64,000 nt of DNA, taken from positions 62,001 to 126,000 of the forward strand of contig CADCFG010000003.1 in NCBI GenBank assembly GCA_902800625.1, read 5' to 3'. This DNA is from an uncultured Eubacteriales bacterium. Its GTDB lineage: Bacteria; Bacillota; Clostridia; Christensenellales; Aristaeellaceae. The position numbers and the translations under genes were made by a program. Below, piece by piece: positions 1-64,000 of the stretch; position 1 is the stretch's first letter; the number at the start of each line of letters is the position of its first letter. Under the pieces are notes generated by a model. It had not been told where the DNA came from. It worked only from the letters and a program-made list of their open reading frames with translations, and made no database searches.

Positions 1-482
1 GCCTCCGGCAGCGGATAGGTGCCCACGAAGTCCACCGGGTTCTGGGTGGCCAGCACGATGAAGGGCTGGGGCATGGCGTAGGTCACGCCGTCCACGGACA
101 CCTGGCCCTCCTCCATCACCTCCAGCAGCGACGACTGGGTCTTGGGCGAGGTGCGGTTGATCTCGTCCGCCAGCACAATCTGGCTCATGATCATGCCGGG
201 GCGGTACTCCAGCTCGCCGGTCTTGAAGTTGGCGATGGAGAAGCCGGTGATGTCGCTGGGCGTGATGTCCGGGGTGAACTGTATGCGCTTGAAGGAGCAG
301 TCCAGCGACCGGGCCAGGGCGCTGGCCAGGGTGGTCTTGCCCACGCCGGGCACGTCCTCGATCAGCACGTGGCCCCGGCAGAGTATGGCCACCATCATCA
401 GCTCGATGGCGTCCTCCTTGCCCACGATGACCTTGCCCACGTTCCGGGTGAGCAGTTGGGCGAAACGCTGTGTAACCTGCAT
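1..482 (-). CDS. MoxR-family AAA+ ATPase, N-terminal part (runs off the left edge)
   Basis: The minus strand from the ATG at 482 reads [20 protein letters not shown] and stays open to the window edge, giving about 160 residues. A Walker A motif (GVGKTT, near residue 48) and a Walker B motif (VLADEINR, near residue 100) are visible, followed by the LATQNPVD sensor region typical of MoxR ATPases. MoxR proteins usually act as chaperone-like ATPases with a VWA-domain partner; such partners would lie outside the window. An AAGGAG ribosome site precedes the start. The gene is divergent from acpS. The C-terminus is missing only because the window ends. Confidence 0.9.
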
Positions 483-559
483 AGATGTATCTCCTTGGCT
501 TTCGATAACTTCTTTTTGACCGCCCCGCCGGGCGATTGGTTCCATATAGCCTCATCTTA

Positions 560-589
560 GTATACAATATTCCCTCGCCGATTTACAAG
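560..589 (-). promoter_or_regulatory. Predicted sigma-70 promoter for the MoxR gene
   Basis: On the minus strand TTGTAA (589-584) and TATACT (565-560) are separated by 18 nt, about 80 nt upstream of the MoxR start. A TATAAT at 619-624 on the plus strand is the likely -10 of the divergent acpS gene, although its -35 is weak. Confidence 0.5.
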
Positions 590-678
590 GAAAACTGTCC
601 AAAACGCCGTTTCTGTGCTATAATATTAAACGGAACGCCGCAATTGAGCCGTTTTTCAGCGATAAGGGGGTGCAGGCC

Positions 679-1062
679 GTGATTCTGGGCATCGGCATTG
701 ACCTGTGTGAGATCCAGCGCATATCGAAGGCCATCGAAAGGCCCCGGTTCCTGGAGCGGGTGTACACCCCCGCCGAGCGGGCGCGGATCGAGGCGGCCTC
801 CAGCATTCGCCAAAGCGAGATCGCCGCGGGACTGTTCGCCTGCAAGGAGGCGGTGGCGAAGGCCCTTGGCACCGGGTTCACCGGCTTCTTTGCCGACGCC
901 GTCGAGATCACCCCCGACGACCTGGGCCGCCCCGTGTGCGCCCTCTCCGGCGGCGCGCTGAAGCGGGCGGCAGAGCTGGCCGGAGACGGCGGCTTTCGCG
1001 TTTGGGTGTCCATCACCCACGAGGGCGGCTTCGCCGCCGCGCAGGCGATCATCGAGCGCTGA
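679..1062 (+). CDS. acpS: Holo-[acyl-carrier-protein] synthase
   Basis: AcpS transfers 4'-phosphopantetheine from CoA to the acyl carrier protein. The protein begins MILGIGIDLCEIQRI, matching the family's metal-binding GIDL segment, and carries FACKEAVAKALGTG with the conserved Glu/Lys pair near residue 55. Length (127 aa) is normal. I chose GTG at 679 because AAGGGGG (664-670) then sits 8 nt upstream; a GTG at 670 would overlap the ribosome site. It is followed by the NAD(P)HX repair gene, a pairing common in Firmicutes. Confidence 0.93.
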   Translation: MILGIGIDLCEIQRISKAIERPRFLERVYTPAERARIEAASSIRQSEIAAGLFACKEAVAKALGTGFTGFFADAVEITPDDLGRPVCALSGGALKRAAELAGDGGFRVWVSITHEGGFAAAQAIIER

Positions 1063-1106
1063 AGCCCCTGTGCCACCACCGGGTGAAGCAAACGTTTCGC
1101 ACAGGG

Positions 1107-1130
1107 CGGGCGCCGCAACGGCGCCCCTAC
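1107..1130. repeat. REP-like GC palindrome, family A
   Basis: The sequence GGGCGCCG-CAA-CGGCGCCC followed by CTAC forms a hairpin between acpS and the next gene. Related copies lie at 42404-42430, 47018-47048 and within 53103-53181. Confidence 0.7.
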
Positions 1131-1196
1131 ACGCACACGGCAGCGATGGTTCGCTCCGCGCTCTCCCCCTCCCAACCGCGATGAAAGGAAGCATCG

Positions 1197-2711
1197 ATGC
1201 AACCACTGATTACCCCAATCGCCATGCGCGCCATGGAGCAGCGCTACTTTGCCGAGACCGGCACGCCCTCCATCGACCTGATGGAAACCGCCGCCCGGGC
1301 ACTCTGCGACGCCATCCTCAGGCGCTTCGGCGCAAACATCCGCGTATTCATCGCCTGCGGCCCCGGCGGCAATGGCGGCGACGGCTATGCCTGCGCGCGA
1401 ATGCTGAAGGCGGCGGGCTGCGACTGCGCCCTCTTCCCCGCCGAGCCGCCCAGGTCCCCGGACGCCGCGTGCAACCGGGAAAGGGCGCTGGCGGCGGGCG
1501 TGCCGGAGCTGGCTTTGTCCGACGCGCCGCAGGCCCCGGACCTGTGGGTGGACGCCCTCTACGGCACGGGCCTGTCCCGCGCGCCGGAGGGCATGGCCGC
1601 GGCGCTGATCGAGCGCATGGACGCCGACGGCGCCCAAGGCAGCCGGATCGTCGCCGTGGACATCCCCTCCGGGCTGAACGGAATGACCGGTGCGGCCTTT
1701 GAGCCCTGCGTTCGGGCGGATTTCACGCTCACGTTCCAGTTCGCCAAGACCGGACACTTCCTGGCCGACGGGCTGGACGTGTGCGGCGAGATCGAGGTGG
1801 CGGACATCGGCATCCCCGTCGCGTTCCATCCAGCGGACATGCCCCGGCTGATGGAGCCGTCCGACGCGTTGGCGGCGCTCCCGGCCAAGCCCCGCAACGC
1901 CCACAAGGGAAAAAACGGGCACCTGTTGGTCGTGGCCGGCTCCGTGGGCATGGCCGGCGCGGCGGCCCTGTGCGCCATGTCGGCGCTGCGAAGCGGCGCG
2001 GGCCTGGTGACGGTGGCCTGCCCGGAATCCATCGTGCCAATCCTGCAGACCCTGGCCCCCTGTGCCATGGCCGTGCCGCTGCCGGAGCGTGACGGCGCCA
2101 TCGCCCCGGGGGCCGCAGAGGTCCTGGCCGCGCTTCTGCCCGGCAAGAGCGCGGCGGTGTGCGGTTGCGGACTGTCCCGGCGGGCGGCTCCCGAGGCAGT
2201 GCGCCTGCTGCTTGACAGCGGCGTGCCCACCCTGCTGGACGCCGACGGGCTGAACCTGGTTTCCGGCGATCCCGGCATGAAGGCGCTTTTGAAGCCCCAC
2301 CACCTGGTCACGCCCCACCCCGGCGAGGCGGCGCGGCTGCTGGGACGGAAGCCGGCGGACCCCATCGCGGACGCCTTCGCGCTGACCGATCTGGGCTGCC
2401 AGGCGCTTTTGAAGGGCGCGACCACAGTCATCCCCGTGGGCATAACGGCTTGGCTCAGCGCCAGCGGCTGCGCGGGCATGGCCAAGGGCGGCAGCGGCGA
2501 CTGCCTGTCCGGGCTGGCTGGCGGGCTGATGGCCCAGTACGCTGCCGCAGGCACCCTCATGACCGGCGAGGCACTGGCCCGCTGCGCGGCGGTGGCCAGC
2601 GAGCTGCACGGCCGTGCCGGGGAGATTGCCCAGGCACAAAAGGGTCCCCGGGGCATGACCGCTGGGGACCTGGTGGAGGCGCTGCCCATGGCGCTGGCGG
2701 GCGATGAATAG
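1197..2711 (+). CDS. nnr: Bifunctional NAD(P)H-hydrate epimerase / ADP-dependent dehydratase
   Basis: This enzyme repairs hydrated NAD(P)H: an N-terminal epimerase (YjeF_N, about residues 1-210) interconverts the hydrate epimers and a C-terminal ribokinase-like dehydratase (about 225-500) removes water using ADP. Visible motifs are GPGGNGGDGYACAR and the VDIPSGLNG loop in the N-half, and GSVGMAGAA, TPHPGEAARLLG and KGGSGDCLSG in the C-half. Length is 504 aa, as expected. AAAGGAAG precedes the ATG. It ends with TAG and overlaps the next gene by 8 nt, indicating translational coupling. Confidence 0.95.
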   Translation: MQPLITPIAMRAMEQRYFAETGTPSIDLMETAARALCDAILRRFGANIRVFIACGPGGNGGDGYACARMLKAAGCDCALFPAEPPRSPDAACNRERALAAGVPELALSDAPQAPDLWVDALYGTGLSRAPEGMAAALIERMDADGAQGSRIVAVDIPSGLNGMTGAAFEPCVRADFTLTFQFAKTGHFLADGLDVCGEIEVADIGIPVAFHPADMPRLMEPSDALAALPAKPRNAHKGKNGHLLVVAGSVGMAGAAALCAMSALRSGAGLVTVACPESIVPILQTLAPCAMAVPLPERDGAIAPGAAEVLAALLPGKSAAVCGCGLSRRAAPEAVRLLLDSGVPTLLDADGLNLVSGDPGMKALLKPHHLVTPHPGEAARLLGRKPADPIADAFALTDLGCQALLKGATTVIPVGITAWLSASGCAGMAKGGSGDCLSGLAGGLMAQYAAAGTLMTGEALARCAAVASELHGRAGEIAQAQKGPRGMTAGDLVEALPMALAGDE

Positions 2712-3177
2712 CCACGCACTGCGGAATGCCGCCCGGGTCGTGTTGCCGGAGGGGGCGTTCCTGCGCCGGGACCGGGGCGAGGCGCTGTTCGTCACCGACG
2801 CGCCGCGGATCGCCGCAAGCGTCCCCTGGCAGGATGCCCTGGCCAAAGCGGGTTTTCTCATCGAGGAGCGCGGCGGCTTGGCCTTCCTGTCCCCCGGGCC
2901 GGGTTGGCTCGGGGGCCTGGAGGCGGAATACCCCGCGCCGCCCGATGAATTCTGCCGGGGCTTTATCCGCTTCGCGGGCCGGAAGATCGAGCCGGAGAGC
3001 CTTGCCCTGTTCGCGCTGGGCGCGCGGATCCTGGACGGCGGCGCGGACGAAGGTCGCTTCGATCGGCGATTGCGCCAGCGGGCAGCGGTATGCATGAGGG
3101 ACAAGTCGACGAGCTGCGGCGGCGGGCTGTACGCCTGCGCGCTGCTGAATCATTTGATCGAGGAGGAATCGACATGA
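2704..3177 (+). CDS. Uncharacterised protein in the acpS-nnr cluster
   Basis: A 157-residue soluble protein that I do not recognise. It is rich in Arg, Ala and Gly, has no signal peptide or membrane segment, and contains Cys only near residue 80 and in the last third (one Cys, then SCGGGLYACALLNHL). Its ATG lies inside the end of nnr and its stop overlaps the next start (ATGA at 3174-3177), so it is the middle gene of a tightly coupled cluster. That arrangement, and protein-coding codon usage throughout, support it being real. No function can be assigned. Confidence 0.75.
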   Translation: MNSHALRNAARVVLPEGAFLRRDRGEALFVTDAPRIAASVPWQDALAKAGFLIEERGGLAFLSPGPGWLGGLEAEYPAPPDEFCRGFIRFAGRKIEPESLALFALGARILDGGADEGRFDRRLRQRAAVCMRDKSTSCGGGLYACALLNHLIEEEST

Positions 3178-3800
3178 AGCTGAAATGGCTTGGACACGCC
3201 TGCTTTCAACTGACGCTGGACAACGGCAAGGTGCTGGTAACAGACCCCTATGACGAAAGCGTGGGCTATCCCCCGCTGCACGTGGCATGCGACGCCGCGC
3301 TCTCCAGCCACGGCCACCACGACCACAATTACTTCGACGCCCTGGACGGCGACCCGATCATACTGAACGAGCCCGGCGAGCGGGAGCTGTTCGGTGCGAA
3401 GATCACCGCCGTGCCCAGCTTCCACGACGAAGAGCGCGGCGCGAAGCGGGGCAGGAACCTGATCCACGTGATCGAGGCGGACGGGCTGAAAATCGCCCAC
3501 CTGGGCGACCTGGGCCACCTGCCGGACACGGCGGAGCAGAAGGCGGCGCTGACGGGGCTGGACGTGATGCTGATCCCCATCGGCGGCTTCTTCACCATCG
3601 ACACCCCCGCGGCGGTGCGGATCATCGAGGCATTCAGGCCCCGCTGCGCCATCGCCATGCACTTCGCCAACAAATACTGCCACTTCCCCGTCTCCGACGA
3701 GGCGGAGTTTGTGCGCCTGACCGGGGCGACACGGCTGGCGAACGAGGTGGAGGTCACGAAGGACGGGCCGACAGGCTGCTGCGTGATGGGGTTTGAATAA
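3174..3800 (+). CDS. UPF0173-type metal-dependent hydrolase (beta-lactamase fold)
   Basis: The 208-residue protein starts MKLKWLGHACFQL, the usual opening of UPF0173/YtkL metallo-hydrolases. Metal ligands are visible in SSHGHHDHNYFD (HxHxDH-like motif, near residue 44), in the HLGDLGHL segment and in the late CAIAMHFANKY segment. Family members are cytosolic hydrolases of mostly unknown substrate. I chose the ATG at 3174, which overlaps the preceding stop by 4 nt and has a GAGGAGG ribosome site; in-frame sequence further upstream lies inside the previous gene. Confidence 0.88.
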   Translation: MKLKWLGHACFQLTLDNGKVLVTDPYDESVGYPPLHVACDAALSSHGHHDHNYFDALDGDPIILNEPGERELFGAKITAVPSFHDEERGAKRGRNLIHVIEADGLKIAHLGDLGHLPDTAEQKAALTGLDVMLIPIGGFFTIDTPAAVRIIEAFRPRCAIAMHFANKYCHFPVSDEAEFVRLTGATRLANEVEVTKDGPTGCCVMGFE

Positions 3801-3805
3801 TGGAT

Positions 3806-3846
3806 ATAAATCACGACCACCGGCCAAGCCGGTGGTCGTGATTTAT
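3806..3846. terminator. Bidirectional intrinsic terminator
   Basis: A perfect 19-bp stem (arms 3806-3824 and 3828-3846) with a 3-nt loop lies between convergent genes. The stem ends are A/T-rich on both strands, so it can end both transcripts. Confidence 0.75.
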
Positions 3847-3854
3847 CAAGTCTC

Positions 3855-5252
3855 CTACAGCAGCTCCTGCGGCAGCCGGCGCTTCCACGCGCCGCGCCTG
3901 TAGGTGTACACGGTCATGGCCATGCCCAGCAGCCAGGAGATCAGCAGCGAGGCGAACAGCGCCTCGGGGTTGCCCTTGGGCCAGGTCTCGCTGCGGGTGA
4001 GGAATACCAGCAGGTAGGCCAGCGGCATGCGCACCACGATGGTGGTGATGATGGAGATCCACATGGGCACCATGGTCTCGCCCGCGCCGCGCATGGCGCC
4101 CTGCAGCACCTGGCTGACGGCGAAGGCGATATAGCCCAGAGCCAGCCAGCGCAGGCCGTGGATGCCGATGGTGATCACGTCCTCAGTATCGGTGAACAGG
4201 CCGATCAGCCCGTGGCCGAACAGCAGTATGCAGGCCACCAGCACCCCGGCGGTGCCCAGGGCCAGCTTGATCAGGTCCTTCACGCCCTGGCGCACCCGGT
4301 CGATGCGCCGCGCGCCGATGTTCTGGCCCACGAAGGTGGTGGAGGCGGTGCCGAAGGTGAAGTTGGGCATCATGGCGAAGCCGTCCACGCGCATGATGGC
4401 CACGTTCGCGGCGATCACCGCCGTGCCCAGGCTGTTGGTCAGCCCCTGCACCACGATGGCGGACATGGAGAACAGCGCCTGGGTGACGCCCGCGGGCAGG
4501 CCCAGCATGCACAGCCTGCGGGTGATGGGGCCGTCGGGCACCAGGCTCCTGCGGTTCACGTCGATGATGTCCTTCATGCGCACCAGCCGGATCAGGCACA
4601 GCGCGCCGGAGATCGCCTGGGCGATGATCGTGGCCCAAGCCACGCCCGCGATGCCCATCCTGAACTGCGCCACGAAGAGTATATCCAGCACGATGTTCAG
4701 AAGGCAGGCGATGATCAGGTACACCAGCGGCCAGAAGCTGTCGCCGATGCCGCGCAGCACGCCGGAGAGGATGTTGTAGGCACCGCCGCCCAGCATACCC
4801 AGGAAGATGATCTTCAGGTAGATCACCGCGCCATCGGCCACGTCCGCCGGCGGGGCGACCAGCCCGATCAGCAGCGGCGAGGCGAAGAAGCCCACCACCG
4901 TCATGAACAGGCCGCTGAACAGCGTCAGCATGATGGTGCTGCCCACCGTGCGGCTGAGGCTGTCCCTGTCCTTGGCGCCGAAGTACTGGCTGGCGAGGAT
5001 GCTGGCGCCGGTGGCCACGCCCATGAACAGCACCAGCAGCAGGTTCAGGATCGGGCCCGCCGTGCCCACCGCCGCCAGGGCCGTGTCGCCGATGTACTTG
5101 CCCACCACGATGCTGTCCACCGTGTTGTACAGCTGCTGGGCCAGGTTGCCCACCAGCAGCGGCAGCGAAAACTGTATCAGCTTGGCCATCGGCTTGCCGG
5201 TGGTCATGTCCTGCACGCCAAAGAAATCCTTTATGCGGCTCATCCAGTGCAT
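3855..5252 (-). CDS. MATE-family multidrug/Na+ (or H+) antiporter, first copy
   Basis: A 465-residue polytopic membrane protein with about 12 hydrophobic helices. The N-terminus contains MTTGKPMAKLIQFSLPLLVG, the typical first MATE helix, and QQLYNTVDSIVVGKYIG follows; the equivalent repeat in the second half includes FVGQNIGARRIDRV. MATE proteins export organic cations and drugs using ion gradients. GGGAGGG precedes the ATG at 5252. It ends with TAG. It converges on the UPF0173 gene and is divergent from a second MATE gene of a different subgroup, so this is not a simple tandem duplication. Substrate unknown. Confidence 0.92.
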   Translation of the reverse strand: MHWMSRIKDFFGVQDMTTGKPMAKLIQFSLPLLVGNLAQQLYNTVDSIVVGKYIGDTALAAVGTAGPILNLLLVLFMGVATGASILASQYFGAKDRDSLSRTVGSTIMLTLFSGLFMTVVGFFASPLLIGLVAPPADVADGAVIYLKIIFLGMLGGGAYNILSGVLRGIGDSFWPLVYLIIACLLNIVLDILFVAQFRMGIAGVAWATIIAQAISGALCLIRLVRMKDIIDVNRRSLVPDGPITRRLCMLGLPAGVTQALFSMSAIVVQGLTNSLGTAVIAANVAIMRVDGFAMMPNFTFGTASTTFVGQNIGARRIDRVRQGVKDLIKLALGTAGVLVACILLFGHGLIGLFTDTEDVITIGIHGLRWLALGYIAFAVSQVLQGAMRGAGETMVPMWISIITTIVVRMPLAYLLVFLTRSETWPKGNPEALFASLLISWLLGMAMTVYTYRRGAWKRRLPQELL

Positions 5253-5389
5253 GGGTCGCCCTCCCGTTCAAATCACTGGCCTGATGCTATCACATTCACA
5301 TGAATCCTGCAACCGTTTCAGCCGCCCAAAGCGGCCTGTTTAATAAGAATTTATTATATCGTCCGTTAAGTTTTTGATAGGCCGTGTTC

Positions 5390-5426
5390 ATGCCCCCGGC
5401 GCGGAAAGGGCCGCGTTCGGGGGCAT
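5390..5426. other. GC hairpin in the 413-nt MATE/MATE intergenic region
   Basis: The region 5253-5665 contains no gene. It holds this hairpin (ATGCCCCC ... GGGGGCAT, interrupted inner pairing) and, further right, the promoter of the second MATE gene. No known riboswitch class was recognised. Confidence 0.4.
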
Positions 5427-5546
5427 TTTGCACACTTCGGCACATATTCTGTATGAAAAGCGATCTGGCCGCTTAAAACTGCATCAGGCGATGCAAGGCG
5501 GCGGATCACTATAAGTTGTATTTATCATTATCAAACAATACATCAT

Positions 5547-5575
5547 TTGACTTTATCATTTTACACATATACAAT
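5547..5575 (+). promoter_or_regulatory. Predicted sigma-70 promoter of the second MATE gene
   Basis: TTGACT (5547-5552) and TACAAT (5570-5575) are spaced 17 nt, about 90 nt before the start codon. Confidence 0.6.
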
Positions 5576-5665
5576 GAAACATCATAGAAAAAGAAACGAA
5601 GAGATGGCGTACAGCGGCCCCAAGTCGGTGTCGCGCCATTGGACACGGTGAAGGGAGGGAATCGC

Positions 5666-7057
5666 ATGCGGGATCAAATCGCCGAAAAGCGGCTGTTCGA
5701 GCAGGCGCCGGTGTTGCAGGCGGTGCTGGCGCTGGCGATTCCCACCGTCATCAGCCAGGTGATCCTGGTGATCTACAACATGGCCGACACCTTCTTCATC
5801 GGCCTGGCGGGCAGCGACGCCATGATCACCGCCGTGACGGTGTGCATGCCGGCGTTCATGTTCCTCTCCGCGATCTCCAACCTGTTCGGCGTGGGCGGGG
5901 CCAGCGTGATCGCCCGCGCGCTGGGCGCGAGCGATGGGACCAGGGCCCGCGGTGCCGCCTCCTTCGCCTTCTGGGGCTGCGCCGGGGTGACGCTGGCCTA
6001 CTCCCTGGCGGCCTGTCTTGGCATGGACGCCTTCGTGGACCTGCTGGGCGGCAGCGCTTCGGCGGTACACGGCCCGGCCTGCCGCTACCTGACCTGGACG
6101 GTGGTCCTGGGCGGGCTGGCCACCAGCCTGAATGCCCTGCTGGGCCACCTGGTGCGCTCGGAGGGCCACTCGGTGCAGGCGGGCCTGGGCATCGCCCTGG
6201 GCGGCGTGCTGAACATCGCATTGGACCCGCTGTTCATGTTCGCGCTGCTGCCCAGGGGCCGCGAGGTGGAGGGCGCGGCCATCGCCACGAGCCTCTCCAA
6301 CCTGATTGCCACGCTGTACTTCCTGGCCGTGTTCCGCCGCAACCGGAAGCGCTCGGCGCTGTCGCTGAAGCCCCGAAAGGACGCGCTGCGCCGGGGCATC
6401 CCCGCCGACGTGCTGGCCACGGGGCTCCCGGCCTGCCTGATGACGCTGTGCGAGAACATCAGCTATGCCGTGCTGGACAACCTGATGGCCCTGTCCGGCA
6501 CCGTGGTGCAGGCGGGACTGGGCGTGGCCAAGAAGGTGAACATGCTGGCCCACTGCATGGCCCGTGGCATGGCCCAGGGCGTGCTGCCGCTGATCGCCTA
6601 CAACTATGCTGCGGGGAACCACCGGCGCATGCGCGCGTCCGTGCGGTTGTCCGCGGCCATCTCCGTGGCGCTGTCGGCGGCGTGGATGGCCGCCAGCCTG
6701 CTGCTGAGCCGCCGCCTGATCGGGCTGTTCATCCAGCACGAGTCCGACTCCATCGCCTATGGCGCGCGGTTCCTGCAGATCCTGTGCCTGGGCGGGCCGT
6801 TCTCCGCCTGGGCCTACGCGGTGATCTCCTTCTTCCAGGCCGTGGGCGAGAGCCGCAAGTCCCTGCTGCTGGCCATACTGCGCAAGGGCCTGCTGGACAT
6901 CCCGCTGATGTTCATGCTGCGCCGCGCCATCCCCACCTACGGCATCGTCTGGGCCACCCCCGCCGCCGACGTGCTCTGCTGCGCCACATCCATCATCCTG
7001 TTCACCGCGTTCCTCAAACGATTGATGGGCCGGGCGGGATATGAGATATATGTATAG
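5666..7057 (+). CDS. MATE-family efflux transporter, second copy
   Basis: A 463-residue protein with about 12 transmembrane helices. LAIPTVISQVILVIYNMADT is the characteristic first helix, followed by FGVGGASVIARALGA; the second half repeats this organisation (GVLPLIAYNYAAGNHRRM). It resembles the MepA-like Firmicutes MATE group. The ATG at 5666 is preceded by GGGAGGG with 8-nt spacing, which decides this start over an upstream ATG at 5639. Sequence divergence from the neighbouring MATE is large, so substrates may differ. Confidence 0.92.
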   Translation: MRDQIAEKRLFEQAPVLQAVLALAIPTVISQVILVIYNMADTFFIGLAGSDAMITAVTVCMPAFMFLSAISNLFGVGGASVIARALGASDGTRARGAASFAFWGCAGVTLAYSLAACLGMDAFVDLLGGSASAVHGPACRYLTWTVVLGGLATSLNALLGHLVRSEGHSVQAGLGIALGGVLNIALDPLFMFALLPRGREVEGAAIATSLSNLIATLYFLAVFRRNRKRSALSLKPRKDALRRGIPADVLATGLPACLMTLCENISYAVLDNLMALSGTVVQAGLGVAKKVNMLAHCMARGMAQGVLPLIAYNYAAGNHRRMRASVRLSAAISVALSAAWMAASLLLSRRLIGLFIQHESDSIAYGARFLQILCLGGPFSAWAYAVISFFQAVGESRKSLLLAILRKGLLDIPLMFMLRRAIPTYGIVWATPAADVLCCATSIILFTAFLKRLMGRAGYEIYV

Positions 7058-7270
7058 AGTTCAGAGTTGAGCGTTTAGAGTTGAGATAAGGAAGCTCCGT
7101 TAACCGGGTCGGAGAACAAAAAACGGACAGATCCTTCGCTCCGCTCAGGATGACAAACGATGAAATGCTGTCATCCTGAACGAAGTGAAGGATCTGTTCA
7201 ATTCTGTAATACGATTGTCAGAGAGTGTAAAGCCATCTGATCTAAACTCTGAACTCTAAACTCTGAACTC
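7057..7270. repeat. Nested inverted-repeat element
   Basis: The outer arms are degenerate tandem units (7057-7088 on the GAGTTCAGAGTT strand; 7232-7270 the complementary CTCTAAACTCTGAACTC). Inside is a second palindrome with 29-nt arms at 7127-7155 and 7169-7197, about four mismatches, carrying the TCATCCTGA core. The whole space between the MATE gene and glpK is this structure. Confidence 0.75.
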
Positions 7271-7271
7271 C

Positions 7272-8762
7272 CTATTCCTCTTCCGCCCAGCTCTTGCTGC
7301 GCTCCACGGCCTTGCGCCACATGTGGGTCAGGCGGCGGCGCTCGGTCTCGCCCATCTGGGGGGTAAACTTCCGGTCCGTGGCCTGGAGGCGCTGCAGGTC
7401 GCCGTCTGTCCACTGGCCCACGGCACGCCCGGCCAGCATGGCCGCGCCCATGGCGGTGGTCTCGATCACCTGGGGCCTGAGCACCGTGGTGTTCAGGATG
7501 TCGGCCTGGAACTGCATCAGGAAGTTGTTGGCGCTGGCGCCGCCGTCCACCCGGAGCATGGCGTTCTTCATGCCGGCGTCGTTCTCCATGGCGGTGATCA
7601 CGTCGCTGGACTGATAGGCGATGGACTCCAGCGCGGCCCGGACGATATGGCCCCGGTTCGCCCCGCGGGTGAGGCCGATCAGCGTGCCCCGGGAGTACAT
7701 GTCCCAGTGGGGCGCGCCCAGGCCGGTGAAGGCGGGCACGAAGTAGACGCCGTTGTTGCCGGACACGGAGGTGGCCACGGCCTCGGTTTGGGCGGCGGTG
7801 TCCACCAGCTTGATCTCGTCCCGCAGCCACTGCACCACCGCGCCGCCCACGAACACGCTGCCCTCCAGGGCATAGCTGGGCTTGCCGTCCACGCGCCAGC
7901 CGACGGTGGTAATCAGGTTGTGGGTGGAGCGCACGGGATTGCCGCCCGTGTTCATCAGCACGAAGCAGCCGGTGCCGTAGGTGTTCTTGCACATGCCCGG
8001 GGCAAAGCAGCCCTGGCCGTACAGCGCGGCGTGCTGGTCGCCGGCCATGGCGGCGATGGGGATCTCCCGGCCCAGGATGGACTTGTCCAGCATGCCCACC
8101 ACCTGGCTGGAGTCCACCACCCGGGGCAGCAGTGGCGCCGGGATGTCCATGGCCCGGAGCAGGGTCTCGTCCCAGCGCTGCTCATAGATGTTGTACAGCA
8201 AAGTGCGGGCGGCGTTGGTGGCGTCGGTGACGTGCACGTGCTCCTTCGTCAGGTGCCAGGCCAGGAAGCAGTCGACGGTGCCGAAGCAAAGCTCGCCCTT
8301 CTCTGCCCGCTCCCGGGCGCCGGGCACGGTCTCCAGCATCCACTGCAGCTTCGTGCCGGAGAAGTAGGCGTCCGGCACCAGGCCGGTGCGGTCCCGCAGC
8401 ACATTGCCCAGGCCGTCCTGCTTCAGGCGCTCCACCAGCGGCGCGGTGCGGCGGCACTGCCACACGATGGCGTTGCACAGCGGCTCGCCGGTGGCCCTGT
8501 CCCAAAGCAGCGTGGTCTCGCGCTGGTTGGTGATGCCGATGGCCGCGATGTCCGCCGGGTCGATCTTCGCCTTCTGCACCGCCAGCTTCAGGCTGCTCAC
8601 CTGGCTGTCCAGGATGTCCTGGGGCCGGTGCTCCACCCAGCCGGGATGGGGATAGATCTGTTGGAATTCGATATTGTGGGCGGCGACGATCCGCGCCCTG
8701 TCGTCGAACACCACGGCGCGGGAGGACGTGGTCCCCTGGTCCAGCGCGACGATGTACTTCAT
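7272..8762 (-). CDS. glpK: Glycerol kinase
   Basis: GlpK phosphorylates glycerol to sn-glycerol 3-phosphate using ATP. The 496-residue protein starts MKYIVALDQGTTSSRAVVFD (FGGY phosphate-binding loop) and contains GITNQRETTLLWDR, MAGDQHAALYGQGCF and the FGGY signature GLGAPHWDMYSRG, plus LRVDGGASANNFLMQ near the end. Length is normal. GGAGGG precedes the ATG. No glpF or glpD is adjacent. A CCCCGG/CCGGGG hairpin (8798-8819) sits between its start and the neighbouring terminator and could be regulatory or simply a terminator remnant. Confidence 0.97.
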   Translation of the reverse strand: MKYIVALDQGTTSSRAVVFDDRARIVAAHNIEFQQIYPHPGWVEHRPQDILDSQVSSLKLAVQKAKIDPADIAAIGITNQRETTLLWDRATGEPLCNAIVWQCRRTAPLVERLKQDGLGNVLRDRTGLVPDAYFSGTKLQWMLETVPGARERAEKGELCFGTVDCFLAWHLTKEHVHVTDATNAARTLLYNIYEQRWDETLLRAMDIPAPLLPRVVDSSQVVGMLDKSILGREIPIAAMAGDQHAALYGQGCFAPGMCKNTYGTGCFVLMNTGGNPVRSTHNLITTVGWRVDGKPSYALEGSVFVGGAVVQWLRDEIKLVDTAAQTEAVATSVSGNNGVYFVPAFTGLGAPHWDMYSRGTLIGLTRGANRGHIVRAALESIAYQSSDVITAMENDAGMKNAMLRVDGGASANNFLMQFQADILNTTVLRPQVIETTAMGAAMLAGRAVGQWTDGDLQRLQATDRKFTPQMGETERRRLTHMWRKAVERSKSWAEEE

Positions 8763-8828
8763 AGCGGTCCCTCCTGTTGATTGTCAATCATACCAATCCC
8801 CGGCCAAGATGAACCGGGGCCTGTATAA

Positions 8829-8857
8829 AAACGGACTGTCTGACAGACAGTCCGTTT
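8829..8857. terminator. Terminator of the acidic membrane protein gene
   Basis: A perfect palindrome (14-bp arms, 1-nt centre; AAACGGACTGTCTG arm) is followed by five T on the minus strand, 15 nt after the acidic gene's stop codon. Confidence 0.75.
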
Positions 8858-8871
8858 GATTCTTGGATGGA

Positions 8872-11133
8872 TCAACCCACGGACACGGTGGGCTCTTCCT
8901 GCTCGGCGGGCGCCTCTTCCACAGGCTCCTCCTCGACGGGTGCCTCCACGGCGGGGGCTTCCTCGACGGGTTCCTCTTCCGCGGGCTCCTCCGCCACGGG
9001 CGCTTCAAACGCGGGCTCCTCGGCCACCGGCTCCTCGATCACAGTCTCAGGCACGCTGGCATTGGCTTCCACGTTCAGGCGCTGCTTCATGCCCTCGCTG
9101 GGCAGGAACACGTTGGCCATCCGGGTGGGCAGGCGATCGCTGAGGCCCTTGAGGTTCACGACGTTGAAGATGTTCAGCACGTTCAGCACCACCACCACAA
9201 ACAGCAGCAACATCACGGCGGTCAGGAAGCCCTTCAGGATACCCAGCAGCACATGGCCGAAGGAAGCGCCGTCGTCATCGTCGTCGTAGTCGTAATCGTC
9301 GTAGTCGTCGTCATCGTCGTCGTAGTCGTCGTCGTACTCGTCCTCGTCATCTTCGTCATAGCGGCGGCGGGACTTGCGATTGCGGCGGGAGCGGCGGTCG
9401 TCTTCTTCCTCGTCGTCCTCGTCATCCTCGTCGTCTTCTTCGTCCTCGTCGTCTTCCTCTTCATCGCGGCGGCGACGGCCGAACAGGCCGCGGCGGGCGG
9501 GCTTTTCCTCGTCCTCGTCGTCCTCTTCGTCCTCGTCATCCTCGTCGTCTTCGTCCTCGTCCTCTTCCACCTTGCGGCGGCGGCCGAACAGGCCCCGGCG
9601 AACGGGCTTTTCTTCCTCTTCCTCGTCGTCCTCGTCCTCATCCTCCATGAGCTCGTCCAGGCTGGACTTGGAGACGGGCTTAAACTCGCGGGTGGGCTCG
9701 TCCAGGATGGCGTCATAGTCGTCCTTGGCTTCCTGGATATTTACGATGCCCTCGGCCACGTCTTCCACAGCAGCGGCCTCCAGCACCTTGTCCCCGACCT
9801 GCTCCACTTTCTCCTCGACGGCCTGCACGGCGTCCTGCGTCTGCTCCTCCGCCGCTTCAATGGCTTCCGCCACCGGCGCGGCAGCAGCTTCGGCCGCGGC
9901 CTTCTCGGCGGCCTGGCGCAGGGCCAGCTCGCGGCGCTCGCGGCGGGACATGCCGACGGTCTCCAGACCCTCGGCCAGCTGGTTGGTCAGCTCGGCGTTC
10001 ACATTGTTCAGATCGCTCATGTCAGGCCCTCCTTCAATCTGCCGGGAAGCCGGTTCAAGGGAAGCTCCGGCTGCCTCCCCGGCGTCGGCGGCGGGTTCCG
10101 CCTCGTCATCGGCGTCCTCCCCGTCGTCCTCGTCCTCGTCGTCCTCTTCATCGTCCCTCGAACCGCGGCGGAGCCGGCTGAACAGGCCGCCCCTGCGGGG
10201 GGCCTCGTCCTCGTCCTCGTCGTCCTCGAGGTCGTCGTCATCCTCGTCGTCGAGGTCGTCGTCATCGTCGTCCTGCTCGTCCAGGGCGGCGCGCTCCTCG
10301 TCGCTGATGGGCACCACGAACAGGCGCAGGAACTTCTTGAAGCCGCTGGGCTCGCCGTCGCCGGCGTCCTCCTCGTCTTCGTCCAGGTCCTCGTCATCGT
10401 CCAGATCCTCGTCCGGCTCCTCCCCGTCCTCCACGGAGCGGGAGACGGCCGGACGCTCGGGCGCGGCGATGTCCTCGGCGTCCAGGTCGAAGGCGGCCGC
10501 GGCGGGCGCTTCTTCCCGCTCGGGGGCTTCCGCCTCAACGGGCGCGCTCACGGGCTCGGCGGGCGCTTCGGCCTCGTCGTCCCCATTATCGTCCTCGAGG
10601 TCCTCTTCGTCCTCGTATTCCTCTTCCTCCTCCGCGCCGCCGCGCTTGAAGCGCTTGCCCAGGCGTCCCCGAAGGCCCTGGAATGCGTGGATAAAGGGCT
10701 CAAAGGGATTCGGATTGTCCGCGGCGTCGTCCTCGTCGGCATCGTCGTCGTAGTCCTCCGGCTCCCCATTGTCCTCCAGCATGAGATCGTCGCCGGCCGC
10801 GGGGATGATGTCGTCCTCCGCCTCGACCACGGGCTCCGCTTCATAGACGGGCTCCGCTTCATGGGCAGGCTCCGCCTCAAGGGCGCTCTCCGCTTCCGCG
10901 ACGGGCTCGGCTTCCACGACGTTCTTCACGTCCTCGGCGACCTCCTCCACGGCACGCCTCGCCCGGGCTTCATCAGCGGGCCGAACGTCGGCCTCGGGCT
11001 TCACATCCGCAACCGGCTCGGCGTCGGCGGCGGGCTTCGCCTTGGCCTGACGCTGGCTGTTTTTATATTCCTCGTGTCTGCGACGCAGCTCAAAATAATC
11101 CAGGGAGGGTTCGATATCCCGTTTGTTGCTCAT
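8872..11133 (-). CDS. Extremely acidic single-pass membrane protein; possible fusion of two reading frames
   Basis: A 753-residue protein dominated by Asp/Glu runs, with basic islands of the form RRGLFGRRR/RRGGLFSRLRR at least three times. There is one strong membrane segment near residues 630-655 (FLTAVMLLLFVVVVLNVLNI) and a Glu/Pro/Ala/Val tail. An internal ATG at 10020 is preceded by a textbook ribosome site (GAAGGAGGG, 6-nt spacing) and opens a 382-residue protein, MSDLNNVNAELTNQL..., that carries the membrane segment. So either two proteins are made from one frame or two genes fused. I do not recognise the family. The start at 11133 follows a purine-rich GAGGCGG site. Function unknown; the charge pattern suggests a disordered surface or envelope-anchored protein. 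Confidence 0.75.
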   Translation of the reverse strand: MSNKRDIEPSLDYFELRRRHEEYKNSQRQAKAKPAADAEPVADVKPEADVRPADEARARRAVEEVAEDVKNVVEAEPVAEAESALEAEPAHEAEPVYEAEPVVEAEDDIIPAAGDDLMLEDNGEPEDYDDDADEDDAADNPNPFEPFIHAFQGLRGRLGKRFKRGGAEEEEEYEDEEDLEDDNGDDEAEAPAEPVSAPVEAEAPEREEAPAAAAFDLDAEDIAAPERPAVSRSVEDGEEPDEDLDDDEDLDEDEEDAGDGEPSGFKKFLRLFVVPISDEERAALDEQDDDDDDLDDEDDDDLEDDEDEDEAPRRGGLFSRLRRGSRDDEEDDEDEDDGEDADDEAEPAADAGEAAGASLEPASRQIEGGPDMSDLNNVNAELTNQLAEGLETVGMSRRERRELALRQAAEKAAAEAAAAPVAEAIEAAEEQTQDAVQAVEEKVEQVGDKVLEAAAVEDVAEGIVNIQEAKDDYDAILDEPTREFKPVSKSSLDELMEDEDEDDEEEEEKPVRRGLFGRRRKVEEDEDEDDEDDEDEEDDEDEEKPARRGLFGRRRRDEEEDDEDEEDDEDDEDDEEEDDRRSRRNRKSRRRYDEDDEDEYDDDYDDDDDDYDDYDYDDDDDGASFGHVLLGILKGFLTAVMLLLFVVVVLNVLNIFNVVNLKGLSDRLPTRMANVFLPSEGMKQRLNVEANASVPETVIEEPVAEEPAFEAPVAEEPAEEEPVEEAPAVEAPVEEEPVEEAPAEQEEPTVSVG

Positions 11134-11270
11134 AGCGTTACCGCCTCTCATCGATGCCTGTAAAAAGCCCATCCGGGCATAACTATACGGTTCTATTATA
11201 TCTATTTGCCCCGCCAGACGCAAGGGGGCCGGGCCAGATGCCCAAAAATATTTACGAACGGCCCCGGAAA

Positions 11271-11300
11271 TGGTCATGGCCGTCTGATTTTGCATACAAT
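11271..11300 (+). promoter_or_regulatory. Possible promoter of the small Pro/Ala-rich gene
   Basis: TGGTCA (11271-11276) and an extended -10 TGCATACAAT (TACAAT at 11295-11300) are 18 nt apart. The 198-nt region 11134-11331 also carries ATTATA at 11194-11199, a minus-strand -10 for the acidic protein gene. Confidence 0.4.
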
Positions 11301-11331
11301 TTAATCGAAATTCAAGCGAGGAGGCGATCTC

Positions 11332-11643
11332 TTGAGCAATCCAAGAGAAGTCATGCAGAAAATCCGGCGCAGGCAGCAGGCGGGCCAGCCCGCGGCGAAC
11401 GCGCCTCGAACGCCCGCGCCCATGCCCGCGTCGCCCGTCCAGCTGGTCGCGCCGATTCCGCGCGTGTCCCCCGCACCGGTTCAATCGACATCGCCCGCGC
11501 CAGCGCCCGTCGCGCCGGTCCAGCCCAACCCGCCTTCGGCAGACCAGCCCGCCGCCCGGCCCATTCCCCATTCCGGCCACGCCCTGTACAGCGAGCTGAT
11601 GCGCAGCCACGACCGCATGGGCACGCGACACCTGAAAAAATAG
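11332..11643 (+). CDS. Small Pro/Ala-rich protein of unknown function
   Basis: A 103-residue protein beginning (TTG) MSNPREVMQKIRRRQQAG, then a low-complexity Pro/Ala/Val stretch (about residues 20-80), then a compact tail HALYSELMRSHDRMGTRHLK. The TTG start has GAGGAGG about 8 nt upstream, which is the main evidence that it is translated. Charged ends joined by a disordered linker suggest a small adaptor, but there is no recognised domain. It is divergent from the acidic membrane protein gene. Confidence 0.6.
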   Translation: MSNPREVMQKIRRRQQAGQPAANAPRTPAPMPASPVQLVAPIPRVSPAPVQSTSPAPAPVAPVQPNPPSADQPAARPIPHSGHALYSELMRSHDRMGTRHLKK

Positions 11644-11735
11644 ATACTGAAAACTGAAAAATGAAGAATGCCCTGCCGCACTTTCTCAATGATTCATTTT
11701 TCAGTATTCATTCTTCAGAATTCATTTCCTTTTCC
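11641..11735. repeat. Inverted repeat with degenerate short tandem arms
   Basis: The left arm has units like ACTGAAAACTGAAAAATGAA and the right arm the complementary TTCATTTTTCAGTATTCATT. The central core includes CCGCACTTTCT, which also occurs in the repeat at 28993-29100. Confidence 0.65.
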
Positions 11736-11769
11736 CTTGCCGCATACCCATGATCGAGGAGGGATGGTC

Positions 11770-12804
11770 ATGGTCAAAAACGATTATCGCCGCGCGTTCA
11801 TCATGCTGCGCCCAGCCAGGCCGGGCTTCGGCGGCCACGTGCGGCTGGAGAAGCGGACATTGACGGCCAATATGTACTTCATCGTCACCGCGCCGGAGGG
11901 CGCCGGGTCGCTGCGGGCCGCGCTGGCCGGGCAGAAAAACGGCCAGTACTACGCCGCGCCGCTGGGCGAACTGGCCCGGGACCGCCGGGGACAGCTGACG
12001 CTGGCAGCCCGGTTCGACCCCCGCGCCATCGACGGCCGGCCCCTGGAGGCCTACGCTTGGGTGGCCGTGGCGGAGGCGAGCGAACCCTGCGCCCTGGCGC
12101 TCACCGGCAACGTGGATGGCTCCCGGGAAATGGACCCCAAAGCCCTTTCGCGGGCCGTGTGCGCGCTGTACGGCCTGCCGGAAGCACCCGCGGCTGACAC
12201 CCCGCCCGCAGCGGACCTGCCCGCGCCCGATGAACTGCCCCCGGCGGAACTGTCCATCGAGGCCATCACGCCGGAAGCGTCGTTCCAGCCGGAGAGCCCG
12301 GCTCCGCCCGCCAGTGCCGTCGATCCCGCCGTCCCGGTCTCCCCGGAGAGCGACGTGAAGATCTATACCCGTTCACGCCAGCGTTCGATGGTGCCGTCCG
12401 AAGCCGTGCCCGCCAACGCGGAGGTGGCGGCTCCGGCGGCGGAAGCAGAGGCCGTCGAAGCCGTGCCCGCCCCGGACTGCGCCGCGCCGCAAACCGCCGC
12501 CCAGGCGCTGGGGCTTTCCATCACGGAGCCCTGGATCGAACCGGCGGAGCCGCTTCGGCGCCTGTTTGCCACCCAGGCCCCGGCGGATTCCCCCCTGGGC
12601 GGCGGCTACACCTGCGTGCAGAGCCTGCTCCCCACCGCCGCCGGCCCGGAACGCTGCCTCATCGGGCTGAAGGCATCGAACGGCATGATCACCGGCATCC
12701 GCTACGCCGTCCCCGGCCGCTACGCCCCCGAGCCCCCCGCCGGGCTGGAGGACTACCGCTGGGACGACGCGGGATACTGGGTGCTGGACATCGGCGTCAG
12801 CTGA
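11770..12804 (+). CDS. Uncharacterised protein with N- and C-terminal domains and a disordered linker
   Basis: A 344-residue protein. Residues 1-130 look like a folded beta-rich domain (MVKNDYRRAFIMLRPARPGF start; EKRTLTANMYFIVTAPEGAG). Residues about 140-260 are a Pro/Ala/Glu linker. A last domain of about 80 residues (SLLPTAAGPERCLIGLKASN region) ends in DYRWDDAGYWVLDIGVS. I do not recognise it. The ATG at 11770 is preferred over 11764 because GAGGAGGG ends directly at 11764. No signal peptide, so cytosolic. The following 300 nt (12805-13108) contain only hairpins. Confidence 0.7.
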   Translation: MVKNDYRRAFIMLRPARPGFGGHVRLEKRTLTANMYFIVTAPEGAGSLRAALAGQKNGQYYAAPLGELARDRRGQLTLAARFDPRAIDGRPLEAYAWVAVAEASEPCALALTGNVDGSREMDPKALSRAVCALYGLPEAPAADTPPAADLPAPDELPPAELSIEAITPEASFQPESPAPPASAVDPAVPVSPESDVKIYTRSRQRSMVPSEAVPANAEVAAPAAEAEAVEAVPAPDCAAPQTAAQALGLSITEPWIEPAEPLRRLFATQAPADSPLGGGYTCVQSLLPTAAGPERCLIGLKASNGMITGIRYAVPGRYAPEPPAGLEDYRWDDAGYWVLDIGVS

Positions 12805-13005
12805 CGGCCTGCGCGCCTCCCTGCTTTCGGACGATTTCCAAACGCCTTCCCCGATGGAGAAGGCGGATTTCGGTGAAATTACTTGCAATTATGCCGAAAG
12901 ACGGATGAGGTCCTTTCGGACAGGGTAAACGATGCTGCCCTGAGGTCTCCGCCGGACCGCGACGCCCGCCTTTGGCGGGCCGTCCGCTGATCCGGTACGA
13001 TCAGC

Positions 13006-13038
13006 AAAAAACGGCGGGGCGCGCTGCGCGCCCCGCCG
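13006..13038 (-). terminator. Terminator of the leucine-rich-repeat gene
   Basis: A 12-bp GC stem (13012-13023 / 13027-13038) is followed on the minus strand by six T (13011-13006). It lies 70 nt past the LRR gene's stop. The rest of 12805-13108 holds smaller hairpins and no gene. Confidence 0.75.
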
Positions 13039-13108
13039 CCGGGCTCCAGGAGTGTGTTTTCAAAGCTGATGCGCGCCGATAACGCGCGTTCAGCTTTATG
13101 AAAGCGCG

Positions 13109-14710
13109 TCAATCGTCCCAGTCGTCCTCTTCAAAGTAACCCTGCGATACGAACACCAGGTTGATGTTGTCCTTGCCCATCAACACCTTGGACGCCGCGC
13201 TGTTCTCACCGCAGAACACCGTCACATTCGTGCAGCCATCGAAGGCATTGGAAGCAATGGAGGTCACGGAGTCCGGGATCCAGATATAGCGCAGCTGATT
13301 GCAGTTTTTGAACGCGCCGCTGCCGATGGCGGTGGCTCCGTCGGGGATGTAGATCTGCTTGAAGCGGGTGCCGGCAAAGGTCTCGGCCTCTATCCTCTCC
13401 AATTTCTTGGGGGCCACGCCGCCGTCTGGGCTGGGCTCGCGCAGGTCGGGCACCGTGATGTGGCAGGTGTCGCTCAGCTCCTCAGAATACTCGCTCGTGT
13501 TGACATACGCTTCCAATTCGCCGTATCCCGGGCGAATGGCCGTGATGGTGATGCTTGTATTGCTCATTTCATCGACGCGGAAAACGTCCCTGCTATAGAA
13601 AGCCCAAACCACATTTGCCGCGGGATCATTCGGGTCCAGGTTCACCGAAATCGTGCGGCTCTCACCCAGGGCCAGCGTCAGATCTTTCGGGCTCAGCGAG
13701 AGCTCCGTCGCCGTGGTTTCCGTCATCGCCTGGTGCCATGAATACGCCCAGCGATAGCCGGTGCGGTAGACGTTGAGCCGCTTCTCCTGCCCGTTCACAG
13801 TGGCCGTCAGCTCCACGCCGGGATAACCGTTGATCATCTTTATGTTGGTGCTGACGGTGATGCCCACATCATTCATCACGCTCTTGAAACTGTTGACAAA
13901 AGAGCTGATCTCGGTATAATCCAGCTTGTCGTCCGCCATGGCCTCGGCAAGATGCGTCTTCTCGCTGTTGATGTAATTCGTCAGGGTGCTGATCTGGGCT
14001 GTGGTCAGGTTCAGCTCCCCGATGGCGTTGATGGCGGGCACGCGATAGCGGGGCGGCACATCGTTGGCGGAGCCGATGGCGGCAGCCAGTTCGAATTCGT
14101 TGCTGAACGAGGAGGAACCGGTGTCCACCACGCGGTAATCCAGCTCGTTCTCCTGGCAGTATTGCTCGGCATAGGAACCCTGGTACACCCAGGGCGCCCG
14201 GTTACTGAAGGCGTATTCTCCGATCTGCGTGACGGATTTCGGAATGACCACGGCACAGCAGTTGCCAAAGGCGAAAGCGCTTTCGCCGATGCTGACAAGG
14301 CCCTCGTTCAGCTTGACGCTGCTTATGATGCTGTTCACGAATGCGTATTCTCCAATAGTCTTCACGCTTGAGGGGACCACCACATTACCGCCGCCCAGTA
14401 CCTCTGAAAACGCATAATCCGAAATTGCTGTGAGGCCCTGGGGCAGGATAAGCGATTTGATGTACTTGCTGGTGAAGATAAAACCATTGTCCGTGCCATT
14501 CAATTCGTGGAATCTGAAGTCATCATACATGGCCCCGGAGCCCTTGATCTGCAGCGTATAATTCTCGTCTCCATTCTTGATCAGTTCCCAGGTCAGATTT
14601 TCGCCGCACTCGCCGGACATCTCAAAAGACCCCGCAGCCAGGGCGGTCACGCCGCCCAGAACCAGCAGCATGGCGATCGCCATTGCCAGCATTCTCCCAA
14701 CCTTCTTCAT
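13109..14710 (-). CDS. Secreted BspA-type leucine-rich-repeat protein with Ig-like domain
   Basis: The 533-residue protein starts with a signal peptide (MKKVGRMLAMAIAMLLVLGG...ALA). LRR_5/BspA repeats follow, seen as LILPQGLTAISDYAF, VVPSSVKTIGEYAF and LNEGLVSIGESAF, and resume near the C-terminus (IYIPDGATAIGSGAF, IWIPDSVTSIASNAF). Between them lies a bacterial Ig-like (Big_2) domain, about residues 330-430. Such proteins are exported and thought to mediate surface interactions; there is no LPXTG or SLH anchor. It has its own promoter (14742-14770). Binding partner unknown. Confidence 0.88.
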   Translation of the reverse strand: MKKVGRMLAMAIAMLLVLGGVTALAAGSFEMSGECGENLTWELIKNGDENYTLQIKGSGAMYDDFRFHELNGTDNGFIFTSKYIKSLILPQGLTAISDYAFSEVLGGGNVVVPSSVKTIGEYAFVNSIISSVKLNEGLVSIGESAFAFGNCCAVVIPKSVTQIGEYAFSNRAPWVYQGSYAEQYCQENELDYRVVDTGSSSFSNEFELAAAIGSANDVPPRYRVPAINAIGELNLTTAQISTLTNYINSEKTHLAEAMADDKLDYTEISSFVNSFKSVMNDVGITVSTNIKMINGYPGVELTATVNGQEKRLNVYRTGYRWAYSWHQAMTETTATELSLSPKDLTLALGESRTISVNLDPNDPAANVVWAFYSRDVFRVDEMSNTSITITAIRPGYGELEAYVNTSEYSEELSDTCHITVPDLREPSPDGGVAPKKLERIEAETFAGTRFKQIYIPDGATAIGSGAFKNCNQLRYIWIPDSVTSIASNAFDGCTNVTVFCGENSAASKVLMGKDNINLVFVSQGYFEEDDWDD

Positions 14711-14741
14711 TACGTGAACGCCTCCATATATTACTATTTAT

Positions 14742-14770
14742 ATTATATATCATTCACTGTAAGAAATCAA
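14742..14770 (-). promoter_or_regulatory. Predicted promoter of the LRR protein gene
   Basis: On the minus strand TTGATT (14770-14765) and TATAAT (14747-14742) have a 17-nt spacer, about 30 nt before the start codon. Confidence 0.65.
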
Positions 14771-14925
14771 CCTTAATGTGAAACCTGTCTGAACACGGCC
14801 CTTCCGATTTCGGAAACGTTCATACAATTAACACAGGCTGGTTGAAATCCGCGCCAAAATCTGCTAACCTTTATGGGAAACGGACGAAATCGTCCCAAAT
14901 CTATGAGATAAAGAGGGTTACCGGA

Positions 14926-16305
14926 ATGGCGAAGCTGACAATGGACAAGCTGGTGGCGCTGTGCAAGAACCGCGGCTACATCTTCGCGGGCTCGGAGATC
15001 TACGGCGGCCTGGCGAACACCTGGGACTACGGCCCCCTGGGCGTGGAGTTCAAGAACAACGTGAAGAAGGCCTGGTGGCGCAAGTTCGTGCAGGAGAGCC
15101 CCTACAACACGGGCCTGGACTGCGCGATCCTGATGAACCGCGAGGTGTGGGTGGCGTCCGGCCACGTGGGCGGCTTCAACGACCCGCTGATGGACTGCAA
15201 GGCCTGCAAGGCCCGCTTCCGCGCCGACAAGCTGATCGAGGACTTCACCAAGGGCGAGGAGACCGGCGACGGCTGGACCAACGGCGAGCTGGAGAGCTTC
15301 ATCGCCGACCATGACATCGTCTGCCCCGTGTGCGGCAAGAAGGACTTCACCGGCATCCGCCAGTTCAACCTGATGTTCAAGACCTTCCAGGGCGTGAACG
15401 AGGATTCCGCGGCGGAGCTGTACCTGCGCCCCGAGACGGCCCAGGGCATCTTCGTGAACTTCCAGAACGCCATGCGCACCACCCGCAAGAAGCTGCCCGC
15501 GGGCATCGCCCAGATCGGCAAGAGCTTCCGCAACGAGATCACCCCCGGCAACTTCATCTTCCGCGTGCGCGAGTTCGAGCAGATGGAGCTGGAGTTCTTC
15601 TGCAAGCCCGGCGAGGACCTGGAGTGGTTCAACTACTGGCGCACCTTCTGCAAGAATTGGCTGCTCAGCCTGGGCATCAAGGAGGAGAGCCTGCGGCTGC
15701 GCGACCACGAGCCGGAGAAGCTGGCCTTCTATTCCAAGGCCACCACGGACTTCGAGTTCCTGTTCCCCTTCGGCTGGGGCGAGCTGTGGGGCATTGCCGA
15801 CCGCACCGACTACGACCTGACCCAGCACCAGGAGCACTCCGGCAAGAGCATGGAGTACCTGGACCCCACCACCAACGAGAAGTTCGTGCCCTACTGCGTG
15901 GAGCCCTCCCTGGGCGTGGACCGCGCCGTGCTGGCCTTCCTGTGCAACGCCTATGACGAAGAGGAGCTGGAGGGCGGCGACACCCGCGTGGTGCTGCACC
16001 TGCACCCGGCGCTGGCGCCCTACAAGGTGTCCGTCATGCCGCTGCAGAAGAACAAGCTGGGCGACCAGGCCCGCGAGCTGTACGCGCAGCTCTCCAAGAA
16101 GTTCATGTGCGACTACGACGAGACCGGCTCCATCGGCAAGCGCTATCGCCGCGCCGACGAGGCGGGCATCCCCTACTGCATCTGCGTGGACTTCGACACC
16201 GCCGAGACCGGCAACGTCACCGTCCGCGACCGCGACACCATGCAGCAGGAGGTCGTCGCCATCAAGGATCTGGCCGCGTGGCTGGAGGAGAAGTGCGACT
16301 TCTAA
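14926..16305 (+). CDS. glyS: Glycyl-tRNA synthetase (single-chain, alpha2 type)
   Basis: Class II synthetase charging tRNA-Gly. The 459-residue protein starts [20 protein letters not shown] and shows the [13 protein letters not shown] glycine-pocket segment, two Cys pairs (CKACKA, CPVCGKK), motif 2 ([20 protein letters not shown], near residue 195) and motif 3 ([14 protein letters not shown]). The C-terminal anticodon-binding domain ends in EEKCDF. AGAGGG lies upstream of the ATG. No T-box leader was seen in the 215 nt upstream; a possible promoter is TTGAAA (14842-14847) with TAACCT (14865-14870). Confidence 0.97.
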
Positions 16306-16361
16306 AAACAATGTGGCGGGGGCCTGCTTCCCCCGCCGCGTTCGGTTGAAATGCACGCATT

Positions 16362-16391
16362 AAAAACGCCGGGCTTTGTCCCGGCGTTTTT
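16362..16391. terminator. Bidirectional terminator between glyS and a secreted protein gene
   Basis: Stem ACGCCGGG/CCCGGCGT with A5 before and T5 after serves both convergent genes. Another GC hairpin (about 16312-16338) follows glyS directly. Confidence 0.8.
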
Positions 16392-16402
16392 GTCGCAGCT
16401 TT

Positions 16403-16891
16403 TTATAATTTGAAACTCGCCATGATTTCCGCCACGGTGAGCATATACTCCGAATCGTCCTGGGGCGTGAACAGGAACGTGATCGCTTGGCCGTCGAGCA
16501 CCGTGGCGCAGCCGCTGGCGTTCAGATCGGGCACGATGAAGGCCGCGAAGGGCTGGCCGTTCAGATCCAGCGGGCTGGCCTTGCCGCAGTCGTCCCGCCC
16601 ATCAATGGCGGCCTGCAGGGCGTCGAAGTCCTCATACGGCGAGGGTTGGACCAACACATACATATACCGGCCCGCGCCGTCACCCAGGGCATAGCGGATC
16701 GCGCCGTCCCCCGCGGGATAGCTGACCCAGCCCGCCGGCAGCGACAGCCTGAAGCCCTCCTCGAAGCGCAGGGTGAACGTCTCCCCGCCCTTCGCAGGGG
16801 TCGCACCCTCCGCAGGGGTCGCACCCTCCGCCAGGGCAGCCACGCCGACGCACAGCGCCAGCGCCAGCAGGCACATCAGCAGCTTTTTCAT
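16403..16891 (-). CDS. Small secreted protein of unknown function
   Basis: A 162-residue protein with a signal peptide (MKKLLMCLLALALCVGVAALA) followed by two copies of an EGATPA repeat and a compact domain with RFEEGFRLSLPAGWVSYP. A similar FDDGFRLYVPGEWSRL segment occurs in the gene at 59641-60210, so the two may be distant paralogues. AGAGGTG precedes the ATG at 16891. No catalytic motif is visible. Confidence 0.75.
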   Translation of the reverse strand: MKKLLMCLLALALCVGVAALAEGATPAEGATPAKGGETFTLRFEEGFRLSLPAGWVSYPAGDGAIRYALGDGAGRYMYVLVQPSPYEDFDALQAAIDGRDDCGKASPLDLNGQPFAAFIVPDLNASGCATVLDGQAITFLFTPQDDSEYMLTVAEIMASFKL

Positions 16892-17105
16892 ATTTATACA
16901 CCTCTGATTCATTATAGCACACCCGCCGCCCATACACAAACGACGAATCTGTGGCGGAAATGCAGCGGCATTAATGTACATTTAGCCTGCCGGGCGTTGC
17001 CTTTAGCGCGGTGATGTGCTAAAATATCCATAGTGTGAGTCTCCAGCGGTTTCCACAACGGCCATCTGGCGGGCGGCGCTGCTGGTGCAATTCGTATTTA
17101 TGTGA

Positions 17106-17111
17106 TATAAT
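17106..17111 (+). promoter_or_regulatory. Extended -10 element for the DUF3592-proB-proA genes
   Basis: TGATATAAT (TATAAT at 17106-17111) has the extended TGn motif about 45 nt upstream of the first gene. The -35 is weak. Confidence 0.5.
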
Positions 17112-17153
17112 ATGGGAAATCCCCGCAGGGGACGGAAAGGGAAGCGTGTTTCG

Positions 17154-17603
17154 ATGACCGACACACAAATGTTCATCCTGATCTTCACCGGCGTCTGGAG
17201 CCTGGTGGGCGCAATCTTCCTGGCCGTGGGCCTGGGCCTGCGCGCGGCCTTCCGACGCAGGGAGGAGCGCATGCGCGCCCGGGCCGCCGGCACGGTCGTC
17301 GAGGTGGTGCGCCGAATGGGCAACGACAGCGCCGCCTTCTATCCCATCGTGGAATTCGAGGCCGACGGCCGCAAAATCTCGCTGGAGAGCAGCGACGGCG
17401 GCGGGCGCAAGCGCTTCTACGAGGGCCAGAGCGTGGAGGTGCTCTACGACCCGGACGACCCCTCCCAATTCATGCTGGAAGGCTTCAACGCCCTGGCGAT
17501 CGTGGGCAAGGTCTTCCTGATCATCGGCCTGGCCTGCATCGCCATCGGGGTGATCGTGGGCGTGGCGGTGAACGCGACCGCCGGGGGCTTCCATTTCAAG
17601 TGA
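17154..17603 (+). CDS. DUF3592-like membrane protein
   Basis: A 149-residue protein with an N-terminal membrane helix (residues about 6-28), a soluble central domain of about 75 residues (TVVEVVRRMGNDSAAFYPIV, YEGQSVEVLYDPDDPSQFML) and a C-terminal helix (about 115-142). The organisation and the VxVLYDPxDP motif match DUF3592 proteins, whose role is unknown. It sits 18 nt before proB and probably shares its transcript. The start at 17154 has only a weak AAAGGGAAG ribosome site. Confidence 0.8.
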   Translation: MTDTQMFILIFTGVWSLVGAIFLAVGLGLRAAFRRREERMRARAAGTVVEVVRRMGNDSAAFYPIVEFEADGRKISLESSDGGGRKRFYEGQSVEVLYDPDDPSQFMLEGFNALAIVGKVFLIIGLACIAIGVIVGVAVNATAGGFHFK

Positions 17604-17621
17604 GACATGAGGTGACGTAAT

Positions 17622-18392
17622 ATGCGAATCGTCGTCAAGGTGGGCACGTCCACCCTCGCCCATCCCACGGGCCACATGAACATCCGCCGGGTGGAGGTGC
17701 TGTGCAAGGTGCTTTCCGACGTGAAGAACGCCGGGCACGAGGTGATCCTGGTATCCTCCGGCGCCATCGGCATGGGCGTGGGCAAGCTGAGCCTGAACGA
17801 GCGCCCCTCCGACATCCCCACCAAGCAGGCGGCCGCCGCCGTGGGCCAGTGCGAATTGATGTACACCTACGACCGGCTGTTCTCCGAGTACAACCACACC
17901 GTGGCCCAGCTGCTGGTCACCGGCAGCGACGTGGAGGACGAGGGCCGTCGCGGCCATTTCCACAACACGCTGTACCGGCTGCTGGAGCTGGGGGCGCTGC
18001 CCGTCATCAACGAGAACGACACCATCGCCACGGACGAGATCGTCATCGGCGACAACGACACGCTGTCCGCCATCGTGGCCGGCACCGTGGACGCGGATCT
18101 GCTGGTGCTGCTTTCCGACATCGACGGCCTGTACACCGCCGACCCCCGCGCCGACCAGAGCGCTGAGCTGATCGACACCGTGGATGCCATCACCCCCGAG
18201 ATCGAGGCCCTGGCCGGCGGCAACGGCACCAGCCTGGGCACCGGCGGCATGGTCACCAAGCTGCGCGCCGCCCGCATCGCCGGCCAGCACGGCATCGACA
18301 TGGTCATCGCCAACGGCGCCCGGCCGGAGCTGATCTATGACATCATCGACGGCAAGAAGGTCGGAACCAGATTTATGGGACGGAGGAATTGA
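17622..18392 (+). CDS. proB: Glutamate 5-kinase, short form without PUA domain
   Basis: ProB phosphorylates glutamate as the first step of proline synthesis. The 256-residue protein has [34 protein letters not shown], FGDNDxLSA-like [26 protein letters not shown] and the late [15 protein letters not shown] motif of amino-acid kinases. It lacks the C-terminal PUA domain found in longer (about 370 aa) enzymes; this short form is common in Clostridia. It is followed directly by proA. Confidence 0.96.
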
Positions 18393-18393
18393 T

Positions 18394-19650
18394 ATGACGA
18401 CGCTTGACATCCTCAAATCCGCCCGCTCGGCCGCGCCGGCGCTGCGCGGCGTGGACACGGCCACGAAGAACGCGGCCCTCAACGCCATGGCGGACGCGCT
18501 GATCGCCGGTCAGGACGGGATCCTCGCCGCCAACGCCATCGACATGGAGGCGGCGAAGGGCCGCATCAGCGACGTGATGCTGGACCGGCTGATGCTGAAC
18601 GCGGACCGCGTGGCGGGCATGGCCCGGGGCATTCGCGAGGTGGCCGCGCTGCCCGACCCGGTGGGTGCGGTGATCAGCCATGTGGAGAGGCCCAACGGCC
18701 TCATCATCGAGCGCACCCGGGTGCCCATGGGCGTGATCGCCATCATCTACGAGAGCCGGCCCAACGTCACCAGCGACGCCGCCGCGCTGACCCTGAAGGC
18801 CGGCAGCGCCTGCGTGCTGCGGGGCGGCAAGGAGGCCTTCCACTCGGCGCTGGCCATCGTGGAGGCGCTGCGCAAGGGGCTGGAGAAGGTCGGCCTGGAC
18901 CCGGACCTCGTCCAGCTGGTGCGGGACACCACCCGCCAGAGCGCCAGCGACCTGATGACCGCCGTGGGCTATGTGGACCTGCTGATCCCCCGGGGCGGCG
19001 CGGGGCTGATCCGGGCTGTCACCGAGAACGCCAAGGTGCCCTGCATCCAGACCGGCACCGGCATCTGCCACGTCTACGTGGACGCCGCCGCGGACCTGGA
19101 CATGGCGCTGGATATCATCGAAAACGCCAAGACCAGCCGCCCTTCCGTGTGCAACGCGGAGGAGGTGTGCCTGGTGCACCGGGACGTGGCCGCCGAATTC
19201 CTGCCGAGGCTGAAAGAGCGCCTGGTGGATGAGCGCGCGGCGAAGGGGCTGATCCCCGTGGAGCTGCGGCTGGACGGCGAAGCCGCGGCCATCATCCCCG
19301 GCACGCCCGCGGGCGAGGCGGACTTTGACACCGAGTTCCTGGACTACATCCTGGCCGTGGGCATCGTGGGCAGCGCCGGCGAGGCCATCGCGCACATCGC
19401 CAAGCACTCCACCGGCCACAGCGAGGCCGTCGTCTCCCGGGACCAGGCGGTGCTGGACGCCTTCGCCACGGGCGTGGACAGCGCGGCGGTGTACCTGAAC
19501 TGCTCCACCCGCTTCACCGACGGCGGTGAGTTCGGCCTGGGCTGCGAGATGGGCATCTCCACCCAGAAGCTGCACGCCCGCGGCCCCATGGGACTGGAGG
19601 AGCTGACCACTTACAAATACGTGATCAAGGGAAACGGGCAGGTCAGATAA
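18394..19650 (+). CDS. proA: Gamma-glutamyl phosphate reductase
   Basis: ProA reduces gamma-glutamyl phosphate to glutamate semialdehyde with NADPH. The 418-residue protein has the aldehyde-dehydrogenase fold: [38 protein letters not shown], and the catalytic Cys in [15 protein letters not shown] near residue 253. The ATG at 18394 lies just after the proB stop with GGAGG upstream, so proBA are translated together. Confidence 0.97.
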
Positions 19651-19720
19651 CGATTTCCGGCGAAGGCCAATGGCCTCCGCCGGACCGCGCGCCGCCCGCT
19701 AATCGGGCTCAATCCCAGGC

Positions 19721-19750
19721 AAAAGGGGCTGTCTCAAATGAGACAGCCCC
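19721..19750 (-). terminator. Terminator of the LEA-like repeat gene
   Basis: The 11-bp stem GGGGCTGTCTC/GAGACAGCCCC with AAAT loop has four T after it on the minus strand. It may also end proBA transcripts. Confidence 0.7.
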
Positions 19751-19766
19751 CGCTGTATTCAATTGA

Positions 19767-20270
19767 TTACTTGTCGCCCTTGAAGAAATCGGCGATCTTG
19801 CCGAACAGGCCCTTCGCGCCGTCGACGATCTTCTCGTCCACGTCAGTCTTGTCCAGCAGCTCCTTGGCCTTGCCGGGCACGCTCTTCACGGCATCGACGA
19901 TCTTCTCGTCCACATCGGTCTTGTCCAGCAGACCCTGGGCCTTGTCCTTCAGGCCCTTGGCGGCCTCGACCACCTTCTCGTCGATGTCGGTCTTGTCCAG
20001 CAGGCCCTGGGCCTTGTCCTTCAGGCCCTTGGCGGCCTCGACGATCTTCTCGTCGATGTCGGTCTTGTCCAGCAGACCCTGCACCACGCCCGGAGCCTCC
20101 TCCTGGGCGTCCTCGACGGCGTCCGCCACCTTACCGGCCACGTCTTCCACCTTCCCGACGACTTCCTCGGCCTTCTCCTGCACGGATTCGGCGGCCTCGA
20201 CGACAGCGTTCTTGGCCTCGTCCTTGACTTCCTCGGCGTTCTCCACGATCTTGTTCAGCTCTTCACTCAT
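19767..20270 (-). CDS. LEA-like helical repeat protein with 24-residue tandem repeats
   Basis: A 167-residue highly charged protein made almost only of Lys, Glu, Ala, Asp and Val. After a coiled N-terminus (MSEELNKIVENAEEVKDEAK) come four near-identical units beginning LLDKTDIDEKIVEAAKGL, each 24 residues (72 bp at DNA level), ending GKIADFFKGDK. There is no signal peptide or membrane segment, so it should be cytosolic. Composition resembles late-embryogenesis-abundant and stress-associated amphipathic proteins. AAGGAG precedes the ATG. Function is inferred only from composition. Confidence 0.75.
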   Translation of the reverse strand: MSEELNKIVENAEEVKDEAKNAVVEAAESVQEKAEEVVGKVEDVAGKVADAVEDAQEEAPGVVQGLLDKTDIDEKIVEAAKGLKDKAQGLLDKTDIDEKVVEAAKGLKDKAQGLLDKTDVDEKIVDAVKSVPGKAKELLDKTDVDEKIVDGAKGLFGKIADFFKGDK

Positions 20271-20411
20271 TTTTCCCGCGCTCCTTTCAGACTGCGGCGC
20301 GGCTGGTGTCGCGCCGAACTATACTTATTATAGTAAAGCGATGCCACGATGTCAAGAAAAACCTGTCTTGCGGGGCAATGTGCTAAAACTTTGTGAATCA
20401 CACTCCCATAA

Positions 20412-20441
20412 TTGACATGCCACCCCCTCCGGGAGTAAAAT
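20412..20441 (+). promoter_or_regulatory. Strong promoter of the pyrimidine operon
   Basis: Consensus TTGACA (20412-20417) and TAAAAT (20436-20441) are spaced 18 nt, leaving a leader of roughly 150 nt before pyrC. Confidence 0.75.
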
Positions 20442-20456
20442 ACCCTTCAAGAAAAC

Positions 20457-20580
20457 TAATCTTTAATTCGGTACGGGATGCCGGCAAGATTAACCATATT
20501 CGCGCATGGGCCGCCGCGCGCGGCGCGCCGCGCTGTGTTGTCCTGCCGGAGGGGCAGGATTTTTCTTGCCGGTGCCGAAG
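20457..20580 (+). promoter_or_regulatory. Pyr leader with terminator-like hairpin (candidate attenuator)
   Basis: An intrinsic-terminator shape, CCTGCC-GGAGG-GGCAGG followed by ATTTTTC, lies at 20542-20565, 30 nt before the pyrC start. An upstream segment can form a TAATCTT/AAGATTA stem, and its CCGGCAAGA can alternatively pair with TCTTGCCGG at 20564-20572, which overlaps the terminator's T-run. This two-state arrangement is what attenuation needs. I did not find a convincing PyrR-binding loop, so the sensor is unknown. Confidence 0.5.
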
Positions 20581-20595
20581 GATTGGAGGCAGCCC

Positions 20596-21846
20596 TTGCA
20601 GCGAACGATCAGCGGCGTCATGGCCTATCTGGACGGGCAGTTCGTCCCGTCTGACATCGTCATTTCAGGCGGGAAAGTTGTTTCCATCGCCCCGGCAAAG
20701 GCCCCCGTTTCCGATCATCCCCTTTATTGTATGCCCGGTTTCACAGATGTTCACGTGCATCTGCGAGAGCCGGGCTTTTCCTATAAGGAGACCATCGCCA
20801 CCGGCACCCGCGCGGCGGCCCGGGGCGGCTACACGGCCGTGTGCGCCATGCCGAACCTGAACCCCGCGCCGGACAGCGTGGCACATCTGCGGATGGAGCT
20901 GGACATCATCGAAAGGGACGCGGTGATCGACGTGCGTCCCTACGGCACCATCACGGTAAACGAGGAAGGCCGTGAGCTGTCCGACCTGGAGGGCATGGCC
21001 GGCGACGCGGTCGCCTTCTCCGACGACGGCCACGGCGTGCAGAGCGATGATATGATGCGCGCGGGCATGGTGAAGGCCAGAGCCCTGGGCAAACTGATCG
21101 CGGCCCACTGCGAGGACAATTCCCTGCTGCGCGGCGGCTGCATCCACGACGGCGAATACGCCCGGCAGCACGATCTTCCCGGCATCTGCTCCGAGAGCGA
21201 ATGGGGCCCCATCGCCCGGGACATCGAGCTGGCGCGGGAGACCGGCTGCAGCTATCATGTGTGCCACATCTCCACCAAGGAGAGCGTGGCAATCATCCGC
21301 CGGGCCAAGGCGGATGGCGTGGACATCACCTGCGAGACCGCGCCCCACTACCTGCTGATGACGGACATGGACCTTCAGGACGAGGGCCGGTTCAAGATGA
21401 ACCCGCCGGTGCGCTCGGCGGAGGACAGGGCCGCGCTGATCGAGGGGCTGCAGGACGGAACCATCGACATGATCGCCACCGACCATGCCCCCCACGCCGC
21501 CGAGGAAAAGGCGAAGGGCCTCAGGGGCAGCGCCATGGGCATCGTGGGACTGGAGACGGCCTTCCCGCTGCTGTACACCTGTCTGGTGAAAAAAGGCGTC
21601 GTCACGCTGGAAAAGCTGGTTGACCTGATGTCGGACGCCCCGGCAAAGCGCTTCGGGCTGGATTCCGGCCTCCGGGTCGGCGCGGACGCGAACCTCGCCC
21701 TCTGGGATTTGAGCGCCGAATACGCAATCGACCCAAGCGACTTCCTCTCCATGGGCAGGGCCACGCCCTTTACGGGCTGGAAGGTGAACGGGGCGTGCGT
21801 GGAAACGCTGTATAAGGGCAACACCGTCTGGCGCATGGCGAAGTGA
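20596..21846 (+). CDS. pyrC: Dihydroorotase
   Basis: PyrC closes N-carbamoyl-aspartate to dihydroorotate. The protein (416 aa) has the metal-binding DVHVHLREPGFSYKE motif, the HCED and CHIST histidine motifs and IATDHAPHAAEEKAKG, all typical of class I dihydroorotases. I prefer TTG at 20596, with GGAGG (20585-20589) 6 nt upstream, over the in-frame ATG at 20620, which has no ribosome site. The first gene of the pyr operon. Confidence 0.95.
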   Translation: MQRTISGVMAYLDGQFVPSDIVISGGKVVSIAPAKAPVSDHPLYCMPGFTDVHVHLREPGFSYKETIATGTRAAARGGYTAVCAMPNLNPAPDSVAHLRMELDIIERDAVIDVRPYGTITVNEEGRELSDLEGMAGDAVAFSDDGHGVQSDDMMRAGMVKARALGKLIAAHCEDNSLLRGGCIHDGEYARQHDLPGICSESEWGPIARDIELARETGCSYHVCHISTKESVAIIRRAKADGVDITCETAPHYLLMTDMDLQDEGRFKMNPPVRSAEDRAALIEGLQDGTIDMIATDHAPHAAEEKAKGLRGSAMGIVGLETAFPLLYTCLVKKGVVTLEKLVDLMSDAPAKRFGLDSGLRVGADANLALWDLSAEYAIDPSDFLSMGRATPFTGWKVNGACVETLYKGNTVWRMAK

Positions 21847-21857
21847 GGTCTTTCACC

Positions 21858-22718
21858 GTGAGAAGCGAGAGGGAAATCGTCGACAGCGTTCTGGCGCTGG
21901 CCAAAAGGGACGACGGCGTCCGGGCGGTCATCCGGACCGACCTGCTGCCCGTGCGCAAATACCTGTACAGCTGCAATTTCATCTTTGTCGTGAACGACAT
22001 CGGCAGGTACGACGGCGACGTCTTCCGGAACAGCCTCGGCGAGCGGATCCTGCTGTTCCGGGCCGACAGGAGCTATCCGGAGATGTTCCCGGGCACGAAG
22101 GCCCACCTGATGGTGTTTGGCGACGGCGCGACGATCGTCATTACGGCCATGGACCGGGACGCCTTCCTTGAAAGGTACGGCGGAGAGCAGGAACAGCGGG
22201 ATGTCTGGATCGGCGACACCTATCAGAAGCTGCTGGACAAGGACGGACTGCTGTCCATGGACGACCGCCTGGAGGAGCGCCAGACGCTCTTTGCGGAAAT
22301 CCCCACGCAGGCGGCGTTCATGGATGCCTGCGACGAATTCTGGTGGGTGATGAAGACGCTGGCGGAATACACCTTGAGGGAAGAGCTCCCCGCCGCGATG
22401 TACTACCTGAACGTGTCCGTGCGCGGCCTGCTGAACCGGATGCTGCGCTGGCACATCGTACTGCAATCCGGCCGGCCCGTGGACATGGGCATCCTCGACA
22501 GCCATCTGGAAAGGCTGCTGGAGGAGGACCTGTTCCGGCTGTACAGGGCCACTTATCCCGATGCGGATTATCCGCACATTTGGGACGCGTTCGACGCCGC
22601 GGCCAGGCTGTGGCGCGAGGCCGGGAACCGTGTCGCCAGGCAGTGCGGGTTTGAATACCCGCGCGAAACGGAAGAGAGCATGCTGGCATTCATACGAAAC
22701 CTCGGTAATCCAATTTAG
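21858..22718 (+). CDS. ANT(6)-like nucleotidyltransferase homologue lacking the catalytic motif
   Basis: The 286-residue protein aligns in layout with aminoglycoside 6-adenylyltransferases (AadE/AadS family): MRSEREIVDSVLALAKRDD matches their MRTE-x-EI opening and the C-half has FWWVMKTLAEYTLREELPAA. The catalytic segment that normally reads GSRxN...DYDIV is here RTDLLPVRKYLYSCNFIFVV, with the GS motif and the metal-binding Asp residues gone. It is therefore probably not a nucleotidyltransferase. GTG at 21858 (GAGG upstream, family-like start) is preferred to GTG 21843. It lies 11 nt after pyrC and before carB, so it is co-transcribed with pyrimidine genes. Role unknown. Confidence 0.75.
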   Translation: MRSEREIVDSVLALAKRDDGVRAVIRTDLLPVRKYLYSCNFIFVVNDIGRYDGDVFRNSLGERILLFRADRSYPEMFPGTKAHLMVFGDGATIVITAMDRDAFLERYGGEQEQRDVWIGDTYQKLLDKDGLLSMDDRLEERQTLFAEIPTQAAFMDACDEFWWVMKTLAEYTLREELPAAMYYLNVSVRGLLNRMLRWHIVLQSGRPVDMGILDSHLERLLEEDLFRLYRATYPDADYPHIWDAFDAAARLWREAGNRVARQCGFEYPRETEESMLAFIRNLGNPI

Positions 22719-22774
22719 CCTTTCCCCTGGAAAACCCAGGAAACCCCATCGACCAAATCCACGGAGGTAATACC

Positions 22775-25700
22775 ATGGCAAAGCGCACGGACATCAAGAA
22801 GGTTCTCATCATCGGCTCCGGCCCCATCGTGATCGGCCAGGCGGCGGAATTCGACTACGCGGGCACCCAGGCGTGCCTGGCGCTGAAGGAGGAGGGCTAC
22901 GAGGTCATCCTCTGCAACTCCAACCCCGCCACCATCATGACGGACACGTCCATCGCGGACAAGGTGTACATGGAGCCGCTGACGCTGGAGTACATCGCCA
23001 AGATCCTGCGCTATGAGCGGCCGGACGCCATCGTGCCCGGCATCGGCGGCCAGACCGGCCTGAACCTGGCCATGCAGCTGGAAAAGAAGGGCGTATTGAA
23101 GGAGTGCCAGGTGGAGCTGCTGGGCACGCCGTTCTCCTCCATCGAGCGCGCCGAGGACCGGGAGCTGTTCAAGGAGATGTGCCAGAGCATCGGCGAGCCG
23201 GTCATCCCCTCCAAAATCACCTATTCCCTGGAAGAGGCCAAGGCGGCCGCGAAGGAGATCGGCTATCCCGTGGTGCTGCGCCCGGCGTTCACCCTGGGCG
23301 GCACCGGCGGCGGCTTCGCCTACAATGAGGAGGAGCTCATCGAGGTGGGCACCAACGGCTTCAAGCTGTCCCCCGTGCACCAGGTGCTGGTGGAGAAGTC
23401 CGTCAAGGGCTTCAAGGAGATCGAGTTCGAGGTCATGCGCGACTCCAACGACCACGCCATCACCATCTGCGGCATGGAAAACGTGGACCCCGTGGGCGTG
23501 CACACCGGCGACAGCATCGTGGTCGCCCCCATACTGTCCCTGAACGAGCATGACCTGAAGATGCTCAATGATTCCGCCATCAAGATCATCCGCGAGCTGG
23601 GGATCGAGGGCGGCTGCAACGTACAGTTCGCGCTGCACCCCACCACCTCCGAATACTACCTGATCGAGGTCAACCCCCGCGTGTCCCGCTCCTCCGCCCT
23701 GGCCAGCAAGGCCAGCGGCTATCCCATCGCTTCCGTCACGGCCAAGATCGCCCTGGGCATGGCGCTGGAGGACATCCCCGTGGCGGGCGGCACCGCGGCC
23801 ATCGAGCCGAGCCTGGACTACGTGGTGGCCAAGTTCCCGCGCTTCCCCTTCGATAAGTTCGCCAGCGCGCCCAACCTGCTGGGCACCCAGATGAAGGCCA
23901 CCGGCGAGGTGATGGGCATCGGCGCTTCCCTCGAGGAGTGCATGCTGAAATCCGTGCGGTCGCTGGAAAACGGCGCGCACCACCTGGCCCTGCCGAAATT
24001 CTCCGCCATGGACGACGACGGCCTGTGGCGCTACATCAAGGACTTCCGTGCCGACGGCATCTTCGCCGTCACCGAGCTGATCCGCCGGGGCGCGCCGATG
24101 GACAAGCTGCACGAAATCACCATGATTACGCCGCTGTTCCTGGAGAGCATCGCCCGGATCGTGGAAATGGAGAACATCCTGAAGGGCAAGCCCGGGGACG
24201 TCAAGGCCCTGCTGGGCGCCAAGAAGATGGGCTTTGCCGACCTGACCATCGCCGGGCTTTGGGGCACGGACGAGCTGTCCGTCTGCAAAATGCGCAAGGA
24301 CAACGGCATCGTGCCTGCCTTCCCCATGGTGGACACACTGCACACCGGGGCCTACATCCCCTACCTGTACTCCAGCTACAACCTGGAGAACGCCTCCCGC
24401 CGCACCGACAGGAAGAAGGTGGTCGTCCTCGGCGCCGGCCCCATCCGCATCGGCCAGGGCGTGGAGTTCGACTACTCCACCGTCCACGCGGTGCAGACCA
24501 TCCGCCGCAACGGCTACGAGGCCATCATCATCAACAATAACCCGGAGACCGTCTCCACCGACTACAAGACCAGCGACAAGCTGTACTTCGAGCCGCTGAC
24601 GCCGGAGGACGTGATGAACGTCATCGACTTCGAGCAGCCCGAGGGCGTGATCACCTCCCTGGGCGGCCAGACGGCCATCAACCTGGCCCAGCCGCTGATG
24701 GAACGGGGCGTGAAGCTGATCGGCACGGACTGCGCCGCCATCGAGCGGGCCGAGGACCGCGGCAGCTTCGAGGAGATCCTCAAGCAGCTGGACATCCCCC
24801 AGCCCCAGGGCCGCGCCGTGACCAACGTGGAGGAGGGCGTGGCCGCCGCCAATGAGATCGGCTATCCGGTGCTGGTGCGCCCGTCCTTCGTGCTGGGCGG
24901 CCGAGCCATGCAGATCGTGGCCAACGAGGAGCAGCTGCGCCGGTACCTGAAGGAAGCCGTGGAGATCGACGCCGACAAGCCCGTGCTGGTGGACCACTAC
25001 ATCCAGGGCAAGGAGGTGGAGGTGGACGCCATCTGCGACGGCCGCGACGTGTTCGTGCCCGGCATCATGGAGCTGGTGGAGCGCACCGGCATCCACTCCG
25101 GCGACTCCATCTCGGTCTATCCCCCCTTCTCCATCTCCAACAAGGTGAAGGGCATCATCCTGCAGTACGCCAAGAAGCTGGGCCTGGGCATCGGCATCGT
25201 TGGCCTTTACAACATCCAGTTCATCGTGGACCGGGACGACAACGTGTATATCATCGAGGTGAACCCCCGCTCGTCCCGCACGGTGCCCTTCCTGTCCAAG
25301 GCCACGGGCTGGTCTCTGGCGGACATCGCCACCGAGGCGATCCTTGGAAAGAGCCTGAAGGAGCAGGGCATCTTCGACCTCTACCCCGAGGAAAAGAAGC
25401 GCCACTACGTGAAGGTGCCGGTGTTCTCCTTCAACAAGATCAAGGGCCTGGACGCCTACCTGTCGCCGGAGATGAAGTCCACCGGCGAGGCCATCGGCTA
25501 TGACAACAAGCTGAACCGCGCGCTGTACAAGGCGCTGCAGGCCGCGGGGCTGCGGCTGCAGAACTACGGCACGGTGTTCGCCACCATCGCCCGCGGGGAC
25601 AAGGCCGAGGCCGAGCCGCTGATCCGCCGGTTCTACAACCTGGGCTTCAACATCGAAGCCACCGAGGGCACCGCCGCCTACCTGAAGGAGCGGGGCATCC

Positions 25701-25951
25701 GCACCCATGTGCTCAAGAAGATCGGCGAGGACAAGTCGGACGAGATCGTGGAGTCCATGCGCCAGGGCCACATCGCCTATGTGATCAACACACGCAACAT
25801 CAACTCCGCGGGCGCCCTCACCGACGGCGTGAAGATCCGCCAGTGCGCCACCGAGAACAACATCACCCTGTTCACAAGCCTCGACACCGTGCGGGTGCTG
25901 CTGGACGTGCTGGAGGAGACCACGCTGACGGTGAGCACAATCGACGCATAA
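22775..25951 (+). CDS. carB: Carbamoyl-phosphate synthase large subunit
   Basis: CarB makes carbamoyl phosphate from bicarbonate, two ATP and ammonia delivered by the small subunit. The 1058-residue protein has two homologous ATP-grasp halves: first half KKVLIIGSGPIVIGQAAEFD and TLGGTGGGFAYNEEEL, second half KKVVVLGAGPIRIGQGVEFD and VLGGRAMQIV. The MGS-like allosteric domain closes the protein (near residue 930 on), where UMP-type effectors bind in many bacteria. GGAGG precedes the ATG. The glutaminase subunit gene carA, usually directly upstream, is absent here. Confidence 0.97.
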   Translation: MAKRTDIKKVLIIGSGPIVIGQAAEFDYAGTQACLALKEEGYEVILCNSNPATIMTDTSIADKVYMEPLTLEYIAKILRYERPDAIVPGIGGQTGLNLAMQLEKKGVLKECQVELLGTPFSSIERAEDRELFKEMCQSIGEPVIPSKITYSLEEAKAAAKEIGYPVVLRPAFTLGGTGGGFAYNEEELIEVGTNGFKLSPVHQVLVEKSVKGFKEIEFEVMRDSNDHAITICGMENVDPVGVHTGDSIVVAPILSLNEHDLKMLNDSAIKIIRELGIEGGCNVQFALHPTTSEYYLIEVNPRVSRSSALASKASGYPIASVTAKIALGMALEDIPVAGGTAAIEPSLDYVVAKFPRFPFDKFASAPNLLGTQMKATGEVMGIGASLEECMLKSVRSLENGAHHLALPKFSAMDDDGLWRYIKDFRADGIFAVTELIRRGAPMDKLHEITMITPLFLESIARIVEMENILKGKPGDVKALLGAKKMGFADLTIAGLWGTDELSVCKMRKDNGIVPAFPMVDTLHTGAYIPYLYSSYNLENASRRTDRKKVVVLGAGPIRIGQGVEFDYSTVHAVQTIRRNGYEAIIINNNPETVSTDYKTSDKLYFEPLTPEDVMNVIDFEQPEGVITSLGGQTAINLAQPLMERGVKLIGTDCAAIERAEDRGSFEEILKQLDIPQPQGRAVTNVEEGVAAANEIGYPVLVRPSFVLGGRAMQIVANEEQLRRYLKEAVEIDADKPVLVDHYIQGKEVEVDAICDGRDVFVPGIMELVERTGIHSGDSISVYPPFSISNKVKGIILQYAKKLGLGIGIVGLYNIQFIVDRDDNVYIIEVNPRSSRTVPFLSKATGWSLADIATEAILGKSLKEQGIFDLYPEEKKRHYVKVPVFSFNKIKGLDAYLSPEMKSTGEAIGYDNKLNRALYKALQAAGLRLQNYGTVFATIARGDKAEAEPLIRRFYNLGFNIEATEGTAAYLKERGIRTHVLKKIGEDKSDEIVESMRQGHIAYVINTRNINSAGALTDGVKIRQCATENNITLFTSLDTVRVLLDVLEETTLTVSTIDA

Positions 25952-25956
25952 ACCTT

Positions 25957-25985
25957 GTGGACGGGGGAGCAAGTTCCCCCGCCAC
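25957..25985. other. Hairpin between carB and the GNAT gene
   Basis: CGGGGGA/TTCCCCCG with outer GTGG/CCAC pairing and no T-run. The 161-nt gap between the two genes is the largest in the front half of the operon, so this could mark an mRNA processing site. Confidence 0.4.
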
Positions 25986-26112
25986 TGCCACCCCTCCAGA
26001 TTTGACTTGAGTTCCCTTGGAACTCCGGCCGTCAAATCCGCAAAGAAGCCTGTTTCGCAGACAGAAGAGGTCGTCCTCCAGGCAGCGCCCGTGTTTATAT
26101 GTATTGATTCAC

Positions 26113-26637
26113 ATGGTATACTATCAGCAAAACGATATCCTGATCCGCGACATGGAGCCCGGCGACGCCCAAATCATCACCGACGGGGAGATCGCCCAGG
26201 GCTGGAACCAGAGCATCGACAAATACCTGTCGCGGCTGAAGGACCAGGCGGAGGGTCGATCCATCTCCCTGGTCGCCGAATACAAGGGCAGCGTGGCCGG
26301 CTACGTCAACGTCTATCCCGACTCAAAGTGGGGCGCCTTCGCCGGAAGGGGGCTTCCCGAGATCGTCGACTTCGGCGTGCTGGAAAAGTACCGCAGAAAC
26401 GGCGTCGGCAGCGCGCTGATGGATGCCGCCGAGGCCATCGCCGCCCGGTACGCGGACACGGTTTATCTCGGCGTCGGCCTGCACGAGGGCTACGGCAGCG
26501 CCCAGAGGCTGTATGTCAAGCGCGGCTATGTCCCAGACGGGACGGGCGTGTGGTACGGCGAAGGGGTCTGCCCGCAGTACGGCGACTGCCGCAACGACGA
26601 CAGCCTGGTGCTGTACCTGTCCAAGCATCTGAAATAA
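26113..26637 (+). CDS. GNAT-family N-acetyltransferase
   Basis: A 174-residue acyl-CoA-dependent acetyltransferase. It begins MVYYQQNDILIRDMEPGDAQ and has the acetyl-CoA motif EKYRRNGVGSALMDAAEAIA (R/QxxGxG/A as RRNGVG) and a late GYGSAQRLYVKRGYVPDG segment. The substrate is unknown. The start at 26113 fits the family N-terminus but has no clear ribosome site; ATG 26152 is an alternative. It lies between carB and pyrK, transcribed in the same direction, and so is an unusual insert in a pyrimidine operon. Confidence 0.88.
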   Translation: MVYYQQNDILIRDMEPGDAQIITDGEIAQGWNQSIDKYLSRLKDQAEGRSISLVAEYKGSVAGYVNVYPDSKWGAFAGRGLPEIVDFGVLEKYRRNGVGSALMDAAEAIAARYADTVYLGVGLHEGYGSAQRLYVKRGYVPDGTGVWYGEGVCPQYGDCRNDDSLVLYLSKHLK

Positions 26638-26656
26638 CACCAACCAAGGAGCAAAC

Positions 26657-27379
26657 ATGAACCAACTCACCTACACCATCACCGAAAACGCCCCGCTGAC
26701 GGCGGACGTGTACCGCATGACCCTGACCGGCGACACCGACGCCATCACCGCGCCGGGACAGTTCATCAACATCAGGCTGGACGGCCTGTTCCTGCGGCGG
26801 CCCATCTCCATATGCGACTGGGACGAAGAGGGTCTGACCATCATCTACAAGGTCGTGGGCAGGGGGACGGAGAAGATGTCCCAAATGAAGAGCGGCGAGA
26901 CCCTGGACTGCCTCGTCGGCCTGGGCAACGGCTATGACACCGCCGCCTGCCCGCAAAACCCCGTGCTGGTGGGCGGCGGCGTGGGCGTGCCCCCGCTGTA
27001 CGGCCTGGCCAAGCGGCTGATCGCCTCCGGTCGGAAGCCCTCGGTGATCCTGGGCTTCAACACAGCCGGCGAGATCTTCGGCGACATGGAGTTCGCTTCG
27101 CTGGGCGTGACCGTGACCGTGACCACCGTGGACGGCAGCGCCGGCGTGAAGGGCTTTGTCACCGACGCACTGAAGGGCGGCGAATACGTCTGCGCCTGCG
27201 GGCCGGAGCCGATGCTGAAGGCCGTGCACAGGGTCGCAGCCGGCGGCCAGTTCTCCTTCGAGGCCCGCATGGGCTGCGGCTTCGGGGCCTGCATGGGCTG
27301 CTCCTGCCAGACCGTGGCCGGGCCGAAGCGCATCTGCAAGGACGGACCGATTATGACAAGGGAGGAGATCCTATGGTAA
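26657..27379 (+). CDS. pyrK: Dihydroorotate dehydrogenase B, electron transfer subunit
   Basis: PyrK passes electrons from dihydroorotate dehydrogenase to NAD+ through FAD and a [2Fe-2S] cluster. The 240-residue protein shows the FAD motif LRRPISICDWDEE, an NAD-binding VGGGVGVPPLYGLAK loop and the C-terminal cluster ligands in MGCGFGACMGCSC plus RICKDGP. CAAGGAG precedes the ATG. It overlaps pyrD by 7 nt, ensuring equal synthesis of both subunits. Confidence 0.96.
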   Translation: MNQLTYTITENAPLTADVYRMTLTGDTDAITAPGQFINIRLDGLFLRRPISICDWDEEGLTIIYKVVGRGTEKMSQMKSGETLDCLVGLGNGYDTAACPQNPVLVGGGVGVPPLYGLAKRLIASGRKPSVILGFNTAGEIFGDMEFASLGVTVTVTTVDGSAGVKGFVTDALKGGEYVCACGPEPMLKAVHRVAAGGQFSFEARMGCGFGACMGCSCQTVAGPKRICKDGPIMTREEILW

Positions 27380-28290
27380 ATACCTCCGTCAACCTCGCCG
27401 GATTACAGCTCGACAACCCCGTGATCCCCGCCAGCGGCACCTTCGGCTTCGGCTATGAGTTCGCCGAGCTGTACGACATCAACGTGCTGGGCAGCATCGC
27501 GCTGAAGGGCACCACGAAGGAGCCCCGCTTCGGCAACCCCCTGCCACGCATCGCCGAGTGTTCCGATGGAATGATCAACAGCGTGGGGCTTCAGAACCCG
27601 GGTGTGCATGCCGTGATCGACGAGGAGCTGCCCCGGCTGGAAAAGGTGTTCCACAAGCCTGCCGTGGCCAACATCTCCGGCTTCGCCATCGAGGATTACG
27701 CCTGCTGCGCCGAACTGTTCGACAAAGACCCGCGCATCGGCATCCTCGAGATCAACGTCTCCTGCCCCAACGTACATAACGGCGGCATGTCCTTCGGCAC
27801 CGAGCCGGAGAGCGCCGCGGCGGTCACGAGGGCGGTGAAGGCCGTAACGAAAAAGCCGGTGTTTATGAAGCTGACCCCCAACGTCACTGACATCGCCGCC
27901 ATCGCCCGGGCCTGCGCGGACGCCGGCGCGGACGGCATCAGCCTCATCAACACGCTGCTGGGCATGCGCATCGACCTGAAGCGCCGCGCGCCCGTCATCG
28001 CCAACACCATGGGCGGCTTCTCCGGCCGGGCGGTGTTCCCGGTGGCGCTTCGGATGGTGTGGCAGGTGTACGAGGCCACGGGGCTGCCCATCATGGGCAT
28101 CGGCGGCGTCTCCAGCGCCGAGGACGTGATCGAAATGCTGCTGGCCGGGGCCACGGCGGTGCAGGTTGGCGCGGAGAATCTGGTGAACCCCTGGGCCTGC
28201 CCGCAGATCATCGGGGCCCTGCCGGCGGCCATGCAGAAATACGGCATCGAAAACCTTTCCGACATCATAGGAGGTGCGCATCATGGGTAA
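27373..28290 (+). CDS. pyrD: Dihydroorotate dehydrogenase B (NAD+), catalytic subunit
   Basis: This FMN enzyme oxidises dihydroorotate to orotate. The 305-residue protein has the type 1B features [26 protein letters not shown] and the active-site Cys in [11 protein letters not shown] near residue 132, followed by the FMN phosphate motif [20 protein letters not shown]. It depends on PyrK for NAD+ use. The start overlaps pyrK and the stop overlaps pyrF by 8 nt. Confidence 0.97.
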
Positions 28291-28987
28291 GGACGTCATC
28301 ATCGCCTGCGATTTTTCCAGCCGCGAGGCGGTTCTCTCGTTCCTCGACAAGTTCAGCAGCGAGGCCCGCAAGCCCTATGTCAAGATCGGCATGGAGCTGT
28401 TCTACGGCGCGGGGCCGGAGATCGTGCGCGAGATCAAGCGCCGCGGGCACAGCATATTCCTCGATCTCAAGCTGTGCGACATCCCCAACACCGTGAAAAA
28501 GAGCATGGCGGTGCTGCGGGACCTGGACGTGGACATGACCAACCTGCACGCCTTCGGCACCATCGAGATGATGAAGGCCGCCATTGAAGGCCTCACCCGC
28601 CCGGACGGCACGCGGCCTCTGCTGATCGCCGTCACCCAGCTGACTTCCACCAGCGAGCAGCGCATGAAGGACGAGCTGCTGATCGACGTGCCGCTTGCGG
28701 ACGTGGTGCTGCACTACGCGAAGAACGCCCAGGCGGCGGGCCTGGACGGCGTGGTCTGCTCGCCGCTGGAGAGCCCGGTGGTGCACGGGAGCTGCGGCGC
28801 GGGCTTCGTCACCGTCACCCCCGGCGTGCGCTTTGCCGACGGGGCCGTGGGCGACCAGGTGCGCGTCACCACCCCCGCCAGGGCCAAAGAGCTGGGCAGC
28901 GACTACATCGTCGTGGGCCGGCCCATCACCGCGGCGGAGGATCCCGTGGCGGCATATCGCAGGTGCTGCGAGGAGTTTATAGGATAA
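28283..28987 (+). CDS. pyrF: Orotidine 5'-phosphate decarboxylase
   Basis: PyrF converts OMP to UMP, the last step of the pathway. The 234-residue protein carries the catalytic [13 protein letters not shown] motif near residue 61, VTPGVRF and the phosphate-binding [22 protein letters not shown] precedes the ATG at 28283, which decides this start. The gene overlaps pyrD. Class I short form. Confidence 0.97.
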
Positions 28988-28992
28988 GCTTT

Positions 28993-29100
28993 AGGGAACA
29001 GGGCCAAGGGAACAGGAATAGTGGCTTCCGCACTTTCTGCTCAACCATTCCCTGAGAAACGGTGGCAGCGGCATTTCCTGTTCCCTCTCCACTCTCCCTC
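28993..29100. repeat. Inverted repeat with degenerate tandem arms inside the pyr operon
   Basis: Left arm AGGGAACAGGGCCAAGGGAA, right arm TTTCCTGTTCCCTCTCC, with a central CCGCACTTTCT core shared with 11641-11735. It occupies the only sizeable gap between pyrF and pyrE and could affect mRNA processing. Confidence 0.65.
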
Positions 29101-29126
29101 ATTCACTATAATTTTGGAGGTTTACC

Positions 29127-29765
29127 ATGGAAAAACGCATTGCCAAGGACTTACTCTCAATCGGCGCCGTCTTTCTCCGCCCGGACGAGCCCTTCACCTG
29201 GGCCAGCGGCATAAAGTCCCCCATCTACTGCGACAACCGGCTGACGCTGACGGCGCCGGAAGTGCGCAACGACGTGGAAAACGGCCTGGCGGAGGTCATC
29301 CGCCGGGAGTACCCGGACGTGGAGGTGCTGATGGGCACGAGCACCGCCGGCATCGCCCACGCGGCCATCGTGGGGCACCTGATGGGCCTGCCCATGGGCT
29401 ATGTGCGCGGGAGCGCCAAGGATCACGGCCGGGGCAACCAGATCGAGGGCAGGCTGGAGAAGGGCCAGAAGGTGGTCGTGGTCGAGGACCTGATCTCCAC
29501 CGCCGGCAGCTGCATCGAGGTGGTGAACGTGCTGCGCGAGGCCGGGGCTGAAGTGCTGGGCATTGCGTCCATCTTTACCTACGGCATGAAGAAGGGCCTG
29601 GACAGGCTCGCCGAGGCCAACGTGAAGAACGTGAGCCTGACGAACCTGGACGCCGTGGCCGAGGTGGCCGCCGAGACGGGCTACATCAAGCCCGATGATG
29701 TCGTGCGCCTCAGGAAGTTCCGGGACAATCCTTCGGACGAGAGCTGGATCGGAGGCAGAGCATGA
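29127..29765 (+). CDS. pyrE: Orotate phosphoribosyltransferase
   Basis: PyrE joins orotate to PRPP to give OMP. The 212-residue protein has [16 protein letters not shown] at the N-terminus, [27 protein letters not shown] (catalytic loop) and the PRPP motif [22 protein letters not shown] precedes the ATG. It overlaps pyrB by ATGA. Confidence 0.97.
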
Positions 29766-30676
29766 GGAGCCTGATCGACATACAGGAGCTGTCCGTTCAG
29801 GAGATCGACGAGCTGATCGCCGTGGCCAACGACATCATCGCCCATCCCGAGGACTACCGCGAGAAGTGCCGCTACAAGAAGCTGGCCACGCTGTTCTTCG
29901 AGCCCTCCACCCGCACGCGGCTGTCCTTCGAAGCCGCCATGTACGAGCTGGGCGGCCAGGTGCTGGGCTTCTCCGAGGCCCAGAGCTCATCCGCCGCCAA
30001 GGGCGAAAGCGTCTCGGACACCGTGCGCGTGGTCTCCGGCTACGCGGACATCATCGCCATGCGCCACCCCAAGGAGGGCGCGCCGCTGGTGGCCAGCCGG
30101 GCCGCCTCGGTGCCGGTGATCAACGCCGGGGACGGCGGCCACCTGCACCCCACCCAGACGCTCACCGACCTGCTGACCATCAGCCGGGAGAAGGGCAGAC
30201 TCAATAACCTGACCATCGGCGTGTGCGGCGATCTCAAGTTCGGCCGCACGGTGCATTCGCTGATCGCCGCCATGGCCCGCTACGAGGGCGTGAAGTTCGC
30301 TCTGATCAGCCCCGCGGAGCTGAAGCTGCCCAGCTACATCAAGAAGGAGATCCTCCAGCAAAAGGGCATCGAGTACGTGCAGACCACCGACCTGTCCGCC
30401 GTGATGCCGGATCTGGACATCCTGTACATGACCCGCGTGCAGCGCGAGCGCTTCTTCAACGAGGAGGACTACCTGCGGCTCAAGAACAGCTACATCCTCA
30501 CCCCGGAGAAGCTGGCTAACGCCAAGGCCGACCTGTCCATCCTGCACCCGCTGCCCCGGGTGAACGAGATCTCCACCGCCATCGATTCCGACCCCCGCGC
30601 CTGCTACTTCAAGCAGGCCCTGTACGGCAAGTACATCCGCATGGCGCTGATACTCAAGCTGTTGGAGGTGGCATAA
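29762..30676 (+). CDS. pyrB: Aspartate carbamoyltransferase, catalytic subunit
   Basis: PyrB condenses carbamoyl phosphate with aspartate. The 304-residue protein has the carbamoyl-phosphate loop [19 protein letters not shown], the SSSAAKGES loop, [15 protein letters not shown] and HPLPRVNEI. Together with PyrI it should form the allosteric holoenzyme. It is coupled to pyrE and pyrI with no gaps. Confidence 0.97.
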
Positions 30677-31093
30677 GTGAACATCGATTCCATTCGCAAC
30701 GGCATCGTGCTGGACCACATCAAGCCCGGCAAGGCCATGGAAATCTATCGCTTCCTGGGCCTGGACGCGCTGGACTGCTCGGTGGCCATCATCCAGAAGG
30801 CCCCCAGCAAGAAGCAGGGCCGCAAGGACATCATCAAGATCGATTCCGAGATGGACCTGGATCTGAACATCCTGGGCTTCATTGATCCGGAGATCACCGT
30901 GAACATCATCAAGGACGGCGAGCTGGTGGAGAAGAAGCACCTGACCCTGCCCGAACAGATCCGGGACGTGCTCAAGTGCAAAAACCCCCGCTGCATCACC
31001 AGCGTGGAGCAGGAGCTTCCCCACATCTTCGTACTGACCGACCGGAAGAAGGCCGTGTACCGCTGCCTGTACTGCGAGACAAAGGCGGAGTAG
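30677..31093 (+). CDS. pyrI: Aspartate carbamoyltransferase, regulatory subunit
   Basis: PyrI binds nucleotide effectors and modulates PyrB. The 138-residue protein begins (GTG) MNIDSIRNGIVLDHIKPGKA, the nucleotide-binding domain, and ends with a zinc site: CKNPRC and CLYC supply four Cys. The GTG follows the pyrB stop directly, with GGAGG just upstream inside pyrB. It is the last gene of the operon. Confidence 0.96.
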   Translation: MNIDSIRNGIVLDHIKPGKAMEIYRFLGLDALDCSVAIIQKAPSKKQGRKDIIKIDSEMDLDLNILGFIDPEITVNIIKDGELVEKKHLTLPEQIRDVLKCKNPRCITSVEQELPHIFVLTDRKKAVYRCLYCETKAE

Positions 31094-31125
31094 GCTTCTG
31101 ATTTGCCATGCAAACCAGATTTCAT

Positions 31126-31154
31126 TTGACATTTTCCCCCGCCTCTGCTATGAT
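31126..31154 (+). promoter_or_regulatory. Predicted promoter of scfA
   Basis: TTGACA (31126-31131) and TATGAT (31149-31154) with a 17-nt spacer give the SCIFF locus its own transcription start. Confidence 0.7.
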
Positions 31155-31185
31155 ATACTTATCAACATATGTGGAGGAATTCAAA

Positions 31186-31335
31186 ATGACCCATATCAAG
31201 ACCATCGAAACCCGCAACCTGTGCGACAGCGCCAAGAACGGCGGCTGCGGCGAGTGCCAGACCTCCTGCCAGTCCGCTTGCAAGACCAGCTGCGGCATCG
31301 CCAACCAGCAGTGCGAGCAGAAGGCCGACAAGTAA
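31186..31335 (+). CDS. scfA: SCIFF ranthipeptide precursor
   Basis: A 49-residue peptide, MTHIKTIETRNL..., with seven Cys at residues 13, 21, 24, 28, 32, 36 and 43 and the family signature CQTSCQSACKTSC. SCIFF peptides are nearly universal in Clostridia; a radical-SAM enzyme forms a Cys-to-Thr thioether. Here the residue after the sixth Cys (position 37), where Thr is usual, is Gly (KTSCGIANQQC), and there is an extra Cys at 13. GGAGG precedes the ATG. The maturase gene follows 78 nt downstream. The biological role of mature SCIFF is linked in some clostridia to population-density signalling but remains uncertain. Confidence 0.93.
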   Translation: MTHIKTIETRNLCDSAKNGGCGECQTSCQSACKTSCGIANQQCEQKADK

Positions 31336-31361
31336 GGTAGTAAGGTTCGCAGAAAAACGAC

Positions 31362-31387
31362 GAATGCCGCCTGTAAGGGCGGCATTC
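31362..31387 (+). promoter_or_regulatory. Hairpin between precursor and maturase genes
   Basis: A perfect 10-bp stem (GAATGCCGCC/GGCGGCATTC) with a 6-nt loop and no T-run lies between scfA and scfB. It probably stabilises the scfA message or partly attenuates scfB so that precursor exceeds enzyme. Confidence 0.55.
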
Positions 31388-31413
31388 CCATTATACAAGC
31401 GGGGCAATGTGAT

Positions 31414-32784
31414 ATGATTCATCAGTACAAATTGAACGGCTACAACATCGTGCTGGACGTGTGCTCCGGCTCGGTGCACGTGGTGGACGACGCCGCCTAC
31501 GACATCATCGCTCTCTATGAAACCCATTCCCGGGAGGAAATCCTTTCCAAAATGGCGGAAAAGTACCCCAACGTGCCCGTCCAGGAGCTTTCCGAGTGCT
31601 ACGACCAGGTGACTGGATTGAAGGACGCGGGCAAGCTGTTCGCGCCGGACACCTTCGCGCCCATGGCCGGGGACCTGAAGCAGCGCACCAGCGGCGTGGT
31701 GAAGGCGCTTTGCCTGCACGTGGCCCACACCTGCAACCTGAACTGCGCCTACTGCTTCGCCAGCCAGGGCAAGTACCACGGCGAACGGGCCGTGATGAGC
31801 TACGAGGTGGGCAAGCAGGCGCTGGATTTCCTCATCGAAAACTCCGGCACCCGGCGCAACCTGGAGGTGGACTTCTTCGGCGGCGAGCCGCTGATGAACT
31901 TCGACGTGGTAAAGCGCCTGGTGGCCTACGCCCGCAGCATCGAGGCGGAGAAGGGCAAGCATTTTCGCTTCACGCTGACCACCAACGGCATGCTGGTGGA
32001 TGACGACGTGATCGACTTCGCCAACCGCGAGTGCCACAACGTGGTGCTGAGCCTGGACGGCCGCAAGGAGATCCACGACGCCTGCCGGGTGGATTACGCC
32101 GGAAACGGCAGCTGGGAGCGGATCGTTCCGAAGTTCCAGCGGTTCGTGGAGAAGCGCGGCGGCAAAAACTACTACATGCGAGGCACCTTCACCCACGCCA
32201 ACCCGGATTTCCTCAATGACATCAAGGTGATGCTGGACCTGGGCTTCACGGAACTTTCCATGGAACCGGTGGTCTGCCAGGATGGCGACCCCGCCGCGCT
32301 GACGGAAGCGGATATGCCCATCGTGTTCAGGCAGTACGAGGACTTGGCGAAGCTGATGATCCAGCGCCGCAAAGAGGGCCGCCCCTTCACCTTCTACCAC
32401 TACATGATCGACCTGACTGGCGGGCCCTGCATCTACAAGCGCATCTCCGGCTGCGGCAGCGGCACCGAGTACATGGCCGTCACCCCCTGGGGCGATTTGT
32501 ACCCGTGCCACCAGTTCGTGGGCGAGGAGCGCTTCAAGCTGGGCGACATCTGGCAGGGCGTCACCAACCACGAGCGCCAGGCGGAATTCGCCGCCTGCAA
32601 CGTCTACGCCCGCCCCGAGTGCCGGGACTGCTGGGCGAGATTGTACTGCTCCGGCGGCTGCGCGGCCAACGCCTGGCACGCCACCGGCAGCGTCACCGGC
32701 GTGTACAAGTACGGCTGCGAACTGTTCAAGAAGCGCATGGAGTGCGCCATCATGGCCGAGATCGACAGGCAGTTCGGCGAGTGA
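31414..32784 (+). CDS. scfB: SCIFF radical-SAM maturase with SPASM domain
   Basis: This enzyme installs thioether links in the SCIFF peptide. The 456-residue protein has an N-terminal peptide-recognition domain (about 1-95), the radical-SAM motif CNLNCAYC (near residue 109), the FFGGEP motif, and a C-terminal SPASM region with Cys in GPCIYKRISGCGSG, DLYPCHQF, CRDCWARLYCSGGC and KYGCELF for two extra [4Fe-4S] clusters. Length is typical. The ATG at 31414 follows a GGGGCAATGTGAT stretch with a weak ribosome site. It pairs with the adjacent precursor. Confidence 0.95.
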   Translation: MIHQYKLNGYNIVLDVCSGSVHVVDDAAYDIIALYETHSREEILSKMAEKYPNVPVQELSECYDQVTGLKDAGKLFAPDTFAPMAGDLKQRTSGVVKALCLHVAHTCNLNCAYCFASQGKYHGERAVMSYEVGKQALDFLIENSGTRRNLEVDFFGGEPLMNFDVVKRLVAYARSIEAEKGKHFRFTLTTNGMLVDDDVIDFANRECHNVVLSLDGRKEIHDACRVDYAGNGSWERIVPKFQRFVEKRGGKNYYMRGTFTHANPDFLNDIKVMLDLGFTELSMEPVVCQDGDPAALTEADMPIVFRQYEDLAKLMIQRRKEGRPFTFYHYMIDLTGGPCIYKRISGCGSGTEYMAVTPWGDLYPCHQFVGEERFKLGDIWQGVTNHERQAEFAACNVYARPECRDCWARLYCSGGCAANAWHATGSVTGVYKYGCELFKKRMECAIMAEIDRQFGE

Positions 32785-32790
32785 GTAAAA

Positions 32791-32949
32791 CAATTAGGAA
32801 TGAGGAATTAGGAATTAAGAATTGTTGTTGAAATCCTTGTGGATTTCTTTGATTCTGACAATATAGCGAATAATCGCTGTTCAATTCAATCAAATCCGTC
32901 AGGATTTGCACCGCCATTCCTCATTCCTCATTCCTGATTCCTCATTAAT
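32791..32949. repeat. Inverted repeat with GGAAT-type tandem arms
   Basis: Left arm AATTAGGAATGAGGAATTAG, right arm ATTCCTCATTCCTCATTCC, with small inner palindromes (GAAATCC/GGATTTC, CAAATCC/GGATTTG, AGCGAATAATCGCT). It fills the 188-nt gap between scfB and the decarboxylase gene. Confidence 0.65.
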
Positions 32950-32972
32950 TCAACACCCTTTGAGGAAAGACG

Positions 32973-34355
32973 ATGATCACAACTCCCATCCTGGATTTTG
33001 TCCGCAATTACGCCGCTTCCGGCGCGGCGCGGCTGCATATGCCCGGACACAAGGGTGCGGGCGTGCTGGGCTGCGAGGCGCTGGACATCACCGAGATCGA
33101 CGGCGCGGACGAGCTGTACGCCCCCGGCGGCATCATCGCCGAGAGCGAGCAAAACGCCTCGGCGCTGTTCGGCGCGGACACGTATTACTCCTGCGAGGGC
33201 AGCTCCCTGGCCATCCGTGCGATGCTGATGCTGGCGCTGTCCACCATCGCTTCCCCCTCAGGGGCAGGCGCCCCCGGCACAGCGGGATCGAATGAGGCCG
33301 TTTCCCGCCCCCTCGTCCTCGCCGGACGCAACGCCCACCGCGCCTTCTTGAGCGCGGCGGCGCTTCTGGACTTCGACGTGGCCTGGCTGAATCCCGCCCC
33401 CGGGGACGCCTACCACAGCTGCACGGTGACCGCCGAAGGCGTGGATGCGGCGCTGGCTCGGCTGAACGGCCGCTGCCGGGTGGTGTACCTCACCAGCCCG
33501 GACTACCTGGGCCACATCGCGGACATCGAATCCATCGCGAAGGTCTGCCGCGCCCACGGCGCGCTGCTGCTGGTGGACAACGCCCACGGCGCGTATTTGC
33601 GGTTCCTGCCCGGCGGTTCCCGGCACCCCATGGACCTGGGCGCGGACCTGTGCTGCGACTCCGCCCACAAAACCCTGCCCGCCCTCACCGGCGCGGCCTA
33701 CCTGCACGTGCATCCCCGGCTGGGCCTCTCCCCACGGCGGGTGAAGGCGGCGCTGTCGATGTTCGGCTCGTCCAGCCCGTCCTGGCTGATCTTGCAGTCG
33801 CTGGACGCCTGCAACCGATATCTGGAGACGTTTCCGGAGGCGCTCAAGGCCTTCCTTGAGAAGCTGGCTGCGCTGAAAGCGGCGCTGGCCGGCCACGGCT
33901 ATGCGCTCGTCGGCGACGAGCCCATGAAGCTGACCATCGCCGCGCGGTGCTTCGGCTATACCGGCGACGCGCTGGCGGAGATCCTGCGGGGCCGCGGCAT
34001 CTACAGCGAGTTCCACGACCCGGACTTCCTCACGCTCATGCCCGCGCCTGCCAACACCGACGCCGACCTGCTGCGCGTAAGGGACGCCCTGCTGGCCGTC
34101 CCCCGCCGCCCGGCGCTGGAGCAGCGCGCCCCCGAATACCGCGCGCCGTTTGCGGCCATGGGCATCCGCGACGCCGCCTTCGCGCCCCGGGAAACCCTGC
34201 CCGCGCGCGCCTGCCTGGGCCGCGTGCTGGCCGCCCCCGCCCTGAGCTGCCCGCCCTGCGTGCCCGTCGCCGTGTGCGGCGAGGCGATCGACGAGGCGGT
34301 GCTGGAGCGGCTTAAGTACTACGGGATCGAAAGCTGCGAAGTCGTCGCGGAGTGA
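32973..34355 (+). CDS. Orn/Lys/Arg decarboxylase-family PLP enzyme (short form)
   Basis: A 460-residue fold-type I PLP enzyme. It opens with ARLHMPGHKGAGVLG and DITEIDGADELYAPGGII, as in Firmicutes arginine/lysine decarboxylases, and binds PLP through the Lys in CCDSAHKTLPALTG near residue 234; the C-terminal domain has IYSEFHDPDFLTLMPAP. The likely product is a polyamine precursor, but substrate cannot be read from sequence. GAGGAAAG precedes the ATG. No tmk or other common partner gene follows. Confidence 0.9.
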   Translation: MITTPILDFVRNYAASGAARLHMPGHKGAGVLGCEALDITEIDGADELYAPGGIIAESEQNASALFGADTYYSCEGSSLAIRAMLMLALSTIASPSGAGAPGTAGSNEAVSRPLVLAGRNAHRAFLSAAALLDFDVAWLNPAPGDAYHSCTVTAEGVDAALARLNGRCRVVYLTSPDYLGHIADIESIAKVCRAHGALLLVDNAHGAYLRFLPGGSRHPMDLGADLCCDSAHKTLPALTGAAYLHVHPRLGLSPRRVKAALSMFGSSSPSWLILQSLDACNRYLETFPEALKAFLEKLAALKAALAGHGYALVGDEPMKLTIAARCFGYTGDALAEILRGRGIYSEFHDPDFLTLMPAPANTDADLLRVRDALLAVPRRPALEQRAPEYRAPFAAMGIRDAAFAPRETLPARACLGRVLAAPALSCPPCVPVAVCGEAIDEAVLERLKYYGIESCEVVAE

Positions 34356-34373
34356 TTTTTCACGCCTTCAGCA

Positions 34374-34402
34374 TTGAAAGCGCGTCATTCCTGTGTTACA
34401 AT
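34374..34402 (+). promoter_or_regulatory. Predicted promoter of the LUD gene
   Basis: TTGAAA (34374-34379) and TACAAT (34397-34402), 17-nt spacer, 25 nt before the start codon. Confidence 0.6.
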
Positions 34403-34427
34403 CAAGAAAAACAGCGGAGGTATCGCC

Positions 34428-35057
34428 ATGAACGAGATGATCACCAAGCGCAACATCCTGCTGGCCCAGAAGGTCATCAAGGGGCTGGAATCGCGGAACA
34501 TGACCGGCTATTACGCCGGCAGCCGGGACGAGGCCAGGAAGCTGGCCCTGTCGCTGATCAGCGAGGGCGCCAGCGTCACCATGGGCGGTGCCATGAGCGC
34601 CCATGAGATCGGCCTGGTGGACGCGCTGAAGGCCGGGAACTACCACTTCATCGACCGGGACGAATACGAGGACAAGCGGGCCGCCATGCTGGCCGCCTAT
34701 GACGCGGACGTGTTCCTGTCCAGCGCCAACGCCATCACCGAGGACGGCATCATGGTGAACATCGACGGCAACGCCAACCGGGTCTCCGCCATCTGCCAGG
34801 GGCCGAAGAAGGTGGTGTTCATCGTGGGGCTGAACAAGGTCACCCCCGATCTGGACAGCGCCATGAAGCGGGCCCGCAGCGTGGCCGCGCCCACCAACGC
34901 CCAGCGCTTCGGGCTGAACACCCCCTGCTGCAAGACGGGCACCTGCATGGACTGCAAGTCGCCGGACACCATCTGCTGCCAGTTCCTGATCACCCGCTTC
35001 TCCCGCCACAGGGACAGGATCCACGTGATCCTGGTGAACGAGAGCCTGGGGTTCTGA
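34428..35057 (+). CDS. LUD-domain (DUF162, LutC/YkgG-like) protein
   Basis: A 209-residue protein with the LUD fold seen in lactate-utilisation proteins: SEGASVTMGGAMSAHEIGLV, DVFLSSANAITEDGIMVNID and KVVFIVGLNKVTPDLDSA. A Cys-rich segment (CCKTGTCMDCKSPDTICC, near residues 167-185) is typical of stand-alone clostridial members and suggests metal binding. There is no LutA or LutB nearby, so a lactate role is not supported by context. GGAGG precedes the ATG at 34428. Confidence 0.88.
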   Translation: MNEMITKRNILLAQKVIKGLESRNMTGYYAGSRDEARKLALSLISEGASVTMGGAMSAHEIGLVDALKAGNYHFIDRDEYEDKRAAMLAAYDADVFLSSANAITEDGIMVNIDGNANRVSAICQGPKKVVFIVGLNKVTPDLDSAMKRARSVAAPTNAQRFGLNTPCCKTGTCMDCKSPDTICCQFLITRFSRHRDRIHVILVNESLGF

Positions 35058-35069
35058 TTATCTGCCGAC

Positions 35070-35100
35070 AAAAAGCCTTCCCCTTTGGGGAAGGCTTTTT
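35070..35100. terminator. Bidirectional terminator between LUD and sirtuin genes
   Basis: 14-bp stem (AAAAAGCCTTCCCC / GGGGAAGGCTTTTT) with a TTT loop; the T-run and A-run serve both convergent genes. The same AGCCTTCCC core recurs at 36982-37004. Confidence 0.85.
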
Positions 35101-35815
35101 ATGCTTCTGTGCTTCCCAGCACCTCCGCCACGTCGCCCCTGACGACCAGCGTGGCCCGCTCATCCGCGGGGGTGGGCTCCCGGTTGACCACCACCAGGTA
35201 CTTGCCGTGGAAGTAATCCAGCATGGATGCCGCGGGCTCCACGGACAGGGACGTGCCCGCCACGATCAGCGTATCGCAGTTGGAAATCTCCCGGCACGCG
35301 CCCATGCGGGTGTACTTGTCCGGGGCCTCGCCGTAGAGCACCACCCAAGGCTTCACCACCCCGCCGCAGCGCTCGCACCGGGGAATGCCCTCGCTGCGCA
35401 GCACCTTCTCCAGGCCGTAGAAGGCGTTGCAGTCCATGCAGTAGTTCTCCCACACGCTGCCGTGCACCTCGTACACCAGCCTGTTCCCCGCCCGCCTGTG
35501 CAGGCCGTCGATGTTCTGGGTCACGATGCCCCGCAGCTTCCCGGCCCGCTCCAGCCGGTACAGCGCCTCGTGGGCGGCGTTGGGCCGGGCGTCGGGAAAG
35601 ATCAAATGGCTGCGGTAAAACGCAAAGAATTTCTCCGGGTGGAGATAGAAGAAGGACTGGCTCAGGATCATCTCCGGGGTCAGCCCTTCCCATTCCCCGG
35701 CGTACAGGCCGCGTTCACCGCGGAAGTCCGGGATGCCGCTGGCCGTGGAAAACCCCGCGCCGGTGAAGCAGACGATGCGCCGGGAGGCATCGATGATGGA
35801 TTGAAGATTGGGCAT
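35099..35815 (-). CDS. cobB: Sir2-family NAD-dependent protein deacylase
   Basis: Sirtuins remove acyl groups from lysines using NAD+. The 238-residue protein shows [18 protein letters not shown], the catalytic [13 protein letters not shown] and [11 protein letters not shown] (His), two Cys pairs for zinc (CMDC, CERC) and [11 protein letters not shown]. Length is typical of bacterial CobB. The stop codon lies in the terminator's T-run. Substrates unknown. Confidence 0.95.
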
Positions 35816-35869
35816 GGGATGCTCCTTGCTGCGTCACAGTATTCTGCCGCGGTCACCCGCTTTCATCCG

Positions 35870-36181
35870 TCACAGCCCCATCGCCAGCTCCGCCACGAAC
35901 ACCACGGCGCAGCAGGCCACGGACACCTGGAACAGGCTCCCGCCGAACCAGGCCAGCGCCAGGCCCAGCACCAGCGCCAGCGCGCCGGAGACGGGGCTCT
36001 GGGTGGCTGAGAGGATGGCCGGGAAGGTCATCACCGCCAGGGTGACGTAGGGCACGTAGTACAGGAAGGAGCGGATGGTTTTGTTGGTGATCTCCCGCCG
36101 GATCAGCGTCAGCGGCAGCACCCTGATCAGGTAGGACACCGCCCACATGCCCAGTATGTACAGATACACGTTATGCTGCAT
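35870..36181 (-). CDS. azlD: AzlD-family branched-chain amino-acid export subunit
   Basis: A 103-residue membrane protein with about four helices, containing SYLIRVLPLTLIRREITNK typical of AzlD. It is the small partner of AzlC in exporting branched-chain amino acids and analogues. Its ATG overlaps the azlC end by 11 nt, so the two are co-translated. Confidence 0.9.
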   Translation of the reverse strand: MQHNVYLYILGMWAVSYLIRVLPLTLIRREITNKTIRSFLYYVPYVTLAVMTFPAILSATQSPVSGALALVLGLALAWFGGSLFQVSVACCAVVFVAELAMGL

Positions 36182-36893
36182 GCCCGTCCTCCCCTTCCAC
36201 CGGGAACAGCAGGGCCGCACCCAGCGATATGACCACGGTGAGTATGATGATCTTCATGCCGGAGGAGATGCCGCTGAACACAGCCATGGCATTAAAGGCA
36301 TAGCTGGCGGCGAAGGAGATGCCCACCAGCGCGGCGATGATGCGGTTCTTGCGCATGGGCGGCACGAATATGGACATGAACATGCCGAACAGGCCCACGC
36401 TGAGCGCGCTGACCACCCGCACGGGCAGCACATTGCCCAGCACCACGCCCATCAGCGTGCCCAGCGCCCAGCCGGGGGTGGCCACGGCGGCCATGCCGTA
36501 GTTGTACCAGGGGTTCAGCCGCCCCTCCACGGACACGGACACGCCGAAGATCTCGTCGGTGATCCAAAGGCCCATCAGCAGCCGGTGCCGCAGGGGCAGC
36601 TTCGGGTCCACCTTCTGGGACAGCGCCGTGGACATCAGCAGGTAGCGGGCGTTGGCGATGGCTTCCATCACGATGACCTCCGCGTAGCTGGCCGAGGCCC
36701 CGATCAGCGTGAAGCCAATGTACTGCCCCGCCGAGGCCATGATCAGCGCGCTGGCGATGGTGGCCTGCGGGGCCGTCATGCCGGCGTTGCGGGCCGATAT
36801 GCCCAGGGCGATGGACACGGCGAAATAGCCCAGCATGATGGGGATGCCGTCCTTCAGGCCCTTGAAAAACCACTTCTTCCGGTCGGTCAACAT
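36171..36893 (-). CDS. azlC: AzlC-family branched-chain amino-acid exporter
   Basis: A 240-residue membrane protein with about six to seven helices. KDGIPIMLGYFAVSIALGI and ASAGQYIGFTLIGASASYAE are AzlC hallmarks. With AzlD it should export leucine/isoleucine-type amino acids. AGGAGG precedes the ATG at 36893. A promoter is visible upstream (TTGACA 36952-36947, TAATAT/TATAAT near 36922-36930 on the minus strand). The Lrp-type regulator commonly linked to azlCD is not adjacent but one lies at 43664. Confidence 0.92.
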   Translation of the reverse strand: MLTDRKKWFFKGLKDGIPIMLGYFAVSIALGISARNAGMTAPQATIASALIMASAGQYIGFTLIGASASYAEVIVMEAIANARYLLMSTALSQKVDPKLPLRHRLLMGLWITDEIFGVSVSVEGRLNPWYNYGMAAVATPGWALGTLMGVVLGNVLPVRVVSALSVGLFGMFMSIFVPPMRKNRIIAALVGISFAASYAFNAMAVFSGISSGMKIIILTVVISLGAALLFPVEGEDGHAA

Positions 36894-36921
36894 AGGTTTC
36901 CTCCTGTCGCTTTGCACAGGT

Positions 36922-36952
36922 ATTATATTACACCGAATCCGTCAAATGTCAA
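36922..36952 (-). promoter_or_regulatory. Predicted azlCD promoter
   Basis: TTGACA (36952-36947) pairs with TAATAT at 16-nt or TATAAT (36927-36922) at 19-nt spacing on the minus strand. Confidence 0.55.
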
Positions 36953-36978
36953 ATGAAGGTTGTCGAAAGAAGGCATGG

Positions 36979-37004
36979 AAAAGCCTTCCCGCAGGGGGAA
37001 GGCT
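36979..37004 (-). terminator. Terminator of the small membrane protein gene
   Basis: AGCCTTCCC/GGGAAGGCT stem with TTTT on the minus side, just after the stop at 37020. Confidence 0.65.
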
Positions 37005-37019
37005 CTGTCGCTTGCGCGC

Positions 37020-37445
37020 CTACGCCCGCGCACGCCTGCGCCTTTGTTCCTTTCCCAGGCTGAACAGGCTCCTGGCCGCCCAGGCGATGAAGTGCAGCGC
37101 GCAGATCACCACGGTGACGGCGAAGAAGCCGCCCATCCCGGCCACGATGTCGCCGAAATCCATGTCGCCGGTGCCGGTGATGCGCTGGCCGATCTCGATG
37201 GCAAACGTCACCACAGTGAGCACCGTCAGCGCGTAGATCCAGGTGATGGCCATCACCCGGTTGCGGTTGGAGAGCCACTTGAACAGCGGGTACACCAGCA
37301 TGATGAGCGCAAACCCCATGGCGCCGATCACCAGGAAGTGCAGCTCCTTGTCGGAAAAGTTGGTTTCAAAACTGTCGTTCAGGGTCATAATATAGTTGTG
37401 CGCGCGGGTCATCCACGCCACCAGCATATGCAGGTATTTCGCCAT
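37020..37445 (-). CDS. Small membrane protein, possibly VanZ-like
   Basis: A 141-residue protein with about three membrane segments. After an N-terminal soluble part (MAKYLHMLVAWMTRAHNYIM), helices run from about residue 36. The stretch EIGQRITGTGDMDFGDIVAG resembles the C-terminal motif of VanZ-like proteins (E..Q...R..D..D). The tail is Arg-rich. The relationship is weak and the function unknown. GGAAAGGACG precedes the ATG at 37445. An AT-poor 216-nt spacer follows upstream. Confidence 0.7.
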   Translation of the reverse strand: MAKYLHMLVAWMTRAHNYIMTLNDSFETNFSDKELHFLVIGAMGFALIMLVYPLFKWLSNRNRVMAITWIYALTVLTVVTFAIEIGQRITGTGDMDFGDIVAGMGGFFAVTVVICALHFIAWAARSLFSLGKEQRRRRARA

Positions 37446-37612
37446 AAATTGCGTCCTTTCCGCCCGCATGGCGCGGGCACGGTATGTAGTTTAGATGCAA
37501 TTTATGGCATTTGGGTTGCATGGGCAGCGCGCGCGGGTAAAGAAAGGTGGCCTTTTCGACGCCCATAGGATGCCCGTTCGACGGAATTCGACACTGGGAA
37601 AAAGGCGCAGAA

Positions 37613-37644
37613 ACGGGCCGGGCTGCCATGGCAGCCCGGCCCGT
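37613..37644 (-). terminator. Large GC palindrome after the M16C protease gene
   Basis: A perfect palindrome with 15-bp arms (ACGGGCCGGGCTGCC) 18 nt after the protease stop codon. No T-run follows, so it may be a REP-like 3' stabiliser rather than a classic terminator. Confidence 0.55.
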
Positions 37645-37661
37645 GCAACGTTCATCGAGTT

Positions 37662-40600
37662 CTATTCCTCAAGCCCGTTCACGAACGCGAACAGCATCTC
37701 CGCCAACTCGCCGCGGGTGACGGCGGCGGGGTCGGCGGTCTCCACCGTGGCGGACACGGTATCGCCCATCAGGGTCGAGAACAGTCCCCACACGTCCTCC
37801 GGTGCGATGGGGGCGCTCAAGTCGGTGGTCGAATCGGCCAGGCCGTAGCTGGCGAAGGTGTCCAGCGCCTCCTGGGCATCCCTGCCGCCGCCGATCAACA
37901 CATACGACGCAGCGTACAGATCGCCGTAGCTGGCGGGCTCGTCCACGCCGAAGGCGTCCCCGGCGGCCGGGGCCATGAAACCCTGCTCAAAGGCGAAGCG
38001 CACAGCCTCGTAGTGCGCGCTGCCCTCGGGAACATCGGTCAACTCCACCTGGGTGTTGTCCACCGCGCCGAAGGGATTGTAGATGGCGTCGAACATGTCG
38101 GCGTTCTCGTTGATGGCGGAGGCCGCGCCGGCGGTCAGCCGCGCGCCGTTGTCGCTCAGCTTCGCGTACAGCTCCGCGTCGGCCTTCACGGTCTCGGGCG
38201 TCATCTGCTTCAGCTGGCGCATGTAGTCCAGCTTCCGCGCCGGGTCCCGACCCTGCAGGGCGTCCAGCGCCGCGTTCAGCGCGCCGGTCAGTTCGCCCTC
38301 GGGCATGGCGTAGGCGGAATAGGCGTTCATGATATAGCCGTCCAGGGTCTCCTGGTCCAGCTCCATCTCCGCGATCAGCTCCGGCAGCTCGTCGTACAGC
38401 TGGAAGCTCTCCACCACGTTCGGGTCGCGATAGGCGTAGAGTGCGAAGTAATCCTCAGTGGCATAGTTCTGCGGGGTGTACACGCCGTATTCGTCTCGCA
38501 GCATCGGCACCAGGAAGCTGTCGCTCACCAGGCCGCACAGCGCATTCAGGCCGCCGTCAAAGGCCTCAAGGCCCACCGCGGACAGGTCGCCCGCCAGCAG
38601 GTTGTACTGCACGCCGCTTTCAATGATCAGCGCCTCCGTCTGCTCCGGCACGGGGAGGTCGTACGCCACGGGGGTAATCTCCCGCTCATCCAGGGAATCC
38701 AGGAAGGCATCCGCCAGGTCGCTGTTCAAAGCGAGGCTCTTCTCGTTGCCGGCGAACATCGTCACGGCGTTCGTGCGGTTGTTGAAGTAGGCCTGGATGC
38801 CCTGCAGCTTCGCCACGGCGGCGTCCGGGTCGTCGGCCAGCATCTGCTCCACATCGCCCAGGAACGCATAGTAATCCAGGCCCGAGGAATAGCTGCTGTA
38901 GGCAAAGAGCTCCTTGCTGCGGGCCAGGGTCCTCAGCAGCAGGGTAGTGGCGGGATCGGCGGTGATGGAGCTCTTCATGCCCGAGCGGATGGACTGCACC
39001 TGCTCCAGCAGCTTCGCCGGGTCATCCACCTTCGTGTCGAAGATCAGTTCCCGCACCAGGTCATAGCCCGCGGCCAGGTCGTCGTCCAGGGCGATCCACC
39101 GGGCGCACAGGTAGGGGTGATAGCCGTCCGCGCCGTCCCTGGGCAGGGCCGGGAAGATGTTGCCGTTGTACAGGTAGCGGCTCCACAGATTCGCCAGCTC
39201 CGCGCGGGTGTGCGCGGCGGTGTCCAGCTCGCCGATCATGTCGGTGTACAGGGTGAACCAGTGGATGTCCTCCTGCTCCAGCCCCGCGGCGTCCAGGTAG
39301 ATGTTGGCCTGGCTGACGCCGTCCACGGCCGCGATGGCGCTGATGTGGCGGATGTTGCCGTCATCGTCCGTGGCGTCGGCCACGGTGTAGGCCTTGATCT
39401 CCTCGGGCAGGGATTCCACGGTCACGGCCTTCAGCTGGGCCACGTACTCGGCGGAGTGATCCTCCGGCGCGGGGGCGTTGGTGGCCTCGACGATTTCGGC
39501 GATCTCCTCCTCGCTCATGCCCGCCTTCAACCCGGCCAGCTGGTCGGCCAGCTGGGCGTCGTGCGCCTCCTTCGCGCCGGGCTCCGGATAGGTGGTCACC
39601 AGCGCGGTGGTCCGGCTGTCCAGCAGCCAGTCGGAGACGGCCCTGGCGTACAGGCCCTGGCCGTTCCATTCGTTCAGGCTAAACAGGCCGTCCTGGTAGT
39701 CCTGATGATCCCAGGGGTTGCCGCTGGTGGCGTACCGGCTGATCATGGGCGCGATGAGGCTGTCCACGGGATCGCTCTGCTCCCGGGTCAGCCGGGCGGA
39801 GATCTCCAGCGAGGCCGCCACGCCGTCCACCAGCTCCTGGGGGAAGCCGTTTTCGGCCACCTTGGCCAGCTCCTCGTCCACGATGGCTTTAAAAGTCTCC
39901 GCGTCCCCGGGATCTACGTTGTTGGCCCAGAACACGATGGCGTCCTCGGGGCCGTCCATCTCGATGTAGGCGCCGAAGCTGCCGTAGGGGATGGTCTCCT
40001 TCAAGCGCTGCTGGAAGTCGGAAGCGCTGGCCACGAACAGGTCGGTCAGCGTGTCCAGGACCAGCTCGTCCTGCAGATTCTGCCTCAGGCCCGGGCACAC
40101 GAAGGCATAGTAGACCGTGGAGGCGTGCTCGGTGCTGGCGCCGGCCTCCACCGGGAAGGGCAGCGACTGCACCACCGGCTCGGTGATGGGGGTGTAGCCC
40201 GCGTCGTCCCGGGAGAACTCCCGCTTCTCATACTGACTGAAATAGCCGTCCAGCAGCTTCAGAAAGGCGGCGTAGTCCTCGAACTGGCCGTACAGGTAGG
40301 CGGCGCAGTTGGAGGGATGGTAGTAGCGGTCGTGGTAGTCCTTCAGCGCCTCCCAGGTCATATCCGGGATGTGTTCCGGGTCGCCGCCGGACACGTTGCC
40401 CACCATGGAGCCGGGGAACGCGGCCCAGCGCATGTTGATGCTGGCCTGCCGCTGCAGGGTCATAGCGCCCAGCATCTCGGAATACACGGTGCCCTCGATG
40501 GTCAGCGGGTCGTCCGCGCTCTCCAGCCGATAGCGCCAGGCCTCGGTGCGGAAGATGCGCTCATTCTCCATGATGATGGGATAGAAGCAGGCGTCGGTGT

Positions 40601-41075
40601 AGAACTCCGCCAGCTTCAACAGCTGCGCCTCGGACAGGCTGGCGATGGGATAGGTGGTGTACCACTGGGCCGTCATGGCATTCAGGAAGGTATTGTAGGT
40701 CTGATAGTCCAGGTTGAAATACATCTGCTCGCCCGGATATTTCTGCGAGCCCTGGATGGTGGCATGCTCGAACACATGGGGCAGGCCGGTGTCGTCGATG
40801 GCCTCGGTGAAGAAGGTCAAATCGAAGGCCCGGTTGGTGTCGTCATTGGCGATGTAGAAAAGCTGCGCGCCGGTCTTCTGGTGCTCGAAGCGGTAGATCA
40901 CGGCGTCCATCAGCGGGTAGTCGCGCGTCTCGACCACCTCGAAGCCCTCCACGACGTCGCCGATCTGCGGCAGCGCGGCGCTCTCGACGGCTTCGGCGGG
41001 CTCGGCCAGCGCCGCGGGCGCGAGGCCCAGCAGCATCGCCAGCGCGAGCAGCATGGAAATCAGTCCCTTGTTCAT
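37662..41075 (-). CDS. Secreted M16C zinc metalloprotease with S-layer-homology-like C-terminus
   Basis: An 1137-residue exported protein. The signal peptide MNKGLISMLLALAMLLGLAP ends at ALAEP. The inverted zinc motif HVFEH lies at residues 100-104 (DDTGLPHVFEHATIQGS), with the downstream EGTVYSEMLGA supplying the third ligand as in presequence-protease/insulinase M16C enzymes. M16C core domains run to about residue 980. The last 150 residues (VELTDVPEGSAHYEAVRFAF, then AAVTRGELAEMLFAFVNGL) look like SLH repeats that could anchor it to the cell wall. Family members degrade unfolded peptides. It has its own promoter. Confidence 0.9.
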   Translation of the reverse strand: MNKGLISMLLALAMLLGLAPAALAEPAEAVESAALPQIGDVVEGFEVVETRDYPLMDAVIYRFEHQKTGAQLFYIANDDTNRAFDLTFFTEAIDDTGLPHVFEHATIQGSQKYPGEQMYFNLDYQTYNTFLNAMTAQWYTTYPIASLSEAQLLKLAEFYTDACFYPIIMENERIFRTEAWRYRLESADDPLTIEGTVYSEMLGAMTLQRQASINMRWAAFPGSMVGNVSGGDPEHIPDMTWEALKDYHDRYYHPSNCAAYLYGQFEDYAAFLKLLDGYFSQYEKREFSRDDAGYTPITEPVVQSLPFPVEAGASTEHASTVYYAFVCPGLRQNLQDELVLDTLTDLFVASASDFQQRLKETIPYGSFGAYIEMDGPEDAIVFWANNVDPGDAETFKAIVDEELAKVAENGFPQELVDGVAASLEISARLTREQSDPVDSLIAPMISRYATSGNPWDHQDYQDGLFSLNEWNGQGLYARAVSDWLLDSRTTALVTTYPEPGAKEAHDAQLADQLAGLKAGMSEEEIAEIVEATNAPAPEDHSAEYVAQLKAVTVESLPEEIKAYTVADATDDDGNIRHISAIAAVDGVSQANIYLDAAGLEQEDIHWFTLYTDMIGELDTAAHTRAELANLWSRYLYNGNIFPALPRDGADGYHPYLCARWIALDDDLAAGYDLVRELIFDTKVDDPAKLLEQVQSIRSGMKSSITADPATTLLLRTLARSKELFAYSSYSSGLDYYAFLGDVEQMLADDPDAAVAKLQGIQAYFNNRTNAVTMFAGNEKSLALNSDLADAFLDSLDEREITPVAYDLPVPEQTEALIIESGVQYNLLAGDLSAVGLEAFDGGLNALCGLVSDSFLVPMLRDEYGVYTPQNYATEDYFALYAYRDPNVVESFQLYDELPELIAEMELDQETLDGYIMNAYSAYAMPEGELTGALNAALDALQGRDPARKLDYMRQLKQMTPETVKADAELYAKLSDNGARLTAGAASAINENADMFDAIYNPFGAVDNTQVELTDVPEGSAHYEAVRFAFEQGFMAPAAGDAFGVDEPASYGDLYAASYVLIGGGRDAQEALDTFASYGLADSTTDLSAPIAPEDVWGLFSTLMGDTVSATVETADPAAVTRGELAEMLFAFVNGLEE

Positions 41076-41121
41076 AATAGCCTCCTGTAAACAATCATCT
41101 CTTCTGATGTGCCATGCTGCT

Positions 41122-41150
41122 ATTATACCAGCTTTTACCCCCGTTGTAAA
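41122..41150 (-). promoter_or_regulatory. Predicted promoter of the M16C gene
   Basis: TTTACA (41150-41145) and TATAAT (41127-41122) with a 17-nt spacer on the minus strand; AGGAGG follows before the ATG. Confidence 0.7.
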
Positions 41151-41184
41151 TTTCCTGCGTTGTCAAAGCGCCCCAAATGTTGCG

Positions 41185-41220
41185 AAAAAGGACCTCCCCG
41201 CCATGGCGGGGAGGTCCTTT
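41185..41220 (-). terminator. Terminator of the XRE-TPR regulator gene
   Basis: 16-bp stem (AAAGGACCTCCCCGCC arm) with T-run on the minus strand directly after the stop at 41228. Confidence 0.85.
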
Positions 41221-41227
41221 GTGCGGC

Positions 41228-42265
41228 TCAGCCGTCCGCTTCGCCCTCCAGCCGGGCGATTTCCCGGCGGTGTATGTCCACGGCCTCGCCCTCGGTGACG
41301 TTCCAGTCGTCCCGCATGATCTCCATGATCCGGCGGTGCATCCCTGCGGCCGACGCGTTGTCGCCCAATATCTCGTAGAGCTGGGCGGCGGACTCCTCCG
41401 GGTCCACGAAGCGTGGCGACTTCCTGAGCGGCATGGCCTTCAGCTGGTTCTCCAGCGCCTCCCGGAACCGGCCCAGCTTCGCCAGCTCGTCGGCGTAGTC
41501 GGCCCAGACCAGCCAGTTCTCCGGCTCCCGCGCCGTCATGCGCTCAAACCAGGCCATCGCGCCGGGCAGGTCGCCCTCCGCGCGGCTGATCTGGCCCAGG
41601 TACATCTCGCAGCGCCAGTCGTCCCGCACCCCGCGCATACGATCGACATACGCCCGGGCCTCCTCCAGCCGCCCGTCGGCGATCAGCAGGTCGATCAGCC
41701 ACATGCAGGCGCGGGGGTCGCCGGGATGTCCGTCCACAAAGCCCTTGTAAAAGTCGATCAGCCGGTGGTGGTTGGTCCAGTACCAGTCCTGGTGAACGCC
41801 CTTCTCCGCGTCGAATATGGCGTTGTGGGCGTCCTTCGCCTCCGGGTTCAGCGCCAGCGCCTCCCGGGCCAGCGGCGCGGCCAGCTCGTGGTACTCGTCC
41901 GCGCGCTTGTTGTAGAGCTGCGCCAGCAGCAGCGTGGCCCGGGGCCGAGCGGTTTCGTCCTCCCGCCGCTCCTTCAGCCAGCGCTCTGTCTGGACAAACT
42001 CCGCCTCCGGCAGGAAGCGCACATCCTCCAGCATGTTTTCGATGCGGTCGAACCGCGCGTCGTCGGTCATGGAGAACAGGCCGTCGATGGTCACGCCCAG
42101 CAGCACCGACAGCTCCGGCAGCAGCTGGATGTCCGGCATGCCCACGCCGTTTTCCCACTTGGACACGGCCTGGGGCGTCAGGTTCAGCTTCTGCGCCAGC
42201 TGCTCCTGGGTCATGCTCTTTTGAAGGCGCAGCGAGCGGATCCGCGCGCCGATGTCGGTTTTCAT
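41228..42265 (-). CDS. XRE-type HTH regulator with TPR-like C-terminal domain
   Basis: A 345-residue protein. Residues 6-60 are a helix-turn-helix of the Cro/C1 class (IRSLRLQKSMTQEQLAQKLN, LTPQAVSKWENG). The rest is helical tetratricopeptide-like repeats (LLAQLYNKRADEYHELA, MYLGQISRAEGDLPGAMAWF, YADELAKLGRFREALENQ), suggesting ligand or peptide sensing. The start at 42265 matches the canonical MKTDIGARIRSLR opening with GAGGAGG upstream. Targets unknown. A long hairpin at 42302-42337 lies just upstream in the 5' region. Confidence 0.88.
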   Translation of the reverse strand: MKTDIGARIRSLRLQKSMTQEQLAQKLNLTPQAVSKWENGVGMPDIQLLPELSVLLGVTIDGLFSMTDDARFDRIENMLEDVRFLPEAEFVQTERWLKERREDETARPRATLLLAQLYNKRADEYHELAAPLAREALALNPEAKDAHNAIFDAEKGVHQDWYWTNHHRLIDFYKGFVDGHPGDPRACMWLIDLLIADGRLEEARAYVDRMRGVRDDWRCEMYLGQISRAEGDLPGAMAWFERMTAREPENWLVWADYADELAKLGRFREALENQLKAMPLRKSPRFVDPEESAAQLYEILGDNASAAGMHRRIMEIMRDDWNVTEGEAVDIHRREIARLEGEADG

Positions 42266-42301
42266 GGTTGAAGCCTCCTCGCTGTTGATGCTTCCATTAT
42301 A

Positions 42302-42337
42302 AACGCCCCGGCCATCGTTTCCAATGACCGGGGCGTT
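42302..42337. other. Hairpin in the XRE-TPR upstream region
   Basis: AACGCCCCGG/CCGGGGCGTT with imperfect inner pairing, 37 nt upstream of the regulator's start. It could be an operator, a leader hairpin or a remnant terminator. Confidence 0.4.
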
Positions 42338-42403
42338 GAGTGGGGGCGAGGGTTGGTTGAACGGTCCCCTGTCGCCGATTCTTATTCCCGACGTTCCGGG
42401 GCC

Positions 42404-42430
42404 GGGCGGGCGGCGCAACGCCGCCCCTAC
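42404..42430. repeat. REP-like GC palindrome, family A copy
   Basis: GGGCGGCG-CAA-CGCCGCCC followed by CTAC, matching the 1107-1130 copy in layout. Confidence 0.7.
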
Positions 42431-42468
42431 AGGTTGACAGGTTCAGCCGCGCGGCAGCAGCTATTCCT

Positions 42469-42497
42469 ACTCCCTACTCCCTGCTCCCTGCTCCCTG
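42469..42497. repeat. Tandem-unit repeat arm overlapping the aminotransferase gene end
   Basis: Repeated CTCCCTA/CTCCCTG units (ATTCCTACTCCCTACTCCCT at the start) run through the last codons and the TAG stop of the aminotransferase gene. No complementary arm was found close by. Confidence 0.6.
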
Positions 42498-43667
42498 GAT
42501 CCCCTTCAAGAACCGCTCCAGCCGGTCCATGGCCTCGGAGAGGTTCGCCAGGGACGAGGCGTAGCACATGCGCACAAAGCCCTCGCCGCCGGCGCCGAAG
42601 GCGGTGCCGGGGATGGCGGCCACGTGCTCCTTCAGCAGGAACTGCTCGCAGAACTCGGCGCTGGTCATGCCGGTGGACTGGATGCTGGGGAACATGTAGA
42701 ACGCGCCCCGGGGCTCAAAGCACTCCAGGCCCGCGCCGCGCAGCTTGTCCAACAGGAAGCGGCGGCGGTAGTCGTAGTCCTTGCGCATCATCTCGATGTC
42801 CCCGTCGCCGTCCTTCATGGCCTCCACCGCGGCGTACTGGCTGGTGGTGGGAGCGCACATGATGGCATACTGGTGAATCTTCAGCATCTGCCGGATCAGC
42901 TCCTGGGGCCCGCAGACGTAGCCCAAACGCCAGCCGGTCATGGCATAGGCCTTGGAAAAGCCGTTCACCAGCAGCGTGCGCTCCTTCATGCCCTCGATGT
43001 TGGCGATGGACACGTGGTGAACGCCGTAGGTCAGCTCGGCGTAGATCTCATCCGACAGCACGATGATGTTGGTCCCGCGCAGCACCGCCGCCAGGGCCTC
43101 CAGGTCGCTGCGCTCCAGGATCGCCCCGGTGGGGTTGTTCGGGAAGGGCAGGATCACCATCTTGGTGCGGGGCGTGATGGCGGCCTTCAGTTCCTCGGCG
43201 GTGAGCCGGAACTCGTTTTCCGCCCTGGTCTGCACGTACACGGGCACGCCGCCCACCAGCTCCACGATGGGGCCGTAGCACACGAAGGACGGCACCGGCA
43301 CGATCACCTCGTCGCCCTGGTTCACGATGGCGCGCACGGCGATGTCGATGCCCTCGCTGCCGCCCACGGTGACCACCATCTGCTTCATGGGGTCATAGTC
43401 CAGGGCGAAGCGGCGGCGCATGTAGGCCGCGATCTGGCGGCGCAGCTCGGCCAGGCCGGCGTTGGAGGTGTACTTGGTGAAGCCCTTCTCCAGCGCGTAG
43501 ACGCCGGCGTCGCGGATGTGCCAGGGGGTGACGAAGTCCGGCTCGCCCACGCCCAGGGAGATGGCGTCATTCGAGTCCATATTCTCCAGCAGGTCGAAGA
43601 ACTTGCGGATGCCGGAGGGGGCGATGCCCTTCACACGGCTGGAAAGCGCGGAATCATAGTCGATCAT
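42474..43667 (-). CDS. Pyridoxal-phosphate aminotransferase, class I/II
   Basis: A 397-residue fold-type I aminotransferase. It contains ISLGVGEPDFVTPWHIRDAG, FPNNPTGAILERSDLEA, VLSDEIYAELTYG and the PLP-binding Lys in NGFSKAYAMTGWRLGYVCGP near residue 237; it resembles aspartate/aromatic-type PatA/AspC enzymes of Firmicutes. The start codon overlaps the Lrp regulator stop (ATGA), a classic local-regulator arrangement. Its last codons lie in a repeat. Amino-acid specificity cannot be read from sequence. Confidence 0.93.
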   Translation of the reverse strand: MIDYDSALSSRVKGIAPSGIRKFFDLLENMDSNDAISLGVGEPDFVTPWHIRDAGVYALEKGFTKYTSNAGLAELRRQIAAYMRRRFALDYDPMKQMVVTVGGSEGIDIAVRAIVNQGDEVIVPVPSFVCYGPIVELVGGVPVYVQTRAENEFRLTAEELKAAITPRTKMVILPFPNNPTGAILERSDLEALAAVLRGTNIIVLSDEIYAELTYGVHHVSIANIEGMKERTLLVNGFSKAYAMTGWRLGYVCGPQELIRQMLKIHQYAIMCAPTTSQYAAVEAMKDGDGDIEMMRKDYDYRRRFLLDKLRGAGLECFEPRGAFYMFPSIQSTGMTSAEFCEQFLLKEHVAAIPGTAFGAGGEGFVRMCYASSLANLSEAMDRLERFLKGIQGAGSRE

Positions 43668-44146
43668 ACAAACAACACCCTCTCTTCCTGCTCGGGGAGC
43701 TTGGCGAACAGGTGGTTCTTCTCCTTGTACTTCTTGAGAATGAAGTGGGTGGCCGTGCCGGTGACGCCGTCGATGACGGCCAGCCGCGCGTGCACGAACT
43801 CCGCCACGGCGCGCAGGCTGCGGCCGGTGATGGTCACGGCCAGGTCGTAGGCGCCGCTCATCAGGTACAGGCTCTCCACCTCTTCATACTGGTAGATGCG
43901 CTCGGCGATGCGGTCGAAGCCGTCGCCCCGCTGGGGCGCGATGCGCACCTCGATCAGCGCCGTCACCAGCTCGTCGTCGGTCTTGGTCCAGTCCACCAGC
44001 GCCGGATAGCCCAGGATGATGTGGTTCTTCTCATACTCGGCGATCTCCGCCGCCACGTCGGCCTCCTCCCGACCCAGCATGGTGGCCAGCTGCGCGGGCG
44101 TCAGCCGCGCGTCCTTCTCCAATAAGCTCAAAAGCTCGGTGTTCAT
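43664..44146 (-). CDS. Lrp/AsnC-family transcriptional regulator
   Basis: A 160-residue regulator: N-terminal winged HTH (LLSLLEKDARLTPAQLATML) and C-terminal RAM/ligand-binding domain (VTALIEVRIAPQRGDGFDRI, SGAYDLAVTITGRSLRAVAE). Such proteins sense amino acids. It overlaps and precedes the aminotransferase, so it likely controls that gene and its own expression. ATG at 44146 is chosen for AAAGGGCGG spacing. Confidence 0.92.
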   Translation of the reverse strand: MNTELLSLLEKDARLTPAQLATMLGREEADVAAEIAEYEKNHIILGYPALVDWTKTDDELVTALIEVRIAPQRGDGFDRIAERIYQYEEVESLYLMSGAYDLAVTITGRSLRAVAEFVHARLAVIDGVTGTATHFILKKYKEKNHLFAKLPEQEERVLFV

Positions 44147-44225
44147 GTTCAAACCGCCCTTTCGTGTGCAGTATTGGCTATATTATAGTTGGTTTTCGCT
44201 GGAAGGTCAACCGCAAAAGGCAGGA

Positions 44226-44256
44226 CTGAGCGTTCAGAGTTCAGCGTTTAGAGTTA
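44226..44256. repeat. Single tandem-unit arm (TTCAGAGTT type)
   Basis: GAGCGTTCAGAGTTCAGCGT and following TTTAGAGTTAAG match the arm type at 7057-7088. No complementary partner lies nearby. The rest of the 408-nt region 44147-44554 holds a partial REP (GCGGCGCAACGCTGCCCC) and the glgP promoter. Confidence 0.6.
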
Positions 44257-44422
44257 AGATTGTGCGGCGCAACGCTGCCCCCGCCGAAAAACACGGCCAC
44301 TATCCCTATTGCCTATTGCCTCTCCACCCCAAAACCTCAAACTACCGTCAAACTGCCAGTGGGCGCAAGCGAAATTGCCCAAATCATGCCTCTTTTCAAC
44401 CAAAAACTCAACACGCCATGCA

Positions 44423-44451
44423 TTGCGCATTCAAAGGTGTTGTGGTATAGT
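44423..44451 (+). promoter_or_regulatory. Predicted promoter of glgP
   Basis: TTGCGC (44423-44428) and TATAGT (44446-44451), 17-nt spacer; leader about 95 nt. Confidence 0.6.
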
Positions 44452-44554
44452 GACATTCGGATTAACTCTGCAAGATCGCGGCGCGCGGCGAGGGCCGCAA
44501 ACGGTTTCTCCGAAAAAGCGCCCGCGCAACCCATATTTTCACGGAGGTGTTATC

Positions 44555-47002
44555 GTGGAATTTGAACGGATGACCGTACAGCAGATCAAGGACAGCATCC
44601 AGAACAAACTGCACACCCAGTTCGCCTGCGACGTCAACGATGCCACGCCCGAGCAGCTTTACCAGGCGCTGGCGCTGGTGGTGCGCGACGAGATCATGCA
44701 GCGCCGCAGCTATTCCCGCGACGCTCGCAAGGAGCAGCAGGCCAAGAAGGTCTACTACCTGTCCGCCGAGTTCCTGGTGGGCCGCGCCCTGCACAACAAC
44801 ATGGTGAACCTGGTCAACGAAAAGAATTACATGCAGGCCCTGGACGAGCTGGGCATCGACCGCTCCGTCGTCTTTGAGGAAGAGCCGGAGCCCGGCCTGG
44901 GCAACGGCGGCCTGGGCCGCCTGGCCGCCTGCTTCCTGGATTCCCTGACCACGCTGAAGCTGCCCGCCATGGGCTGCACCATTCGCTATGAGTTCGGCCT
45001 GTTCCGCCAGAAGCTGGTGGACGGCTATCAGGTGGAGGTGCCGGACAACTGGCTGGCCGCCGGCAACATCTGGGAGATCCCCCATCCCGAGGAGACCATC
45101 GACATCCACTTCGGCGGGCGCGTCGAGTCCTATGAGGACAAGGGCCGCACCTACTACCGCCACCTGGACTACAAGACCGTGCAGGCCGTGCCCTACGACA
45201 TCCCCGTGGTGGGCTACGACAGCACCAAGGTCAACTTCCTGCGCACCTGGTCGGCCCGCTCCCCGCAGCAGATCGACATGATGCAGTTCAACCGCGGCCA
45301 GTATGTGCAGGCCATGGAGGAGCGGGAGCTGGCCGAGGTCATTTCCAAGATCCTCTATCCCAATGACGACAGCTACCAGGGCAAGGAGCTTCGCCTGAAG
45401 CAGCAGTACTTCTTCTCCTCTGCGTCCATCCAGTACGCCGTCAAGGACTTCATCGACGTCTACGGCTACAACTGGACGATCTTCGCGGACAAGGTGGCCA
45501 TCCACATCAACGACACCCATCCCGCCGTGGCCATCCCCGAGCTGATGCGCATCCTGCTGGACGACTACGGCCTGGACTGGGACACCGCCGAGAGCATCGC
45601 CCGCCGCACCTTCGCCTACACCAACCACACCGTGCTGGTGGAGGCGCTGGAGAAGTGGCCCGAGAGCCTGTTCCGCGAGCAGCTGCCCCGGGTGTACATG
45701 ATCCTGGAGGAGCTGAACCGCCGCCTGTGCGAAAAGCTGTGGGACGCCTTCCCCGGCCAGTGGGACCGCATCGGCCACATGGCCATCCTGGCCTACAACC
45801 AGGTGCACATGGCCAACCTGTGCGTGGCCTACACCCACTCCGTCAACGGCGTGTCTGCCATCCACACGGACATCCTGAAAAAGCAGACCTTCCACGACTT
45901 CTACCTGCTTGAGCCGCGCAAGTTCGTGAACATCACCAACGGCATCACCCATCGCCGCTGGCTGATGCAGTGCAACCCCGAACTGTCCGGCCTGATCGAC
46001 GAGGCCATCGGCGACGGCTGGCGCAAGGACATGCGCAAGATCGAGGCCCTGAAGCCCTTTGCGGATGACCCCGCCTTCAAGCAGAAGTTCGACGAGATCA
46101 AGTACCACAACAAGCTGCGCCTGGCGGACCACGTGTACCGTCACCAGGGCATCGAAATGAACCCCGAGAGCATCTTCGACGCCCAGGCCAAGCGCCTGCA
46201 CGAATACAAGCGCCAGCTGATGAACGCGCTGGGCATCATGATGCTCTACAATGACATCGACGAGCATCCGGATCAGGAGTTCCACTCCCGCACCTTCATC
46301 TTCGGCGCGAAGGCGGCCCCCGGCTATCATCGTGCGAAGCTGACCATCAAGCTGATCAACGCCGTGGGCGACCTGGTGCGCAAGCATCCCAGGGCCAGCA
46401 AGCTGATCAACGTGGTGTTCCTGGAGAACTACTGCGTCTCCCAGGCGGAGCTGCTGATGCCCGCCACCGAGATCAGCCAGCAGATCTCCACCGCCGGCAA
46501 GGAGGCCAGCGGCACCGGCAACATGAAGTTCATGATGAACGGCGCGGTGACCCTGGGCACCATGGACGGCGCGAACTGCGAGATCTACGAGCAGGTGGGC
46601 GCGGACAACATCTACATCTTCGGCCTGACCGCCGAGGAGGTGGACCGCGGCTACGCCAGCTACCGGGCGCATGAGATCTACGAGACCAACCCGAAGATCC
46701 GCAAGGTGATGGAGCAGCTGATCGACGGCACCCTGTGCCCCGAGAACCCCCGCATGTTCCAGGAGATCTACCACTCCCTGCTGTTCGGCGACGGCGGCGG
46801 AATGGCCGACCCCTACTTCGTGCTGAAGGACTTGGCCAGCTACATCAACACCCAGAAGAAGATGATGAAGGACTACGACAACCGCGACCTGTGGCTGCAC
46901 AAGGCCGTGATGAACACCGCCTGCTCCAGCCTGTTCACCTCCGACAGGTCCATCGAGGAGTACAACAAGCTGATCTGGCATCTGAAGCCCTTGAAGCTGT
47001 AA
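44555..47002 (+). CDS. glgP: Glycogen/maltodextrin phosphorylase
   Basis: GlgP releases glucose 1-phosphate from alpha-1,4-glucans. The 815-residue GT35 enzyme contains YYLSAEFLVGRALHNNMVNL, EPGLGNGGLGRLAACFLDSL, AIHINDTHPAVAIPELMRIL and the PLP-Lys segment EASGTGNMKFMMNGAVTLGT (Lys near residue 659). GTG at 44555 with GGAGGT 6 nt upstream decides the start; in-frame sequence further upstream is non-coding repeat. The GH13 gene downstream fits shared glycogen breakdown. Confidence 0.97.
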   Translation: MEFERMTVQQIKDSIQNKLHTQFACDVNDATPEQLYQALALVVRDEIMQRRSYSRDARKEQQAKKVYYLSAEFLVGRALHNNMVNLVNEKNYMQALDELGIDRSVVFEEEPEPGLGNGGLGRLAACFLDSLTTLKLPAMGCTIRYEFGLFRQKLVDGYQVEVPDNWLAAGNIWEIPHPEETIDIHFGGRVESYEDKGRTYYRHLDYKTVQAVPYDIPVVGYDSTKVNFLRTWSARSPQQIDMMQFNRGQYVQAMEERELAEVISKILYPNDDSYQGKELRLKQQYFFSSASIQYAVKDFIDVYGYNWTIFADKVAIHINDTHPAVAIPELMRILLDDYGLDWDTAESIARRTFAYTNHTVLVEALEKWPESLFREQLPRVYMILEELNRRLCEKLWDAFPGQWDRIGHMAILAYNQVHMANLCVAYTHSVNGVSAIHTDILKKQTFHDFYLLEPRKFVNITNGITHRRWLMQCNPELSGLIDEAIGDGWRKDMRKIEALKPFADDPAFKQKFDEIKYHNKLRLADHVYRHQGIEMNPESIFDAQAKRLHEYKRQLMNALGIMMLYNDIDEHPDQEFHSRTFIFGAKAAPGYHRAKLTIKLINAVGDLVRKHPRASKLINVVFLENYCVSQAELLMPATEISQQISTAGKEASGTGNMKFMMNGAVTLGTMDGANCEIYEQVGADNIYIFGLTAEEVDRGYASYRAHEIYETNPKIRKVMEQLIDGTLCPENPRMFQEIYHSLLFGDGGGMADPYFVLKDLASYINTQKKMMKDYDNRDLWLHKAVMNTACSSLFTSDRSIEEYNKLIWHLKPLKL

Positions 47003-47017
47003 TTCACTGCTGATGGG

Positions 47018-47048
47018 TTGTAGGGGCGCCGCTGCGGCGCCCCTACAA
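47018..47048. repeat. Perfect REP-like palindrome, family A
   Basis: 15-bp arms (TTGTAGGGGCGCCGC) around one central T, between glgP and the GH13 gene; the best-preserved copy in the window. Confidence 0.8.
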
Positions 47049-47095
47049 TTCGCCTCAGCCCCTATCCAATCCCCCGCCAACAGGAGTGACGCAAT

Positions 47096-48994
47096 ATGCA
47101 CATCTTCCACGATTCCCGCGACCCCGTCTACCGCACGCCCCAGGGCGCCGCGCCCTGCGGCTCCACGCTTCGGCTGCGGGTGCGGGCCGAGGATCTGCAC
47201 AGGGTGAGCCTGCGGCTGTGGTGGCAGGACTCGGAGAGCCTGCTGCCCATGAAGCCCGCCCACTCGGGACTGTATGAGTGCGAGCTGAAGCTGCCCGCCG
47301 AACCGGGGCTTTTGTGGTACTTCTTCGTCGCGGAGGACTACGGCGGCAAGACCTGGTACTACGGCAACGCCGCCGATGGCCTGGGCGGCGCGGGCATGAT
47401 GACCGAGGGCCAGCCCGGGGGCTATCAGGTGACGGTGTGCGACCCCGAATACCAGACCCCCGCCTGGATGCGCGACGGCATGATGCTGCAGATCATGGTG
47501 GACCGCTACCACAGCGTCGGGGCGAAGGACGTGAACAACCTGCCGCCCGCCAGCTATTACCACGTGCACTGGGACGACGACCCGGCGCTGATCATCAACG
47601 ACGACAAGTACGGCGACAACTGCAACAACGACTACTTCGGCGGCAACCTGCGCGGCGTGATGGCGAAGCTGGACTACATCCAGAGCCTGGGCGTCACGGT
47701 GCTGTACTTCAACCCCATCTTCAAGGCCCGCAGCAACCATAAGTACAACACCGGCGACTACATGACCATCGACCCCAGCTTCGGCACCGAGGACGACTTC
47801 CGCGCCCTGTGCGCCGAGTGCGAGCGGCGGGGCATGCGCGTGGTGCTGGACGGCGTGTTCAGCCACACCGGCTCCGACAGCCTGTACTTCAACCGGGACG
47901 GCCACTATGGCCCCGGCGGCGCCTTCAATGACCCCGAATCCCCCTTCCGGGAGTGGTATCGCTTCCGCCACTGGCCGGACGACTACGAGTGCTGGTGGGG
48001 CTTCAAGACCCTGCCCAACGTACACGAGGAGACGGACAGCTACCAGGACTACATCATCCGAAACGACGACAGCGTCACCGCCCACTGGATTCGCGCCGGC
48101 GCGTCCGGCTGGCGGCTGGATGTGGCCGACGAGCTGCCCATGGAGTTCATCCGCCGCATTCGCAAGCGCATTCGCCGGGAGAAGGGCGACGCCGCGCTGA
48201 TCGGCGAGGTGTGGGAGGACCCCACCAACAAGGTGGCCTACGGGGAAATGCGCTGCTACGCCCTGGGCGACACGCTGGACAGCTGCATGAACTATCCCCT
48301 GCGGGACGCCATCTTCGATTTCCTGCGCTGCCACACCGACGCCTTCAATTTCGTGCGGAGGCTTGAGAACCTGAAGGAGAACATGCCCGCGCCGTTCTTC
48401 TACAGCGAAATGAACCTGCTGGGCAGCCACGACACGCCCCGGGCCATCAACGTGCTGGCGGACATCGGCGACATGGCCCCCGACAGGGTCTACCGCCATC
48501 CCTTCATGATGGATCCCAACGACTACAACCGCGGCAAGCGCCGGATGATCGCCGCCTGGCAGCTCATCTGCGCCCTGCCCGGCATGCCCTGCCTGTACTA
48601 CGGCGACGAGGCGGGCCTCACCGGCATGGCCGACCCCTACAACCGCGCCACCTATCCCTGGGGACACGAGGACGCACAGCTGGTGGAGACCTACCGGAAG
48701 ATCATGACCGACCGCATGGCCACCCCGTGCCTGCGCACCGGCGATCTGCGGCTCAACGCCATCGGGCCGGACGTGGTGCTGGTGGAGCGGAGCATCACCG
48801 GCGGCGCGGACGTGTTCGGGCGCTCCGCCGAAAACGGCAGCCGCGCCCTGGCCGTGAACCGCTGCGGCGAACAGCGGCGCGTGGAGTACGGCGGCCGCGT
48901 GTGGGAGCTGCCCCCGGAGAGCGCCACCTGGCTGCGCCCCGCCGAGGGCAAGCCCGCAAAGCCCAAAAAGGCCCGGTGGAACGGCAAGGCATGA
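47096..48994 (+). CDS. GH13 alpha-amylase-family enzyme (neopullulanase/cyclomaltodextrinase-like)
   Basis: A 632-residue intracellular glycoside hydrolase. An N-terminal beta domain (about 1-115) precedes the (beta/alpha)8 barrel with VTVLYFNPIFKARSNHKYNT, VVLDGVFSHTG, nucleophile Asp in GWRLDVADELP, acid Glu in LIGEVWED and transition-state Asp in LLGSHDTPR. The NHKYNTGDY feature is typical of neopullulanase-like enzymes acting on dextrins. No signal peptide. The Lys/Arg-rich tail is unremarkable. It sits behind glgP, so it likely trims glycogen or imported maltodextrins. Confidence 0.92.
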   Translation: MHIFHDSRDPVYRTPQGAAPCGSTLRLRVRAEDLHRVSLRLWWQDSESLLPMKPAHSGLYECELKLPAEPGLLWYFFVAEDYGGKTWYYGNAADGLGGAGMMTEGQPGGYQVTVCDPEYQTPAWMRDGMMLQIMVDRYHSVGAKDVNNLPPASYYHVHWDDDPALIINDDKYGDNCNNDYFGGNLRGVMAKLDYIQSLGVTVLYFNPIFKARSNHKYNTGDYMTIDPSFGTEDDFRALCAECERRGMRVVLDGVFSHTGSDSLYFNRDGHYGPGGAFNDPESPFREWYRFRHWPDDYECWWGFKTLPNVHEETDSYQDYIIRNDDSVTAHWIRAGASGWRLDVADELPMEFIRRIRKRIRREKGDAALIGEVWEDPTNKVAYGEMRCYALGDTLDSCMNYPLRDAIFDFLRCHTDAFNFVRRLENLKENMPAPFFYSEMNLLGSHDTPRAINVLADIGDMAPDRVYRHPFMMDPNDYNRGKRRMIAAWQLICALPGMPCLYYGDEAGLTGMADPYNRATYPWGHEDAQLVETYRKIMTDRMATPCLRTGDLRLNAIGPDVVLVERSITGGADVFGRSAENGSRALAVNRCGEQRRVEYGGRVWELPPESATWLRPAEGKPAKPKKARWNGKA

Positions 48995-48998
48995 GAAA

Positions 48999-49027
48999 AC
49001 AGCCCATCGATGATGGGCTGTTTTTTT
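48999..49027 (+). terminator. Intrinsic terminator of the GH13 gene
   Basis: ACAGCCCATC/GATGGGCTGT stem, GAT loop, seven-T tail. Confidence 0.9.
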
Positions 49028-49090
49028 GAGTTTAGAGTTGAGATTGAATGGCCGTTCTCCTCTAAACTCTAAACTCTTATCTCTTATCTC
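49028..49090. repeat. Inverted repeat with TTTAGAG-type arms
   Basis: Left arm GAGTTTAGAGTTGAGATTGA, right arm TCTAAACTCTAAACTCTTAT. It reaches the stop codon of the coiled-coil gene. Confidence 0.65.
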
Positions 49091-49731
49091 TCTCCCAGTA
49101 TATCCTCGATCGTCACCTGGTCCAATCCCCCGTTGTCCAGCTGTTGCCTGCGGGCGAGGCGGCGGGCGTTCAGGGTCTGCAGGCGGCCGATCTCCTCGTC
49201 CCGCTGGGTGATCCCGGCGCGCAGGGCCTCCTCGGTCTTTGCCGACTCGGCGCTCAGCCGGGCGATCTCGCCCCGCAGGCTGGCCTCCAGCTTCGCGGCG
49301 GCGGCGTCCCGGCGGGCCAGCTCATCCCGCAGGCGCTCGTCGGCCCGGGCGGCCTGGTCCCTCAGCTTCCTGTTGGCATCGGCCAGCTGCTGCTCCAGCT
49401 GCTCCATCTTCATGCGCTTCACGCCGTCCTCCTTCTCCGCGAGGATGCGGCGGCCGCTCTCCTGGAACAGGTGCATGTTCAGGTCGGTGGCGCGGCTTTC
49501 CATCTCCTGATAGTCGTTTTCAAAGGCCTCCACCCGGGCGCGCAGCCTGCGGATCTCCGCCTCCCGGCGGTCCACCACCCGCTGCAGATTCTGGCGAATG
49601 GCCCGATCCTCCTTCAACTGCCGCACGCGCTCGTTGGCCCTGTCCAGCGCCTGCCGGAGCCTGGCACAGTACCACGCCAGCCAGGCGCAAACCCCGGCCA
49701 GCACCACCGCTGCGATGATCGCGTATATCAA
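49084..49731 (-). CDS. Membrane-anchored coiled-coil protein
   Basis: A 215-residue protein with one N-terminal membrane helix (LIYAIIAAVVLAGVCAWLAW) followed by about 170 residues of charged coiled coil (RANERVRQLKEDRAIRQNLQ onward) and a short DQVTIEDILGER tail. The TTG at 49731 is chosen because GGAAGG lies 8 nt upstream; a GTG at 49740 would sit on that site. It could be an RmuC- or septum-like scaffold, but no specific family is recognised. Confidence 0.7.
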   Translation of the reverse strand: MIYAIIAAVVLAGVCAWLAWYCARLRQALDRANERVRQLKEDRAIRQNLQRVVDRREAEIRRLRARVEAFENDYQEMESRATDLNMHLFQESGRRILAEKEDGVKRMKMEQLEQQLADANRKLRDQAARADERLRDELARRDAAAAKLEASLRGEIARLSAESAKTEEALRAGITQRDEEIGRLQTLNARRLARRQQLDNGGLDQVTIEDILGER

Positions 49732-49922
49732 TGCGCACACCTTCCCGATTATATTGCAACCATTATAGCACAAATTCGGGGATAAGGGAATACCCCGCGG
49801 GGCCGCCTGCCGCGCCACGGGCCAGCCATTAGTAATCATTAACATTCCAATAAGATATGTTTGGTACGCAGGAATTTGCACAGGCGCTGTAGAATGTAAT
49901 GCAGGATGGCGAGGTGAGGCGC

Positions 49923-50645
49923 ATGGATACCCCGCACGCACGGGTCCTGATCGCGGGCAGTGCGCCCGGCTTGGTCGAGGCAATGAACGCCGCGGGTCTG
50001 ACCGTCTGCGGTCGCGCGGGCGACGGCGCATCCGCCATAAGGCTGCTGCGGGAAGCGCGGCCCGACCTGATCGCCTGCGACGCGATCCTGCCCGGCATGG
50101 ACGGGGTGGCGCTGGTGAAGGCGGTGCGGCGTCAAAAGCTGAACCGCCAGCCCGCCGTGCTGCTGTTGAAGCCCCGGGGGCTGCGGCTCCCCGGCGAGGA
50201 CGCGCTGCCGGACCTGGGCGCGATGGCGCTGGAAACCCCGGCGGACGGCGATGCGTTGGTTCAGGCCATCGGAGCCGCCCTGGCGCTGGACATCCCGCTG
50301 CCGCCGGACAAGGATGCGCGGCTGGAGGAGCTGCTGGACGCCCTGTGCGTGCCGGAGCATCCCGGCAGGGGCTGCCTCAAAAGCGCTGTGGCCCTGGCCT
50401 GGGCAGACCGACGGCGGCTGAGCGCCCTGAAGGCGTATCTCTACCCCGAAGCCGCCAGGCAGTCGGGCTTGAAAGGCGCCCAGTGCGAGCGGGCCATCTG
50501 CCACGTGATCGACTGTGCCTTTCGCACGGGCGAGATCGAGCGGCAGCACGAAATCTTTGGCGACACAATCGACGCGAGGCGCGGCAAGCCCACCGGGGGC
50601 GAGATGATCGCGCAGCTCGCGGATATACTCAGATGGGAGGGATAG
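49923..50645 (+). CDS. Spo0A-like response regulator with degenerate receiver
   Basis: A 240-residue protein with a receiver-like domain (1-120) and a Spo0A C-terminal-like domain (about 135-238): LYPEAARQSGLKGAQCERAI...HEIFGD...GKPTGGEMIAQLADIL. The phospho-acceptor Asp is kept (ACDAILPGMDG), but the acidic pair at the start is Gly-Ser (VLIAGSAPGL), and the conserved Thr and Lys positions are replaced (AVLLLKP, ALETPAD). In the DNA-binding part two Arg of the recognition helix are changed. So normal phosphorylation looks unlikely. GAGGTGAG precedes the ATG; deoB follows 3 nt later. Not a confirmed sporulation regulator. Confidence 0.8.
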   Translation: MDTPHARVLIAGSAPGLVEAMNAAGLTVCGRAGDGASAIRLLREARPDLIACDAILPGMDGVALVKAVRRQKLNRQPAVLLLKPRGLRLPGEDALPDLGAMALETPADGDALVQAIGAALALDIPLPPDKDARLEELLDALCVPEHPGRGCLKSAVALAWADRRRLSALKAYLYPEAARQSGLKGAQCERAICHVIDCAFRTGEIERQHEIFGDTIDARRGKPTGGEMIAQLADILRWEG

Positions 50646-50648
50646 ACT

Positions 50649-51830
50649 ATGAAGAAGATGAAGCGCGTGGTGGTCGTGGTGCTGGATGGCGCCGGCGCGG
50701 GCTGGCAGCACGACGCCGCCAAGTACGGCGACGAAGGCGCGAACACGCTGAAGCACGTGATCGAGCAGGCCAACCCGAATATCCCCAACCTGGAGGAGCT
50801 GGGCATCCGGCACGTGCTGGGCATCCAGGACAAGGACGCGGACGAGCCCATCGGCTGCTACGGCACCATGCTGGAGCAGGCCGCCGGCAAGGATACCACC
50901 ACCGGCCACTGGGAGATCGCGGGCCTGACCCTGCGCCAGCCCTTCCCCACCTACCCCAACGGCTTCCCCAAGGAGGTCATCGACGCCTTCGAGCAGGAGA
51001 CCGGCATGGGCACCATCGGCAACAAGGTGGCCAGCGGCACCGCGATCATCGAGGAGCTGGGCGCGGAGCACCTGCGCACCGGCAAGCTGATCGTCTACAC
51101 CTCCGCCGACAGCGTGTTCCAGGTTGCCGCCCACGAGGCCGTGCTGCCCGCCATGGAATTATGGCACGTGTGCCGCACCGCCCGCAGGCTTTTAAAGGGC
51201 GAGCACAACGTGGGCCGGGTCATCGCGCGCCCCTTTGAAGGCGAGGTGGGCCACTTCGTGCGCACCGCCAACCGGCGCGACTTCTCGGTGGATCCCACCG
51301 GCCGCACCATGCTGGACGCGGTGAAGAGCGCGGGCATGGACACCCTGGCCGTGGGCAAGATCGAGGACATCTTCAACCACCGGGGCATCACCCAGTCCAA
51401 CCACGCCGCGGGCAACCCCGCCTGCATCGACGCCACCATCGAATTCTTGAAGAAAGACCGCTGGAAGGGTCTGATGTTCGTAAACCTGGTGGATACCGAC
51501 ATGCTGTTCGGCCACCGGCGCGACGTGCCGGGCTTCGCCAGGAGCCTGGAGGAGTTCGACCAGAAGCTGCCGGAGATCATGCGGCTGCTGGGCGAGGACG
51601 GCCTGTTGATGATCACCGCCGACCACGGCTGCGACCCCTCCTACACCGCCCACACCGACCATACCCGCGAGCGCGTGCCGCTGCTGGTGTGGGGCCTGGG
51701 CATCGAAGAGGGCGTGAACCTGGGCGAGCGCGCCACCTTCGCCGACCTGTCCGCCACGGCGCTGGAGGCCCTGGGCGTGGCCGAAAAGCTGGACGGCACG
51801 TCCTTCTACGGGGATATTGCGCTGGATTGA
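50649..51830 (+). CDS. deoB: Phosphopentomutase
   Basis: DeoB interconverts (deoxy)ribose 1- and 5-phosphates in nucleoside salvage. The 393-residue alkaline-phosphatase-superfamily protein shows VVVVLDGAGAGWQHDAAKYG, the KDTTTGHWEIAGL catalytic Thr segment, VNLVDTDMLFGHRRD and ITADHGCDPSYTAHTDHTRE metal ligands. GGGAGGG precedes the ATG. It is co-transcribed with the Spo0A-like gene, an unusual pairing. Confidence 0.96.
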   Translation: MKKMKRVVVVVLDGAGAGWQHDAAKYGDEGANTLKHVIEQANPNIPNLEELGIRHVLGIQDKDADEPIGCYGTMLEQAAGKDTTTGHWEIAGLTLRQPFPTYPNGFPKEVIDAFEQETGMGTIGNKVASGTAIIEELGAEHLRTGKLIVYTSADSVFQVAAHEAVLPAMELWHVCRTARRLLKGEHNVGRVIARPFEGEVGHFVRTANRRDFSVDPTGRTMLDAVKSAGMDTLAVGKIEDIFNHRGITQSNHAAGNPACIDATIEFLKKDRWKGLMFVNLVDTDMLFGHRRDVPGFARSLEEFDQKLPEIMRLLGEDGLLMITADHGCDPSYTAHTDHTRERVPLLVWGLGIEEGVNLGERATFADLSATALEALGVAEKLDGTSFYGDIALD

Positions 51831-51862
51831 GTCGAAACATGCCATAGTTTACAAAAAAGGGC

Positions 51863-51891
51863 TTTTCATCTGCGCAACAATCGGGTATAAT
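51863..51891 (+). promoter_or_regulatory. Predicted gap promoter
   Basis: TTTTCA (51863-51868), 17-nt spacer, perfect TATAAT (51886-51891); AGGGAGG follows before the ATG. Confidence 0.7.
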
Positions 51892-51965
51892 AAACGATGT
51901 AGTTATAGGTGTGTGGGCAAATGCCCGCCATCATAATGAGAACTTTATTTAGGGAGGTTTTTCCA

Positions 51966-52979
51966 ATGGCTGTTAAAGTTGCTATCAATGGTTTCGGTCG
52001 TATTGGTCGTCTGGCTTTCCGTCAGATGTTCGGCGCTGAGGGCTACGAGATCGTCGCCATCAACGACCTGACCACCCCCAAGATGCTGGCTCACCTGCTG
52101 AAGTATGACTCCACGCAGGGCAACTACGCCAACTCTCACAAGGTCGAGGCCACTGAGAATTCCATCATCGTGGACGGCAAGGAAATCCGCATCTACGCCG
52201 AGAAGGACGCCAAGGATTGCCCCTGGGGCGAGCTGAAGGTGGACGTCGTGCTGGAGTGCACCGGCTTCTACACCTCCAAGGCCAAGGCTCAGGCGCACAT
52301 CGACGCCGGCGCCCGCAAGGTCGTCATCTCCGCGCCCGCTGGCAAGGACCTGCCCACCATCGTCTACAACGTGAACCACACCACCCTGAAGCCCGAAGAT
52401 ACCATCATCTCCGCCGCTTCCTGCACCACCAACTGCCTGGCGCCCATGGCCAAGGCTCTGAATGATGGTTGGGCCATCGAGTCCGGCATCATGTGCACCA
52501 TCCACGCCTACACCGGCGACCAGATGACCCTGGACGGCCCGCAGCGCAAGGGCGACCTGCGCCGCTCCCGCGCCGCCGCGGTCAACATCGTTCCCAACAG
52601 CACCGGCGCTGCCAAGGCCATCGGCCTGGTCATCCCCGAGCTGGACGGCAAGCTGATCGGCGCGGCCCAGCGCGTGCCCACCCCCACCGGCTCCACCACC
52701 ATCCTGAATGCCGTCGTGAAGGGCAACCCCACCGTTGAGGAGATCAACGCCCAGATGAAGAAGGAGTCCAACGAGTCCTTCGGCTACAACACCGACGAGA
52801 TCGTCTCCTCCGACATCATCGGCATGCGCTATGGCAGCCTGTTCGATGCCACTCAGACCATGGTCATCAACCTGGGCAACGGCACCAGCCAGGTTCAGGT
52901 CGTGTCCTGGTATGACAATGAGAACAGCTACACCAGCCAGATGGTCCGCACCATCAAGTTCTTCTCCGAGCTGGCCTAA
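51966..52979 (+). CDS. gap: Glyceraldehyde-3-phosphate dehydrogenase
   Basis: GAPDH of glycolysis, 337 residues. It has [14 protein letters not shown] (NAD fold), catalytic Cys in [12 protein letters not shown] near residue 157, [20 protein letters not shown], and [18 protein letters not shown]. The ATG at 51966 fits the family and has AGGGAGG upstream. Codons are T-ending more often than in neighbours (GGTCGT, GCTGTT), as expected of a very highly expressed gene. No pgk follows. Confidence 0.98.
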
Positions 52980-53051
52980 GTCCGCAGCGCGGACCGGCAA
53001 TCGCTGCCGCGCTTCAACGCGCAGCGTTTGATCGGAAATGCTTGATACCCG

Positions 53052-53084
53052 CAGCGCCCTTTCGCAAGGAAGGGCGCTGTTTTA
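53052..53084 (+). terminator. gap terminator
   Basis: CAGCGCCCTT/AAGGGCGCTG stem followed by TTTTAT. Confidence 0.8.
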
Positions 53085-53101
53085 TCTGATGGCAAATCCA
53101 T

Positions 53102-53300
53102 ATTGCAGGGGCGCCGTTTCGGCGCCCGGCTTGTGTGAATCCAATCCACCTGCTCGGCGAGCGGCAACGCCGCCCCTGCAATGAAAACCGGATTGCCACG
53201 TCGATCTTGCGCCCTCCCTGTAACGACGCTATGCTTGCCCGCCGTGTCATTGCGAGGAGTGAAGGCACCGCCTTCGCGACATGGCAATCCGGTTCTGATA
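53102..53300. repeat. Composite palindromic repeat region
   Basis: Two nested families: ATTGCAGGGGCG (53102-53113) pairs with CGCCCCTGCAAT (53171-53182), flanking a GCGCCG/CGGCGC hairpin; then AACCGGATTGCCACGTCG pairs with CGACATGGCAATCCGGTT (near 53187-53204 and 53278-53295), enclosing a CATTGCGAGG core. No gene is present between gap and the XRE gene. Confidence 0.7.
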
Positions 53301-53325
53301 CTCTTCATCCGAAACTTTTGTTTTG

Positions 53326-53568
53326 TTATTTGATCTCCTGTTCCAGCTCGTCAAATATCTTCGCGCTGAAAAACTCCCCTAAAGTCATATCCAGCCCATC
53401 ACACAGCTTTTTGATCACATTGATGCTCAATTCTTTGCGCCTCTCATCCAACATACTATAAACCGTAGATGGTGTCACGCCTGACAAATTCGCCAGTTCA
53501 TTCGGCCTCATATTCCGCTGCGCCATGATCTCTCTGAACCGCTTAACCACTGCGTCCTTTACGCTCAT
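53326..53568 (-). CDS. Small XRE-type HTH regulator
   Basis: An 80-residue Cro/C1-type repressor-like protein, MSVKDAVVKRFREIMAQRNM, with HTH NELANLSGVTPSTVYSMLDE. It has no extra domain. It is divergent from a lipoprotein gene, and the spacer holds three copies of a palindrome (ACGCAnnYGCGT) suited to it. The ATG at 53568 has GAGGGG with 8-nt spacing. Probably an autoregulated local repressor. Confidence 0.88.
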   Translation of the reverse strand: MSVKDAVVKRFREIMAQRNMRPNELANLSGVTPSTVYSMLDERRKELSINVIKKLCDGLDMTLGEFFSAKIFDELEQEIK

Positions 53569-53604
53569 TTTCATCACCCCTCTAATAAGAGGATAGAAAA
53601 TTTT

Positions 53605-53675
53605 ACGCAATCGCGTATACGCACTTGCGTTTTCATCGGAAATAAAGTATAATGTTCCTATGAACGCACCTGCGT
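53605..53675. promoter_or_regulatory. Three ACGCAnnYGCGT operators with promoter of the lipoprotein cassette
   Basis: Copies lie at 53605-53616 (ACGCAATCGCGT), 53619-53630 (ACGCACTTGCGT) and 53664-53675 (ACGCACCTGCGT). The plus-strand promoter is TTGCGT (53625-53630), 17-nt spacer, TATAAT (53648-53653); the second operator covers the -35 and the third lies just after the start site, the layout of a repressible promoter. Confidence 0.75.
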
Positions 53676-53698
53676 ATTTTGAGAGGGGGAGAATGCAT

Positions 53699-53896
53699 AT
53701 GAAGCGCTTGATGGTCTTGTTTCTGTTGGTTACCTTGCTCGCTGGCATCCTTGTTGGTTGCGGCAGCAACTATTCCTCTGCCAAGCCTGGCCAATGCATG
53801 TGGTGTGACGGCTATGGCTATGCGTCGTATTATGATTCTGATGGAAACCTGCGTTCAAAGACTTGTTCACACTGCGGCGGTACAGGTCGCAGCTGA
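53699..53896 (+). CDS. Small lipoprotein with DnaJ-type CxxCxGxG zinc motifs
   Basis: A 65-residue exported lipoprotein: lipobox LLAGILVGC near residue 21, then a domain with CMWCDGYGYA and CSHCGGTGRS, two CxxCxGxG-type motifs like the cysteine-rich zinc repeats of DnaJ. GGGGGAGA precedes the ATG at 53699. First gene of a three-gene cassette controlled by the neighbouring XRE protein. Function unknown; metal binding at the cell surface is plausible. Confidence 0.78.
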   Translation: MKRLMVLFLLVTLLAGILVGCGSNYSSAKPGQCMWCDGYGYASYYDSDGNLRSKTCSHCGGTGRS

Positions 53897-53949
53897 AATC
53901 GAAGGAAGTGCTGACTGAACAATTGCCGAAATCGAAGGAGGAATGTCTC

Positions 53950-54138
53950 ATGTTCAACCGCAAAAGCCGTGTTTTCCGTATGCTATTGCTCAGTATGATC
54001 TGGCTCTTTATAGTTGTCGTTTTCTCCGCCTGTTCCAGCTCCGGTTCTTCATCCGGTTACTCAAGCTCGAGGCGGTCCTATGATGAAGCCCTCTTGAATG
54101 AAGCGCGCCGGGGATATGAATCCGCTTTTGGCAACTGA
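53950..54138 (+). CDS. Small Ser-rich lipoprotein
   Basis: A 62-residue protein: Arg-rich start (MFNRKSRVFRMLLLSMIWLF), membrane/lipobox region ending VVFSAC, then a Ser/Gly/Tyr stretch (SSSGSSSGYSSSRRSYDEAL) and a short acidic helix. AAGGAGG precedes the ATG at 53950. It lies 53 nt after the Cys-rich lipoprotein gene. No family recognised. Confidence 0.65.
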   Translation: MFNRKSRVFRMLLLSMIWLFIVVVFSACSSSGSSSGYSSSRRSYDEALLNEARRGYESAFGN

Positions 54139-54160
54139 GCAACAAGAGGAGGTATTCCAG

Positions 54161-54334
54161 ATGATCAGGTGTCCATCTTGTGGTCGAGAAATCGCCAATA
54201 ACGCGAGCAAGTGTCCTTATTGTGGGCACAGCTTCTTTGCAACCAATGTAAATGCAGGCTGTTTGACAGCATTGATTGTTGGCGGTGGTTTCCTGCTATT
54301 CATCATGTTAATTGCAAGCTTCTCAAGTCACTGA
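54161..54334 (+). CDS. Small zinc-ribbon membrane protein
   Basis: A 57-residue protein with an N-terminal zinc ribbon (MIRCPSCGREIANNASKCPYCGH would be its core: CPSC and CPYC pairs) followed by one membrane helix (ALIVGGGFLLFIMLIASF). AGAGGAGG precedes the ATG at 54161, 22 nt after the previous stop. Third gene of the cassette. Confidence 0.75.
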   Translation: MIRCPSCGREIANNASKCPYCGHSFFATNVNAGCLTALIVGGGFLLFIMLIASFSSH

Positions 54335-54366
54335 TTCCACAAAGCAGCATTTTTCTCTCCCTCCCC

Positions 54367-54396
54367 CGCCCCGCCTTGCGCGGGGCGGCGTTTTTT
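54367..54396 (+). terminator. Terminator of the three-gene cassette
   Basis: CGCCCCGC/GCGGGGCG stem followed by GGCG and six T. Confidence 0.85.
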
Positions 54397-54491
54397 GCTC
54401 TTTTCCCCGAAAACTCCCGCGGCGCTTGCGTTTTTACACTTATTAACACTGAATCAACATCGTCACGCTTTTATTTGTCATAAACCTTCAC

Positions 54492-54602
54492 TATAATAGG
54501 GTTGCTCTGTTGGGAGGGCGTTAGCCACCCGGGAGCGCGCCGCGGAATCGCGGTGAAGCATTGCGCAAAGCGCAAACACATTATGAAAGGAAGTACCTAG
54601 AC
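54492..54602 (+). promoter_or_regulatory. Promoter -10 and structured leader of the coiled-coil lipoprotein gene
   Basis: TATAAT (54492-54497; -35 weak) starts a leader of about 100 nt with three consecutive hairpins: a GGC-GTTA-GCC stem near 54527-54536, CCGCG-GAAT-CGCGG at 54540-54553, and TTGCGC-AAA-GCGCAA at 54561-54575. AAAGGAAG follows. No known riboswitch family was recognised. Confidence 0.5.
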
Positions 54603-54926
54603 ATGAAGAAGATCTTTGCTCTGATGCTGGTTGTTATGCTGCTGGCTGTTGCTCTGACCGCTTGCAAGAAGGCCGAGCAGAAGACCGAAGAGGCCGCTGC
54701 CGCCGTCGAGGAGAAGGTTGAAGAGGCTGCTGACGCTACCGAGGAGAAGGTTGAAGAGGCTGCTGAGGAGACCGCTGAGAAGGTCGAAGAGGCTGCTGAG
54801 GAGACCGCTGAGAAGGTCGAAGAGGCCGCTGAGGAGACTACCGAGAAGGTCGAAGAGGCTGCTGAGGGCGCCGCTGAGGCCGCCGAGGGTGCCGTCGAAG
54901 AGGCTACCGAGAAGACCGAGGGCTAA
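54603..54926 (+). CDS. Lipoprotein with 11-residue Glu/Ala helical repeats
   Basis: A 107-residue lipoprotein: signal and lipobox (MKKIFALMLVVMLLAVALTAC), then tandem units EKVEEAAEETA repeated about five times, ending EEATEKTEG. The 11-mer period and Lys/Glu/Ala composition are those of LEA-like or apolipoprotein-like amphipathic helices. It should sit on the outer face of the membrane as a rod. The codons here include more GCT/GTT than neighbours, hinting at high expression. Function unknown. Confidence 0.8.
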   Translation: MKKIFALMLVVMLLAVALTACKKAEQKTEEAAAAVEEKVEEAADATEEKVEEAAEETAEKVEEAAEETAEKVEEAAEETTEKVEEAAEGAAEAAEGAVEEATEKTEG

Positions 54927-54946
54927 TCCGCCAGAAGTTTTCGCAT

Positions 54947-54977
54947 AAAAACGCTCCGCTTGCGCGGGGCGTTTTTT
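54947..54977 (+). terminator. Terminator of the repeat lipoprotein gene
   Basis: ACGCTCCGC/GCGGGGCGT stem (one U-G pair) and six-T tail. Confidence 0.9.
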
Positions 54978-55066
54978 GCGCCTCAAGCCCGGTATAAATT
55001 GACTTCACCGGCGGAATATGCTATAGTCAATGCAAGGCAATACCCACACAGAAGGGGCGATTTCCA

Positions 55067-56968
55067 ATGAAAAAGACTATGCTGCCACGCTGGCTGGCGA
55101 TGCTTTTGTGCCTGGCGCTGCTGGGCACGGCGGCCCTGGCGGATGAGACCGAGTTCGTCGAGGCCCCCGTCTAGGAGCAGGCGGAGTTCGCGCTGGGCGA
55201 GGCGGACGCAGGCGCCGCGTCCACCGACGACCCTTTCACAGAGGATCTGCCCGCGGAGCCCGAGCTTCCCGGAGAGCAGCTGATCGCCGCGCCCGAGGCG
55301 GAATCCGAGTCCCCCGCCGAGACCGCGCTGGAGGCCAGCCCCGAAACCCTCGTCGACCCGGAACCCGCGTCCTCGGATTCCGGCGTGCGCAGCTTTGCCC
55401 AGACCGCCGCTGTGGCCACCGAGACCTGGCAGGATGCGAATCTGGTCCGCGCGGAGGGCTTCACCGGCGCGCTCGGCGAAGTGACCGGCGTATTGACGCT
55501 GGCAAACGTGCAGATCGACGGCAAGCCGGCCCGGGAGGTCGACCTGGGCGGGTATTTCGCCCTCGGCCCCACCGGCGCCATCCGCATCCAGGACGGCGCG
55601 GCGCTGGCCCTGAGCCTGGATGCCTTCAGCTTCAACAAGGGCGACAAGAAGACGCTCACCGCCACGCTGAACGGCGCAAAGCTGTCCGCGAAGAAGGCCA
55701 AGTGGAAGAGCTCCGACGGCAAGGTGGCCAGCATCAAGAACGGCAAGGTCACCGGCAAGAAGGCCGGCGCCGCCGTGATCACCGCCAGCTATAAGGGCGA
55801 AACCGCCCGCTGCCTGGTGGTGGTCACCAACTACAAGAAGGTCAAGTCGCTGAAGCTGAACAAGAAAAAGCTGACTCTGGCGCTGTACGCCGCGCAACCG
55901 CTGAAGCTGACCATCAAGCCCGCGGACGCCTTCGAGCCGGGCATCACCTGGAGCTCCTCCAAGCCCAATGTGGCCAGCGTGGACCAGGACGGCCTGGTGG
56001 CGGGCCTCGCCGGCGGCACCGCCACCATCACGGTGAAGTCCGCCAACGACAAGAAGGCCACCTGCAAGGTGACGGTGAAGGAGATCAAGCCCAAGAGCAT
56101 CGCGCTGCCCAAGGCCTTCGTGCGCATCGTCCCCGGCGAGACCTTCTCCGCGAAGGCGACTTTGACGCCCGCCACCGTGTCCAACCCCACCGTGAACTAC
56201 ACCAGCAGCACCCCCGCCGTGGCCACTGTGGACGGAAGCGGCAACATCACCGGCGTCGCCCGGGGCACGGCCGTCATCACCGCCGTCACCGCCTCCAACG
56301 GCAAGAAGGCCAGCTGCAAGGTGAGCGTGCTGGAACCTGGCGCGAAGCGGCTGGAGGGCCTGATCATCGGCATCAACCCCGGTCACCAGGCCGTCGGCAT
56401 CAACAAGCTGTATCCCATGGCCCCCGGCTCCGGCAGGAAGGGCAAGGGCATGCGGCCCGGCGCGCGCGGCCACTTCACCAAGGTCTGCGAGCGCGACACC
56501 ACGCTGGCGGTGGGCCTGAAGCTGCGCGACCTGCTGGAGGCGGAGGGCGCCACCGTGGTGATGACCCGCACTACCAACGATGTGATGCTGACCAACATCG
56601 ACCGGGCGAAGATGCTGAACAAGGCGGGCTGCGACGTGGCCCTACAGCTGCACTGCGACGCCGTGAACAACTCCGGCCCGGAGGGCTGCCACGCCATCTA
56701 GCGCACGAATACCGAGCACGCCAAGGCCAACAAGGCCCTGGCCAAGGCGGTGGTTTCCGCCGTGAAGGCCAACTGCGGCTGCAAGACCCGGGGCTGGAAG
56801 CCCAGCACCGACTACATGAGCCTGAACTGGACCTCCACCCCCTCCATCCTGCTGGAGATGGGCTTTATCTCCAACCGCAAGGAGGACCGCCTGCTGGCCA
56901 GCGACGACTACCGCAACAAGATGGCCGAAGGCATCTTCAACGGCCTGTGCAACTACTTCGGGAGATAA
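55067..56968 (+). pseudogene. N-acetylmuramoyl-L-alanine amidase with Ig-like domains, interrupted by two in-frame TAG codons
   Basis: One continuous frame of 633 codons from ATG 55067 (GAAGGGG upstream) to TAA 56968 is broken only by TAG at 55172-55174 (codon 36) and 56699-56701 (codon 545). It encodes a signal peptide (MKKTMLPRWLAMLLCLALLG), an acidic linker, three Big_2-like domains (about 180-425) and an Amidase_3 domain whose ligands are intact: GINPGHQ, CERDTTLAV, LQLHCDAVNN and LLEMGFISN. Everything else in the frame looks functional. Either it is a very young pseudogene, or the amber codons are read through. Both TAGs could arise by single changes (for example GAG or CAG, and TAC). 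Confidence 0.8.
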
Positions 56969-57000
56969 AAAAAGCGCCGACTCTTGTCGGCGCTTTTTTT
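56969..57000. terminator. Bidirectional terminator after the amidase gene
   Basis: AAGCGCCGAC/GTCGGCGCTT stem with A-run and T-run on the two sides, serving this gene and the convergent one. Confidence 0.9.
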
Positions 57001-57004
57001 CTTC

Positions 57005-57424
57005 CTAAAAATCCAGCACCCACGCGGCGTCATAGCCCATGGTCTCCTGGATCAGGTCGAAGATCTCCCACAGCCGGGCCTGGTCTTCGTCGGTGAGGCG
57101 ATAGGTCTTGTCGGTGCCCCGGTCGGTGATGTAGGGGCAGCCATCGGTGGCCACGGCCAGGTCCACCACCGCGCCGTCCTGGGCGGTGCACAGCAGGGTG
57201 CAGTTCATGGTGCAGTTTTCCAGCTCCGCCGGAGTCTTCTTCGCCCGCTGCAGCATGGCCTCCAGCTCCTTCAGCGTGGCTTCGTCGGTGATGCTCTGGG
57301 TGGCGTGGTTGTCGTCGTAGTCCTCATAGAGCATCGTCACGTCCACAAGCTTCGTCTCCGCCAGCGCGGACGCGCCCAGCGCCAGCAGGCACAGCGCCAG
57401 CAGCGCCGCAAATAAACGTTTCAT
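57005..57424 (-). CDS. Small secreted protein
   Basis: A 139-residue protein with signal peptide (MKRLFAALLALCLLALGASA, cut at ALA) and an acidic soluble domain including ENCTMNCTLLCTAQDGAVVD, with three Cys that could form disulphides. GGGAGG lies 8 nt before the ATG at 57424. No recognised family; it is convergent with the amidase. Confidence 0.75.
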   Translation of the reverse strand: MKRLFAALLALCLLALGASALAETKLVDVTMLYEDYDDNHATQSITDEATLKELEAMLQRAKKTPAELENCTMNCTLLCTAQDGAVVDLAVATDGCPYITDRGTDKTYRLTDEDQARLWEIFDLIQETMGYDAAWVLDF

Positions 57425-57549
57425 ATTCAATCCCTCCCATCGGAATCCGGGCCGCAGCCCATCATCGCAGGTTTATTATACACGCCCCCGCCAGCGGAAT
57501 CAATGAAAGCCCGGGAAGTGTCCAAAAAGCGTCGGTTTGGAATCATAAT

Positions 57550-57578
57550 TTGACATCCTCTCCCGCAAATGCTATCAT
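57550..57578 (+). promoter_or_regulatory. Strong promoter of the methionine gamma-lyase-like gene
   Basis: Consensus TTGACA (57550-57555), 17-nt spacer, TATCAT (57573-57578). Confidence 0.75.
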
Positions 57579-57611
57579 ATTCAAGGCACTTTACAGATCG
57601 GAGCGAATATC

Positions 57612-58892
57612 ATGGAAATGCAGAATATGTACGGCACCCTGGGCGTCAGCCCGGCGGTCTATGAATACGGCGAGGAGATCCTGCGCGGGCTGAAGGAGCG
57701 CTTCGAGGCGGTGGACGCCATCGCGGAGTACAACCAGGCGAAGGTGATCGCGGCCATGCAGAAGCACCGGGTCAGCGCGCCCTGCTTCGCGGCCACCACC
57801 GGCTACGGCTATGACGACCTGGGCAGGGACACGCTTGAGAAGGTCTATGCCGACGTGTTCCACACCGAGGCCGCGCTGGTGCGCCCGCAGATCACCTGCG
57901 GCACCCACGCGCTGGCCACGGCGCTGTCGGCCAACCTGCTGCCCGGGGACGAGCTCTTGAGCCCCGTGGGCCGGCCCTACGACACCCTGGAGGAAGTCAT
58001 CGGCATCCGGGAGTCGAAGTGCAGCCTGAAGGAGTACGGCGTCAGCTACCGGGAGGTGGCCCTGACGGCGGAGGGCGGCTTCGACTGGGAGGGCATCCGC
58101 GCGGCCATCAACGACAAAACGAAGCTGGTCACCATCCAGCGCAGCAAGGGCTACGCCACCCGGCCCACGTTCTCGGTCAGGCAGATCGGCGAGCTGATCG
58201 CGTTCATCAAGTCCGTCAAGCCGGGGCTCAACGTGATGGTGGACAACTGCTACGGCGAGTTCGTGGAGACGATCGAGCCCTCGGACGTAGGCGCGGACAT
58301 GGTGGTGGGCAGCCTCATCAAGAACCCCGGCGGCGGGCTGGCCCCCATCGGCGGCTACATCTGCGGCACGGAGGAATGCGTGTCCCGCTGCGCGTTCCGA
58401 TTGAGCGCGCCCGGGCTGGGCCAGGAGGTGGGCGCGAACCTGGGCATCCTGCCGGCGTTCTACCAGGGGCTGTTCCTGGCCCCCACGGTGGTGGCCGGGG
58501 CGCTGAAGGGCGCTATATTCGCGGCGAATATGTATGAGAAGCTGGGCTTTAAGGTGGTCCCCAACAGCACCGAGAGCCGCCACGACATCATCCAGGCCGT
58601 GGAGCTGAAGAGCCCGGAGGCCATGCGCGCCTTCTGCCACGGCATCCAGGCCGCCGCGCCGGTGGACAGCTTCGCCATCCCCGAGCCCTGGCCCATGCCC
58701 GGATACGACAGCGACGTAATCATGGCGGCGGGCGCGTTCGTGCAGGGCAGCAGCATTGAGCTTTCCGCCGACGGCCCCATCCGCGAGCCCTACGCCGTCT
58801 ATTTCCAGGGCGGGCTCACCTGGTACCACGCCAAGCTTGGCATCCTGCTGAGCCTTCAAAAGCTGGTGGACGCGGGGCTGGCAAAGCTCTGA
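57612..58892 (+). CDS. Methionine gamma-lyase-family (YnbB/aluminium-resistance-like) PLP enzyme
   Basis: A 426-residue PLP-dependent enzyme of the Met_gamma_lyase family found in many Firmicutes. It has FAATTGYGYDDLGRDTLEKV, ITCGTHALATALSANLLPGD, TIQRSKGYATRPTFSV (candidate PLP Lys) and GSLIKNPGGGLAPIGGYICG. Some members are annotated as aluminium-resistance proteins, but the true reaction is unsettled; C-S lyase activity is likely. GGAG precedes the ATG. The frequent neighbours miaA and hflX are absent. Confidence 0.9.
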   Translation: MEMQNMYGTLGVSPAVYEYGEEILRGLKERFEAVDAIAEYNQAKVIAAMQKHRVSAPCFAATTGYGYDDLGRDTLEKVYADVFHTEAALVRPQITCGTHALATALSANLLPGDELLSPVGRPYDTLEEVIGIRESKCSLKEYGVSYREVALTAEGGFDWEGIRAAINDKTKLVTIQRSKGYATRPTFSVRQIGELIAFIKSVKPGLNVMVDNCYGEFVETIEPSDVGADMVVGSLIKNPGGGLAPIGGYICGTEECVSRCAFRLSAPGLGQEVGANLGILPAFYQGLFLAPTVVAGALKGAIFAANMYEKLGFKVVPNSTESRHDIIQAVELKSPEAMRAFCHGIQAAAPVDSFAIPEPWPMPGYDSDVIMAAGAFVQGSSIELSADGPIREPYAVYFQGGLTWYHAKLGILLSLQKLVDAGLAKL

Positions 58893-58937
58893 CGAAACAA
58901 TCTTCCAAATCACCACGGTTCACCGGCCGCGCAATAT

Positions 58938-58970
58938 AAAAACCGGGCGGCGCGATATCGCGCCGCCCGG
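58938..58970 (-). terminator. hpf terminator
   Basis: A perfect 28-nt palindrome (arm CCGGGCGGCGCGAT) with five T on the minus strand, beyond the hpf stop. Confidence 0.85.
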
Positions 58971-58983
58971 CTGATATTTTAGT

Positions 58984-59511
58984 TTACTCCTCCGGCACCA
59001 GCAGGCCGTAAGCGCCGTCGTTGCGGCGATAGAGCACGTTCATGGCGTTGGTTTCGGCGTTCATGAACAGGAAGAAGTTGTGGCCCAGCAGCTCCATCTG
59101 GGTGATGGCGTCGTCCACGTCCATGGGCTTCACGGCGAACTTCTTGACGCGCACCACGTCGTAGTTGATCTCTTCATAGACCGGCTCCACGACCTCCTCC
59201 GGGGTCTCGGCCCGGGCGTCGCGCACCCGCTTGCCCAGCTTGGTGCGATAGCGGCGAATCTGGCTCTCCAGCTTGTCCACGGCGCGGTCGATGGACAGGT
59301 ACATATCGTTGGAATTCTCCTCGGCGCGCAGGATCAGGCCATCCACGCTGACCGTCAGCTCGGCGATGTTCCGGCCGCCGCGCTGCTGGCGGAAGCGGAT
59401 CAGCGCCTCGGCTTCCTTGCTGAAATAGCGATCCAGTTTGTTCAGCTTCTTTTCAGCCCTGGCCTTCAGGCTGTCGGAAACAACTTCCTTGCCCACATAC
59501 ACAAACTTCAT
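58984..59511 (-). CDS. hpf: Ribosome hibernation-promoting factor, long form
   Basis: HPF dimerises 70S ribosomes into inactive 100S particles in stationary phase. The 175-residue protein has the N-terminal S30AE domain (MKFVYVGKEVVSDSLKARAE; KKLNKLDRYFSKEAEALIRF) and the C-terminal dimerisation domain (VVRVKKFAVKPMDVDDAITQ; FFLFMNAETNAMNVLYRRND), so it is the long form. AGGAG precedes the ATG. A hairpin with TATGTTGAA/TTCAACATA arms lies in its leader. Confidence 0.96.
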   Translation of the reverse strand: MKFVYVGKEVVSDSLKARAEKKLNKLDRYFSKEAEALIRFRQQRGGRNIAELTVSVDGLILRAEENSNDMYLSIDRAVDKLESQIRRYRTKLGKRVRDARAETPEEVVEPVYEEINYDVVRVKKFAVKPMDVDDAITQMELLGHNFFLFMNAETNAMNVLYRRNDGAYGLLVPEE

Positions 59512-59526
59512 TTCTCATCGCTCCTT

Positions 59527-59566
59527 TATGTTGAAATGGCGTCCAGTGAATGCGTGATTCAACATA
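59527..59566 (-). promoter_or_regulatory. Leader hairpin next to the hpf ribosome site
   Basis: Nine-base perfect arms TATGTTGAA (59527-59535) and TTCAACATA (59558-59566); the proximal arm abuts the AGGAG (59525-59521), so folding could affect translation. Confidence 0.45.
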
Positions 59567-59640
59567 GATTTAACGCCTTGATAATAATATTCTGCATCCA
59601 TTCCGTTTTTCCTGCATGGAAAATAAGAATTTTTTATCGC

Positions 59641-60210
59641 TCATTCGTAAGCGCCTCTCGGCGACAGCGAGCAGAGAATGGCCGAGCCCACGTCGTTGAC
59701 GGTCTGGTTGCCCTCTCCGCAGGGCGTCACATACACCATCAACACATATCCCGGCACCATCGGGTGGAAGAACGCCACGCCGCGATAGCCGTTGGCGCGA
59801 TTCACGAACGACACCGCCAGGATGCCGTTCAGGTCGAGCTTGGTCACCTCGGTAAAGCCCACGGCCTCATAGTCCCGGGCCAGGTCGTCCACCGTGCCCA
59901 GTTCCCCCGCCGTGGCAAAGCTGACGGCCACGCCCATGCTCACGTCGCCCACCAGTGTGTCGCTTCCGCCGTTTCCCTCGCTGTAGAACAGCCCCGCCTG
60001 GGCCTGCTCCTCGGTCACGTCCAGCCGCGACCACTCCCCCGGCACGTACAGCCGGAAGCCGTCGTCAAAGCTGACCCACTTGCCGTCATAGGGCGCGATG
60101 TCCTCGGTGAAGTCGATGCGCCCGGCGACCTCCGCCGCCTCGGCCAGCGCCCCCGCGCCGAACATCAGCACCAGCGCCAGCATCAGCATGGCGCACAAAA
60201 GCCTCTTCAT
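59641..60210 (-). CDS. Secreted protein, distant relative of the 16403-16891 product
   Basis: A 189-residue protein with a signal peptide (MKRLLCAMLMLALVLMFGAG, ALA cleavage) and a compact domain with WVSFDDGFRLYVPGEWSRLD and a Gly-rich loop (YSEGNGGSDTLVGDVSMG). The DGFRLxxPxxW segment recalls the protein at 16403-16891. GAGAGGAC precedes the ATG at 60210. It follows the 28-residue peptide gene and probably ends the DUF4230 operon. Role unknown. Confidence 0.75.
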   Translation of the reverse strand: MKRLLCAMLMLALVLMFGAGALAEAAEVAGRIDFTEDIAPYDGKWVSFDDGFRLYVPGEWSRLDVTEEQAQAGLFYSEGNGGSDTLVGDVSMGVAVSFATAGELGTVDDLARDYEAVGFTEVTKLDLNGILAVSFVNRANGYRGVAFFHPMVPGYVLMVYVTPCGEGNQTVNDVGSAILCSLSPRGAYE

Positions 60211-60258
60211 AGGAACCGTCCTCTCTCCGCGCCCGAGGCGCGCTTTTCTCATTGAATC

Positions 60259-60345
60259 TCAACGGGTCAGGAACAGCAGGAAATACACGATGAAAACCAG
60301 CCCGGCGAGCACCAAAAGGGTCGCGCCCAGTATCTTCTTGAACAT
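60259..60345 (-). CDS. 28-residue single-pass membrane microprotein
   Basis: From ATG 60345 the minus strand reads MFKKILGATLLVLAGLVFIV, then YFLLFLTR and TGA: a basic start, one hydrophobic helix and a basic end. AGGAGG sits about 11 nt upstream, inside the end of the DUF4230 gene, whose TAG ends 3 nt before this ATG. The tight coupling and good ribosome site argue that it is real despite its size. Similar tiny hydrophobic peptides often bind larger membrane proteins; that is inference. Confidence 0.6.
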   Translation of the reverse strand: MFKKILGATLLVLAGLVFIVYFLLFLTR

Positions 60346-60348
60346 GCG

Positions 60349-60981
60349 CTATGACGCCTCCTGTATTTCACATCGAATCGTCCACTCCCCCGCCGGATAC
60401 ACCGGCTCGAGCATCGTCCTGACCAGCGTCTCGGCGTTGTCCTGGGCGTGCTCCAGTATGCCGTAGGCCACGGCCTTTTCCCGGATCTCCACCTCGGCCG
60501 CCTTCTCGGCCTCGTTGGTCTCCTCCAGGTGCAGGTCGTTGAACATATTTTTGCCCTCGTAATAGACCTGGAAGGAACCCCGGTCCGGAACGACGGACAG
60601 CAGCTTCGCCGGCGGCATGGAGACGGTCAGCGTCCTGGCGGCGGCATCCTCGTTCAGTGCGATGAGCGAAAAGTCCAGGCCCGCCTTCACCACGCCGTCC
60701 ATGCTGTAGATGTAGTTCTTGGTGGTAAAGGGAAAGGTGATGCCGAACTCCGTGCGGGAGCTGGTGATGGTCTGTATGGCGGTATAGCAGCCCTCCTGGG
60801 TGGCCAGCTCGCCGATGTCCCGCAGGTTGAACTCCGTCACCCGACTGGTGTAGACAGTTCGCGAGCCCATGTACCTGTGCAGCACGAAGGCCCCCGCGCC
60901 ACCCAGCGCGATGCCGATCAGCAGGATCGAAACGATCCGGAGCCCCAGCCGCCCGCGCCTGCCCTCTTGGCGTGATCTCAT
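60349..60981 (-). CDS. DUF4230-type membrane-anchored protein
   Basis: A 210-residue protein: basic N-terminus, one membrane helix (LRIVSILLIGIALGGAGAFV), then an extracytoplasmic domain with TRVxEF-like SRVTEFNLRDIGELATQEGC and a Lys/Glu-rich C-helix (EKAAEVEIREKAVAYGILEH) as in DUF4230 proteins. Function of the family is unknown. It begins the small operon that includes the 28-residue peptide. A strong promoter lies upstream. Confidence 0.82.
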   Translation of the reverse strand: MRSRQEGRRGRLGLRIVSILLIGIALGGAGAFVLHRYMGSRTVYTSRVTEFNLRDIGELATQEGCYTAIQTITSSRTEFGITFPFTTKNYIYSMDGVVKAGLDFSLIALNEDAAARTLTVSMPPAKLLSVVPDRGSFQVYYEGKNMFNDLHLEETNEAEKAAEVEIREKAVAYGILEHAQDNAETLVRTMLEPVYPAGEWTIRCEIQEAS

Positions 60982-61004
60982 GTCGAATTCTCCGTTTTTT
61001 GTTG

Positions 61005-61035
61005 ATTATATCACGCTGGTTCGACCCATGTCAAC
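61005..61035 (-). promoter_or_regulatory. Predicted promoter of the DUF4230 operon
   Basis: Minus strand TTGACA (61035-61030) and extended TGATATAAT (TATAAT 61010-61005) with a 19-nt spacer. Confidence 0.65.
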
Positions 61036-61081
61036 TTTCCACGGGAACGGCCCGCGGCGCGGTCGGTCGAGCGTCCGCCCT

Positions 61082-61555
61082 TCAAGTCCCGATCTCCCGC
61101 TTGTGCATCCAGTGGATGCCGATGTGGCCGACGCCCAGGATCACCACGGCGGCGGCCAGGGGGATGTTCCGCCCGTACACCGCCAGCAGCATAAACGCCA
61201 TCACGGGCAGCGTGGCCCCGGCGAGGGGGATGCCCAGCAGGCCTCGATAGAAGTCCGCCATGGTCTTTTCACTCCGGAAATAGCGGATCCAGAAGAGCTC
61301 ATACAGCACCATTATCACAAAGGATGCCGCCAGCCACCACGACCAGGCTGACCAGGGGCGCAGGTTGAAGTCGGAGAAGATCAGCGCCAGCGTCGTGACC
61401 AGCACCTCCCCCACCCGCTCCAGGGCCAGCAGCAGGCGGTTCTCGTTGCCCACATACTTATCGTAGTCCCTTGGCTGGTGCTTCGTCCAGATCAGGTTGG
61501 GCACCATCAGCATGACCAGCCAGACCAGGCCCACGTATGAAAAGCCGAAGTGCAT
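61082..61555 (-). CDS. Uncharacterised polytopic membrane protein
   Basis: A 157-residue protein with about four to five helices: MHFGFSYVGLVWLVMLMVPN, then NLIWTKHQPRDYDKYVGNEN, a mid helix near WWLAASFVIMVLYELFWIRY and C-terminal helices. It looks like a conserved Clostridia family whose function I do not know. It lies 44 nt after the topoisomerase gene and may be co-transcribed with it. Confidence 0.75.
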   Translation of the reverse strand: MHFGFSYVGLVWLVMLMVPNLIWTKHQPRDYDKYVGNENRLLLALERVGEVLVTTLALIFSDFNLRPWSAWSWWLAASFVIMVLYELFWIRYFRSEKTMADFYRGLLGIPLAGATLPVMAFMLLAVYGRNIPLAAAVVILGVGHIGIHWMHKREIGT

Positions 61556-61599
61556 GGTTCTGCCTCCTTATATATCGGGCGCTTGTGCGACGCCGTCCA

Positions 61600-63501
61600 T
61601 CACGCCCCGGCCTTCCTGCGCGGGGCGGCTTTCTTCGCCCCGGTGCGGCGGGTTGTCGTGCGCTTCGCCGTCCGCTTCTTCGCCGGCTCCTCCTTGGCGA
61701 ACTGTACGGCGGGGCCGTTCTTCGCGGCGTCCACCAGGAACACGGAGAAGCGGCGGATACCGTCCATGAAGCGGGCGGACTTCTGGTCCCGGGCGGCCTC
61801 GTCCTTCTGGGCGGCCATGTCGGACAGGAACTTCTCCCACTTGCCGGTGGTGACGGCGGAGGCGATCTGCTGGGGCACGACGGCGATCAGCTGGCGGCCC
61901 TTCTCGGTGGACACGATGGTCTTGCCCCGGCGGGCGGCGTAGCCCACGTCGATCAGCCGCTCGATGGTGGCGGCGCGGGTGGCGGGCGTGCCCAGGCCGG
62001 AGGACTTCATCTGCTCGCGCAGGGTCTCGTCCTCGATGTCCCGGCCGGCGTTCTCCATCAGGTTCAGGAGCGACGCGTCGGTGTGGGGCGCGGGCGGCTT
62101 GGTCTGGCACTTCTTCACCGTGGCCTCCTCCACCTTCCGCATATCCCCGGCGGAAAGCTGGGGCAGCGGCGGCTCCTTGTCCTCGCCCTTGTCGCCCCGA
62201 TAGAGCGCCTTCCAGCCCTCCACCACGGGCATCGCGCCGGTGGACTTGAACTTGTGCTCGCCCACCTTCGTGACCACCCTCGCGGCATCGTATTCGTAGT
62301 AGGGATAGTGCACGGCGATCAGCCGCCGGGCGATCATGTCAAACAGCATCGCTTCGTCCCGGGTCAGCTTCGAGGAATCCGCGGTCTTGTCCGTGGGCAC
62401 GATGGCGTGGTGGTCGCTGATCTTGCTGTTGTCGTAAAAGCGCTTGGACTTCAACCCCCAGTGCAGATCCTCCGACTGCACGAAGGGCTGGTAGGCCGCA
62501 GGCAGCTTTTTAAGCGTGGCGGCGATCTTCGGCTTCATGTCGTCGGGCAGGTATCGGCTGTCGGTGCGGGGATAGGTGATCAGCTTGTGGGTTTCGTACA
62601 GCGACTGGGCCAGCTTCAGCGTCCGGTCCGCGGAATAGCCCAGCTTGCGGTTGGCCTCCCGCTGGAGGCTCGTCAGGTCATACAGCTGGGGCGGGGCGAT
62701 CTTCTTGCGCTCCACCTTGCTCTCCTCCACCACGGCGGCCTGCCCCGCCACGGCGTCGCGCACGGCGTTGGCCTGGGCCTCGTCGTCGGTCTGGGTCTTC
62801 CTGCTCTTGGGATTGACCCACACGCCCTCGTAGTCGCCGAAGTTGGCGTGCACCTCCCAGTAGTCCTTTGGCACGAAGTTCTGTATCTCCAGATCCCGCT
62901 GCACGATCAGGTTCAGCGTGGGCGTCTGCACCCGTCCCACGGACAGGTGGGCGTTGTAGGCCAGCGAAAAGGCCCGGGAGGCGTTCATGCCCACCAGCCA
63001 GTCCGCCTCGCTGCGGCAGCGGGCGCTCACGTACAGCGAATCGTAATAAGAGGCGGGCTTCAGCTCCTCAAAGCCCTGCTGGATGGCCGCGTCCGTCATG
63101 GAGGAGATCCACAGCCGCCTGACGGGCTTTTTGCAGCCCGCCTTCTGGTAGATGTAGCGGAAGATCAGCTCGCCCTCCCGGGCGGAATCCGTGGCGCAGA
63201 TGATGTCCGAGACCTCCGCGCTCTTCATCAGGCCCTTGATGACGGCAAACTGCTGCTTCGTGGCCGGCAGCACCTTCAGCGGGATGCGCTCGGGCAGCAT
63301 GGGCAGGTCCGCCATGTTCCACTTCACCCAGCGCGCGTCCGTCTCCCCCGGCTCGCTCAACGAGACCAGGTGGCCGATGGCCCAGGTGACGATGTAGTCC
63401 CCGCCCGTCATGCAGCCCTCGCCCCGGCCCTTCACGCCCAGCACCCGGGCAATGTCCCGCGCCACGGAGGGCTTCTCGGCAACGATCAGTGTCTTTGGCA
63501 T
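61600..63501 (-). CDS. topB: DNA topoisomerase III (type IA)
   Basis: TopB relaxes and decatenates DNA with a transient 5'-phosphotyrosine. The 633-residue protein has the Toprim domain (TLIVAEKPSVARDIARVLG; ICATDSAREGELIFRYIYQK), the active Tyr in ITYPRTDSRYLP near residue 310 and DASLLNLMENAGRDIEDETL, GLGTPATRAATIERLID. It lacks C-terminal zinc fingers and ends in a Lys/Arg/Ala tail (KKRTAKRTTTRRTGAKKAAP). The ATG at 63501 has GGAG upstream. Type IA enzymes of this short form are also found on mobile elements, but no such signs are seen here. Confidence 0.95.
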   Translation of the reverse strand: MPKTLIVAEKPSVARDIARVLGVKGRGEGCMTGGDYIVTWAIGHLVSLSEPGETDARWVKWNMADLPMLPERIPLKVLPATKQQFAVIKGLMKSAEVSDIICATDSAREGELIFRYIYQKAGCKKPVRRLWISSMTDAAIQQGFEELKPASYYDSLYVSARCRSEADWLVGMNASRAFSLAYNAHLSVGRVQTPTLNLIVQRDLEIQNFVPKDYWEVHANFGDYEGVWVNPKSRKTQTDDEAQANAVRDAVAGQAAVVEESKVERKKIAPPQLYDLTSLQREANRKLGYSADRTLKLAQSLYETHKLITYPRTDSRYLPDDMKPKIAATLKKLPAAYQPFVQSEDLHWGLKSKRFYDNSKISDHHAIVPTDKTADSSKLTRDEAMLFDMIARRLIAVHYPYYEYDAARVVTKVGEHKFKSTGAMPVVEGWKALYRGDKGEDKEPPLPQLSAGDMRKVEEATVKKCQTKPPAPHTDASLLNLMENAGRDIEDETLREQMKSSGLGTPATRAATIERLIDVGYAARRGKTIVSTEKGRQLIAVVPQQIASAVTTGKWEKFLSDMAAQKDEAARDQKSARFMDGIRRFSVFLVDAAKNGPAVQFAKEEPAKKRTAKRTTTRRTGAKKAAPRRKAGA

Positions 63502-63586
63502 AAATTGCTCCTGTATAGAAAAGAATGTCGGCTGATTTACAGTCAACATTCTATCATTCCAACGTGTTTTTTTCAACCGTCGCCGC

Positions 63587-63919
63587 TTATCTTCGGATTT
63601 CATCCAGTGCGATCTTCAATATCGCCATCATCGCTTCCTGTGTCGAGGGTTTGCAGTTTCGCAGTCTTTCCAAGGTCGCGTCCAGGTCAGCCTCGTTCGG
63701 CGCGTCGTCGGACAGCAGCAGATCATTGGGTCGGACGTTCAACGCCTCGCAGATCTTGACCAACGTCGTCAGGCGCATGTTGACCGTGCCGCGCTCGATA
63801 TCCGCATAGGTTCTGTCCGCCAGGCCCGCCTTTTCCGCCAGCTCCGCCTGGGTCAACCCCCTGCCCTTTCGCAGTGCCAGCAGTCGGTTCCCAATCTGCC
63901 GAAGGTCGTGAATAAGCAT
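63587..63919 (-). CDS. XRE-type HTH regulator
   Basis: A 110-residue protein with an N-terminal Cro/C1 HTH (IGNRLLALRKGRGLTQAELA; EKAGLADRTYADIERG) and a short helical C-terminus (LERLRNCKPSTQEAMMAILK). GGGAGG precedes the ATG at 63919. It lies upstream of topB, same strand, 85 nt apart. A palindrome TTCCTA...TAGGAA in the right-edge intergenic region may be its operator. Confidence 0.88.
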   Translation of the reverse strand: MLIHDLRQIGNRLLALRKGRGLTQAELAEKAGLADRTYADIERGTVNMRLTTLVKICEALNVRPNDLLLSDDAPNEADLDATLERLRNCKPSTQEAMMAILKIALDEIRR

Positions 63920-63968
63920 TATTCTTCCTCCCAAAGCCTTCTCAAGAACATTTTAGTTCCTAAAAGTC

Positions 63969-63997
63969 TTGACGAATAGGAAGTAATCATGCATAAT
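63969..63997 (+). promoter_or_regulatory. Outward promoter at the right edge
   Basis: TTGACG (63969-63974), 17-nt spacer, CATAAT (63992-63997), reading out of the window. TAGGAA (63977-63982) within the spacer and TTCCTA upstream (63957-63962) form an inverted pair that could bind the adjacent XRE protein. Confidence 0.5.
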
Positions 63998-64000
63998 AGA

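What the first reader, a model, noticed from the sequence alone, without database searches (positions are those of the whole stretch)
55067..56968. Cell-wall amidase frame interrupted only by two TAG codons
A 633-codon frame with intact signal peptide, three Ig-like domains and all catalytic residues of an Amidase_3 enzyme contains TAG at codons 36 and 545 and no TAA, TGA or frameshift. A decaying gene would normally also show frameshifts or lost motifs. Other genes in the window end normally with TAG, so the code is not globally changed. Possibilities are readthrough by a suppressor tRNA or pyrrolysine system, a switchable gene, or a very recent pseudogene.
Basis: partly seen in the sequence, partly recalled or inferred. 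Interest (0 to 1): 0.75.

Follow-up and report, generated by a model that had tools for sequence, protein, structure and literature searches.

The report
Recently broken cell-wall amidase gene
A bacterial gene for a predicted secreted cell-wall-cutting enzyme contains two premature stop codons while the sister species' copy is intact; it is most likely an ordinary, very young pseudogene, and searches of its incomplete genome assembly found no special system for reading through the stops.

Summary
Window 55067-56968 is one 633-codon frame (signal-peptide-like start, three Big_2 stretches, Amidase_3) broken only by TAG at codons 36 and 545. The sister genome G015 (contig matches record RUG11065) has an intact, 90% identical copy with sense codons at both sites. 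The exact 438-aa stretch between the TAGs is in a database cluster seen on 11 contigs, so an error of this one assembly is unlikely.

Amber-only is weak evidence: 72% of single-base nonsense changes of the sister gene give TAG, so two TAGs have a chance of 0.52. No amber decoding was found: 0 of 28 genus genomes pass the PylS cut-off, RF1 is intact, and none of 45 named tRNAs has a CTA anticodon, though tRNA-Tyr is missing from the assembly. Of 107 sister ORFs traced onto the window's contig, only this gene has internal TAGs.

Codon models show no relaxed selection on this branch, so the stops are very recent or some full-length product is still made. In-frame stops under purifying selection are already reported as widespread (PMC7918605). 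Best reading: a young nonsense pseudogene.

The parts
54999..55027 (+). sigma-70-like promoter (TTGACT-17-TATAGT, extended -10)
   Evidence: consensus scan, (1 found, shuffles mean 0.1); the same letters in the sister; function not tested
55050..55057 (+). Shine-Dalgarno-like AGAAGGGG, 9 nt before ATG
   Evidence: read directly
55067..56968 (+). amidase gene, 633-codon frame with two internal TAG
55067..55141 (+). signal-peptide-like region (about codons 1-25)
   Evidence: read from translation; no signal-peptide program was run
55172..55174 (+). premature TAG, codon 36, in the acidic linker after the signal-peptide-like region
   Evidence: sense codon in sister
55385..56701 (+). 438-aa mechanical ORF (GTG start) between the stops, ending at TAG545; lacks the signal-peptide-like region
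   Evidence: identical after the first residue to database protein P0002
55841..56071 (+). best-scoring of three Big_2 (Ig-like) stretches, residues 259-335
56447..56950 (+). Amidase_3 domain, residues 461-628
56699..56701 (+). premature TAG, codon 545, inside Amidase_3; downstream lies the conserved LLEMGF stretch with the predicted catalytic Glu
   Evidence: catalytic role recalled from Amidase_3 family knowledge, not tested
56974..57000 (+). inverted repeat plus T run after the gene (likely terminator), nearly the same in the sister
   Evidence: read directly; not listed by the scan

Best explanation
This is most likely a very young nonsense pseudogene: a Big_2/Amidase_3 cell-wall amidase gene that carries TAG at codons 36 and 545, while the sister species' copy has no internal stop. 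Shown: the two stops, the otherwise open frame, the promoter-like, ribosome-binding and terminator-like sites, the intact sister copy, and the exact 438-aa inter-stop stretch in a database cluster seen on 11 contigs. Inferred: translation stops at codon 36 and releases a 35-residue fragment. The 438-aa stretch has no signal peptide and ends before the predicted catalytic glutamate, so neither piece would be an active exported amidase. The loss is probably tolerated because the gene is patchily present in the genus and a second Amidase_3 gene without stops exists. The second stop probably arose after the first, with too little time for frameshifts or motif loss.
For: Ortholog without stop in sister G015, 90% identity. 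Of 12 loci of this gene type found in 28 genus genomes, 9 have no stop and 3 are broken: G000 two TAG, G016 one TAG (gene cut by contig end), G007 a frameshift. P0002 equals the stretch between the stops; its cluster stands for 5 sequences on 11 contigs, the longest 217,865 bases, longer than the window's own contig of 162,652. RF1 intact. No PylS over cut-off in 28 genomes. No CTA anticodon among 45 named of 46 tRNA matches; no new tRNA in laxer or class-II searches. Of 107 sister ORFs traced onto the contig, 6 meet an inner stop, and both TAGs are in this gene. In 400 kb, TAG makes up 11 of 53 stops with same-frame coding-like flanks against 60 of 366 stops after coding-like stretches. Second Amidase_3 gene on C28 without stops. 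P(both TAG) 0.52.
Against: No relaxation is detectable. ML omega on this branch is 0.061 (codons 107-633; nominally below background, 2dlnL 5.15) or 0.111 (all; 0.76), background 0.13-0.14; omega 1 is rejected (2dlnL 38.6 and 33.9). A neutral last part of the branch is disfavoured at 5% (107-633) and 10% (all), but not at 2% and 5%. By interpolation up to about 3-6% is allowed, roughly 11-22 neutral substitutions and 0.3-0.55 expected further stops, so a second stop is somewhat lucky. Outgroup branches are long, which weakens these numbers. The conserved motifs seen in the alignment remain. Expression and activity are untested.
Confidence: 0.77

Rival explanations
1. Low-level readthrough: near-cognate tRNAs decode the two TAGs often enough that a trickle of full-length amidase is made and selected; the stops act as down-regulating alleles.
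For: Purifying selection not detectably relaxed; no net frameshift; motifs present; published claim that in-frame stops with dN/dS below 1 are widespread in bacteria and many exist for short periods (PMC7918605; abstract and 12 of 21 found passages read).
Against: Two stops in series would multiply the loss; the same signal is expected if the stops are simply young; the sister lacks both stops, so the sites are not conserved; amino-acid changes lean to this branch (29 against 16, 17 ambiguous); no RNA or protein data. The same paper assumes that most such events have no functional recoding.
Confidence: 0.11
2. Dedicated amber decoding (suppressor tRNA or pyrrolysine system) in this organism.
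For: Both stops are TAG; tRNA-Tyr and a GAT-anticodon tRNA-Ile were not found in the assembly, so its tRNA set is incomplete; the class-II tRNA search scored only 150 of 392 candidates; a second genus member has a TAG two aligned codons away in the same linker.
Against: No PylS over cut-off in 28 genomes; RF1 present; no CTA tRNA found; 22 of 107 G000 ORFs end in TAG, and of 107 sister ORFs traced onto G000 one is interrupted by TAG; amber-only expected by composition.
Confidence: 0.03
3. Population polymorphism or switchable allele: intact and broken copies coexist in the species.
For: A metagenome assembly would give only a consensus; an intact allele near 90% identity could be hidden in the P0001 cluster (16 sequences, 89% to the window).
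Against: No full-length protein nearer than 89% among the 120 listed of 1601 hits. Switch elements were not searched for.
Confidence: 0.05
4. Assembly or base-calling error at both sites.
For: The genome is a draft of 64 contigs and reads were not available.
Against: The exact 438-aa ORF is in a cluster on 11 contigs, one longer than the window's own contig; both internal TAGs among 107 traced ORFs fall in this one gene.
Confidence: 0.04

Closest known systems
N-acetylmuramoyl-L-alanine amidase, Amidase_3 (Pfam PF01520), e.g. CwlV 1jwq and germination-specific amidase 7rag
   Same: domain matched over residues 461-628 when TAG is read as X; 1jwq and 7rag align up to residue 631
   Different: two internal TAG; added signal-peptide-like start, acidic linker and three Big_2 stretches
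Big_2/Amidase_3 ortholog of sister genome G015 (contig matches RUG11065)
   Same: same architecture and flanking sequence, 90% identity
   Different: no internal stop
In-frame stop codons under purifying selection in bacterial genes (Belinky et al. 2021, PMC7918605)
   Same: nonsense codons, including an orthologous TAG in Paenibacillus, in genes with dN/dS below 1 (abstract and passages)
   Different: their example site is shared across genomes; here neither site is shared with the sister
Amber recoding in gut phages (e.g. PMC10607447, PMC11210395; search listing with abstract starts only)
   Same: TAG inside ORFs
   Different: phAss-1 has TAG in 41 ORFs by its abstract; here one of 107 traced ORFs, and no suppressor tRNA seen

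Membership tests
Pseudogene (nonsense type) | premature stop truncating a frame that is intact in relatives | tested here: met
Pseudogene (nonsense type) | relaxed selection after inactivation | tested here: inconclusive
   no relaxation in codon models, up to about 3-6% of the branch may be neutral; parsimony, codons 107-633, this branch: sister: ambiguous, nonsynonymous 17:9:6, synonymous 17:13:15
Pseudogene (nonsense type) | no functional full-length product | not testable with these tools
   needs proteomics or reporters
Amidase_3 enzyme | Amidase_3 profile over cut-off | tested here: met
   136.9 bits against cut-off 27 with TAG as X
Amidase_3 enzyme | single uninterrupted frame through the catalytic C-terminal part | tested here: not met
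   TAG at codon 545 precedes LLEMGF
Pyrrolysine decoding | PylS present | tested here: not met
   0 of 28 genus genomes over cut-off; 1 of 14 control genomes over it
Amber suppression or reassignment | tRNA with CTA anticodon | tested here: inconclusive
   none among 45 named tRNAs, none added (150 of 392 candidates scored in 46); tRNA-Tyr not found in the assembly
Amber suppression or reassignment | TAG depleted as terminator and frequent inside genes | tested here: not met
   22 of 107 G000 ORFs end in TAG; of 107 sister ORFs traced onto G000 one has internal TAG; 11 of 53 against 60 of 366

The most novel reading that the evidence does not exclude
The gene is still alive: both amber codons are read through at low frequency, so the stops act as a double brake that keeps a potentially self-lysing secreted amidase at trickle level, and a similar amber in the same linker of a second species is a parallel case.
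Probability: 0.1. Interest if true: 0.5.

Novelty: new member of a known kind. Interest (0 to 1): 0.14.

Why it matters
It is a clean example of how a bacterial gene may die: two point mutations, sister copy intact, flanks intact. It also shows that 'only TAG' is a poor signal for recoding in a gene whose codons mostly mutate to TAG. If readthrough were shown, it would support the published claim that in-frame stops can be tolerated regulatory alleles.

Tried and rejected
Pyrrolysine: weak PylS matches (about 19-24 bits, cut-off 178) occur in 26 of 28 genomes. I judge them other class II synthetases but did not examine them. Suppressor tRNA: RF00005 at E 0.001 and E 10, ARAGORN on these hits, a Tyr anticodon-loop pattern (two matches, no tRNA) and a class-II tRNA model (150 of 392 candidates scored) gave no CTA tRNA. 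An ARAGORN tRNA-Leu(CAG) on C1 aligned as repeat-like sequence and was dropped as a false call.

Widespread in-frame stops: a first comparison with the sister gave 41 in-frame stops (22 TGA, 11 TAA, 8 TAG) in 105 ORFs; 28 ORFs had a stop. I rechecked 23 of these 28. 4 of 23 have at least half of their differences at codon position 3 (the amidase among them); of the other 19, 18 peak at position 1 and are judged antisense shadows, and one (o27) shows small frameshifts. With a third-position filter, 6 of 107 sister ORFs meet an inner stop in G000 and 3 of 107 match in more than one frame. Besides the amidase, four of the six have the stop at codons 22-60, which I take for start choice or frame change without examining each, and one is antisense to the lipoprotein gene. 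In the reverse direction 3 of 107 G000 ORFs meet an inner stop in G015 and 4 match in more than one frame. So a few other broken genes on either side are possible.

Conserved stop site: the TAG of G016 lies two codons from TAG36 in the aligned linker, so it is judged a separate event. The chance of a nonsense change falling within two codons is 0.07-0.09, computed after the fact.

A wider family search (300 genomes, at most 4 candidates scored per genome) added one more long relative without stop (G269). Structure prediction was not run because the domains are clear from profiles. Strain-level alleles could not be fetched.

Full report
Observation. The + frame 55067-56968 reads through 633 codons with '*' only at codons 36 and 545, both TAG, before the normal stop. 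With TAG as X, Pfam finds three Big_2 stretches and Amidase_3 over residues 461-628, and Protein Data Bank amidases such as CwlV (1jwq) align up to residue 631. A promoter-like site, an AGAAGGGG ribosome-binding site 9 nt before ATG and an inverted repeat with a T run after the gene are in place. Under table 11 the frame breaks into a 35-codon start, a 438-aa GTG-started ORF ending at TAG545 and a 72-aa tail ORF.

Is it real DNA? The protein search returned P0002, identical to the 438-aa stretch after the first residue. Its cluster stands for 5 sequences on 11 contigs, the longest 217,865 bases, longer than the window's contig of 162,652. So at least one other contig carries this cluster's protein. 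Cluster members may differ by up to 10%, so this is strong evidence, not proof, for each stop in each contig. The nearest full-length protein, P0001, is 89% identical. An intact allele of this very species could be hidden in that cluster, but none is listed among the 120 shown of 1601 hits.

Relatives. The window lies in G000, a 3.41 Mb, 64-contig, 94.8% complete genome. One search covered the 28 genomes held for the genus (up to 45 candidates scored per genome; the match list is cut). Eight genus orthologs matched in one piece have no stop (G015, G005, G009, G003, G011, G013, G008, G017; some matches begin after the signal peptide), and G020 has a longer uninterrupted relative. Three are broken: G000, G016 (one TAG, gene cut by the contig end) and G007 (frameshift between two matched pieces, in a 67% complete draft). 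G010 shows a contig-end fragment. In the other 15 genomes the listed matches are other Amidase_3 or Big_2 proteins. G000 has another Amidase_3 gene on C28 without stops. So this gene type is patchy and has been broken more than once (inference).

Amber-only is not special. Over all single-base changes of the sister gene, 72% of nonsense outcomes are TAG, so two independent stops are both TAG with probability 0.52.

No sign of amber decoding. PylS: none of 28 over the cut-off, 1 of 14 controls over it. RF1 is intact. Of 46 tRNA matches, ARAGORN names 45, none with CTA. A laxer search adds 3 weak places, none a tRNA by ARAGORN, and a class-II tRNA model adds no new place, with 150 of 392 candidates scored. 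tRNA-Tyr and a GAT-anticodon tRNA-Ile were not found, so the tRNA set is incomplete. 107 ORFs of sister contig C4 whose differences favour codon position 3 were traced onto the window's contig (117 kb). Six meet an inner stop more than 20 codons from either end (4 TGA, 2 TAG, 1 TAA); both TAGs lie in this gene, and 3 ORFs match in more than one frame. In the reverse set, 22 of 107 G000 ORFs end in TAG, and 3 meet an inner stop in G015. Over 400 kb, stops flanked on both sides by same-frame coding-like sequence are TAG in 11 of 53, against 60 of 366 for all stops after coding-like stretches; the 53 were not cleared of antisense frames.

Selection. Pairwise dN/dS to the sister is 0.315 over 623 codons, 0.226 over codons 107-633 and 0.145 after TAG545. 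A codon model on four taxa puts omega on this branch at 0.061 (codons 107-633) or 0.111 (all), background 0.13-0.14; omega 1 is rejected with 2dlnL 38.6 and 33.9. With a neutral last part of the branch, 2dlnL against none is 2.15 at 2% and 5.42 at 5% (107-633), or 3.39 at 5% and 7.37 at 10% (all). By interpolation about 3-6% is allowed, roughly 11-22 neutral substitutions. In the other direction, polarised amino-acid changes are 29 on this branch, 16 on the sister's and 17 ambiguous. Several of the 29 hit positions at which all 17 other rows agree on the sister's residue (137, 223, 328). Parsimony with six outgroups, codons 107-633, gives nonsynonymous 17:9 with 6 ambiguous and synonymous 17:13 with 15 ambiguous; over all codons 27:19 and 20:18. 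Outgroups are distant, so branch estimates are rough. In sum, the stops are young or the product still matters; these data cannot separate the two.

Interpretation. The simplest account is a very recent nonsense pseudogene. The first stop, in the linker after the signal-peptide-like start, would abort export. The second lies before the predicted catalytic glutamate of Amidase_3 (role recalled from family knowledge). Readthrough with function is the main rival. It is a published general claim: PMC7918605 reports widespread in-frame stops in bacterial genes with dN/dS below 1 and says that many such events exist for short periods (abstract and 12 of 21 found passages read). The recoding papers were seen only as a listing with abstract starts.

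Novelty. Nothing here needs a new mechanism. The paper searches were only.

Noticed in passing
L050 1501-2175 (G016:C80:10517-11191): The ortholog in another species of the genus also has one in-frame TAG in the acidic linker just after the signal-peptide-like start, two aligned codons from TAG36; a similar Glu/Ala-rich lipoprotein-like ORF lies upstream.
   Followed up: partly
L040 (G007:C52): The ortholog in G007 is split into two frames by a frameshift near the start of the amidase domain; the assembly is a 67% complete draft.
   Followed up: partly
window about 53567-54340: Stretch with small zinc-ribbon-like ORFs (e.g. 53660-53896, 54098-54334) that does not align with the sister at this place, while the sequence from about 54340 onward does; possibly a lineage-specific insertion.
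   Followed up: no
window 54603-54926: Lipoprotein-like ORF made of a Glu/Ala/Lys-rich repeat whose repeat stretch differs in length from the sister's.
   Followed up: no
G000 whole assembly: tRNA-Tyr and a GAT-anticodon tRNA-Ile were not found in an assembly scored 94.8% complete.
   Followed up: partly
window 54983-56473 (- strand) and several places on G000:C3: Long antisense ORFs are common here; a naive comparison with the sister makes them look like stop-interrupted genes.
   Followed up: yes
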